A stretch of 32,278 bases of DNA, taken from the NCBI GenBank assembly GCA_017416445.1, contig JAFQCJ010000007.1, positions 1 through 32,278 on the forward strand, given 5' to 3'. The notes below the pieces were generated by a model. That model did not search any database. It was not told where the DNA came from and saw nothing but the letters and a program-made list of their open reading frames with translations. Source of the DNA: Oscillospiraceae bacterium (GTDB lineage: Bacteria; Bacillota; Clostridia; Oscillospirales; Oscillospiraceae). Shown one piece after another: positions 1 through 32,278 of the stretch (the first letter of the stretch is position 1; every line of letters starts with the position of its first letter). A program made the position numbers and the translations under genes.

Positions 1-18
1 AAAAAAGTATAAAAATCC

Positions 19-47
19 AAAAAACGCCCCGCCGTTTGGGCGGGGCG
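19..47 (-). terminator. Terminator of the DUF975 gene
   Basis: Arms CGCCCCGCC (25-33) and GGCGGGGCG (39-47) form a 9-bp GC stem. On the minus strand it is followed by six T, just after the stop of the gene ending at 72. Confidence 0.85.
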
Positions 48-71
48 CAGAATGGATGAAATTGGAAGAAC

Positions 72-842
72 TCAGCGCTCGGGATCGTAGCTGCGGGTGG
101 AATCGCCGCCGTCGCTGAAGCGGTCGTCACTGTGGAACTGACCGTCGTCGGCAGGGGGGACGTAGCCCACGCCGCTTACCTTTTTGCACTCTTCAAAGTA
201 GCTGATGTCTGTCTGCTGGATATAGGGCATGATCCAGATGGAGAGGATGCCCATGGTGAGGCCGCAGAGGATGTTCCAGCCCAGGAAGCTCAGATCCAGC
301 ACGAACAGCTCCCACTTGTGGCCGCGGGTCTGTGCCTTGCTCATGTTCAGCGCCTCGGAGGGGGAGAGCTGGGGATTTTCACACAGGTTATACAATGCGA
401 AGCGGTAGCGATAGCCGGCGATAATACCGGGGATGAACAGCAGCAGACTCCACAGGAAGATATAGACAGCCATGAGGATCTGCAGAATGATAACTCTTCC
501 AACGAAGGTGAAGCCGTCGAACATGGAGGCATAGGGCATGGTAAGACCCTTGCGTACGCCCATGGTGTAGATCACATAGCCGGCGGAGAGCACCATGGAG
601 ACGAGGGAGATGAGAATGGATATAAAGGTCACCATCAGCGGGGAAAGACCCAGGGTGGGGAAGGGGATCTCCATCTCCAGAGCGGTGCTGAGCTCGGCGG
701 CGGTAGCGCCGGTGGCGAACTCCAGAATCATACTGAGAACGAAGGTGATAACAAGGTAAATTAAGGTAAAGACATAGGCCGAAACGGCAGCGCCCTTGGT
801 GATGGACTTTGCCTCAGCCTTCAGCTGTACGCGGTTGAACAT
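72..842 (-). CDS. DUF975-family integral membrane protein
   Basis: A 256-residue polytopic membrane protein. Hydrophobic segments lie near residues 20-45, 68-95, 115-145 and 185-210, and the short soluble C-terminus is rich in Asp, Ser and Arg. The overall pattern, with a central 'PGIIAGYRYRFA' stretch, resembles DUF975 proteins of Firmicutes, whose function is unknown. The start is supported by an AAAGGAAGG ribosome site on the minus strand. It is a single-gene unit with its own terminator, divergent from the rnf operon. Family assignment is from recognition of the sequence pattern only. Confidence 0.75.
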   Translation of the reverse strand: MFNRVQLKAEAKSITKGAAVSAYVFTLIYLVITFVLSMILEFATGATAAELSTALEMEIPFPTLGLSPLMVTFISILISLVSMVLSAGYVIYTMGVRKGLTMPYASMFDGFTFVGRVIILQILMAVYIFLWSLLLFIPGIIAGYRYRFALYNLCENPQLSPSEALNMSKAQTRGHKWELFVLDLSFLGWNILCGLTMGILSIWIMPYIQQTDISYFEECKKVSGVGYVPPADDGQFHSDDRFSDGGDSTRSYDPER

Positions 843-916
843 AGACAGAAACCTTCCTTTCTATGGAAAATATACCTATTATATAGATTTACGGAATGTA
901 TGGTACAGTACAACAT

Positions 917-945
917 ATTGTATCATAGGAAAAGCCCCAACGCAA
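917..945 (-). promoter_or_regulatory. Possible promoter of the DUF975 gene
   Basis: On the minus strand TTGCGT (940-945) and TACAAT (917-922) are separated by 17 bp. The -35 is weak. It would leave a 5' UTR of about 65 nt. Confidence 0.35.
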
Positions 946-1025
946 GAGGGGGAAAGAAGTGGCAGAAAATTCAAAAGATTGTGACAAAAAGCGCTAAAGT
1001 TTCCGCAAGAAATGCCCGATAACAC

Positions 1026-1054
1026 TGGACAAAAAAGAGATTTTGATGTATGAT
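1026..1054 (+). promoter_or_regulatory. Promoter of the rnf operon
   Basis: TGGACA (1026-1031), a 17-bp spacer, then TATGAT (1049-1054). Each hexamer is 5/6 to the sigma-A consensus. Transcription would begin near 1061, giving a leader of about 125 nt before rnfC. Confidence 0.65.
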
Positions 1055-1061
1055 TAAGAAC

Positions 1062-1185
1062 GTATGAGGTGGTGTAAACCACAAAGGTAACCGCGGAGGA
1101 ACGGCTTAATTCTCAGCCCCGGAACAAGAGGAGGAAAGGGTCGGGCCAAGGCGGTTATGAAAGCAGTTAAGATGAGGTGAAGACA
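1062..1185 (+). promoter_or_regulatory. Folded 5' leader of the rnf operon
   Basis: The leader holds a hairpin GTGGT-GTAA-ACCAC (1069-1082). It is followed by a domain closed by a perfect 7-bp long-range stem, TAACCGC (1088-1094) with GCGGTTA (1151-1157). Inside the domain is a hairpin GGCT/AGCC (1103-1106/1115-1118) and purine-rich single-strand sequence. The arrangement looks like an RNA regulatory element, but I do not recognise a named riboswitch class. Only the pairing is seen; regulation is inferred. Confidence 0.45.
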
Positions 1186-2556
1186 ATGGCACATGCTTTC
1201 TTTGGCGGCGTTCATCCTAATGACATGAAGGCCGCAACCAATGAAAAGGCCATCGAGCAGCTGGCAGCGCCGGCACAGGTGGTCATTCCCATGTCTATGC
1301 ACATCGGTGCACCTTGCAAACCCATCGTTGCAGTGGGCGACAAGGTAAAAATTGGACAGAGGATCGGCGAACCCGGCGGATTCGTTTCCGCACCCATCCA
1401 CGCCAGCGTGTCCGGCACGGTCAAGGCTGTGGAGCCCCGTCCCAGTTCTATGGGCGGTACGGTGATGAGCGTTGTCATCGACAACGACTTCGAGAACACC
1501 GTGAGCGAAGAGGTCAAGCCTGTGGCTGACCCCGAAAATCTGACGAGCGAGGAACTGGTGGAGATCGTGAAGAACGCCGGTATCGTTGGTCAGGGCGGCG
1601 CAACGTTCCCCACCCATGTGAAGATCTCTTCCGGTCTTGGCAAGGTGGACTACGTCATCATCAACGCCGCTGAGTGCGAGCCCTACATCACGGGCGACCA
1701 CCGCGCCTGCCTGGAGCGTCCCGATCAGGTCATCCTGGGCGCTACGCTGCTGGCTAAGTGCTTTGGCGTTGACAAGGTCTACATCGGTATTGAGGCCAAC
1801 AAGCAGAATGCCGCTGACGTCCTGAACGCCAAGATCAAGGAGCTCAATGCCCCCGTTCAGGTGGTCGTGCTCCACACCCGTTACCCCCAGGGCGCTGAAA
1901 AGCAGCTGGTGCAGGCCGTCTCCGGCCGTCAGGTGCCCTCCGGCAAGCTCCCCGCTGATGCCGGCTGCTGCATCTTCAACCTGAACACCACCTGCGCCAT
2001 CTACCGCGCTGTCTACACCGGTATGCCCGTGGTCAACAAGATCGTTACGGTGTCCGGCTCCGGCGTGATCGAGCCCAAGAACGTGGAGTGCCCCATCGGT
2101 ACCCCCATCACGGCTCTGTTCGATGCTTGCGGCGGTCTGAAGGAAGAGACCTACAAGCTGATTATGGGCGGCCCCATGATGGGTCTTGCTCAGCACAGCT
2201 TCGATGTCACCGTTGGTAAGGGTACCGGCGCTATGCTGGCCTTCGCCGGTGACGAGGAGAAGTACGAGGCCGAGCCCCAGTGCATCCGCTGCGGCAAGTG
2301 TGTTGGCGTCTGCCCCATCCGCCTCGAGCCTATCTTTATGTATAAGTATCTCATGAAGGGCAACTACGAGGCCTTCCGCGATCAGCTCCATGGTATGGAC
2401 TGCATCGAGTGCGGCGCTTGTACCTATACCTGCCCCGCCCGTCTGCCTCTGACCCACGCTTTCCGCCTGGGTAAGCAGCAGGTGAACAATGCCAGAATGG
2501 CCGCACAGGCCAAGGCTGCTGCCGAGAAGGCTGCCGCCGAGAAGAAGGAGGCGTAA
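1186..2556 (+). CDS. rnfC: Rnf complex subunit C (NADH-binding, 4Fe-4S)
   Basis: RnfC is the peripheral subunit that exchanges electrons with NAD+/NADH in the Rnf complex, which couples ferredoxin:NAD+ oxidoreduction to Na+ or H+ pumping. The 456-residue protein has the nucleotide/flavin-binding stretch 'GQGGATFPTHVK' and two 4Fe-4S motifs, Cys366/369/372/376 and Cys406/409/412/416 (CIRCGKC and CIECGAC types). A C-terminal Ala/Lys/Glu-rich helix of about 25 residues ends the chain. ATG at 1186 is preferred over GTG at 1177 because AGGTGA lies 5 nt before the ATG. It is the first gene of a six-gene operon. Confidence 0.95.
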   Translation: MAHAFFGGVHPNDMKAATNEKAIEQLAAPAQVVIPMSMHIGAPCKPIVAVGDKVKIGQRIGEPGGFVSAPIHASVSGTVKAVEPRPSSMGGTVMSVVIDNDFENTVSEEVKPVADPENLTSEELVEIVKNAGIVGQGGATFPTHVKISSGLGKVDYVIINAAECEPYITGDHRACLERPDQVILGATLLAKCFGVDKVYIGIEANKQNAADVLNAKIKELNAPVQVVVLHTRYPQGAEKQLVQAVSGRQVPSGKLPADAGCCIFNLNTTCAIYRAVYTGMPVVNKIVTVSGSGVIEPKNVECPIGTPITALFDACGGLKEETYKLIMGGPMMGLAQHSFDVTVGKGTGAMLAFAGDEEKYEAEPQCIRCGKCVGVCPIRLEPIFMYKYLMKGNYEAFRDQLHGMDCIECGACTYTCPARLPLTHAFRLGKQQVNNARMAAQAKAAAEKAAAEKKEA

Positions 2557-2560
2557 GGAA

Positions 2561-3568
2561 ATGACGGATTATAAGAATTTGAAGCTGATCGCTTCCTCCT
2601 CTCCTCATATCCGCTCCAATGAGGATACCCGCAGCATCATGCTGGATGTGATTCTGGCACTGCTGCCCGCCCTGGCCTGGGCTATCTACAGCTTCGGCTT
2701 CAAGGCTCTGCTGACCACCGTGATCTCCGTGGTGGCCTGCGTGTTCTGGGAGTGGGCTTACCGTAAGGTCATGAAGAAAAACCAGATGATCGGCGATCTG
2801 TCCGCCGTCGTCACCGGTATGCTGCTGGCTCTGACCTGCACGGCCAACCTGCCTTGGTGGCTGCTGATCATCGGCGCCTTCTTCGCCATCGTTGTGGTCA
2901 AGCAGCTCTACGGCGGCATCGGCTGCAACTTCCTCAACCCCGCACTGGGCGGCCGCGCCATTCTGGTGGCCTCCTATGCCGGCTTCATGGGCAACTACTC
3001 TCTGCCCAAGGCCAAGCTGGATGTGGTGCTCTCCACCGCAACCCCCATGCAGATCATGAAGGAAGGCACCGTGGAGCAGTGGGAGATCCTCACCTCCAAT
3101 TACTCCGTGGGCGATATGTTCCTGGGTAACATCGGCGGTGCTATGGGTGAAGTTTCTGCGCTGGCTCTGCTGCTGGGCGGCGCTTACCTCATCATCCGCA
3201 AGGTCATCTCCTGGCACATCCCCGTGGCCTACATCGGCACGGTGCTGGTGCTGTCTCTGGTGGCAGCTCCCGCCGGCATCGATGCTGTCCAGTACATGCT
3301 CTACAGCGTGTTCGGCGGCGGTCTGATGCTGGGTGCCATCTTCATGGCTACCGACTATGCCACCTCTCCTGTGACCAAGCCCGGTCAGCTGATCTACGGT
3401 ATCGGCTGCGGTCTGCTGACGGTGTTCATCCGTCGCTTCGGCTCCTTCCCCGAGGGCGTGTGCTACTCCATCCTGATCATGAACTGCACCACCTGGCTGC
3501 TGGATAAGTACATCCGTCCCACCATCTACGGTGCTGTGAAGAAAGAAAAGAAGGAGGCGGCGAAGTAA
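2561..3568 (+). CDS. rnfD: Rnf complex subunit D (flavinylated membrane subunit)
   Basis: RnfD is a polytopic NqrB/RnfD-family membrane subunit carrying covalent FMN. The protein has 335 residues with about eight to ten membrane segments. 'STATPM' at residues 158-163 occupies the place of the flavinylation motif SGAT, so Thr161 is the likely FMN attachment residue; the usual Gly is Thr here. ATG at 2561 follows the rnfC stop by 4 nt, with AAGGAGG inside the end of rnfC. The stop shares one base with the rnfG start (TAATG), so the two are translationally coupled. No ApbE flavin transferase is in the window. Confidence 0.94.
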   Translation: MTDYKNLKLIASSSPHIRSNEDTRSIMLDVILALLPALAWAIYSFGFKALLTTVISVVACVFWEWAYRKVMKKNQMIGDLSAVVTGMLLALTCTANLPWWLLIIGAFFAIVVVKQLYGGIGCNFLNPALGGRAILVASYAGFMGNYSLPKAKLDVVLSTATPMQIMKEGTVEQWEILTSNYSVGDMFLGNIGGAMGEVSALALLLGGAYLIIRKVISWHIPVAYIGTVLVLSLVAAPAGIDAVQYMLYSVFGGGLMLGAIFMATDYATSPVTKPGQLIYGIGCGLLTVFIRRFGSFPEGVCYSILIMNCTTWLLDKYIRPTIYGAVKKEKKEAAK

Positions 3569-4143
3569 TGAAGATCTCCGGTAAGTTTGTTCTGAAAGTC
3601 GCCGGCACTCTGACGATCATCGCTCTGGTGGTCGCCGCCCTGCTGGGCGTGGTCGATATGGTCACCCATGACAAGATCGACGCTATCAATGTGGAAAAGA
3701 CCAATCAGGCGCTGGCAGCCGTTGCCCCCGAGGGTGCTGAGTTCACTCCCGTGGAGCTGAGCGACGCTGCTGTTGCTGCCGCCGCTGCTTACGGTACTCT
3801 CGACAGCATGTATGAGATGTCCACCGGCGGTTACGCCATGAAGATCGTGGCTTCCGGTTCTCAGGGCAGCATCGAGATGATCGTTGGCGTGGATGCCAAT
3901 AAGGCACTGACCGGCGTCAGCGTGGTCAGCCACTCCGAGACCGGCGGTATCGGTACCAAGGTCATCAACAACGATCCTAACTCTGCCGGCACTCCCGTGC
4001 TGGATCAGTTCATCGGCATGAGCGGCGCCGGTTCTCTGGTGGTGGGCAAGACTGTGACCCCCATCTCCGGTGCTACCGTGACCTCCAAGGGCATCACCGC
4101 CGGCTGTAACGCCGCGTTGGCTGCCGTGGAAGCAATGGGTTAA
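3568..4143 (+). CDS. rnfG: Rnf complex subunit G (covalent-FMN subunit)
   Basis: RnfG (NqrC/RnfG family) has an N-terminal membrane anchor and an extracytoplasmic domain with FMN attached by phosphoester. The 191-residue protein has one hydrophobic segment at about residues 8-30 and the attachment motif SGATVT at 167-172, with Thr170 as the expected acceptor. The conserved 'SHSETGGIG' block is at 121-129. Its ATG overlaps the rnfD stop by one base, with AAGGAGG upstream inside rnfD. Confidence 0.95.
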   Translation: MKISGKFVLKVAGTLTIIALVVAALLGVVDMVTHDKIDAINVEKTNQALAAVAPEGAEFTPVELSDAAVAAAAAYGTLDSMYEMSTGGYAMKIVASGSQGSIEMIVGVDANKALTGVSVVSHSETGGIGTKVINNDPNSAGTPVLDQFIGMSGAGSLVVGKTVTPISGATVTSKGITAGCNAALAAVEAMG

Positions 4144-4163
4144 GAAAGGAGGAGGACTGAACT

Positions 4164-4808
4164 ATGAATACGAAAAGACAGTTTATGGACGGTCTGATCC
4201 ATCAGAACCCTGTTCTGGTGCAGCTGCTGGGCATGTGCTCTACGCTGGCTATCACCACGTCCTTCTTCAACGGTTTGGGCATGGGCGTTGCAGTGCTCAT
4301 CATCCTGACGTTGTCCAACATCATTATCTCCCTGCTGCGTAAGATCATCCCCGATGAGGTGCGTATCGCCTGCTTCATCGTGGTCATCGCCGGTTTCGTT
4401 ACCTGCGTGGATCTGCTGCTGAAGGCTTTCGTTCCCGCCCTGTCCGAGTCTCTGGGTGTGTTCATCCCTCTGATCGTGGTTAACTGCATCATTCTTGGTC
4501 GTGCCGAGTCTTTCGCCTCCAAGAACGGTCTGGGCCGCTCCGCTCTGGACGGTATCTTCCAGGGTATCGGCTACACCATCGTGCTGATCATCATGTGCGT
4601 GTTCCGTGAGTTCCTGGGCGCCGGTAAGTTCGGCGGCGGTCTCCTGGGCGGCGGCGGTCTGGGTGCTGCACCCGGCATCGTCATCTTCCCCGAGGAGTAC
4701 GGTCTGGCTGTGCTGACCCTGCCCGTGGGCGGCTTCCTGACCCTGGGCGTGCTGATCGCCGCCATGCAGTGGGGTCTTGCCAAGGCTAAGAAAAAGGAGG
4801 CTAAGTAA
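4164..4808 (+). CDS. rnfE: Rnf complex subunit E
   Basis: An integral membrane subunit of the RnfA/RnfE (NqrD/NqrE) family, which forms the central membrane pair of the complex. It has 214 residues and about six hydrophobic segments. The conserved first half-channel helix region 'NPVLVQLLGMCSTLA' lies near residue 15, and 'FIPLIVVNCIILGRAE' near residue 100 carries the conserved Asn-Cys of the membrane iron site known in this family. A Gly-rich loop follows residue 150. A strong AAAGGAGGAGG ribosome site lies upstream. Confidence 0.94.
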   Translation: MNTKRQFMDGLIHQNPVLVQLLGMCSTLAITTSFFNGLGMGVAVLIILTLSNIIISLLRKIIPDEVRIACFIVVIAGFVTCVDLLLKAFVPALSESLGVFIPLIVVNCIILGRAESFASKNGLGRSALDGIFQGIGYTIVLIIMCVFREFLGAGKFGGGLLGGGGLGAAPGIVIFPEEYGLAVLTLPVGGFLTLGVLIAAMQWGLAKAKKKEAK

Positions 4809-4810
4809 GT

Positions 4811-5395
4811 ATGAGTATCACGTCTTTGCTCGCCATTTCTCTTGGCGCGATCCTGACTAACAACTTCATCTTCTCCCAGTTCCTGGGTGTGTGCCCCTTC
4901 CTGGGCGTGTCCAAGAAGATCGACACCGCCGTGGGTATGGGCGGCGCCGTGACCTTCGTCATGGCACTGGCTTCCGCTTTCTGCTTCTTCATCAACAAGG
5001 TCCTGGTGGCCCTGAATCTGGAGTTCATGCAGACGGTGGCCTTCATCCTGGTGGTGGCCTCTCTGGTGCAGTTCGTGGAGATGTTCCTGAAGAAGGCTAT
5101 CCCCACCCTGTACACCGCTCTGGGCGTGTACCTGCCCCTCATCACCACCAACTGCGCCGTGCTGGGTGTCGCCCTGCTGAACGTGCAGAACAACTACAAC
5201 TTCATCGAGTCTGTGGTCTACGGTATCACCGGTGGTCTCGGCTTCCTGCTGGCCATCTTCCTGTTTGCCGCTGTCCGCGAGCAGACCGAGTTTTCCGAGA
5301 CGCCCAAGGCCTTTGAAGGCTTCCCCATCGCCCTGATCACCTCCGGCCTCATCGCCCTGGCGTTCATGGGCTTCAGCGGCCTGAAGGTCTGGTAA
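4811..5395 (+). CDS. rnfA: Rnf complex subunit A
   Basis: The partner of RnfE in the membrane core, homologous to it and inserted in the opposite orientation in this family. It has 194 residues and about six membrane helices. 'NNFIFSQFLGVCPFLGVS' near residue 17 and 'YLPLITTNCAVLGVAL' near residue 106 carry the conserved Cys residues of the family. It starts 2 nt after rnfE, with AAAAGGAGG inside the rnfE 3' end. Confidence 0.95.
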   Translation: MSITSLLAISLGAILTNNFIFSQFLGVCPFLGVSKKIDTAVGMGGAVTFVMALASAFCFFINKVLVALNLEFMQTVAFILVVASLVQFVEMFLKKAIPTLYTALGVYLPLITTNCAVLGVALLNVQNNYNFIESVVYGITGGLGFLLAIFLFAAVREQTEFSETPKAFEGFPIALITSGLIALAFMGFSGLKVW

Positions 5396-5409
5396 GGAGG
5401 TAAGGAATC

Positions 5410-6312
5410 ATGACGATTGCATTAGCTATTGCCGTTCTTGGCGTTCTCGCCATTGTGTTCGGCCTGATCCTGGCCTTCGCCGCCAAGATCTTTGAGGTGG
5501 AAGTTGACCCCCGCCTGCCCCAGATCCAGGCTGCCCTGGCCGGCGCTAACTGCGGCGGCTGCGGCTATCCCGGCTGCGCCGGCTGCGCTGAGGCCATGCT
5601 GGCCGGCAAGGCTCCCGTCACCGCCTGCGCTCCCGCAGGTGCTGAGGGTGCTGCCAAGATCGCTGCCATCCTCGGTATGGAAGCTCCTACCGGCGAGAAG
5701 ATGGTGGCCCATGTTATGTGTAACGGCGGCTGCAATGCTCAGAAGAATTTTGAGTATCGCGGCGTGAAGGACTGCCTGGCTGCTACCAAGGTCTGCGGCG
5801 GTGACGCTCTGGCCTGCAAGTACGGCTGCTTCGGCTTCGGTTCCTGCGTGGCTGCCTGCCAGTTCGACGCGATCCATGTGGTTGACGGTGTTGCCGTTGT
5901 CGACAAGGAGAAGTGCACCAACTGCGGCGCCTGCCGTGAGGCCTGCCCCCGCAAGCTCATCACTGAGGTCCCCTACAAGCAGAAGGTGTTTGTCAACTGC
6001 TCCAACAAGGACAAGGGTCCCGCTGTTGCCAAGGTCTGCGCCAACAGCTGTATCGCCTGCGGCATGTGCGAGCGCACCTGTAAGTTCGACGCCATCCATG
6101 TCATCGACAATGTGGCTGTCATCGACTACGACAAGTGCAAGAACTGCACCATGTGCGCCAAGGCCTGCCCCAAGAACGCCATTGAGCCCATCCCCACTCC
6201 CGAGGAGAAGGAGAAGTTCAAGGCTGCTCAGAAGGCCGCTGCCGAGAAGAAGGCTGCCGCCGCCAAGGCTGCTGCCGAGGCCGCTGCTGCTGAGGCTCCC
6301 AAGGCTGAGTAA
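5410..6312 (+). CDS. rnfB: Rnf complex subunit B (polyferredoxin)
   Basis: RnfB is the ferredoxin-docking electron entry subunit. The 300-residue protein begins with one membrane helix (residues 3-28), followed by the RnfB-type cluster motif CGGCGYPGC (Cys48/51/56). Three ferredoxin-type motifs follow around residues 133-150, 169-179 and 214-253 (for example CTNCGACREACP and CIACGMCERTC). The last 45 residues are an Ala/Lys/Glu-rich helix similar in composition to the RnfC tail. AAGGAGG precedes the ATG. It is the last gene of the operon, followed by a strong terminator. Confidence 0.95.
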   Translation: MTIALAIAVLGVLAIVFGLILAFAAKIFEVEVDPRLPQIQAALAGANCGGCGYPGCAGCAEAMLAGKAPVTACAPAGAEGAAKIAAILGMEAPTGEKMVAHVMCNGGCNAQKNFEYRGVKDCLAATKVCGGDALACKYGCFGFGSCVAACQFDAIHVVDGVAVVDKEKCTNCGACREACPRKLITEVPYKQKVFVNCSNKDKGPAVAKVCANSCIACGMCERTCKFDAIHVIDNVAVIDYDKCKNCTMCAKACPKNAIEPIPTPEEKEKFKAAQKAAAEKKAAAAKAAAEAAAAEAPKAE

Positions 6313-6329
6313 GCGCTATTGAAACACGA

Positions 6330-6359
6330 AAAAGTCCCCCTCGTGAGAGGGGGACTTTT
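6330..6359. terminator. Bidirectional terminator between rnfB and the 55-aa ORF
   Basis: A 13-bp stem, AAAAGTCCCCCTC (6330-6342) with GAGGGGGACTTTT (6347-6359), has a GTGA loop. T runs follow on both strands. It ends rnfCDGEAB and the convergent small gene, whose stop abuts it. Confidence 0.9.
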
Positions 6360-6527
6360 CTATTCCTCGGTATCTATGTAGAGGTCTTCGCAGGTCTGCT
6401 GTGCGTTCTTCAGCGTGGTGAGCGCCTTTTGTATGGCGATCAAATCGCCGCCGCACTCCGTTAGCAGGTCGATGGCATCCGTGACAGCGTTGAACAGGGA
6501 AAGATACATTTTTTTATAGTCCGGCAT
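6360..6527 (-). CDS. Small conserved-looking protein, 55 aa, unknown function
   Basis: This ORF reads 'MPDYKKMYLSLFNAVTDAIDLL', continues through an acidic amphipathic helix, and ends 'EDLYIDTEE'. It has an AGGTGA ribosome site 5 nt before the ATG and codon use like its neighbours, and it stops exactly at a bidirectional terminator. Short proteins of this look (MPxYxxMYxxLFNAVTDAI...) are familiar from clostridial genomes and mobile elements, but I know no function. It is divergent from a ribbon-helix-helix regulator, with operator-like repeats in its own upstream region. Confidence 0.7.
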   Translation of the reverse strand: MPDYKKMYLSLFNAVTDAIDLLTECGGDLIAIQKALTTLKNAQQTCEDLYIDTEE

Positions 6528-6542
6528 AAAATCACCTCATTT

Positions 6543-6572
6543 TAGATATACTTTAGATATATTTTATATCTA
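6543..6572. promoter_or_regulatory. Triple operator repeat between the 55-aa ORF and the RHH gene
   Basis: TAGATATA occurs at 6543-6550 and 6554-6561, and inverted (TATATCTA) at 6565-6572. Successive starts are 11 bp apart, about one helical turn. The last two form a perfect palindrome, AGATATA-TTT-TATATCT. Ribbon-helix-helix repressors commonly bind such tandem half-sites, so this is probably the operator of the adjacent RHH protein. Confidence 0.55.
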
Positions 6573-6594
6573 TATAAAACACTATATCACAGAG

Positions 6595-6622
6595 CGGACA
6601 TAAAATAAACATAAAATATAGT
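6595..6622 (+). promoter_or_regulatory. Possible promoter of the RHH gene
   Basis: CGGACA (6595-6600), a 16-bp spacer, then TATAGT (6617-6622). The hexamers are 4/6 and 5/6 to consensus. The start codon is 18 nt downstream of the -10. Confidence 0.35.
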
Positions 6623-6639
6623 TGTTTTGGGGTGGTTTT

Positions 6640-6804
6640 ATGTCTATCAAAAGTGTGTCTATCCGTATTGACGAAGAAATGCTGAATAAGCTCCATGTAG
6701 TTGCCGATTACGAGGGTCGGAGCCTGAATAGTCAGGTTTTGATTTTGATTCGTGAGAGTATCGCCGCTTATGAGGAGCGCCATGGGAAGATCGGCAAGGA
6801 TTGA
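6640..6804 (+). CDS. Ribbon-helix-helix (Arc/CopG-type) DNA-binding protein
   Basis: A 54-residue protein with the pattern of an Arc-like ribbon-helix-helix fold. The beta strand 'KSVSIRID' is followed by two helices, 'EEMLNKLHVVADYEG' and 'SLNSQVLILIRESIAAYEER'. Such dimers bind short phased DNA repeats, and three copies of TAGATATA lie 68-97 bp upstream. ATG at 6640 is chosen over the in-frame ATG at 6622 because GGGGTGG sits just before it and the RHH strand begins there. No toxin gene adjoins, so it looks like a solitary regulator rather than an antitoxin. Confidence 0.8.
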   Translation: MSIKSVSIRIDEEMLNKLHVVADYEGRSLNSQVLILIRESIAAYEERHGKIGKD

Positions 6805-6833
6805 AAAAAGAGCCCCGATGGGGCTCTTTTTTT
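6804..6833 (+). terminator. Terminator of the RHH gene
   Basis: The stem AAAGAGCCCC-GAT-GGGGCTCTTT is extended by A/T pairs and followed by T. It starts at the last base of the stop codon. Confidence 0.88.
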
Positions 6834-7068
6834 GTGCCCTCTTGGTGGTGAAGTCCTCTTAGAAAAACAGGGAAAAGGGAGGAGAAAAGCGAAACAATTT
6901 GGAGAAAAAGGGGTTAACATAAACGCTGTGGAAAAGTCTGTGGAAACTGTGAAAACCCGTGGAATCAATAGGGTTTTCGCGGTTGCAGGGAAATTATTAT
7001 GGCCTGTATTTTCCGTTATTTTTTCCTCCAAAGAACCGGAAAAACGGCGGAAAGCGACAGTAAAAGCC
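6834..7068. other. Non-coding stretch with a cluster of weak DnaA-box-like 9-mers
   Basis: I see no convincing gene here. TGTGGAAAA (6927-6935), TGTGGAAAC (6939-6947) and TGTGAAAAC (6948-6956) lie in tandem. They differ from the DnaA-box complement TGTGGATAA at 1, 2 and 3 positions. An AT-rich stretch follows at 6985-7025. No dnaA or dnaN is nearby, so an origin is not supported. Confidence 0.3.
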
Positions 7069-7097
7069 TTGCGCTTTGTCGGAAAATAAGGTACAAT
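7069..7097 (+). promoter_or_regulatory. Promoter of the topoisomerase operon
   Basis: TTGCGC (7069-7074), a 17-bp spacer, then TACAAT (7092-7097). The start codon is 51 nt beyond the -10, after GGAGG. Confidence 0.55.
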
Positions 7098-7148
7098 ATA
7101 TTGGGTTTGTATCCCTGTGTACTACACAACCTTTGGAGGTTTCACCAT

Positions 7149-9137
7149 ATGAGTAAAAAGAGCGTCTACAACGACGACAGCATTACCAGCTTAAAAGGCG
7201 CCGACCGTGTCCGCAAGCGTCCGGGCGTCATTTTCGGCTCCGACGGCTTAGAGGGCTGTCAGCATGCGGTGTTTGAAATTCTCTCTAACGCCATTGACGA
7301 AGCCAGAGAGGGCCACGGCAAGGTTATTACCGTTACCCGCTTCCTTGATAAGTCGGTGCAGGTGGAGGATCAGGGCCGTGGCTGTCCTGTGGACTGGAAT
7401 GAAAAAGAGGGCCGCTACAACTGGGAGCTGGTGTTCTGCGAACTCTATGCCGGCGGTAAGTATAATAATGAGCAGACGGAAAACTACGAGTTCTCTCTGG
7501 GCCTCAACGGTCTGGGTGCCTGCGCAACGCAATATGCCTCGGCTTACATGGATGTGACGGTGCTCCGGGAGGGAAAGGAATACACGCTCCACTTCGAAAA
7601 AGGTGAGAATGTAGGCGGCCTCCAGGTACAGGAGCTGACTACCAACAAGAAACGCACCGGCTCTACCATTCGCTGGCTGCCGGACCTGGAAGTTTTTACC
7701 GACATTGATGTTCCTGTGGAATACTACCGCGATGTGATGAAGCGGCAGGCGGTGGTAAATGCCGGCGTAACTTTCCGCCTTCGCCGGGAAGTAAGTGCGG
7801 GGAAGTTTGAGACGGAGGAGTTCGTCTATCAGCAGGGCATTGCCGACTATATCGCCGAGATCTCCGGTGAGGACACCCTTACTGCGCCGGTCTGCTGGGA
7901 CGCTGAGCGCCGTGGCCGTGACCGCGAGGACAAGCCCGAGTATAAGGTAAAGCTTAATGTGGCACTGTGTTTCTCCAACCGCGTCAAGCTGGTGGAGCAC
8001 TACCACAACTCCAGCTTCCTGGAGCACGGCGGCAGCCCTGAAAAGGCTACCCGTCTGGCGCTTACCGGTGCCATCGACAAGTATCTGCGCGAGAACAACA
8101 AGTATCAAAAGGGCGAGAATAAGATCACCTATCCCGATGTACAGGAGTGCCTCGTGCTGGTGTCCAATAACTTCTCCACCCAGACCAGCTACGAGAACCA
8201 GACGAAAAAATCCATTACCAACAAATTTGTGCAGGAGACTATGGCGGAATTTCTCCGCTCCCGTCTGGAGATCTACTTTATTGAAAACCGAGACTCTGCC
8301 GAGAAGATCGCCGCACAGGTACTGATCAACAAGCGAAGCCGTGAGACGGCGGAGAAGACCCGCATCAATCAGAAAAAGAAGCTTACCGAGAAGATCGATA
8401 TTGCCAACCGTGTACAGAAATTTGTAGACTGCCGCACCAAAGATGTGGAGCGCCGGGAGATCTACATCGTGGAGGGTGACTCGGCACTGGGAGCCTGCAA
8501 ACAGTCCCGCGATGCAGAGTTCCAGGGCCTGATGCCCGTTCGCGGTAAGATCCTTAACTGCCTCAAGGCCGACTATCCCCGTATTTTTAAAAGTGAGATT
8601 ATCACCGATCTGATGAAAGTTCTTGGGTGTGGTGTCGAAGTCTCGGCCAAAGCGGTGAAGGATCTGAACCAGTTTGATATAAACAACCTCCGCTGGAACA
8701 AGGTCATCATTTGCACAGACGGTGATGTGGATGGGTTCCAGATCCGTACGCTGATTTTGACCATGCTCTATCGTCTCTGCCCCACACTGATTCAGGAAGG
8801 GTATGTCTACATCGCCGAGACACCCCTGTTTGAGATTACCTGCAGGGACAAGACCTATTTTGCGTACTCTGAGAAGGAGAAGGCGGACATTGTCAGATCT
8901 TTGGAAGGAAAGAAGATCAGCATCCAGCGCTCGAAGGGTCTCGGTGAAAACGACCCTGAGATGATGTGGCTCACCACCATGAATCCTGCTACCCGCCGCC
9001 TCATCAAGGTGCTGCCCGATGATGCCGAGGAGACGGCCCGCGTTTTCGATTTGCTGCTGGGTGACGACCTGGCAGGACGCAAGAGCTACATTGCAGAAAA
9101 CGGCTACAAGTACATGGATATGATCGATGTATCTTAA
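7149..9137 (+). CDS. Type IIA topoisomerase ATPase/Toprim subunit (ParE/GyrB-like, divergent)
   Basis: The ATPase and Toprim subunit of a type IIA DNA topoisomerase, 662 residues. The GHKL ATPase shows 'EILSNAIDEA' (Glu43, Asn47), 'EDQGRG' (Asp74) and a Gly-rich lid 'LGLNGLGACA'. The Toprim domain has Glu442 in EGDSALG and Asp524/526/528 in TDGDVDG, so the metal ligands are kept. Both loops differ from the usual EGDSAGG and TDADVDG, and the ATP lid differs from GGLHGVGAS. ATG at 7149 follows GGAGG. Its partner is the GyrA/ParC-like gene downstream. It is probably the topoisomerase-IV-like paralogue, not the housekeeping gyrase, though in vivo activity cannot be read from sequence. Confidence 0.85.
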   Translation: MSKKSVYNDDSITSLKGADRVRKRPGVIFGSDGLEGCQHAVFEILSNAIDEAREGHGKVITVTRFLDKSVQVEDQGRGCPVDWNEKEGRYNWELVFCELYAGGKYNNEQTENYEFSLGLNGLGACATQYASAYMDVTVLREGKEYTLHFEKGENVGGLQVQELTTNKKRTGSTIRWLPDLEVFTDIDVPVEYYRDVMKRQAVVNAGVTFRLRREVSAGKFETEEFVYQQGIADYIAEISGEDTLTAPVCWDAERRGRDREDKPEYKVKLNVALCFSNRVKLVEHYHNSSFLEHGGSPEKATRLALTGAIDKYLRENNKYQKGENKITYPDVQECLVLVSNNFSTQTSYENQTKKSITNKFVQETMAEFLRSRLEIYFIENRDSAEKIAAQVLINKRSRETAEKTRINQKKKLTEKIDIANRVQKFVDCRTKDVERREIYIVEGDSALGACKQSRDAEFQGLMPVRGKILNCLKADYPRIFKSEIITDLMKVLGCGVEVSAKAVKDLNQFDINNLRWNKVIICTDGDVDGFQIRTLILTMLYRLCPTLIQEGYVYIAETPLFEITCRDKTYFAYSEKEKADIVRSLEGKKISIQRSKGLGENDPEMMWLTTMNPATRRLIKVLPDDAEETARVFDLLLGDDLAGRKSYIAENGYKYMDMIDVS

Positions 9138-9157
9138 CAGTATTATTTGCTCCGCGC

Positions 9158-9268
9158 AGCGTTTTTTACAGGCGAAAAAGCCACACAACGCTCCGTGAGA
9201 AGTATTTTTCGCCACGCAGATATCGCGGCGAAAAATGATTAAAACGGTTCGCAACTTGCAGTTGCGAA
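9158..9268. repeat. Three inverted repeats between the two topoisomerase genes
   Basis: The 177-nt gap holds three inverted repeats. AGCGTT/AACGCT (9158-9163/9187-9192) encloses GGC/GCC. ATTTTTCGCC/GGCGAAAAAT (9204-9213/9227-9236) has 10-bp arms, and TTCGCAACT/AGTTGCGAA (9248-9256/9260-9268) has 9-bp arms. None has a clean terminal T run, so they are RNA hairpins or processing sites rather than clear terminators. Confidence 0.6.
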
Positions 9269-9314
9269 ATTTGCGCTGCTTTTACCATAAACAGTCGAAG
9301 AGAGGAATGTCTCT

Positions 9315-11558
9315 ATGGCAAGAAAGAAGAAAACAGAAGAACCCTCCGTCCACCGCGGGGAAAGCCTCAATGTAGAGGGCCTGAGTGGCGCTGTCATCGA
9401 CCGTCCCATTACTGCCACGCTGGACGAGAACTATATGCCCTACGCCATGTCGGTCATTGTCTCCCGTGCTATCCCTGAAATCGACGGCTTTAAGCCTGCC
9501 CACCGAAAGCTCCTGTATACCATGTATAAGATGGGACTCATGAGCGGCAGCCGCACCAAGAGTGCCAATATCGTAGGTCAGACCATGCGCCTCAATCCCC
9601 ATGGCGATGCTGCTATCTATGAGACGATGGTGCGCCTTTCCAAGGGCAATGAGGCACTCCTGCATCCCTTTGTGGATTCCAAGGGAAACTTCGGCAAGGT
9701 CTACTCCCGTGATATGGCCTATGCCGCCTCCCGCTATACCGAGGCAAAGCTTGCCCCTATCTGCGCCGAGCTGTTTCGCGACCTCGACAATGATGCGGTG
9801 GACTTTGTAGACAACTACGACGCCACCACCACCGAGCCTACCCTGCTGCCCACGACTTTTCCCAATGTGCTGGTCAGCGCCAACCAGGGTATCGCCGTGG
9901 GAATGGCCTCTCAGATCTGCGGCTTTAACCTGGGTGAGGTCTGTGATACGACCATCGCCTATATCAAAAACCCTAAGCACGATATTGCCTCCACGCTGTT
10001 AGCTCCCGACTTTTCCACCGGCGGCCAGCTCCTCCGGGATGACGCAGCTCTGCGTGATATCTATGCCACCGGTCGTGGCGGCCTCAAACTCCGCAGCCGC
10101 TACCGTTACATCAAGGCAGAAAATCTTATCGAGGTCTATGAGATTCCCTATTCCACCTCCATCGAGGTGATTCTTGACAAGGTGGCAGAGCTGGTAAAAG
10201 CAGGAAAGATCAAGGAGATCGCCGACATGCGTGACGAGTCGGATCTCAGTGGCCTCAAGCTGACGATCGACCTCAAGCGCGGCATCGATCCCGATAAGCT
10301 GATGGCCAAGCTTTTCAAGCTGACACCGCTGCAGGACACCGTTAGCTGCAATTTCAACATTTTGGTGGCCGGTCAGCCTCGAGTTATGGGTGTGGGAGAG
10401 ATCCTGGAGGAGTGGACGGCGTGGCGTACCGAGTGCGTTAAGCGACGGGTGTTCCACATCCTCAGCAAAAAGAGGGAAAAGCTCCATTTGCTGCAGGGCC
10501 TTAAGCGCATCCTGCTGGATATCGACAAGGCCATCGCCATCATCCGCCAGACGGAGGAAGAGGCAGAAGTGGTCCCCAACCTGATGATTGGCTTTGGCAT
10601 TGACAAGGTGCAGGCCGAATTCGTGGCGGAGCTGAAGCTTCGTAATATTAATAAGGAGTATATTCTCAAACGCGTGGCGGAGACCTCTGCGCTGCAGGAG
10701 GAGATCATGGATCTGGAAGATGTGCTGGCAAGTCCCCGGCGCATCAAGACGATCATCATCGACGAACTCAGTGAGGTGCGCAAAAAGTACGCAGTGGAAC
10801 GCCGTACAGAGATCGTCTATGCCCACGAGGCCGAGGAGAAGGAAGAAGAGGAGGAAGTGGAGGACTATCCGGTCCATCTTTTCCTCTCCCGCGAGGGCTA
10901 TTTCAAGAAAATCACACCCCAGTCCCTGCGTATGTCGGGAGAGCAGAAGTACAAAGAAGGAGATGGTCTTCGCCAGAGCTTTGAGAGCCGCAACGCAGAG
11001 GAACTGCTGTTCTTTACAGACAAGGCACAGGTCTACAAAACCCGCGCCAGCGAGTTTGGCGAGAGTAAGGCCTCGCTGTTGGGTGATTACCTCCCCGGAA
11101 AACTGGGTATGGACGAGGGAGAAAATGTGATCTATCTTGCTCTGGCCGGTGACTACAGCGGACATATGCTCTTCTTCTTTGAAAACGGTAAAGCTGCCAA
11201 GGTGCCGCTCAGCGCCTATGCCACTACCTCCAATCGCCGCCGTTTGACAGGAGCTTACAGCGACAAAGCCCCGCTGTGTGGAATACTGCAGCTTCGGGAA
11301 GAGCAGGAGTTGGCTCTTTACAGCACGGAGGGTCGGTGCCTGCTGATGCACACCGCTTCCCTTAGTCCCAAGACGACCCGTGCCACACAGGGCGTGGCGG
11401 TCATGACCATCAAACCTAAGTACCGCCTTGAGCGAGTGGCCATAGCGCAGAGCAGCGGCATTGTGAATATGAGCCGCTATCGCACCCGCAATCTTCCTGC
11501 TGCCGGAGCCCTCTTAAAGTCGGAGGACAGCGAGGAGAAGCAGGACTCTCTCTTTTGA
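9315..11558 (+). CDS. Type IIA topoisomerase cleavage subunit (ParC/GyrA-like)
   Basis: The DNA breakage-reunion subunit, 747 residues. The catalytic tyrosine is Tyr141 in 'AASRYTEAKL', after the helix-turn-helix motif 'NPHGDAAIYE' (95-103). The tower and coiled-coil region runs to about residue 490. A Glu-rich linker and a shortened beta-propeller C-terminal domain follow, without a recognisable GyrA-box (QRRGGKG), which argues for a decatenase/topo-IV-like role. Residues matching quinolone-contact positions Ser83 and Asp87 of E. coli GyrA are Ala99 and Glu103. The ribosome site GAGG lies in the loop of a 5-bp hairpin (AGAGA/TCTCT, 9299-9314) just before the ATG. Confidence 0.87.
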   Translation: MARKKKTEEPSVHRGESLNVEGLSGAVIDRPITATLDENYMPYAMSVIVSRAIPEIDGFKPAHRKLLYTMYKMGLMSGSRTKSANIVGQTMRLNPHGDAAIYETMVRLSKGNEALLHPFVDSKGNFGKVYSRDMAYAASRYTEAKLAPICAELFRDLDNDAVDFVDNYDATTTEPTLLPTTFPNVLVSANQGIAVGMASQICGFNLGEVCDTTIAYIKNPKHDIASTLLAPDFSTGGQLLRDDAALRDIYATGRGGLKLRSRYRYIKAENLIEVYEIPYSTSIEVILDKVAELVKAGKIKEIADMRDESDLSGLKLTIDLKRGIDPDKLMAKLFKLTPLQDTVSCNFNILVAGQPRVMGVGEILEEWTAWRTECVKRRVFHILSKKREKLHLLQGLKRILLDIDKAIAIIRQTEEEAEVVPNLMIGFGIDKVQAEFVAELKLRNINKEYILKRVAETSALQEEIMDLEDVLASPRRIKTIIIDELSEVRKKYAVERRTEIVYAHEAEEKEEEEEVEDYPVHLFLSREGYFKKITPQSLRMSGEQKYKEGDGLRQSFESRNAEELLFFTDKAQVYKTRASEFGESKASLLGDYLPGKLGMDEGENVIYLALAGDYSGHMLFFFENGKAAKVPLSAYATTSNRRRLTGAYSDKAPLCGILQLREEQELALYSTEGRCLLMHTASLSPKTTRATQGVAVMTIKPKYRLERVAIAQSSGIVNMSRYRTRNLPAAGALLKSEDSEEKQDSLF

Positions 11559-11579
11559 TAGGAAAGGAAGGAGCAGCCC

Positions 11580-12215
11580 ATGAAAAAAATTATGGCACTT
11601 GTGCTGATCGGTCTGCTGTGCGTTTCTGCATCAGGCTGCTCCATGCTGGAGCGAAGCTATTCCAGTGTGCAGCCCCATGTCTCTTCTTACTATGAGAGCG
11701 AGGATCAATCGGTGCTTCGCGCCGAGTCCTATCAGGATTTGGTGAACGATCTCCTGCTGCTGATTGGAGAACGAGCCGAGAGCGGTACGATTTGGATCTA
11801 CGCTGCCGAGACGCTGGGTGATGTGCAGCAGGCAGTGGAGGCTGCCTGCCAGGAGGTGCAGAACGAGACACCCATGGGTGCTTACGCCGTGGAGTACATG
11901 ACCTACACACTTGAAGAGACCGCTGCTACCCATATTGATGTGAAGCTGACGGTGGGATATCGCCGTTCGCAGCAGCAGATGGGCGCCATCGTAAATATTA
12001 CCGGAATTGCTGCTCTGCGGGATTTGCTGACAGCAGCAGCGGAGAACGGCACTGCAGAGCTGACGGTACAGCTGGGGAATTTTTACAACGACCCCTCGGA
12101 GATCCACACCATTGTCTCGGAGGTGGCGGCGAATAACAACGGCGGCCACTGGCAGGTACTGTTCTATCCTGACGAAGCCCGGGCCGGCATTGTGGAGATC
12201 GTTATGGGAGAATAA
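11580..12215 (+). CDS. Putative lipoprotein, unknown function
   Basis: A 211-residue protein with a lipoprotein signal peptide: Lys-Lys, a hydrophobic run, then the lipobox 'SASGC' with Cys20. The mature part is soluble, with alternating helical (residues 45-95) and beta-rich segments (residues 110-205), and matches no family I recognise. It begins 21 nt after the topoisomerase subunit with its own AAAGGAAGGAG ribosome site, so it is probably co-transcribed and ends at a shared terminator. Why a lipoprotein should sit in this operon is unclear. Confidence 0.75.
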   Translation: MKKIMALVLIGLLCVSASGCSMLERSYSSVQPHVSSYYESEDQSVLRAESYQDLVNDLLLLIGERAESGTIWIYAAETLGDVQQAVEAACQEVQNETPMGAYAVEYMTYTLEETAATHIDVKLTVGYRRSQQQMGAIVNITGIAALRDLLTAAAENGTAELTVQLGNFYNDPSEIHTIVSEVAANNNGGHWQVLFYPDEARAGIVEIVMGE

Positions 12216-12221
12216 AAGAGC

Positions 12222-12248
12222 AAAACACCACCCGATGGGTGGTGTTTT
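12222..12248. terminator. Bidirectional terminator
   Basis: AAAACACCACCC-GAT-GGGTGGTGTTTT is a 12-bp stem usable on both strands. It closes the topoisomerase/lipoprotein operon and the convergent GNAT gene, whose stop codon overlaps it. Confidence 0.9.
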
Positions 12249-12834
12249 ACTTCATCCAATAGGGCATCTCGGGAATTTCATCGCGCCCGAGGGGAACACG
12301 CACATCGGTGCGCGCAGGCCCGTAGAGGGCGCGGTGCCAACGCATAATATCCGTCATAGGGAAAGAGGCAATATTGACCGTTAGCGCCTGCCACCGCATA
12401 CCACAGGTAGCCATCTCATAGGCGGGGGTAAAGCCGTTGCGTTCATAAAAGGCAATGCGCCGCAGACGAAGACGGTTTTCTTCAGCGCTGTCGCCTTCTA
12501 CAGGCAACTCCGATTCCGTAACGAGAGGAAATTTTAATGTTGTCAGGCGGCGCAGGATTTCGCCGCCGAGACCGCTGTTGCGTTTCGCGGAGGTGACGCC
12601 CAAATAGTCCAGCAGGACAAGGGGGATGTCCGTATGCTTCCATAGTGCGGCATAGCCCAGCATGAAGGCTTCATCAAAAAGACCCCAAAGCTCGTAGCGA
12701 CCGTCTTTGATAAGAGAAAAAATATCTGCTAAAGGCTTTCGCTCATTTTCTGCAAAAGCCTCGGAAAAATCCGTTGTATACCAAGAGCGGATTTCCTCGT
12801 CATTCATAGGGCGAAAAAGCAGGTTTTTGAACAT
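12247..12834 (-). CDS. GNAT-family N-acetyltransferase
   Basis: A 195-residue protein with the general GNAT pattern. There is an N-terminal acceptor-side region, a beta strand 'LLDYLGVTSAKRNSGLGGEILRRL' carrying the acetyl-CoA pyrophosphate loop (R..GLGG), and 'AFYERNGF', typical of beta-5/alpha-4 in the family. The substrate is unknown. The start at 12834 is set by AGGAGGTGAGG just upstream on the minus strand; the longer in-frame extension runs through a terminator and a tRNA-derived repeat, so it is rejected. Single-gene unit. Confidence 0.8.
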   Translation of the reverse strand: MFKNLLFRPMNDEEIRSWYTTDFSEAFAENERKPLADIFSLIKDGRYELWGLFDEAFMLGYAALWKHTDIPLVLLDYLGVTSAKRNSGLGGEILRRLTTLKFPLVTESELPVEGDSAEENRLRLRRIAFYERNGFTPAYEMATCGMRWQALTVNIASFPMTDIMRWHRALYGPARTDVRVPLGRDEIPEMPYWMK

Positions 12835-12853
12835 CTCCTCACCTCCTGTTGTT

Positions 12854-12882
12854 AGTATACCATAGTAGAAGAAAGATGACCA
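12854..12882 (-). promoter_or_regulatory. Promoter of the GNAT gene
   Basis: On the minus strand TGGTCA (12877-12882), a 17-bp spacer and TATACT (12854-12859). The start codon is about 20 nt downstream of the -10. Confidence 0.5.
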
Positions 12883-12883
12883 G

Positions 12884-12915
12884 AAAAACAAAAAACCCCA
12901 TCCTTTTGGATGGGG
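12884..12915 (-). terminator. Terminator beyond the tRNA-Gly-linked element
   Basis: The stem CCCCATCC-TTTT-GGATGGGG (12896-12915) is followed on the minus strand by T-rich sequence. It directly abuts the partial tRNA-Gly copy, just as the real tRNA-Gly is followed by its own terminator. Confidence 0.75.
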
Positions 12916-13033
12916 TGGAGCGGGCGACGAGGCTCGCCCGACCACGCTATCGCGTGGCGGCACGCACGCGGGCACCGAAACAGTCCACCGGACTGTTTCT
13001 CTCGCTTTGCTCGTGCCCTGTTCTCGCCTCGTC
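12916..13033 (-). repeat. tRNA-tail palindromic element, copy 1 (tRNA-Gly locus)
   Basis: Positions 12916-12936 are a 21-bp exact copy of the 3' end of the neighbouring tRNA-Gly, including CCA. At 13020-13033 is a degenerate inverted copy, with GCCTCGTC exact. Between them lie a hairpin of 10-bp arms, GAAACAGTCC (12977-12986) and GGACTGTTTC (12990-12999), nested in GGGCAC/GTGCCC (12970-12975/13013-13018), and a CCACGC/GCGTGG hairpin (12942-12957). Read in tRNA orientation, the core AACAGTCCGGTGGACTGTT is identical to copy 2 at 17857. Confidence 0.7.
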
Positions 13034-13052
13034 TTGCGGTCATTTCAAAAAC

Positions 13053-13078
13053 AAAAAACACCACCCAATGGGTGGTGT
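13053..13078 (-). terminator. Terminator of tRNA-Gly
   Basis: ACACCACCC (13058-13066) pairs with GGGTGGTGT (13070-13078), with T6 on the minus strand. It sits 9 nt after the CCA end of the tRNA. Confidence 0.85.
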
Positions 13079-13086
13079 CTTGTTTT

Positions 13087-13162
13087 TGGAGCGGGCGACG
13101 AGGCTCGAACTCGCTACCTCGACCTTGGCAAGGTCGCGCTCTACCAGATGAGCTACGCCCGC
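13087..13162 (-). tRNA. tRNA-Gly (anticodon GCC)
   Basis: A full cloverleaf of 76 nt with encoded CCA. The acceptor stem GCGGGCG pairs with CGCCCGC, the D arm is GCTC/GAGC, the anticodon arm CGACC-TTGCCAA-GGTCG gives anticodon GCC, and the T arm GCGAG-TTCGAGC-CTCGT is present. It reads GGC/GGT glycine codons. Confidence 0.97.
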
Positions 13163-13175
13163 AAACGCAAGATGT

Positions 13176-13204
13176 ATTATATCTCACACTTTTGCGTTTG
13201 TCAA
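13176..13204 (-). promoter_or_regulatory. Consensus promoter of tRNA-Gly
   Basis: A perfect TTGACA (13199-13204) and a perfect TATAAT (13176-13181) on the minus strand are separated by 17 bp. An 8-bp inverted repeat AAACGCAA/TTGCGTTT (13163-13170/13192-13199) spans the -10. Confidence 0.9.
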
Positions 13205-13228
13205 GAGAAAATTTCGTTTTTTCTTTTT

Positions 13229-13300
13229 TTAAAACCGATACCGCACCAGCAGTCCCCACACCACAGCGATGATACCGGCAATGCGGACCCCTTTTCCCAT
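13229..13300 (-). CDS. Possible 23-aa membrane peptide
   Basis: A short ORF reads 'MGKGVRIAGIIAVVWGLL' then 'VRYRF', one hydrophobic helix between basic ends. A TTG at 13342 would extend it to 37 residues. There is no ribosome site before either start, so this may be a gene remnant or chance. Confidence 0.2.
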   Translation of the reverse strand: MGKGVRIAGIIAVVWGLLVRYRF

Positions 13301-13354
13301 AATGGATGTGTTCAGTTTACCATAGGGCAGGGGGGCAGTCAATAGGCCGCCCAC

Positions 13355-13383
13355 TTGCGTTTCCTATAACGGTAGTGTATAAT
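13355..13383 (+). promoter_or_regulatory. Promoter of the homocysteine methyltransferase gene
   Basis: TTGCGT (13355-13360), a 17-bp spacer, then a perfect TATAAT (13378-13383). The start codon is 36 nt downstream of the -10. Confidence 0.7.
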
Positions 13384-13418
13384 GCAGGATAAGAATTACT
13401 TGTCCGGAGGGAAGAATC

Positions 13419-14777
13419 ATGAAGTTTCTCGATTTTGTGAAAGAAAATGTGGTCTGCCTCGATGGTGGCTGTGGTACCTATCTGCAGAAGAACGGGCTGC
13501 AGGGGGGAGAACTGCCTGAGCGGTGGAATGTATCCCATCCCGAAGTCATTACCGGTATGCACAAGGCATATTATGATGCCGGCAGCAATGTGGTCTTTAC
13601 CAACACCTTCGGCGCCAATGCCATCAAGTATGACGAAAAAGAGCTGGAAGCCGTCGTCACCGCCGCCGTGGTCAATGCCAAGGCTGCCCGTGAGCAGAGT
13701 GCTGCGCCGCAGGAAAAGTTTGTGGCGCTGGATATCGGCCCTCTGGGCAAATTGCTTAAGCCCATGGGTGAGCTGGACTTCGATGACGCCGTGGAGATCT
13801 TTGCCAAGACCATCCGCTTTGGCGCAGCTGCCGGTGTGGATCTGGTAGTGGTGGAGACTATGTCCGACAGCTATGAGACCAAGGCCGCCGTGGTGGCAGC
13901 GAAAGCGAATAGCGACCTGCCGGTGCTGGTGACCGCTGCCTACGGCGAGGGTGGACGGCTCATGACCGGCGCGTCTCCTGCGGTGATGGTGGCCATGCTG
14001 GAGGGATTGGGTGTCGACCTCATCGGTGCCAACTGCTCTCTTGGCCCCAAGCAGCTGCGGGGTATCGTAAGGGAGATCCTTGCTGCTGCCTCCGTACCCG
14101 TGGTACTCAAGCCTAATGCCGGACTGCCCCGTATTGAGAACGGCGTGACAGTTTTCGATGTGACCATGGAGGAATTTGCTGCCGAGGTAGCGGATATGGT
14201 GCGCAGTGGTGTTCGCGCCGTGGGCGGCTGCTGTGGTACCACGCCGGAGTATATTGCATGCCTGTGCAGCAAGCTGCAGGGCATTACCCCTGTGGCGCCG
14301 ATGGAAAAGGCGGAAGCTGTGGCCGCTTCTTCTTCCCGCACCGTTTCTTTCTCCGGTGATGTGGAGATCGCTGCTCTTGACCCCGAGGAGAACGCCGCCT
14401 ACTGTGAGGCACTGCAGGAAGGTGAGCTGGATGATGTGATGGACGAGGCCTATGAGGTGCAGGAGGACGAGCCCGATATGATCGCCGTCTCCGTGGCCAT
14501 CGAGGGTGTAGATGAAGTGGAGATGCTCTCTGCCGTGATGGAAGAGATGCAGTCTGTCATTAAGGAACCTCTGCTGCTGGTGAGTGGTAACGCTGCAGCA
14601 CTGGAGAAGGCTCTGCGTCGCTACAACGGCCGTCCCGCCGTGAAGCTGCCTGCTGAGGCCGATGTGGCTGCTATGGCCGCCGTAATGAAGAAGTACGGCG
14701 CGCTGGTGCTGGCTGAGGCAGAGCAGAAACAGATGCTGCTCTCCTATGGTATTAAGGAGTGTAACATTATTTGCTGA
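13419..14777 (+). CDS. Homocysteine S-methyltransferase domain protein with vestigial pterin domain
   Basis: Residues 1-290 are a complete homocysteine-binding barrel of MetH type. The zinc ligands are Cys206 in 'GANCS' and Cys271/Cys272 in 'GGCCGTTP', so zinc and homocysteine binding should be intact. Residues 325-435 align by eye with the first half of the MetH methyltetrahydrofolate-binding barrel ('GVDEVEML', 'AALEKALRRYNGRP', 'MKKYGALVL'). The ENINPTG-type start, the DVN segment and the IDSS segment are replaced, and the barrel stops halfway. There is no cobalamin domain. It could be a homocysteine module that receives methyl groups from a separate corrinoid protein. ATG follows GGAGGGAAG. 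Confidence 0.85.
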   Translation: MKFLDFVKENVVCLDGGCGTYLQKNGLQGGELPERWNVSHPEVITGMHKAYYDAGSNVVFTNTFGANAIKYDEKELEAVVTAAVVNAKAAREQSAAPQEKFVALDIGPLGKLLKPMGELDFDDAVEIFAKTIRFGAAAGVDLVVVETMSDSYETKAAVVAAKANSDLPVLVTAAYGEGGRLMTGASPAVMVAMLEGLGVDLIGANCSLGPKQLRGIVREILAAASVPVVLKPNAGLPRIENGVTVFDVTMEEFAAEVADMVRSGVRAVGGCCGTTPEYIACLCSKLQGITPVAPMEKAEAVAASSSRTVSFSGDVEIAALDPEENAAYCEALQEGELDDVMDEAYEVQEDEPDMIAVSVAIEGVDEVEMLSAVMEEMQSVIKEPLLLVSGNAAALEKALRRYNGRPAVKLPAEADVAAMAAVMKKYGALVLAEAEQKQMLLSYGIKECNIIC

Positions 14778-14807
14778 AAAAGCGTCCACAGGGAAGGAGG
14801 CAGAGAG

Positions 14808-15296
14808 ATGAACATCACATTTGAACCGGGATATCAGCGGGGTAAGGACTTGCTGCCCCTGTTTTTAGAGTACGGCCAGCTACTGAGCGATCGCGGCGGT
14901 GAGGCAATGCGCCAATGCCTTGCCGTGCAGAACTATGACGAGGAGATCCAGCATCTGGAAGAAAAATATGGTCAACCCCGGGGTCGTCTCTTTCTGGTGC
15001 GCTGCGACGGCGCGGTGGCGGGATGTATTGCCATTCGCTATCTGGAGGAAGGCATTTGCGAACTCAAGCGCGTGTATCTGCGAGAGGAATATCGCGGCTG
15101 CGGCGTGGGAAAAATGATGATGGAAAAGATCCTTGCCGAGGCCAGGGAGGCGGGATATCGCCGTATGCGTCTTGATACCGTGCCCTATTTGGATGCGGCC
15201 CATGGACTGTATGTACAATTTGGTTTCTACGAGATTGAGAAGTACTACTTTACAAATCCGGTAGAAGAAGCCATTTACATGGAAAAAATGCTATAA
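14808..15296 (+). CDS. GNAT-family N-acetyltransferase
   Basis: A 162-residue GNAT enzyme that would transfer acetyl from acetyl-CoA to an unidentified amine. The core strand 'ICELKRVYLREEYRGCGVGKMMME' contains the acetyl-CoA loop R-G-C-G-V-G-K. It is followed by 'AGYRRMRLDTVPYLDAAHGLYVQFGF', typical of the family's last strands and helix. A strong GGAAGGAGG lies before the ATG, 30 nt after the homocysteine methyltransferase stop, so the two are probably co-transcribed. It is unlike the other GNAT in the window in length and sequence. Confidence 0.88.
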   Translation: MNITFEPGYQRGKDLLPLFLEYGQLLSDRGGEAMRQCLAVQNYDEEIQHLEEKYGQPRGRLFLVRCDGAVAGCIAIRYLEEGICELKRVYLREEYRGCGVGKMMMEKILAEAREAGYRRMRLDTVPYLDAAHGLYVQFGFYEIEKYYFTNPVEEAIYMEKML

Positions 15297-15303
15297 AGTG
15301 TGT

Positions 15304-15340
15304 AAAAACACGGAGGTCTCTGAGAGACCTCCGTGTTTTT
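15304..15340. terminator. Strong bidirectional terminator
   Basis: A 17-bp perfect stem (15304-15320 with 15324-15340) has a TGA loop and A5/T5 ends. It closes the GNAT gene and the convergent bactofilin gene. Confidence 0.93.
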
Positions 15341-15352
15341 ACGATACAGTTG

Positions 15353-15934
15353 TTATTCCCGCTCGATGGTCAGCTTACCCTTGATGACAGCACCTCGGGC
15401 CATGGCCATGGTGGCAGCGGTAATATTGCCAGTAATACGGGCGGTAGCTTCCAGTGCAAGAGCACCTCTTACCACAATGTCGCCTACTACATTGCCGGAG
15501 CAGACCATCTCCTCGGCGATGATGTTGCCGGTAACAGTAGCCTTGTCAGAGATGTTCACACTGCCGGAAATCGTGCAGTCGCCGGTCAGGTGGCAGTTGA
15601 CCACATTAAGGCTGGTAGCGGTAATATTACCGGTGGCTGTGGCCCGGAGGGTCACATTTCCGTCAGAGGAGATGTCGCCATTGAAATTGCCGGCGAATTC
15701 CACATCACCCTTGCTGCTGAGCTTACCCTCCAGTGTGGTGCCGGGAGCCAGAAAAGTGGCGGGAACGAGGGTGTAGGGTGCAGCCGGTACCGGCTCTGCC
15801 ACAGAGGCGGCTGCCACTTCGGTACTCAGGGTCTGCTGCTCCACAACGGCTTCTCCCGCAGCGGATTCGAAGCGGCCGGAACCTACGCCGAACACATCAT
15901 AAACGGCCTTGCTGAAATTCTCTTTCTTACTCAT
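15353..15934 (-). CDS. Bactofilin (polymer-forming cytoskeletal protein)
   Basis: Bactofilins polymerise into cytoskeletal filaments that position envelope enzymes. The 193-residue protein has a disordered Ala/Val/Pro/Glu-rich N-terminus (to about residue 60) and then the bactofilin core. There, short strands with regular Gly turns ('GKLSSKGDVEFAGNFNGDI', 'GDCTISGSVNISD', 'GNVVGDIVVRGAL') form a right-handed beta-helix, ending 'ARGAVIKGKLTIERE'. The start at 15934 has GGAGG 7 nt upstream. It lies 45 nt downstream of the deacetylase-like gene on the same strand, so both likely share the promoter at 16913-16941. Confidence 0.9.
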   Translation of the reverse strand: MSKKENFSKAVYDVFGVGSGRFESAAGEAVVEQQTLSTEVAAASVAEPVPAAPYTLVPATFLAPGTTLEGKLSSKGDVEFAGNFNGDISSDGNVTLRATATGNITATSLNVVNCHLTGDCTISGSVNISDKATVTGNIIAEEMVCSGNVVGDIVVRGALALEATARITGNITAATMAMARGAVIKGKLTIERE

Positions 15935-15979
15935 GTGGTTTCCTCCCGGCAAAAATATGGATATAGTCGGTGAAAGGTT

Positions 15980-16873
15980 TTATTCAGGATACGCAAACAG
16001 AACAGGTTTGACATCGGGAGTCAATGCTGCCATCGCAAAGCCGCGCTGGCGCAGGCAATCCATGATCCCGGGCATAGCCTCCAGCGTTGTGGTGCGGGAG
16101 GCATCGTCATGGAGCAGCAGGATCGCCCGGTCAAGACCGGCAAGGGAGTCGCTTACCCGAAGTACCAGCTCCTCGGCGTCCAGCTGTGTGCCGCCGGCTC
16201 CGCCGTCAGCCGACAGATTCCAGTCGTAGGGCACAAACCCGCGGCGGATCATCTCCGCGATCAATTCATGGTAAAGGCCGGCATCATAGCTGTTGATACT
16301 GCCGCCGATGAAGCGGAATACCGTGGGCTTATTGCCGGTGGCGGTCTCAATATATGTATACAGAGCATACATGTCTGCCAGATAGGCCTCCACCGAGGAG
16401 TACACGGCAGAATAGTCGTTGCTCCAACTGCCCATGCCCAGCGTGTGGCCGCCATCTACAATGGCGCGGAGACGGGCGTCGTATTCCGGATCACCTGCCG
16501 TATTACCTGAGACGAAGAATGTGGCCTGTACCCCCTCTTCTGCCAGAAGGGACAATAAGGTGTCGGTACAGGCAGAGGGGCCGCCATTAAAGGTGAGATA
16601 GGCAGTGTTGGCGGTGCGCTCGGTAGCTGCATACGCTTGCGGCGCATAAAAGTCAGGATAGAGGGACTGATATGCCAGAGGCTCGGTTTCTACATCTTGC
16701 ATTGCCTCTATGTCGATGCCGTACTCCGCCTCCAGCATCGCTGCGGCGGCTTTGTAACGGTGATGGTACAGCAGGGCAAGAGCGGAAAGGATCAGCACCA
16801 ACAGCGCGATAACCAACAGCAGCATATTTTTATAGAATCGGACTGAGCCGATGTAGCGGTTGTGTTCTGACAT
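15980..16873 (-). CDS. Polysaccharide deacetylase-like membrane protein, probably inactive
   Basis: A 297-residue NodB-fold protein anchored by one membrane helix (residues 17-37). The family motifs are placed but altered. TFDDGP is TFNGGP (94-99), so the catalytic and metal-binding aspartates are Asn96 and Gly97. The metal-binding H-x3-H segment is 'MGSWSND' (147-153), lacking both histidines. 'FRFIGGS' (187-192) and 'LLLHD' (His255) remain. With the Asp-His-His triad gone, deacetylation is unlikely, and the protein may bind glycan or act as a scaffold. AAGGAGG lies 5 nt before the ATG. It is followed by bactofilin in the same unit. Confidence 0.87.
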   Translation of the reverse strand: MSEHNRYIGSVRFYKNMLLLVIALLVLILSALALLYHHRYKAAAAMLEAEYGIDIEAMQDVETEPLAYQSLYPDFYAPQAYAATERTANTAYLTFNGGPSACTDTLLSLLAEEGVQATFFVSGNTAGDPEYDARLRAIVDGGHTLGMGSWSNDYSAVYSSVEAYLADMYALYTYIETATGNKPTVFRFIGGSINSYDAGLYHELIAEMIRRGFVPYDWNLSADGGAGGTQLDAEELVLRVSDSLAGLDRAILLLHDDASRTTTLEAMPGIMDCLRQRGFAMAALTPDVKPVLFAYPE

Positions 16874-16912
16874 GGCGCCTCCTTTTGCCGGGTTTTGATA
16901 TATCTTCACACC

Positions 16913-16941
16913 ATTATAGCATGGAAAGAATGTATGTACAA
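16913..16941 (-). promoter_or_regulatory. Promoter of the deacetylase-like/bactofilin operon
   Basis: On the minus strand TTGTAC (16936-16941), a 17-bp spacer and a perfect TATAAT (16913-16918). The leader is about 35 nt. Confidence 0.75.
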
Positions 16942-17002
16942 GGAAAAATTAACTTTATCTGGTGAAAAGGGGCTGCAGAGGAACCCGCGGTATTTCACAA
17001 GA

Positions 17003-17284
17003 CTACAGTGTGAAACGCAGTACCCGCTGCAGCCGCAGCTGTGCCCGCGTGAGGCAGCGTGAAACGGAGGAAGGATTTACCGCCAGCTGTCGGGCGATTT
17101 CGGAAACAGAGAGGTTTTCATAAAAATACAGGTGTACGATTTGCCGCTGCCGTGCCGTCAGATCCTCCATGGCCTCCGGCAGATACCGCCGCAGCCGTCC
17201 CAGGCGCAGAGAGTTGTCCTGGGGCGAGACGGAAAAGGGATCGAAACCGCCGCTGTAGCGCTCGTCAAAGTGTGTAGTTTTCAT
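17003..17284 (-). CDS. Sigma-70 region 4-like DNA-binding protein
   Basis: The 93-residue protein is almost only a sigma region 4 helix-turn-helix. 'LTARQRQIVHLYFYENLSV' runs into 'SEIARQLAVNPSSVSRCLTRA', matching the region 4.2 pattern. Region 2, needed for -10 recognition, is absent, so it cannot be a complete sigma factor. It may be a transcription regulator or part of a split sigma. Its start overlaps the upstream coiled-coil gene by 20 nt, so translation is probably coupled. GGAG lies 11 nt before the ATG. Similar pairs occur in clostridial genomes and mobile elements. Confidence 0.78.
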   Translation of the reverse strand: MKTTHFDERYSGGFDPFSVSPQDNSLRLGRLRRYLPEAMEDLTARQRQIVHLYFYENLSVSEIARQLAVNPSSVSRCLTRAQLRLQRVLRFTL

Positions 17285-17498
17285 TGCGATGGAAGCTCCT
17301 TTCGTAGTAGTGGGCGGTTAGGTCGCGAAGCTGGCGGCACTGACGCAGCAGGGGTTGCAAATCGCGAACACGGCGGCAGAGCCGATGGCGGGATTCTTCG
17401 TCGTCGGTTTCCCGCGCCATTTTTTGCAGGATTGCAATACGCTGCCGCAACAGCTGAGACGAGTAATCGTATTGTTCTGAGAGTTCCAGAAGGGTCAT
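17265..17498 (-). CDS. Small helical protein paired with the sigma-like gene
   Basis: 77 residues, predicted almost entirely helical, with heptad-like Leu/Arg spacing ('LLRQRIAILQKMARETDD', 'RDLQPLLRQCRQLRDL') that suggests a coiled coil. Start 17498 places the ribosome site GAGGAG 8 nt upstream; ATG at 17504 is an alternative. Its 3' end overlaps the sigma-region-4 gene, so the two proteins are probably made together and may interact. No enzymatic motif is seen, and function is unknown. Confidence 0.65.
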   Translation of the reverse strand: MTLLELSEQYDYSSQLLRQRIAILQKMARETDDEESRHRLCRRVRDLQPLLRQCRQLRDLTAHYYERSFHRNENYTL

Positions 17499-17568
17499 TG
17501 ACATCACTCCTCGTAAGTACAGACAAAGGGAAAAGGGAAAAAAGAGAGGGATTTGGGGAAAAATTATG

Positions 17569-17597
17569 TTGACAAACGACCTGCTTTCTGTTAATAT
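17569..17597 (+). promoter_or_regulatory. Promoter of the tRNA-Thr/tRNA-Tyr unit
   Basis: A perfect TTGACA (17569-17574), 17 bp, then TAATAT (17592-17597). The tRNA-Thr begins 17 nt after the -10. Confidence 0.8.
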
Positions 17598-17614
17598 CTA
17601 TCCGTTGGTTCTTT

Positions 17615-17689
17615 GCTGGTGTAGCACAGTGGTAGTGCAGCTGATTTGTAATCAGCAGGTCGGGGGTTCGAATCCGTCCACCAGCTCCA
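17615..17689 (+). tRNA. tRNA-Thr (anticodon TGT)
   Basis: A 75-nt cloverleaf with encoded CCA. The acceptor GCTGGTG pairs with CACCAGC, and the anticodon arm GCTGA-TTTGTAA-TCAGC gives anticodon TGT. It is co-transcribed with tRNA-Tyr. Confidence 0.97.
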
Positions 17690-17700
17690 AAATTTCATAT

Positions 17701-17785
17701 GGGGGAATTCCCGAGTGGCCAAAGGGGGCAGACTGTAAATCTGTTGTCAACGACTTCGGTGGTTCGAATCCACCTTCCCCCACCA
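17701..17785 (+). tRNA. tRNA-Tyr (anticodon GTA)
   Basis: An 85-nt class II tRNA with long variable arm and encoded CCA. The acceptor GGGGGAA pairs with TTCCCCC, and the anticodon arm CAGACTGTAAATCTG gives anticodon GTA. It starts 11 nt after tRNA-Thr. Confidence 0.97.
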
Positions 17786-17822
17786 AAAATACCGATTGCC
17801 CGTCAGGGCGGTCGGTATTTTT
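17786..17822 (+). terminator. Terminator of the tRNA unit
   Basis: AAAATACCGA (17786-17795) pairs with TCGGTATTTT (17812-17821), with an inner GCCC/GGGC stem, followed by T. Confidence 0.88.
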
Positions 17823-17828
17823 ACGTTT

Positions 17829-17918
17829 AAGGTGGATTCGAAAGGCGGCTCTTAGCAACAGTCCGGTGGACTGTTGCAACCGCCGTGGCTTTTCCGCAGA
17901 AAAGCGAATCCACCTTCC
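17829..17918 (+). repeat. tRNA-tail palindromic element, copy 2 (tRNA-Tyr locus)
   Basis: AAGGTGGATTCGAA (17829-17842) is the exact reverse complement of tRNA-Tyr bases 17763-17776. CGAATCCACCTTCC (17905-17918) is an exact direct copy of 17765-17778. Between them lies a 10-bp hairpin GCAACAGTCC-GGT-GGACTGTTGC (17855-17877) inside GGCGG/CCGCC (17844-17848/17880-17884), then GCTTTTC-CGCA-GAAAAGC (17888-17894/17899-17905). The 19-nt core AACAGTCCGGTGGACTGTT is shared with copy 1. Confidence 0.75.
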
Positions 17919-17964
17919 TCGTATTACGAAGCACCTAAGTAGTCGGTTTATATTCTGCGCCCTC

Positions 17965-17993
17965 TTGCGCACGGCGCAATCTCGTGCTATAGT
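17965..17993 (+). promoter_or_regulatory. Promoter of the zinc-ribbon protein gene
   Basis: TTGCGC (17965-17970), 17 bp, TATAGT (17988-17993). An inverted repeat TTGCGC-ACG-GCGCAA (17965-17979) overlaps the -35 and could be an operator. Confidence 0.6.
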
Positions 17994-18034
17994 GGGGAAA
18001 AGAGTGGAAAAATCCCCAAAGGAGGCGCAAAAGT

Positions 18035-19036
18035 ATGAAAGAGGGAACGAAACAGGTAAAATTCTGCATCCATTGTGGGGCGGAGTTTTCCTCTGAGGCG
18101 AAATTCTGTCCCGATTGCGGCAAGCCCCGCCATGTGGCAGCAGAGCGTCCCGCTACGGAGAATCCCGTGGTAGCGGGGACGGCCTCGGTGCTGTCCGATC
18201 CGAAAAAACGCCGTGTTGTCCTTATTGTGGTGGCGGTGGTGTTTGTCCTCGTTTTGTCTTTTGCGCTGCTGGGCGGCGGCAAAGAAAATCCAAAGGATGA
18301 CCTGACTCAAGACCCCGTGATCAGCGACAACGCCGATGCTGCCGTACCCGATGACGATGGCAAGGCGGCGCAGGACGATGTCGGCAGCACAGAGGTGCCC
18401 GATGACTCCACCGACAGTACTGCCTCCAACGAGAGCGACAAGCAGGATACGGAGCAGAAGAATGGGCCTGAGCAGGAAGTCGGCCCGTGGCTGCTGCCCG
18501 ATCCCAGCCGTATCAGCGGCTATCACTTTGCGCTGAATCCGGACTATACCGACTTTGCCTTCTATACCTCCTCCACCCCCGGTGATGAGAGTATCGGTGA
18601 AGCGTATGTAGCAGCACTGGAAGCGCTGGGCTACAAGGTGGTGGACACGGACTACGAAGAATTCGGCAGTGCCGGAGACGTACAGAAATGGTATCTTCTC
18701 CATGAGAATGTCAGCCGCGAAGGGGAAGAGGGTGCCTCCGGCTCCGTGCAGCTGAAACTGCTTCACTTTTTTGACAACCACTATAAAGAATTTACCATTA
18801 CCTTCAGCGAAGGCATTTCTGTGGACGGCTACGACCCTGAGCCTGCCAACAGCGGCGGTGACGACTTCTTTGACAAGGAAGACTGCGGCTATTGCCACGG
18901 CAGAGGCACCTGCAGCACCTGCAACGGCAGTGGACGGGTGCAGAAATACCAGCACGGCATCGGTTGGGAGTGGTACGACTGCTCTCATTGCTCCATGGGC
19001 GAGTGCCGCTTCTGCGGCGGCAGCGGCAAGGCCTAA
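18035..19036 (+). CDS. Zinc-ribbon membrane protein with DnaJ-type cysteine repeats
   Basis: A 333-residue protein. The N-terminal zinc ribbon has two CxxC pairs ('FCIHCG', 'FCPDCG', residues 10-30). A membrane helix follows (about residues 60-80), then an acidic disordered linker rich in Asp/Ser/Glu (85-150) and a soluble alpha/beta domain (about 155-275). The end carries CxxC motifs of DnaJ central-domain type: 'CGYCHGRGTCSTCNGSGR' and 'CSHCSMGECRFCGGSGKA'. The zinc ribbon is likely cytoplasmic and the rest outside. Function is unknown; the C-terminal cysteines may bind zinc or act in thiol chemistry. AAAGGAGG lies before the ATG. Confidence 0.8.
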   Translation: MKEGTKQVKFCIHCGAEFSSEAKFCPDCGKPRHVAAERPATENPVVAGTASVLSDPKKRRVVLIVVAVVFVLVLSFALLGGGKENPKDDLTQDPVISDNADAAVPDDDGKAAQDDVGSTEVPDDSTDSTASNESDKQDTEQKNGPEQEVGPWLLPDPSRISGYHFALNPDYTDFAFYTSSTPGDESIGEAYVAALEALGYKVVDTDYEEFGSAGDVQKWYLLHENVSREGEEGASGSVQLKLLHFFDNHYKEFTITFSEGISVDGYDPEPANSGGDDFFDKEDCGYCHGRGTCSTCNGSGRVQKYQHGIGWEWYDCSHCSMGECRFCGGSGKA

Positions 19037-19057
19037 CACATAACAAGTTTCAACATT

Positions 19058-19089
19058 CCTCCCCATCCGCTTTGCGGGTGGGGAGGTTT
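19058..19089 (+). terminator. Terminator of the zinc-ribbon protein gene
   Basis: A 13-bp stem with one G-U pair (19058-19070 with 19074-19086) has a TTT loop and is followed by TTTG and further T-rich sequence. Confidence 0.8.
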
Positions 19090-19248
19090 GTCATTTTCCC
19101 TCTCTTGCTCCAAGATTCCCGCTCCGTCCCGTCCTGCCCGCTGCATCGGTGTTGTCGGGTGCAAAAACCATACGCACCCCCTCGGCATATCCGCCGCAGG
19201 ATATGGATAGACTATCTGTGGAAGAACAAGTTTCTTGTAAGCGAAACT

Positions 19249-19277
19249 ATCGTATCACAAGAATCTTGAAATGTCAA
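19249..19277 (-). promoter_or_regulatory. Divergent promoter inside the operator array
   Basis: On the minus strand a perfect TTGACA (19272-19277), 17 bp, TACGAT (19249-19254). The second operator lies wholly in its spacer and the first just past its start. No substantial gene follows. Only a 26-codon ORF (19171 to 19091, preceded by GAGGGGG) is present before the convergent neighbour, in a 190-bp stretch that otherwise holds nothing I recognise. Confidence 0.4.
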
Positions 19278-19309
19278 TGGCAAAATAACAAGTTTCTTGT
19301 TTTGTGTTC

Positions 19310-19338
19310 TTGACATCCCCTGTCGAATTAGGTAGAAT
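19310..19338 (+). promoter_or_regulatory. Promoter of the XRE-S24 repressor gene
   Basis: A perfect TTGACA (19310-19315), 17 bp, TAGAAT (19333-19338). Operators flank it on both sides. Confidence 0.8.
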
Positions 19339-19378
19339 AAAGGTGAAATCACAAGAAACTTGTAAAGGAGTGGAGACC

Positions 19379-20122
19379 ATGAGCTTTGGTGAGCAGCTGC
19401 GTCATCGACGGGAAGAGCTGGGACTGACCCGCGATACGCTGGCGGAACGACTGGGATTGAGCCGCAGTGCCATCGGTAACTACGAAACGGATATCGCTTT
19501 TCCAAAAGAAGAGGTGTTGCTGAAGCTGTTTAACGCACTGGAGGTGGATCCCAACTATCTCTTCCGCGGCAGTTATCGCCACAGTTTTTTGTGCAGCGAA
19601 GGTGAGCAGCATCTGATCGAGCAGTACCGCGCCTTGCCCCAGGCAGCCCGACAGACGGTACGGGCGGTGATGGAGGGTTTTATGCAGGTGCAGCGGGAAA
19701 GCGAAGGGGAGAAACCTGTCCGGGAAAAACGGATGATCCCGCTGTATGCTTCCCCTGCGGCAGCAGGCTTTGCTGCCCCTGTGTTTATGGAGGACTATGA
19801 ACTGATCGAAGTCACCGATGAGGTACCTCCCGCCGCGGATATGGCGGTGCGGATCCAGGGTGACTCCATGGAGCCCTATATTACTGACGGCTCGGTGGTC
19901 TATGTCAATCACGACCCCTTGCAGAGTGGAGATGTGGGGATCTTCTGCGTGGATGGGGAGATGTTGTGTAAGCAGTATCATCGGGATGCCCTGGGTGTGG
20001 TATACCTTTTCTCTCTCAACCGCAGGCGCAGTGACCTGGATGTGGTTTTTTATTCCGGCAGTGGACGGAGTATCACCTGCTTCGGGCGAGTGATGATCCA
20101 CGGTTTGCCGATCCCCGAATAA
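19379..20122 (+). CDS. XRE-family repressor with S24 (LexA-like) self-cleaving domain
   Basis: 247 residues. The N-terminal helix-turn-helix (residues 5-60) contains 'DTLAERLGLSRSAIGNYE'. A linker to about residue 115 leads to a peptidase S24 domain: likely cleavage bond Ala129-Gly130 in 'SPAAAGF', nucleophile Ser163 in 'QGDSMEP', and general base Lys198 in 'MLCKQY'. In this family DNA damage via RecA, or another stress, triggers self-cleavage and derepression. ATG at 19379 has AAAGGAG upstream. Four matching palindromes lie upstream, so it almost certainly represses itself. Its other targets are outside the window or lost. Confidence 0.92.
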   Translation: MSFGEQLRHRREELGLTRDTLAERLGLSRSAIGNYETDIAFPKEEVLLKLFNALEVDPNYLFRGSYRHSFLCSEGEQHLIEQYRALPQAARQTVRAVMEGFMQVQRESEGEKPVREKRMIPLYASPAAAGFAAPVFMEDYELIEVTDEVPPAADMAVRIQGDSMEPYITDGSVVYVNHDPLQSGDVGIFCVDGEMLCKQYHRDALGVVYLFSLNRRRSDLDVVFYSGSGRSITCFGRVMIHGLPIPE

Positions 20123-20124
20123 GC

Positions 20125-20162
20125 AAAAAAGGAGCCGCACCGAAAAGTGTTCGGTGCGGCTC
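20125..20162 (-). terminator. Minus-strand intrinsic terminator
   Basis: A 13-bp stem GAGCCGCACCGAA/TTCGGTGCGGCTC (20132-20144/20150-20162) is followed on the minus strand by C and T6. The plus strand has no T run, so it serves a minus-strand transcript, although no minus-strand gene is present. Confidence 0.7.
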
Positions 20163-20290
20163 AAGCAACGGGTGGGATATTGGAAAGCTTCCACAACTAT
20201 CTTACACCCGTGGACAGCTGTTTGTCCATGGGAGCTTTTGTCATACCCCGTCGAAACGCACAAAAAATCTTGTCGTTTGTGAGCGTTTAG
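20125..20290 (-). ncRNA. Putative structured RNA next to hpf (raiA-motif candidate)
   Basis: The gap upstream of hpf is rich in pairing. ACGGGTG/CACCCGT encloses GATA/TATC and GGAA/TTCC in one bulged hairpin (about 20169-20212). There is also GGACA/TGTCC (20213-20228 region) and AAACGC/GCGTTT with ACAAA/TTTGT (20257-20288). On the minus strand the block ends in a terminator. raiA-motif RNAs are large structured RNAs usually found upstream of this very gene in Firmicutes, so that class is a candidate. Orientation is inferred from the terminator only, and the 5' end is a guess. Confidence 0.42.
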
Positions 20291-20310
20291 CAGAATGTGC
20301 ACAAAAGCCC

Positions 20311-20339
20311 TTTTCAATTTTGGCAAAATGTGCTATACT
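20311..20339 (+). promoter_or_regulatory. Promoter of hpf
   Basis: TTTTCA (20311-20316), 17 bp, TATACT (20334-20339). The leader is about 65 nt and contains a GAGGG/CCCTC hairpin. Confidence 0.55.
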
Positions 20340-20412
20340 GCACAAAAGGATGAGGGGAAATCCCTCCCCGACCCTTTTCTATAAAGTCCCGTAAGGCAGA
20401 AAGGAGCCAACT

Positions 20413-20949
20413 ATGAAGTTCACATTTGCTTGCAAGAAGATCTCTCTCAGCGACAGTATCAAGGAGTATGCCGAGAAGAAGATCGGAAAGCTGGACCGCT
20501 ATTTTAATGAGGAAGCGGATGCCTTTGTGACCTTTGCCGTGGAGAAGAAGAACCGCTGCTCGGTGGAACTGACTGTCCGCGCTGCCAACGGAACGCTGTT
20601 CCGTGCTCAGGAGGAGGATCCCGATGGTGATATGCGCGGTGCCATTGATGGTGCGGTGGCGTTCATTGAGCGTCGGATCCGAAAGAATAAGACCCGTCTT
20701 GCCAAGAATCTCCGTCCCGAGGTGGTGGCCCCCGAGGTTCCCGAGTTCGAGATCGCGGAGGAGGATGAGTTCCATGTGGTGCGTACCAAGCACTTCGTGG
20801 TCAAGCCCATGACGGTGGACGAGGCCATCCTGCAGATGAACCTGTTGGGACACAGCTTTTATGTGTTCCGCAATGTGGCAGACGAGACCGTTTCCGTGGT
20901 CTATGCCCGTAATAACGGCGGCTACGGCATTATCGAGACGGATAAATAA
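20413..20949 (+). CDS. hpf: Ribosome hibernation promoting factor, long form
   Basis: A 178-residue HPF/RaiA family protein that binds the 30S decoding region and joins ribosomes into inactive 100S dimers in slow growth. The N-terminal domain (residues 1-100) has the beta-alpha-beta pattern with 'DSIKEYAEKKIGKLDRYF'. A short charged linker follows, then the C-terminal dimerisation domain (about 120-175) with 'VVRTKHFVVKPMTVDEAILQM' and 'GHSFYVFRN', diagnostic of the long form. AAAGGAG precedes the ATG. It is a single-gene unit with its own promoter and terminator. Confidence 0.95.
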   Translation: MKFTFACKKISLSDSIKEYAEKKIGKLDRYFNEEADAFVTFAVEKKNRCSVELTVRAANGTLFRAQEEDPDGDMRGAIDGAVAFIERRIRKNKTRLAKNLRPEVVAPEVPEFEIAEEDEFHVVRTKHFVVKPMTVDEAILQMNLLGHSFYVFRNVADETVSVVYARNNGGYGIIETDK

Positions 20950-20959
20950 AGGATTGCAC

Positions 20960-20989
20960 AAAAAACCTCGCCTCACGGCGGGGTTTTTT
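20960..20989 (+). terminator. Terminator of hpf
   Basis: CCTCGCC (20966-20972) pairs with GGCGGGG (20977-20983) with one G-U, flanked by A6 and T6. Confidence 0.87.
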
Positions 20990-21012
20990 ACTGCTTCTTT
21001 TCACACTTTAGC

Positions 21013-21041
21013 TTGCAAAAGGGAAAGAAATTTGATAGGAT
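21013..21041 (+). promoter_or_regulatory. Probable promoter of pssA
   Basis: TTGCAA (21013-21018), 17 bp, TAGGAT (21036-21041). Both hexamers are 4/6 to consensus. Confidence 0.45.
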
Positions 21042-21078
21042 AGGGTATCTGAAATAAAGAGAAGAGGTTTCCATTATA

Positions 21079-21723
21079 ATGATTGGTGTCTATGACTATA
21101 CGGTGATTGCCACCTACCTTGCCACGGTGTTCGGTCTGTGCGGTATGCTGCAGGCGATTGAGGGCCGCCCGTTGGCAGCCATTTTCTGTCTTTTGGCGGC
21201 AGGTCTGCTGGACACGGTGGACGGCCGCATCGCCCGTACCAAGAAAAACCGTACCGCGATGGAGAAAGGGTTCGGTATCCAGATCGACTCCCTCAACGAT
21301 GTGATGTGCTTCGGTGCGCTGCCCGCCCTCATTGCCTATGTACTGGCCCGTGAGGAGTGGCTGGGAGAGGTCCCGGTTTGGTATAGTGCCACGCTGATTT
21401 TCTTCGTGCTGGCAGGTCTGATCCGTTTGGCGTATTTCAATGTGACGGAGGAGGAGCGCCAGCGCAGTAGTGCTGAGCCCCGCAAGTACTATCTTGGCCT
21501 CCCCATCACTGCCTCTACGCTGCTGTTTCCTCTGCTGTATCTGGTGGCGATGATGCCCAAGAACGGCATGGTGTCAGCGGTGGTGATGACGGTGGGTATG
21601 TTCATCGTAGGTGTTCTTTACATTACGCCCATCCACATCCGGAAACCCGGTTTGCCCGGCCTTGCCGCCATGGGTGTGGCAGGTGCAGCCATCCTGGCGT
21701 GGCTGATCGTGGCAGCAATTTAA
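21079..21723 (+). CDS. pssA: CDP-diacylglycerol--serine O-phosphatidyltransferase
   Basis: A membrane enzyme predicted to make phosphatidylserine from CDP-diacylglycerol and serine. The 214-residue, multi-helix protein has the CDP-alcohol phosphotransferase signature with Asp45, Asp48-Gly49, Ala52-Arg53, Gly66, Asp70 and Asp74. The Arg53-to-Gly66 spacing (12 residues) is longer than the usual 8-9. 'SLNDVMCFGALPALIAY' right after the motif is typical of PssA rather than PgsA. Another CDP-alcohol substrate cannot be fully excluded. AAGAGG precedes the ATG. No phosphatidylserine decarboxylase gene is adjacent. Confidence 0.85.
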   Translation: MIGVYDYTVIATYLATVFGLCGMLQAIEGRPLAAIFCLLAAGLLDTVDGRIARTKKNRTAMEKGFGIQIDSLNDVMCFGALPALIAYVLAREEWLGEVPVWYSATLIFFVLAGLIRLAYFNVTEEERQRSSAEPRKYYLGLPITASTLLFPLLYLVAMMPKNGMVSAVVMTVGMFIVGVLYITPIHIRKPGLPGLAAMGVAGAAILAWLIVAAI

Positions 21724-21733
21724 TGAGAAGTGC

Positions 21734-21765
21734 AAAAAATTCCACCCTTTTGGGTGGAATTTTTT
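21734..21765. terminator. Bidirectional terminator between pssA and the RND gene
   Basis: AAAAAATTCCACCC-TTTT-GGGTGGAATTTTTT is a perfect 14-bp stem with T runs on both strands. Confidence 0.92.
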
Positions 21766-21773
21766 TTGCTTCT

Positions 21774-24700
21774 TCAGTCCTCCAAAATCTCCAGTTCCCG
21801 TTCGTCGATCATGCGGATATTCTTTTTACTGATGATCTCATACATACAGGGTACCACAAAGAGGGTCATCAGCGTGGCGTAGAGAAGACCGCCGATACAC
21901 ACCAGCGCCACAGGACGCATAAGAGAGGTGCCGGCGTTCTGTGCCGTAGCTGTGACGATGAGGCCGAGAATGGTGGTGAATGAGGTCATCAAAATAGGAC
22001 GCAGACGGGTGGAACCTGCATCAATGATGGCCTCCCGTCGCTCCACACCGGCGATACGCTGCTGGTTGATATAGTCCACCAGCACGATACCGTTGTTGAC
22101 GATAATGCCCATAAGCATTACGAAACCGATGAGGGAGATGACACTGACTTCCATCCCTGCAATAAGCAGGGCAAGGAAACCGCCTGTGAAGGCAAGGGGG
22201 ATAGTAAACATGACAATGAAGGGCTCCCGGAGAGACTGGAACTGCGCCACCATGATGAAGTACACCAACAGCAGACCCAAAACCAGCATGAGACCCAATT
22301 GACTCATGGCCTCCATAATTGTCTCGTTTTCACCGGCAAAAGCGATCTCCACATCCTCAGGGAGTGTAAGGGACTGAACTGCCCGCTCCAGATCAGCAGA
22401 GACCAGTGTCACATTATAACCCTCGGCCAGCGTAGCCGATACCGTGACGGTGCGACGCTGCTGGTCGTGGGAGATCGTGTTGAGGGAAACCGTCTCTGTC
22501 ACCGTGGCTACATCGCCCAATACGAAGGTTGTGTCCTCTACCTCGACAGACTCCTGTTTCTCGCTTTCTGTACTGTCAGCAGTGGAGTCTCCACCCTGCA
22601 GCATAGCTTCCAGCGCACTCATATCCATGCTGCCTGCGCCCGTGCCGGACATGGAGGACATACCACCCATAGCCCCTGTGGAGCCGCCCATGCCGCCCAT
22701 CGCTGCGGCCAAGGCACTGTTGGGATCGATCTCCAGTGTCAGCAATGTCTCGCGGGTGAGACGCATATCCTCGTCAGCCTCGATGGTAAGGGAATGGTTT
22801 TTGTTGTCCAGCTCAATATTCTGTGCAGAGGAAGAGGTGGACAAGGCGGAGGCGATCTCCATATAGACCTGCGCCACCGTCATGCCATGTTCCATAGCCT
22901 TTGTGCGATCCACCGATACATGGAGGGCGGGAGCCGCCTCTTCCAAACCATCGGAAACGGTGGACACACCTTCGACATTCTCACAGGCGGCGGCGATAGT
23001 CCTGGCCGCTGTTTGCAGGTGTTCCATATTATCGCCCAGCACCTGCACCGAAATGCCGCTTCCGGTCATCATGCTCATCATGCCATCCATTACATTGGTG
23101 GCAGTGACCGTACAGTCCATATCGGCGCACAGCTCCTCAATTTGACGGCCCACCTTGTTGCCGGAGACATCGCCGGGCATTGTGACATAAACGGTGGCGC
23201 CGCTGCCACCCAACATAGAGGTCGCGCTGCCGGACTCAATGGTAGCGCCAACAGCATCCACCTCTTCGATGGTCATAATCCGGCGAGAGATCTCATCCAA
23301 AAGATCTTCCAGTTCTTCGCGGGAGACGGCTTCTTCTGTAGTGACGGAAACATTGACATTGTTTATGTCCATGGGTGGCATGAAAGTAAAGCCCCGGCCC
23401 AGGATCATCGCGGCAGAGGATACCAACAGGACAAGAGAGGCCAGCAGCACCATTGCCTTGTGGTTGAGGGACCAGCCAATGGCCTTGCGATAGGCGGGCA
23501 TTACTTTGTCCAGCAGCCCGGGTTTTTCCTCCGGCAGTCTGCGCAGCATGCCGTTGCCCATAGCAGGAACCACAGTAAGCGCCACAAAGAGAGAGGCCAT
23601 CAAGGCGTAGGTCATAGTCAGCGCCAGATCGGTAAACAACTCGCGGGTGAAACCATCCACGAACACAATGGGGGCAAAGACGCAGACCGTCGTAAGGGTA
23701 GAGGAGGTAATGGCACCGGCCACCTGCTGTGCGCCGGACACGGCGGCCTGCGTCACAGTGGCGCCGCGGTCACGCAGACGGTAGATGTTCTCGATAACCA
23801 CCACTGAGTTATCCACCAGCATACCCACCGATACCGCAAGACCCGACAGGGAGATCATGTTGATGCTCACACCGGTGAAGTACATCAATACGATGGCAAA
23901 AATAACGCTGGTGGGGATAGAGATCAGCGTGATCAGCGTAGGCCGCCAGTCGCGCAGGAACAGGAACAGTACCACCACAGAGAACAGAGCACCCCACAAC
24001 AAAGAAGAGAGGATCGTCTCCACGATAAGGTAGATGTAATCACCCTGATCCATCAGTGGCTTGAAAGAAAGCCCTTCATATTCCTGGCTCAGCTCATTCA
24101 GGCGTGTGGTGATGCTGTCGCTGACCTCGGCGGTGGCGAAGGTGGATTGCTTGGTAAAGCTGGCAATAATACCGTTGACACCGTTTAGCTTGGCATAGAT
24201 GTCGTCGCCGTTATCGGTGTAGACCACCGTGGCGATATCCTCCAGCCGGATGGGGGGAAGATCGCCGAGACCCGGATCAAAGAGGACCAGGGCTTCCAGC
24301 TGTTCCCGTGTGGTAATGCTGTCGCCGACGCTGACCATGTAACTGACACCGTCGTTATCGTCGATATATCCGGCGGGCATGGAGAAATTTTGGGCCCCCA
24401 AAATCTGCTCAACGGTGCTGACGGTCAGCATACCGCCCACATCCAGTGTATCCTTTAATTTTTTGCGTTCGGTCTTTAAGGTCTCAAGTCCCTGGTCGAT
24501 CTGCATCAGGGCATCATTGAGACGAAGATCTGCCTCGATGAGTTGCTGCATACCGTCCATGACACCTGTCAGCATATTCGATACGGCGTCCTTATCGGAG
24601 AGCTGCTGAAGGAGCAGGTTCAGCTGCTCCAAAGAGGCATTGGAGTCCTCCTGGCCTTTTTTGTTTTCCTCTTCCCGGGTAGTGCCGCGACTTGCAATTT

Positions 24701-25946
24701 CCTGATCCAGTGCCAGTAACCGGTCTTTATCTTTTTGGAGCTCCTCCGGCAGTGTGGTAAGAGAGGATTCCATCTGGCTGTTTTCGGCAGTCAGCCTGGC
24801 GTTGTCAGCGGAAAGGAGGGCGATCTCTGTCTCCAATCGCCGATATTCACTGCTGAGGGTGTCGATTTCCTGTTGGATTGCCGCACGCTCTTCCTCTGTT
24901 GTGGCGGCAAGGAGCAGCGCTTCTTTTTCGAGCAGTGCTGCTGCGTTGTTAGTGAGGGCTGTCCTCTTTTCCTGGAGATCGGCATCGTTTTTGGCAATTT
25001 GTTCTTTATTTGCTGCGATCTGGCCGGGATACGCCACAAGTGCAGCCTCTTTGGCTGCAATGGAGGCCTCCACTGCGTTGCCCTGTGTTACCAGATACTG
25101 CAGCTGTTCCTCCGCGGTCAGATCCTCAAACTCGGGTTGATCCACTTCCGGAGGATTGCTGGGATCAAAGTTCTGGATGCCGTCGATAATATCCATTGCG
25201 CCGCCCACAACACTGGAAATACTGCCTGCAGGAGCATCAATGATTCCTCTCTTGGCAGCGGCGATCATGTCGAGACCGTCCACCACCTGCTTGCGGGCAT
25301 CCTTCAGTGTCTTTTCAGCATCGAGCATCAAATTCTCCGCCTCGGCGAGCATCTCGGCGCTGACCTTGTCCAGCTTCTCCTCGTCGAGGATCACATGCAT
25401 CTGCCGCTCCAGTGTTCCGGAGATATCCACGCTGGCCACACCGGAGATACCGGTGAGCTTCTGCTCCAGCTCATCGTTGACAAAGTCGCTCAGTTCCTCC
25501 ACTTCCATGCCCTCATAGCTGATGGCGGCAACCATGACCGGCAGCATGGAAGGGTTGATTTTCAGTATATAGGGGGTGGACACCATCTCGTCCCAATCTC
25601 CCTGCAGCGCCGTCAGCTTTTGCTGCATATCGATACTGAGGGTATTCATGTCCGTACCGTCTTCAAACTCCAGTACCACCATGGAGACGCTGTTCTGAGA
25701 GGTGGAGGTGATGGACTTGATGTGGTCCAGCGTCGCCATGGACTCCTCGATGGGACGAGTGATCTCCTTTTCGATACTCTCGGGGCTGGCACCGGGATCA
25801 GAGGTCACCACGATCACAAAGGGAAAATCCATGTTGGGCATCAAATCGGGGGTCATTTTTATATAGGCCACAACGCCCAATATGACCACAGCCAGCGTGA
25901 TAACAAACACAGTCAGCGGTTTTTTAACACTGAATTTCGGAAACAT
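21774..25946 (-). CDS. RND-family exporter (AcrB/SwrC-like) with large coiled-coil insertion
   Basis: A 1390-residue proton-driven exporter; AcrB-type proteins have about 1050 residues. It opens with the first membrane helix and 'TPDLMPNMDFPFVIV', and the porter begins at residue 40. Residues about 195-506 are an insertion, largely Glu/Gln/Lys/Leu coiled coil (285-500), placed within the first porter lobe. TM4 has 'GMLVDNSVVVIENI' (Asp712-Asn713, where AcrB has two Asp). TM10 has 'GIIVNNGIVLVDY', without the AcrB lysine. A Gly/Met/Ser-rich loop follows near residues 1075-1110. The start at 25946 has only a GGGGG ribosome site. Substrate is unknown; a TetR regulator is divergent. Confidence 0.9.
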   Translation of the reverse strand: MFPKFSVKKPLTVFVITLAVVILGVVAYIKMTPDLMPNMDFPFVIVVTSDPGASPESIEKEITRPIEESMATLDHIKSITSTSQNSVSMVVLEFEDGTDMNTLSIDMQQKLTALQGDWDEMVSTPYILKINPSMLPVMVAAISYEGMEVEELSDFVNDELEQKLTGISGVASVDISGTLERQMHVILDEEKLDKVSAEMLAEAENLMLDAEKTLKDARKQVVDGLDMIAAAKRGIIDAPAGSISSVVGGAMDIIDGIQNFDPSNPPEVDQPEFEDLTAEEQLQYLVTQGNAVEASIAAKEAALVAYPGQIAANKEQIAKNDADLQEKRTALTNNAAALLEKEALLLAATTEEERAAIQQEIDTLSSEYRRLETEIALLSADNARLTAENSQMESSLTTLPEELQKDKDRLLALDQEIASRGTTREEENKKGQEDSNASLEQLNLLLQQLSDKDAVSNMLTGVMDGMQQLIEADLRLNDALMQIDQGLETLKTERKKLKDTLDVGGMLTVSTVEQILGAQNFSMPAGYIDDNDGVSYMVSVGDSITTREQLEALVLFDPGLGDLPPIRLEDIATVVYTDNGDDIYAKLNGVNGIIASFTKQSTFATAEVSDSITTRLNELSQEYEGLSFKPLMDQGDYIYLIVETILSSLLWGALFSVVVLFLFLRDWRPTLITLISIPTSVIFAIVLMYFTGVSINMISLSGLAVSVGMLVDNSVVVIENIYRLRDRGATVTQAAVSGAQQVAGAITSSTLTTVCVFAPIVFVDGFTRELFTDLALTMTYALMASLFVALTVVPAMGNGMLRRLPEEKPGLLDKVMPAYRKAIGWSLNHKAMVLLASLVLLVSSAAMILGRGFTFMPPMDINNVNVSVTTEEAVSREELEDLLDEISRRIMTIEEVDAVGATIESGSATSMLGGSGATVYVTMPGDVSGNKVGRQIEELCADMDCTVTATNVMDGMMSMMTGSGISVQVLGDNMEHLQTAARTIAAACENVEGVSTVSDGLEEAAPALHVSVDRTKAMEHGMTVAQVYMEIASALSTSSSAQNIELDNKNHSLTIEADEDMRLTRETLLTLEIDPNSALAAAMGGMGGSTGAMGGMSSMSGTGAGSMDMSALEAMLQGGDSTADSTESEKQESVEVEDTTFVLGDVATVTETVSLNTISHDQQRRTVTVSATLAEGYNVTLVSADLERAVQSLTLPEDVEIAFAGENETIMEAMSQLGLMLVLGLLLVYFIMVAQFQSLREPFIVMFTIPLAFTGGFLALLIAGMEVSVISLIGFVMLMGIIVNNGIVLVDYINQQRIAGVERREAIIDAGSTRLRPILMTSFTTILGLIVTATAQNAGTSLMRPVALVCIGGLLYATLMTLFVVPCMYEIISKKNIRMIDERELEILED

Positions 25947-26019
25947 AAACGGCCCCCTGCTTGAGAAAATGTGAAACTGCGCCTGTTGTGCCATAGTCTT
26001 GACACAACAGACCAGTCTT

Positions 26020-26048
26020 ATTATAATAAACACATGTTGACAATACAA
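26020..26048 (-). promoter_or_regulatory. Promoter of the RND gene
   Basis: On the minus strand TTGTAT (26043-26048), 17 bp, and a perfect TATAAT (26020-26025). The operator-like TAAACA-CA-TGTTGA (26027-26040) lies in the spacer. Confidence 0.65.
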
Positions 26049-26077
26049 CCGACAGATTTTTTCTGTTGGAACAAAAG

Positions 26078-26102
26078 TCAACACATTTGAAAAATGTGTT
26101 GA
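26078..26102. promoter_or_regulatory. TetR operator palindrome
   Basis: A perfect inverted repeat TCAACACATTT (26078-26088), spacer GAA, AAATGTGTTGA (26092-26102). A related shorter site, TAAACACATGTTGA, is at 26027-26040. They overlap the promoters of the TetR gene and the RND gene respectively. Confidence 0.75.
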
Positions 26103-26115
26103 GGGTTCATAAAAA
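26087..26115 (+). promoter_or_regulatory. Probable promoter of the TetR gene
   Basis: TTGAAA (26087-26092), 17 bp, TAAAAA (26110-26115). The -35 lies inside the operator palindrome, consistent with autorepression. Confidence 0.45.
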
Positions 26116-26135
26116 GTTTACGATTGGAGGGTGCT

Positions 26136-26696
26136 ATGGAGAGGAAAGAAGACCGCAGAGTGACCATGACGAAGCGGATGATGAAGGACGCTTTCACCGA
26201 GATGCTGAAGGAGACGGACATCTATCATATTTCCGTGCGGGAGCTGTGCCAGCGGGCGGATGTGAACCGCACCACCTTTTATAAGTACTACGCCAATCAG
26301 TTCGATCTCCTTGACGATATGGAGAAGGATCTGCTGAACATGATCGAGAAAACCATTGAGGAGGACGAGGAGAAGAACGGCGGCACCATCGAAAAGCTGC
26401 TGGTATTTTTTGAGCGGGAGCGGGCCTTTATCCGCTTGCTCATTAACTCCAACGTGGACACGGAGTTCCCCAAGAAGCTCTTCTCCATGACCGTTGTGGA
26501 ATCCTCCATTGAGATGATGACCGCCAATGTACCCAAGGCGGAGGCGGAGTATATCAACCGCTTCGTGCTGTTCGGCCTGTTTGAGATGCTGCGCTGCTGG
26601 ATCAACAAGGAGGAGCGGGAAAGTCCCAAGGAGATGGCGAAGATCCTTTTGGAGCGGCTGATGCTGAATTTCGGCAGCGGGCCCAAGGGAAAGTGA
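26136..26696 (+). CDS. TetR/AcrR-family transcriptional regulator
   Basis: A 186-residue regulator. The N-terminal helix-turn-helix, 'HISVRELCQRADVNRTTFYKYYAN', has the classic TetR recognition helix. The C-terminal all-helical ligand/dimer domain ends 'NRFVLFGLFEMLRCWI' and resembles the DhaS/TetR_C-type domains common in Firmicutes. It is divergent from the RND exporter with operator-like palindromes over both promoters, so it most likely represses both and responds to a pump substrate. ATG at 26136 is chosen because GGAGGG lies 4 nt upstream. Confidence 0.92.
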   Translation: MERKEDRRVTMTKRMMKDAFTEMLKETDIYHISVRELCQRADVNRTTFYKYYANQFDLLDDMEKDLLNMIEKTIEEDEEKNGGTIEKLLVFFERERAFIRLLINSNVDTEFPKKLFSMTVVESSIEMMTANVPKAEAEYINRFVLFGLFEMLRCWINKEERESPKEMAKILLERLMLNFGSGPKGK

Positions 26697-26709
26697 ACAG
26701 AGAAAACAG

Positions 26710-26748
26710 CACCGCCGCCAAAGCACAGGCTTTCGCGGCGGTGTTTTT
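26710..26748. terminator. Bidirectional terminator between the TetR gene and hemW
   Basis: CACCGCCGC (26710-26718) pairs with GCGGCGGTG (26735-26743), with inner AAAGC/GCTTT. T5 follows on the plus strand and a shorter T run on the minus strand. Confidence 0.85.
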
Positions 26749-26749
26749 C

Positions 26750-27937
26750 TTATTCCAAAATGCGGAAATCTCCCGCGTGGGCGCGGCGAAGGCGCTCCTG
26801 CGCAGCCTGCCCCACTGCCTCCTGCAAGGAGACAATGATGGTATTAGAGAGCAAAAAGCCCTGGGGTGTCAGACGCCAGCCGGCGTCTGTTTTTTCGGCA
26901 AGCCCGTGAGATGCATACTGTACCAGCAGCTTCTCCATAGGCTCAAAGCGCTGGCGATACTGCTGCTCAAAATACCGGCGGTCGATGCCTGCGGTGGTAC
27001 GGAGGGAGAGCATGATGTACTCCTGCATCCGATCCCGCTGAGATATCTCCTCCTGTTCCGAGAGGGCCAGCACACCGCGTATGTAGCTGTGCAGATCCCG
27101 CTGGTAGGCAAAGCGCACATTGCCGAAGTCGGAGTGGGCTCCGGGGCCGAAGCCTGCGTAGGGAAGCATCTGCCAGTATTTCCGATTATGGCGGCTTTCG
27201 AAACCGTCGCGGGCAAAATTGGAGATCTCATACTGACCATAGCCCTTATGGGCAAGATAGTCCACCATCCACAGATACATCTCCGCCTGCATATCATCAT
27301 CAGGAAGAGCGGGATCGTGGCGGCGGGCGTAGAGAGGGGTCCCCTCCTCCACCTTCAGTCCGTAGCAGCTGATGTGTTCTGCCTCCAGGGCTGCGGCGGT
27401 ACGCACGGTGTCCTGCCACTGTTCCAGGGTCTGGTTGGGCAATCCGTAGATGAGATCAAGACTAATATTGGAAAACCCGGCCATCCGCGCCGCTGCCACC
27501 GCATCGGTGACCTGTGAAAAGGTGTGGATGCGGCCGATCTCCTGCAGCAGTGCATCATCGGTAGACTGGACGCCCAGAGAGATGCGGTTGAAGCCTGCCC
27601 GGCGCAGTTTTCGAAGGGCTTTCCAATCTGTGGCGCTGTCGGGGTTACACTCCACGGTGATCTCCGTATCCCGAGCGAGGGAGTAGCGCTTTTTGACCGT
27701 CTTTAAGAGGCTGCAAAGACGCTCGGCTCCCAGATAGGAGGGGGTGCCGCCGCCAAAGTATACGGTATCCACTGTCATTCCTGCGCAGCGGGGCGCCACC
27801 TCTTCCAAATGCGCGATAAGCGCACGGCAGTACTGGTCCATCAGGCCCTCGCTGTGAGGGAGAGAGTAAAAGTCACAATAGGTGCACTTCTGCTTACAAA
27901 AAGGGATATGGATATAAAGTCCCAGTGTCTTACTCAT
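26750..27937 (-). CDS. hemW: Radical SAM protein HemW (heme chaperone type)
   Basis: A 395-residue member of the HemN/HemW radical-SAM family, formerly annotated as oxygen-independent coproporphyrinogen III oxidase. The radical-SAM cluster motif CxxxCxxC is Cys14/Cys18/Cys21 ('FCKQKCTYC'). It is followed by 'YFGGGTPSYL', 'ECNPDS', 'ISLGVQS' and 'DLIYGLPNQT'. The missing HemN N-terminal extension and the length favour HemW, a heme-insertion chaperone, over the oxidase. The start overlaps the upstream ferredoxin stop (ATGA), so both are translated together. Confidence 0.93.
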   Translation of the reverse strand: MSKTLGLYIHIPFCKQKCTYCDFYSLPHSEGLMDQYCRALIAHLEEVAPRCAGMTVDTVYFGGGTPSYLGAERLCSLLKTVKKRYSLARDTEITVECNPDSATDWKALRKLRRAGFNRISLGVQSTDDALLQEIGRIHTFSQVTDAVAAARMAGFSNISLDLIYGLPNQTLEQWQDTVRTAAALEAEHISCYGLKVEEGTPLYARRHDPALPDDDMQAEMYLWMVDYLAHKGYGQYEISNFARDGFESRHNRKYWQMLPYAGFGPGAHSDFGNVRFAYQRDLHSYIRGVLALSEQEEISQRDRMQEYIMLSLRTTAGIDRRYFEQQYRQRFEPMEKLLVQYASHGLAEKTDAGWRLTPQGFLLSNTIIVSLQEAVGQAAQERLRRAHAGDFRILE

Positions 27938-28176
27938 AACAGGGCCTCCTGATGAGAGCGTTGGATCATTTCGATGGCAGACCAGAAACAGTTTCTTTTA
28001 CATTTGCCGCAGCCGATGCACTGCATCTCCTCTGCCGTGTAGAACCCGTCTTGCCGCAGCTTGATGCACTCCATGGGGCAAAATTTAGCGCACCAGCCAC
28101 AGCCTGTACAGCTGACTTCGGAGATGACGGCATATTGCAGGGGCCTGCGCCCAAAGACATTGTATTTCAGATTCAT
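27934..28176 (-). CDS. Two-cluster 4Fe-4S ferredoxin coupled to hemW
   Basis: An 80-residue protein with two 4Fe-4S motifs: Cys23/26/29/33 (CTGCGWCAKFCP) and Cys53/56/59/63 (CIGCGKCKRNC). The Pro normally after the last Cys of the second motif is Phe. A basic tail follows. ATG at 28176 is set by AAGGAGA upstream. The 4-base overlap with hemW suggests a shared function, plausibly electron supply to the radical-SAM centre, but that is inferred from gene order only. Confidence 0.87.
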   Translation of the reverse strand: MNLKYNVFGRRPLQYAVISEVSCTGCGWCAKFCPMECIKLRQDGFYTAEEMQCIGCGKCKRNCFWSAIEMIQRSHQEALL

Positions 28177-28212
28177 AGGCAGTCTCCTTTGCATGGAGTT
28201 CGGTTTTCCTAT

Positions 28213-28241
28213 AGTATAGCCTCTTTTTGCCGCCTTGGCAA
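28213..28241 (-). promoter_or_regulatory. Promoter of the ferredoxin-hemW operon
   Basis: On the minus strand TTGCCA (28236-28241), 17 bp, TATACT (28213-28218). Both hexamers are 5/6 to consensus. Confidence 0.75.
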
Positions 28242-28242
28242 C

Positions 28243-28271
28243 GCATGATTTTCCCTCCTTGCGGCACAATA
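28243..28271 (+). promoter_or_regulatory. Possible forespore sigma (F/G-type) promoter of spoVAC
   Basis: GCATGA (28243-28248), 16 bp, CACAATA (28265-28271) loosely resembles sigma-F/G promoters. spoVA genes are usually read by sigma-G. No sigma-A-type promoter is evident here. Confidence 0.3.
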
Positions 28272-28293
28272 GAAGAGAAAGGATGTGGAAACC

Positions 28294-28737
28294 ATGGATA
28301 TGACGAAGAAAGAATATGCCGCATATGTGAAAGGAAAATGTCCGCCCTCTCCCCACGGGAAGAATCTGGTGCTCTCATTTTTGGTGGGCGGTGCCATCTG
28401 TTGCCTTGGTCAGGCGATCGGTGACCTCTATCAATGGCTGGGGATGACTTCCGATGACAGCGCCACCGCTGTGTCCATGACGCTGGTGGCCCTCTCGTCT
28501 TTGTTTACTGCGCTGGGTCTGTATCACAAACTGGCCCGTCATGCAGGAGCAGGGACGCTGGTGCCCATCACGGGCTTTGCCAATGCGGTGGCTTCTCCCG
28601 CCATCGACTTCCGCGCCGAAGGGCTGGTGACAGGTACGGCGGTGAAGATGTTCTCTGTAGCAGGGCCTGTGATTGTATATGGGGTCACGGCGAGTGTAAT
28701 TTATGGTATAATTCTTGTGTTATTACAGAGTTTTTAG
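28294..28737 (+). CDS. spoVAC: Stage V sporulation protein AC
   Basis: SpoVAC is a membrane channel component for dipicolinic acid movement into and out of the spore. The 147-residue protein has four or five hydrophobic segments and the family start 'YAAYVKGKCPPSPHGKNL'. It ends 'VTASVIYGIILVLLQSF'. ATG at 28294 follows AAAGGA by 10 nt. SpoVAD and SpoVAEB, which normally follow, are absent; instead a stem-loop and a sulfur-metabolism cluster follow. It may be an isolated extra copy or a rearranged operon. Confidence 0.93.
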   Translation: MDMTKKEYAAYVKGKCPPSPHGKNLVLSFLVGGAICCLGQAIGDLYQWLGMTSDDSATAVSMTLVALSSLFTALGLYHKLARHAGAGTLVPITGFANAVASPAIDFRAEGLVTGTAVKMFSVAGPVIVYGVTASVIYGIILVLLQSF

Positions 28738-28740
28738 AAC

Positions 28741-28779
28741 AATTTGGCCCACTTCGTTTTTAGAAAAGTGGGCCAAATT
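28741..28779 (+). terminator. Stem-loop after spoVAC
   Basis: AATTTGGCCCACTT (28741-28754) pairs with AAGTGGGCCAAATT (28766-28779). The T run is short, so termination may be partial. Confidence 0.6.
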
Positions 28780-28850
28780 TCGTTAGTCTATTGTACTTCC
28801 ATCGAGTAAAAAGTGGTCAGAAGGCTTTTGAACTCTATGTATTTGGGGAG

Positions 28851-28873
28851 AAAGTTTCCGAGGAAACTTTTTT
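28851..28873 (+). terminator. Orphan terminator-like hairpin
   Basis: AAAGTTTCC-GA-GGAAACTTT (28851-28870) is followed by TTT. It lies in a gene-free, lower-GC 317-bp stretch (28738-29054) that otherwise holds only the operator/promoter at 28943-28983, and is probably a leftover of a lost gene. Confidence 0.5.
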
Positions 28874-28942
28874 GTGTTGTTCAATTTCGTTTTATTTCAC
28901 AGGCGCATAGGTGTCTTCATTAGTCCAAAGGGAAAAAGGTAA

Positions 28943-28983
28943 GTGATCTCATCACAGAACAAGCAGCTGTACTCTGGTAAGAT
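28943..28983 (+). promoter_or_regulatory. Activator-type promoter 1 of the sulfur region
   Basis: The palindrome GTGATCTCATCAC (28943-28955, centre 28949) and a -10 TAAGAT (28978-28983) starting 29 nt from the centre. The -35 position is non-consensus (CAGAAC). It precedes the rhodanese lipoprotein gene. Confidence 0.6.
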
Positions 28984-29054
28984 ACGATCATAGAAATCCC
29001 CAAAAGAGTCGACGGGAACAGAGAGCACTGTCCCGGTTTTAAGGAGGTATCACC

Positions 29055-29447
29055 ATGCGAAAGCTAATACCATTTTTACTTTCTCTGTTGCTCCTGGCAG
29101 GCTGTGCGGCACCTGTGGATTCGGAGGCCAGCTATCAGCAAATCAGTATGGACGAGGCCATCGCCATGATGGAGGAGGAAAGCAATTACATGATCCTGGA
29201 TGTCCGCACTCCGGAGGAGTTTGCCGACAAGCACATTCCGGGTGCCATCAACATCCCCAATGAGACCATCGGCACGGAGGAAATTCCGGAGCTGCCGGAC
29301 AAAGAACAGTTGATTCTGGTATACTGCCGCAGCGGAAACCGCAGCAAGCAGGCCTCGGACAAGCTGGTGGGTTTGGGTTACACGAACATTGTGGAGTTCG
29401 GCGGTATCAACGACTGGCCGGGCGAAACTGTCTCTGATGGCGAGTAA
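29055..29447 (+). CDS. Rhodanese-domain lipoprotein
   Basis: A 130-residue surface lipoprotein. The signal peptide ends at the lipobox 'LLAGC' (Cys17) and is followed by a single rhodanese domain with 'LDVRTPEEFADKHIPGAINIP' and the active-site loop 'CRSGNRS' (Cys91). Rhodaneses carry sulfane sulfur as a Cys persulfide, and this one would work outside the membrane. AAGGAGG precedes the ATG. It is separated from the thioredoxin gene by a second copy of the regulatory palindrome. Confidence 0.9.
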   Translation: MRKLIPFLLSLLLLAGCAAPVDSEASYQQISMDEAIAMMEEESNYMILDVRTPEEFADKHIPGAINIPNETIGTEEIPELPDKEQLILVYCRSGNRSKQASDKLVGLGYTNIVEFGGINDWPGETVSDGE

Positions 29448-29458
29448 GCACAGTTTAG

Positions 29459-29499
29459 GTGATGTCATCACGGAAACGCAGCCAGCATCCGGCTATGAT
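29459..29499 (+). promoter_or_regulatory. Activator-type promoter 2 of the sulfur region
   Basis: A perfect palindrome GTGATGTCATCAC (29459-29471, centre 29465), then TATGAT (29494-29499), 29 nt from centre to -10. The -35 position reads CGGAAA. It precedes the thioredoxin-rhodanese-flavoprotein operon. Confidence 0.65.
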
Positions 29500-29532
29500 A
29501 GAGCCATAAAGAAAAACAAGGAGGATTTAAAT

Positions 29533-29838
29533 ATGTCCGCTATCAATATCAACAAGAACAACTTCCAGAACGAAGTGATGAATTCCGATAAGCCCGTCCT
29601 TCTGGACTTCTGGGCCCCCTGGTGCGGCCCCTGCCGCATGGTCGTCCCCATCGTGGAGGAGATTGCCAAAGAGCGTAGTGATATCAAAGTCGGTAAGGTG
29701 AATGTGGACGAGCAGCCGGAGCTGGCCAGCCAGTTTGGTGTGATGAGCATTCCTACTTTGGTTGTCATGAAGGACGGCAAGATCGTCAATCAGGCCATGG
29801 GCGCAAGACCCAAGAATGCGATTCTCGGGATGCTGTAA
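29533..29838 (+). CDS. Thioredoxin
   Basis: A 101-residue thioredoxin with the active site WCGPC (Cys31, Cys34), the conserved cis-Pro loop 'MSIPTLVVMKDGK', and the C-terminal helix ending 'AILGML'. In this operon it most likely reduces persulfides or disulfides on the adjacent rhodaneses and flavoprotein, rather than serving as the general thioredoxin. ATG at 29533 has AAGGAGG upstream. First gene of a tight three-gene operon. Confidence 0.93.
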   Translation: MSAININKNNFQNEVMNSDKPVLLDFWAPWCGPCRMVVPIVEEIAKERSDIKVGKVNVDEQPELASQFGVMSIPTLVVMKDGKIVNQAMGARPKNAILGML

Positions 29839-29850
29839 GGAAGTGTGACG

Positions 29851-30171
29851 ATGGGATTCTTTGATTTCTTCAAACAGGCCGATATCAATCAGGGTGTAAA
29901 GGAATACACTGCCACTCCCGGTGCTGTTCTGCTGGATGTCCGTACCTCTGAGGAGTACAGGGGCGGCCACATCCCCGGCAGCAAAAATGTTCCGCTTTCG
30001 TCGATTGACAAGATTGCTTCTGTGGCAGAAAATAAAGATACGGCACTGTTTGTCTACTGCTACTCCGGTGCCCGCAGCCGTCAGGCTGTCGGTCTGCTGC
30101 AGCGTATGGGGTATCGTAATGTAACCAACATCGGAGGGATTGCCGCTTATGCGGGGAACGTGGAGGTCTGA
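29851..30171 (+). CDS. Single-domain rhodanese
   Basis: A 106-residue cytoplasmic sulfurtransferase with 'LLDVRTSEEYRGGHIPGSKNVP' and the active-site loop 'CYSGARS' (Cys70). ATG at 29851 is preferred over GTG at 29845 from the AAGGAAG ribosome-site spacing. It starts 12 nt after thioredoxin, and its stop is immediately followed by the next start, so translation is probably coupled. Confidence 0.92.
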   Translation: MGFFDFFKQADINQGVKEYTATPGAVLLDVRTSEEYRGGHIPGSKNVPLSSIDKIASVAENKDTALFVYCYSGARSRQAVGLLQRMGYRNVTNIGGIAAYAGNVEV

Positions 30172-31863
30172 ATGAAAGTTGTGATCGTAGGCGGTGTAGC
30201 TGGCGGAGCCACAGCCGCAGCAAGAATCCGCAGACTGGATGAGAAGGCGGAGATCGTGGTGTTCGAGCGTTCAGGCTTTGTTTCCTACGCCAACTGCGGT
30301 CTTCCCTACTACATCGGGGATGTCATCACCGATCCGGAAGAACTGACCCTCCAGACACCGGAGAGCTTTTTCTCCCGGTTCCGCGTGAACATGAAGGTTC
30401 GCCACGAAGTAACCGCCATCCATCCGGATCGCAAGACGGTTTCTGTGAAGAATCTGGAAACCGGCGAGGAATTTGAGGAGAACTATGACAAGCTGATCCT
30501 GTCCCCCGGGGCAAAGCCGACCCAGCCACGGCTCCCCGGTGTTGGGTTGAGCAAGCTGTTCACGCTGCGTACCGTGGAGGATACCTTCCGAATCAAAGAG
30601 TACATAAACACGCATCATCCCAGGTCCGTTGTGCTGGCAGGCGGCGGCTTTATCGGTCTGGAACTGGCGGAAAATCTGCGGGAGCTTGGCATGGAAGTTA
30701 CCATCGTCCAGCGCCCCAAGCAGCTGATGAACCCCTTTGACGCGGATATGGCGTCCTTTATCCACGCGGAGGTGCGTAAACACGGCGTGAAGCTGGCCCT
30801 CGGCTATACCGTGGAGGGATTTGAGGAAAAGGACGGCGGCGTGGATGTGCTGCTGAAGGACAACGCCCCTCTCCATGCAGATATGGTGGTGCTGGCCATC
30901 GGCGTCACGCCGGACACCGCACTGGCGAAGGAAGCCGGACTGGAACTGGGTATCAAGGGCAGCATTGTGGTCAATGACCGGATGGAAACCTCTGTATCCG
31001 ATATCTACGCCGCAGGCGATGCGGTGCAGGTGAAGCACTCTGTCACCGGAGAGGACACCTTGATCTCTCTGGCCGGTCCCGCAAACAAGCAGGGGCGGAT
31101 CATTGCGGACAATATCTGCGGCGGCGGCAGCCGCTATCTGGGTTCTCAGGGCAGCAGCGTCATCAAGGTGTTTGACATGACGGCCGCCACCACCGGCATC
31201 AACGAAACCACCGCGAAAAAGGCCGGTCTGGATGTGGATAAGGTGATCCTGTCCCCCATGAGCCACGCAGGATACTACCCTGGCGGAAAGCTGATGACCA
31301 TGAAGGTGGTCTTTGAGAAAGAGACTTACCGCCTGTTAGGCGCTCAAATCGTGGGTTATGAGGGCGTGGATAAGCGGATCGATGTGCTGGCCACTGCCAT
31401 CCATGCGGGCCTGAAAGCTACCCAGCTGAAAAATCTGGATCTGGCCTATGCACCGCCCTATTCCTCTGCCAAGGACCCTGTGAACATGGCGGGATTCATG
31501 ATCGACAACCTTGCAAACGGCACCATGAAGCAGTGGTATCTGGAGGAGATTGACCATCTCCCAAGGGACGGCAGCGCCATCCTGCTGGATGCCAGAACAC
31601 CGGAGGAATACGCGGCAGGCCATATGGACGGCTTCCGCAACATTCCTGTGGATGAGTTGCGGGAGCGCATCCATGAGGTCGAGTCTGGCAAGCCGGTGTA
31701 TGTAATCTGCCAGAGCGGCCTGCGCAGCTACATTGCCTGCCGCATTCTGGAGGCTAACGGCCACGAAGCCTACAATTTTGCAGGCGGTTTCCGTTTCTAT
31801 GATGCGGTGGTCAATGACCGGGCGTTGATTGAAAAAGCGTATTCCTGCGGCATGGACCAATAA
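30172..31863 (+). CDS. CoA-disulfide/persulfide reductase with C-terminal rhodanese domain
   Basis: A 563-residue flavoprotein of the pyridine nucleotide-disulfide family. It has an N-terminal FAD motif 'GGVAGGATAAARIRRLD', the single redox Cys42 in 'SYANCGLPYYIG' as in CoA-disulfide reductase, an NAD(P)H motif 'LAGGGFIGLELAENL', and FAD contact 'DIYAAGDAVQV'. The last 100 residues are a rhodanese domain with Cys513 in 'CQSGLRS'. Family members of this fused type reduce CoA or protein persulfides and polysulfide. GGAGG lies 6 nt before the ATG, overlapping the rhodanese gene end. It likely works with both rhodaneses and thioredoxin. Confidence 0.92.
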   Translation: MKVVIVGGVAGGATAAARIRRLDEKAEIVVFERSGFVSYANCGLPYYIGDVITDPEELTLQTPESFFSRFRVNMKVRHEVTAIHPDRKTVSVKNLETGEEFEENYDKLILSPGAKPTQPRLPGVGLSKLFTLRTVEDTFRIKEYINTHHPRSVVLAGGGFIGLELAENLRELGMEVTIVQRPKQLMNPFDADMASFIHAEVRKHGVKLALGYTVEGFEEKDGGVDVLLKDNAPLHADMVVLAIGVTPDTALAKEAGLELGIKGSIVVNDRMETSVSDIYAAGDAVQVKHSVTGEDTLISLAGPANKQGRIIADNICGGGSRYLGSQGSSVIKVFDMTAATTGINETTAKKAGLDVDKVILSPMSHAGYYPGGKLMTMKVVFEKETYRLLGAQIVGYEGVDKRIDVLATAIHAGLKATQLKNLDLAYAPPYSSAKDPVNMAGFMIDNLANGTMKQWYLEEIDHLPRDGSAILLDARTPEEYAAGHMDGFRNIPVDELRERIHEVESGKPVYVICQSGLRSYIACRILEANGHEAYNFAGGFRFYDAVVNDRALIEKAYSCGMDQ

Positions 31864-31877
31864 CTGCAAACTTACAG

Positions 31878-31910
31878 AGCCACGCTTTCCATCGGGAAAG
31901 CGTGGCTTTT
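31878..31910 (+). terminator. Terminator of the sulfur operon
   Basis: AGCCACGCTTTCC (31878-31890) pairs with GGAAAGCGTGGCT (31895-31907), followed by TTT. Confidence 0.85.
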
Positions 31911-31925
31911 CTGCTGTTCCAAAAG

Positions 31926-31966
31926 GTGATGTCATCACAGAAGAATCGTCTTCCCTTTGTTATCAT
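31926..31966 (+). promoter_or_regulatory. Activator-type promoter 3
   Basis: A perfect palindrome GTGATGTCATCAC (31926-31938, centre 31932), then TATCAT (31961-31966), 29 nt from the centre. The -35 position reads CAGAAG. It precedes the polyferredoxin operon. Confidence 0.65.
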
Positions 31967-31995
31967 AAAGCCAATCTGATACAGGGAGGATGTAT

Positions 31996-32205
31996 ATGGT
32001 CGTTGCCAGAAAAAAGAGAAAAGCCTTTGTTGCGCAGGGGGATTGCGTTGCCTGCGGCTGTTGTGTGAAAGTCTGTCCTCTGGGCGCAATTCAGGTCGTA
32101 AAAGGCATTATGGCGCAGGTGAATATGGACAAATGCGTAGGCTGTGGGAAGTGCGCAAAGGAATGCCCCGCCAGCGTCATCGAGATTCGGGAGGTGGATG
32201 CATGA
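31996..32205 (+). CDS. Two-cluster 4Fe-4S ferredoxin
   Basis: A 69-residue protein with Cys17/20/23/27 and Cys47/50/53/57, both with the terminal Pro typical of bacterial 2[4Fe-4S] ferredoxins, plus an extra Cys22. The N-terminus is strongly basic. ATG at 31996 is preferred over 31990 because GGGAGG would abut the earlier ATG. It overlaps the next gene by 4 nt (ATGA). It shares its promoter type with the sulfur operon and is probably an electron carrier for the membrane protein that follows. Confidence 0.9.
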   Translation: MVVARKKRKAFVAQGDCVACGCCVKVCPLGAIQVVKGIMAQVNMDKCVGCGKCAKECPASVIEIREVDA

Positions 32206-32278
32206 AGAAACATTGGTATGATTATCTCTGGATTGTGTCCCTGACCTATCTGATTCTGGGCTTTTTCAACATTCTGTT
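32202..32278 (+). CDS. Start of a membrane protein, truncated by the window
   Basis: Only the first 25 codons are present: 'MKKHWYDYLWIVSLTYLIL' followed by 'GFFNIL', a hydrophobic first membrane helix after an aromatic/basic start. This beginning resembles membrane-bound 4Fe-4S proteins found next to such ferredoxins in clostridia, but the cysteine motifs lie outside the window. Translation is coupled to the ferredoxin gene. Confidence 0.6.
   Translation, partial: MKKHWYDYLWIVSLTYLILGFFNIL

Follow-up and report, generated by a model that had tools for sequence, protein, structure and literature searches.

Candidate CRP/FNR-type operators at three redox gene promoters of an Oscillospiraceae bacterium

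At class II promoters activated by CRP, the activator site is centred near -41.5. FNR is likewise a dimer capable of class II activation; it recognizes TTGAT-N4-ATCAA sites, and N-terminal cysteines together with one internal cysteine serve its [4Fe-4S] cluster. Rex proteins constitute a family distinct from CRP/FNR. Redox genes are under Rex control as well, and the Rex site given in the excerpted description, TTGTGAAW4TTCACAA, also holds GTGA and TCAC; however, that excerpt presents N6 spacing, a different core and a repressor. Persulfide sensors of the CstR, SqrR/BigR and FisR types have persulfide-responsive cysteines and act on sulfur detoxification genes. The regulator proposed here has three invariant cysteines and rhodanese and CoA-disulfide reductase genes among its putative targets; presumably it belongs to none of those protein families.

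The sites of Escherichia coli CRP and Thermus thermophilus SdrP (TTHA1359), TGTGA-N6-TCACA, have the same half-sites as those described below and are read by a similar recognition helix, whereas the spacer is 6 bp there and 5 bp here. According to the available portion of PMC8465061, no binding of SdrP could be detected once the spacer was 5 or 7 bp long, and E. coli CRP is reportedly more tolerant of spacer length; among the matches listed, only this paper contains the phrase "5-bp spacer." PDB entry 3dv8, a structural genomics structure of the CRP/FNR protein EUBREC_1222 from Eubacterium rectale, represents the same family as our candidate regulator (68% identity in the Foldseek alignment), and searches by PDB code or locus tag found nothing on its function, operator, regulon or signal. 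The one paper that these searches retrieved used it as the best template for modelling PgRsp of Porphyromonas gingivalis, a redox-sensing, heme-binding CRP/FNR member whose paper names the hmu and bcp promoters as direct targets. The RedB site, as given in the excerpt of PMC9603854, is different and non-palindromic, and the examined text of PMC12531629 and PMC12937710 does not treat the regulator subfamily. Literature searches with the motif strings gave unrelated matches only, and nothing relevant was among the matches listed for CRP/FNR proteins with persulfide, thioredoxin/rhodanese in Clostridia, or desulfoferrodoxin in Lachnospiraceae.

Here we analysed a 32,278-nt stretch of DNA (the window), which carries three copies of an odd-length palindrome. 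We consider it probable (roughly 0.77), from sequence comparison, that these are operators of a CRP/FNR-family class II activator encoded on another contig (C67) of the same genome and controlling a redox regulon. It is through this little-studied CRP-family protein that gut Clostridia appear to turn on thioredoxin, rhodanese and ferredoxin genes.

Three palindromes in fixed register with -10 hexamers

The three operators share the palindrome GTGAT(C/G)TCATCAC and were located exactly where the sequence-only reading had placed them (28943, 29459 and 31926), one copy with a single change (Table 1). The distance of 29 nt claimed between palindrome centre and -10 hexamer was likewise exact for TAAGAT, TATGAT and TATCAT, counted to the first base.

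Table 1. Operators, -10 hexamers and genes located in the window
Feature	Position (strand)	Sequence or domain match	Details
Operator 1	28943..28955 (+)	GTGATCTCATCAC	GTGA-N5-TCAC, single change; centre 28949, -41 of predicted start
-10 hexamer	28978..28983 (+)	TAAGAT	gap of 22 nt to operator 1; start predicted at A 28990
Rhodanese-domain protein	29055..29447 (+)	Pfam Rhodanese 1.1e-18	lipoprotein-like signal (LLAGC, lipobox by eye)
Operator 2	29459..29471 (+)	GTGATGTCATCAC	centre 29465; sequence and scan
-10 hexamer	29494..29499 (+)	TATGAT	gap of 22 nt to operator 2; start predicted at A 29506
Thioredoxin	29533..29838 (+)	TIGR01068 1.2e-36, above cut-off	
Small rhodanese-domain protein	29851..30171 (+)	Pfam Rhodanese 1.0e-18	
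CoA-disulfide reductase-like flavoprotein	30172..31863 (+)	TIGR03385 2.2e-154 (below cut-off); Rhodanese 1.3e-13	C-terminal rhodanese domain
Operator 3	31926..31938 (+)	GTGATGTCATCAC	centre 31932; sequence and scan
-10 hexamer	31961..31966 (+)	TATCAT	gap of 22 nt to operator 3; start predicted at A 31973
2x[4Fe-4S] ferredoxin	31996..32205 (+)	Pfam Fer4 1.2e-13, two stretches	
Membrane protein start	32202..32278 (+)		cut by contig end; by eye like L065:9818-10462

Scanning the window with up to two mismatches gave 9 strand-matches against 0.76 expected, and none of 100 shuffles of the window gave as many. These nine comprise operators 1 to 3 on both strands (six), a palindrome at 30317 on both strands (two) and one match at 15381. 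Three palindromes at a fixed distance to a -10 hexamer are far beyond chance; chance palindromes were rejected, as no shuffle reached the observed count and the reversed controls in the genus, the order sample and the orthologue loci gave 0. Duplication of one promoter was rejected as well, the spacers of the three window promoters being only 22-50% identical and 91 of the 109 sites profiled below being non-redundant. Furthermore, a scan of the genome (1.14 Mb, 66% complete) with at most one mismatch returned the three operators, the copy at 30317 and one match each on contigs C27 and C67. Random spread of the palindrome had been named as a reason for doubt, yet with the -10 geometry only the three window sites matched exactly genome-wide, and allowing two mismatches in the full pattern added two matches elsewhere, and the reversed control gave one. 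Being internal to the CoA-disulfide reductase gene, the palindrome at 30317 (GGGATGTCATCAC) was not retained as an operator; nor were the one-mismatch copies on C27 and at C67:8178, which failed the full promoter pattern even with two mismatches allowed.

Spacing and promoter architecture across orthologue loci

Across 80 orthologue loci totalling 1.02 Mb, there were 82 exact matches to GTGAT-N3-ATCAC, whereas each of nine other spacings occurred 0-2 times; the shorter GTGA-N5-TCAC was found 127 times and GTGA-N6-TCAC 11 times. When followed by N22 and TANNNT, the N5 form gave 93 matches in 78 loci and none in the reversed sequence. When half-site spacing was tabulated against the gap to the -10 (78 loci, TATVHT), one cell dominated, N5 with a gap of 22 (76 matches); N5 with a gap of 21 followed with 7, and all remaining cells held at most 2. 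In 19 of the 78 loci, no site was present within the neighbourhood DNA scanned. Cultured bacteria with sites at their orthologue loci include Anaerobutyricum hallii DSM 3353, Blautia schinkii and Oscillibacter valericigenes. With RGAA and the -10 both required, the window and 91 loci gave 104 N5 sites versus two N6 sites, both of the latter in this bacterium's own genome. N6 sites in that genome lie at C16:16187, C67:14510 and C67:15708 (n = 3), and one more lies in a relative; two of these four came from the genome-wide scan of the genus. The N6 sites imply either that N5 is not obligatory or that a second regulator is involved. The dominant site departs from the canonical CRP operator, GTGA-N6-TCAC, with its even, 14-bp core. 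The palindrome had been described as odd in length and unlike the usual CRP and FNR sites; the 5-bp spacer bears this out, but the half-sites are still a CRP-type GTGA/TCAC pair, and N6 sites coexist with it.

Next to the palindrome, the sequence-only reading took the -35 element to be replaced by C(A/G)GAA. Reading from the last palindrome base, CAGAA, CGGAA and CAGAA are indeed present at operators 1, 2 and 3, respectively, but a -35 persists in degraded, overlapped form, because the conserved GA of RGAA falls at -33/-32, the same place as the GA in consensus TTGACA. A profile of 109 sites (91 non-redundant), in which the GTGA, TCAC and TANNNT columns were fixed by selection, placed RGAA at -34 to -31 and held G at -14 in 88, C at -1 in 81 and A at +1 in 101 of the 109. 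Relative to the predicted starts, the site centre lies at -41, the poor -35 is overlapped and the distance to the -10 is fixed. The proposed class II-like geometry was thereby borne out by the comparison (76 matches in one cell of the grid, 7 in the next).

The same CRP/FNR protein might instead act as a repressor, its operator over the -35 region blocking polymerase until thiol stress frees it. The downstream half-site does end at -35 and overlaps that element, and many redox switches are repressors. Against this, C and A/G replace the TT of -35/-34, which should leave the promoter weak on its own, and a roadblock requires neither a register fixed to one base nor an extended -10; we regard repression as unlikely. 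A very improbable reading takes the conserved block for the -35 element of an unusual sigma factor, with no operator at all. The CRGAA conserved at -35 faintly resembles the GGAAC of ECF promoters, but the inverted repeat extends to -47, far past a -35 element, and the -10 is close to an ordinary TATAAT, accompanied by the G of an extended -10 and by a start at A.

A candidate regulator that tracks the motif

The candidate activator is a 219-aa protein (G000:C67:14615-15271). PF00027 (5.1e-8) and PF13545 (4.3e-18), both above cut-off, place it in the CRP/FNR superfamily. It aligned with PDB 3dv8 at E 9e-101 over residues 2-217, and its AlphaFold model (mean pLDDT 80.5, pTM 0.56) matched the same structure at 1.9e-25. 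It scored 35 bits against the curated CRP model (cut-off 266) and 39.8 bits against the FNR model (cut-off 228). Its SASC stretch seems, on our assumption, to be placed where the phosphate cassette of CRP would lie. The sequence-only reading had suggested looking beyond position 32278 for the gene of a CRP/FNR or other activator, perhaps of a new type. A CRP/FNR gene does co-occur with the motif, but it lies on a separate contig and belongs to a subfamily with a solved structure. Other CRP-type helix-turn-helix matches in the genome are on C18 (above cut-off) and on C65 and C27 (below); the C67 gene was chosen over these candidates because it tracked the motif.

The recognition helix R183-E184-xxx-R188 is present in all 84 close and all 3 distant proteins. 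This RExxxR helix fits the GTGA half-site as judged by sequence, and the CRP helix SRETVGR, in the portion of PMC8465061 available, is of the same type. The effector-domain cysteines C44, C78 and C84 are similarly invariant (87/87) and are the only conserved cysteines of the family, with none before residue 44; the protein accordingly differs from FNR, a member of the same superfamily, in having no N-terminal cysteine cluster. In the alignment, 3dv8 has each of these cysteines as well as the helix, as REVxTR.

Within the genus, an orthologue at least 57% identical occurred in 6 of 7 motif genomes and in 0 of 25 non-motif genomes (p = 7.7e-6; p = 5.8e-4 with any relative counted, that is, nine genomes, three of them with proteins only 42-43% identical), and in an order sample of 295 genomes the regulator family was found in 32 of 36 motif genomes versus 82 of 259 non-motif genomes (p = 3.9e-11); because the genomes are related, p = 7.7e-6 and p = 3.9e-11 both overstate the significance. 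The reversed pattern gave 0 in both samples. Conversely, of the 114 genomes in the order sample that encode the regulator family, 82 had no match to the strict pattern. Without the -10, the bare palindrome gave 24 matches in 19 of 60 genomes (own genome and 59 relatives): 19 inside the genus, 10 of which recur with the promoter pattern, and 5 outside.

Since the regulator gene often lies beside redox genes, adjacency alone would yield part of this association, and another factor could bind the palindrome while the CRP/FNR gene is merely a conserved neighbour of redox genes. The four motif genomes in which the regulator was not detected would suit this explanation, but they are drafts of 63-91% completeness; moreover, the co-occurrence is genome-wide, sites also occur on own-genome contigs without the regulator (the window and C16), and the CRP-type half-site matches the CRP-type helix. 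We consider binding by another factor improbable.

Proposed activation mechanism and putative regulon

Under the preferred class II activator reading, a dimer would bind two GTGA half-sites 5 bp (in a minority 6 bp) apart, centred at -41, or at -41.5 for the 6-bp form with an unchanged gap to the -10. The downstream half-site would overlap the degraded -35, and the activator would bring in RNA polymerase carrying sigmaA at promoters with an extended -10. The signal may be thiol oxidation or persulfidation of C44, C78 and C84. We infer activation rather than repression, sigmaA as the sigma factor and a thiol/persulfide signal at the three cysteines; these cysteines could alternatively hold an Fe-S cluster or heme. 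Our best reading of the regulator is a class II activator that responds to thiol redox state, possibly to persulfide. More tentatively, and with considerable doubt on our part, it may typify a widespread, uncharacterised CRP/FNR subfamily of gut Clostridia with an operator contracted to N5 and a thioredoxin/rhodanese/ferredoxin regulon, in which persulfide or disulfide is sensed by the three cysteines, the downstream half is locked to polymerase and the upstream half slips by one base (N6). Contraction to GTGA-N5-TCAC would make the dimer axis fall on a base pair.

These data tie an orphan gut-bacterial crystal structure, 3dv8, to a candidate binding site, promoter logic and target set, and offer a pointer to how stress from thiols, oxygen or sulfide may be sensed by strict gut anaerobes. 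The N5 sites also challenge the view that CRP/FNR dimers need an exact 6-bp separation of half-sites.

Sequence comparison supports the operator site and the fixed register in which it lies, as well as its link to the regulator gene and the predicted target set. The putative targets comprise thioredoxin, rhodaneses, CoA-disulfide reductase, thioredoxin reductase, ferredoxins, rubredoxin and desulfoferrodoxin. At the end of the window, the look-alike of the truncated membrane protein, L065:9818-10462, matched Fer4_5 below cut-off only and is a possible polyferredoxin. A regulon joining persulfide handling with polyferredoxin electron transfer had been proposed, and its union of sulfur/thiol handling with ferredoxin genes is supported: 102 of the 109 sites precede one small gene set, namely thioredoxin, short-chain dehydrogenase, ferredoxin, rhodanese, thioredoxin reductase, a DUF6132-like protein, rubredoxin, desulfoferrodoxin and the regulator itself. 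The regulator gene often adjoins the thioredoxin, thioredoxin reductase and DUF6132-like genes.

Putative operators and promoters in the window

The three palindromes and their -10-like hexamers lay precisely where the sequence-only reading had placed them, and each hexamer stood 22 nt past the palindrome end, giving the 29 nt from centre to hexamer that had been claimed for all three. With up to two mismatches, the palindrome gave 9 strand-matches in the window versus 0.76 expected, a number reached by 0 of 100 shuffles; this count takes both strands of palindromes and includes matches at 30317 (coding) and 15381. When the whole draft genome (1,138,366 bases in 75 contigs, 66% complete) was searched, the full geometry without mismatches occurred only at the three places in the window, and at two mismatches there were two matches elsewhere versus one in the reversed control. 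The spacers of the three promoters shared 22-50% identity, which rules out that the promoters are copies of one another.

Between the CoA-disulfide reductase gene and operator 3, visual inspection showed a GC-rich inverted repeat followed by T's, a putative intrinsic terminator that would leave the ferredoxin unit with a promoter of its own. The long inverted repeat upstream of operator 1 also looked terminator-like by eye.

Coordinates of operators, genes and neighbouring features (C, contig of the same genome; L, locus around a gene or site; N6, 6-bp spacer between half-sites)
Feature	Location	-10 hexamer or gap	Associated gene or context
Operator 1	28943	TAAGAT, 28978	rhodanese lipoprotein, 29055
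Operator 2	29459	TATGAT, 29494	thioredoxin-rhodanese-CoA-disulfide reductase/rhodanese operon, 29533-31863
Operator 3	31926	TATCAT, 31961	ferredoxin, 31996; truncated membrane protein next
Inverted repeat	28741-28783		past SpoVAC-like gene
Inverted repeat, T's	31878-31912		before operator 3
HemN-type radical SAM protein	26750-28176 (-)		adjoins small two-cluster ferredoxin on opposite strand
Regulator gene	C67:14615-15271		
N6 site	C67:14510	gap 23	DUF6132-like gene
N6 site	C67:15708		thioredoxin
N6 site	C16:16187		rhodanese/CoA-disulfide reductase-like operon (genes named by eye)
N6 site	relative genome G021		like operon (genes named by eye)
Motif site	L130:3301		heavy-metal-domain P-type ATPase-like ORF (by eye)
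Fusion gene	L028:2256-3098 (-)		beside second thioredoxin

A CRP/FNR-family gene and its co-occurrence with the motif

The CRP-type HTH family had four matches in the genome, two of them above the cut-off. The best was a 219-aa protein with cNMP-like and Crp HTH domains (the putative regulator), whose gene is flanked by a small membrane-protein gene on one side and a thioredoxin gene on the other. The membrane protein appeared DUF6132-like by eye, and its relative in locus L066 matched DUF6132 only below the cut-off.

Allowing at most one mismatch, the palindrome with NGAA and a -10 occurred in 7 of 32 genus genomes and the reversed pattern in none. Regulator orthologues of at least 57% identity were found in six genomes, all within these seven; the seventh, G021, lacking such an orthologue, is 78% complete. 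Three more genomes carried 42-43% relatives. A later pattern, picked after the data had been seen and with spacer and gap allowed to vary, occurred in 9 of 32 genomes (reversed, 0), eight of them among the nine with any regulator relative. In an order sample of 295 genomes, the strict motif was present in 36 (reversed, 0), and 114 carried a member of the regulator family (E up to 1e-15). Motif and regulator occurred together in 32, the motif alone in 4 and the regulator alone in 82. The p values, 7.7e-6 for the genus orthologues, 5.8e-4 with the 42-43% relatives counted and 3.9e-11 for the order sample, overstate the strength of association, given the relatedness of the genomes. A site lay <100 bases from the regulator gene in several genomes (G010:C24, G016:C2, G031:C46), and G008 and G019, with 42%-identical regulator relatives, also carried a site with the 5-bp spacer (N5), which in G008 lies ~1.6 kb from the regulator and in G019 sits on a separate contig.

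Operator spacing and promoter profile across loci

GTDB species genomes were scanned with an alignment of six regulator orthologues, and the best 80 of at least 569 loci were used (67-74% identity; titles Oscillospiraceae, Lachnospiraceae and other Clostridia). Exact GTGAT-N3-ATCAC occurred 82 times in these 80 loci, versus 0-2 times for each of nine other spacings tried, and GTGA-N5-TCAC 127 times; N6, at 11, fell among the counts for the other spacings (2-17). After L072 and L083 were dropped because their contigs were already in the set, the remaining 78 loci gave 93 geometry matches versus 0 in reversed sequence, a site being present in 59 and absent in 19. A grid of half-site spacing (N2-N9) by -10 distance (16-28, hexamer TATVHT) had one peak, with 76 at N5/gap 22, 7 at N5/gap 21 and at most 2 in any other cell.

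Pooling the 78 loci, the window and nine own-genome or genus loci (L059-L067) yielded 109 distinct sites in 68 of 88 loci. The GTGA, TCAC and TANNNT columns of their profile were set by selection; the free columns favoured Y at position -43, W at -41 and, for the most part, A at -39, followed by RGAA from -34 to -31, G at -14 in 88 sites (extended -10), T at -10 in 94, C at -1 in 81 and A at +1 in 101, and therefore put the operator centre at -41 from the predicted start. The conserved GA at -33/-32 matches that of the consensus -35 TTGACA, and C and A/G occupy -35/-34; the predicted -35 is degraded and overlapped by the downstream half-site.

Three more own-genome sites, with a 6-bp spacer (GTGACTTTT(A/G)TCAC-AGAA), speak against a strict 5-bp rule. 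The N6 variants were T-rich (L059:14510-14552, L059:15708-15749, L154, L155), and with RGAA and a -10 required across the window and 91 loci, N5 sites numbered 104 versus 2 N6 sites, both from the own genome. In three of the four N6 sites the downstream half still stands 22 nt before the hexamer, the upstream half having shifted by one base, which suggests that the register is fixed through the polymerase-proximal subunit.

Proposed activation, regulator protein and target genes

Most likely, a regulator dimer would bind at -41 over the poor -35 and activate sigmaA polymerase by the class II mode of CRP and FNR. A roadblock, in which the bound protein blocks polymerase, is disfavoured relative to activation, since the one-base-exact register, poor -35 and good extended -10 all favour the latter. 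Neither the protein superfamily nor class II logic is new. The 5-bp-spacer family rule would be the new part, because no CRP-type operator with such a spacer as a family rule was found in open-licence PMC literature, among the matches listed, and because for SdrP, a Thermus thermophilus CRP-type protein, PMC8465061 reports no detectable binding with a 5-bp spacer.

The recognition helix R183-E184-xxx-R188 was found in 87 of 87 proteins; it resembles the CRP helix, SRETVGR in PMC8465061, and would fit GTGA half-sites. C44, C78 and C84 were invariant in 84/84 close and 3/3 distant proteins, with no other conserved cysteines. The AlphaFold model (mean pLDDT 80.5, pTM 0.56) is uninformative on cysteine contacts because its certainty is lowest at residues 81-89, C84 among them. 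The nearest solved chain was 3dv8 (Eubacterium rectale EUBREC_1222), which literature searches by PDB code and locus tag found in one paper, as a modelling template for PgRsp, a Porphyromonas gingivalis CRP/FNR member.

A tblastn search with reference proteins identified the first gene lying at most 450 nt from each of the 109 sites. Most often it encoded a thioredoxin (48), followed by short-chain dehydrogenase (15) and ferredoxin (11); small rhodanese (7), thioredoxin reductase (6), the rhodanese lipoprotein (5) and DUF6132-like protein (5) came next, then rubredoxin (3), with desulfoferrodoxin and the regulator itself at one site each. At the other 7 sites it was none of these. From these targets and the cysteines, we infer that C44, C78 and C84 would sense oxidation or persulfidation. 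Alternatively, the signal could possibly act via an Fe-S cluster or heme; PgRsp, modelled on 3dv8, binds heme according to PMC6955866.

In G008 (L069) and G019 (L156), a site precedes a small ferredoxin-thioredoxin reductase beta-chain-like gene, whose G008 product matches PF02943 (1.6e-5) and is followed, by eye, by ferredoxin-like, membrane-protein and thioredoxin-like ORFs; the L069 set is possibly a ferredoxin-driven thioredoxin system. Such a gene under the motif would plausibly explain ferredoxins in a thioredoxin regulon. The L130 site lies outside the usual targets, and the L028 gene fuses a dinitrogenase iron-molybdenum-cofactor-type domain (PF02579) to an FKBP domain.
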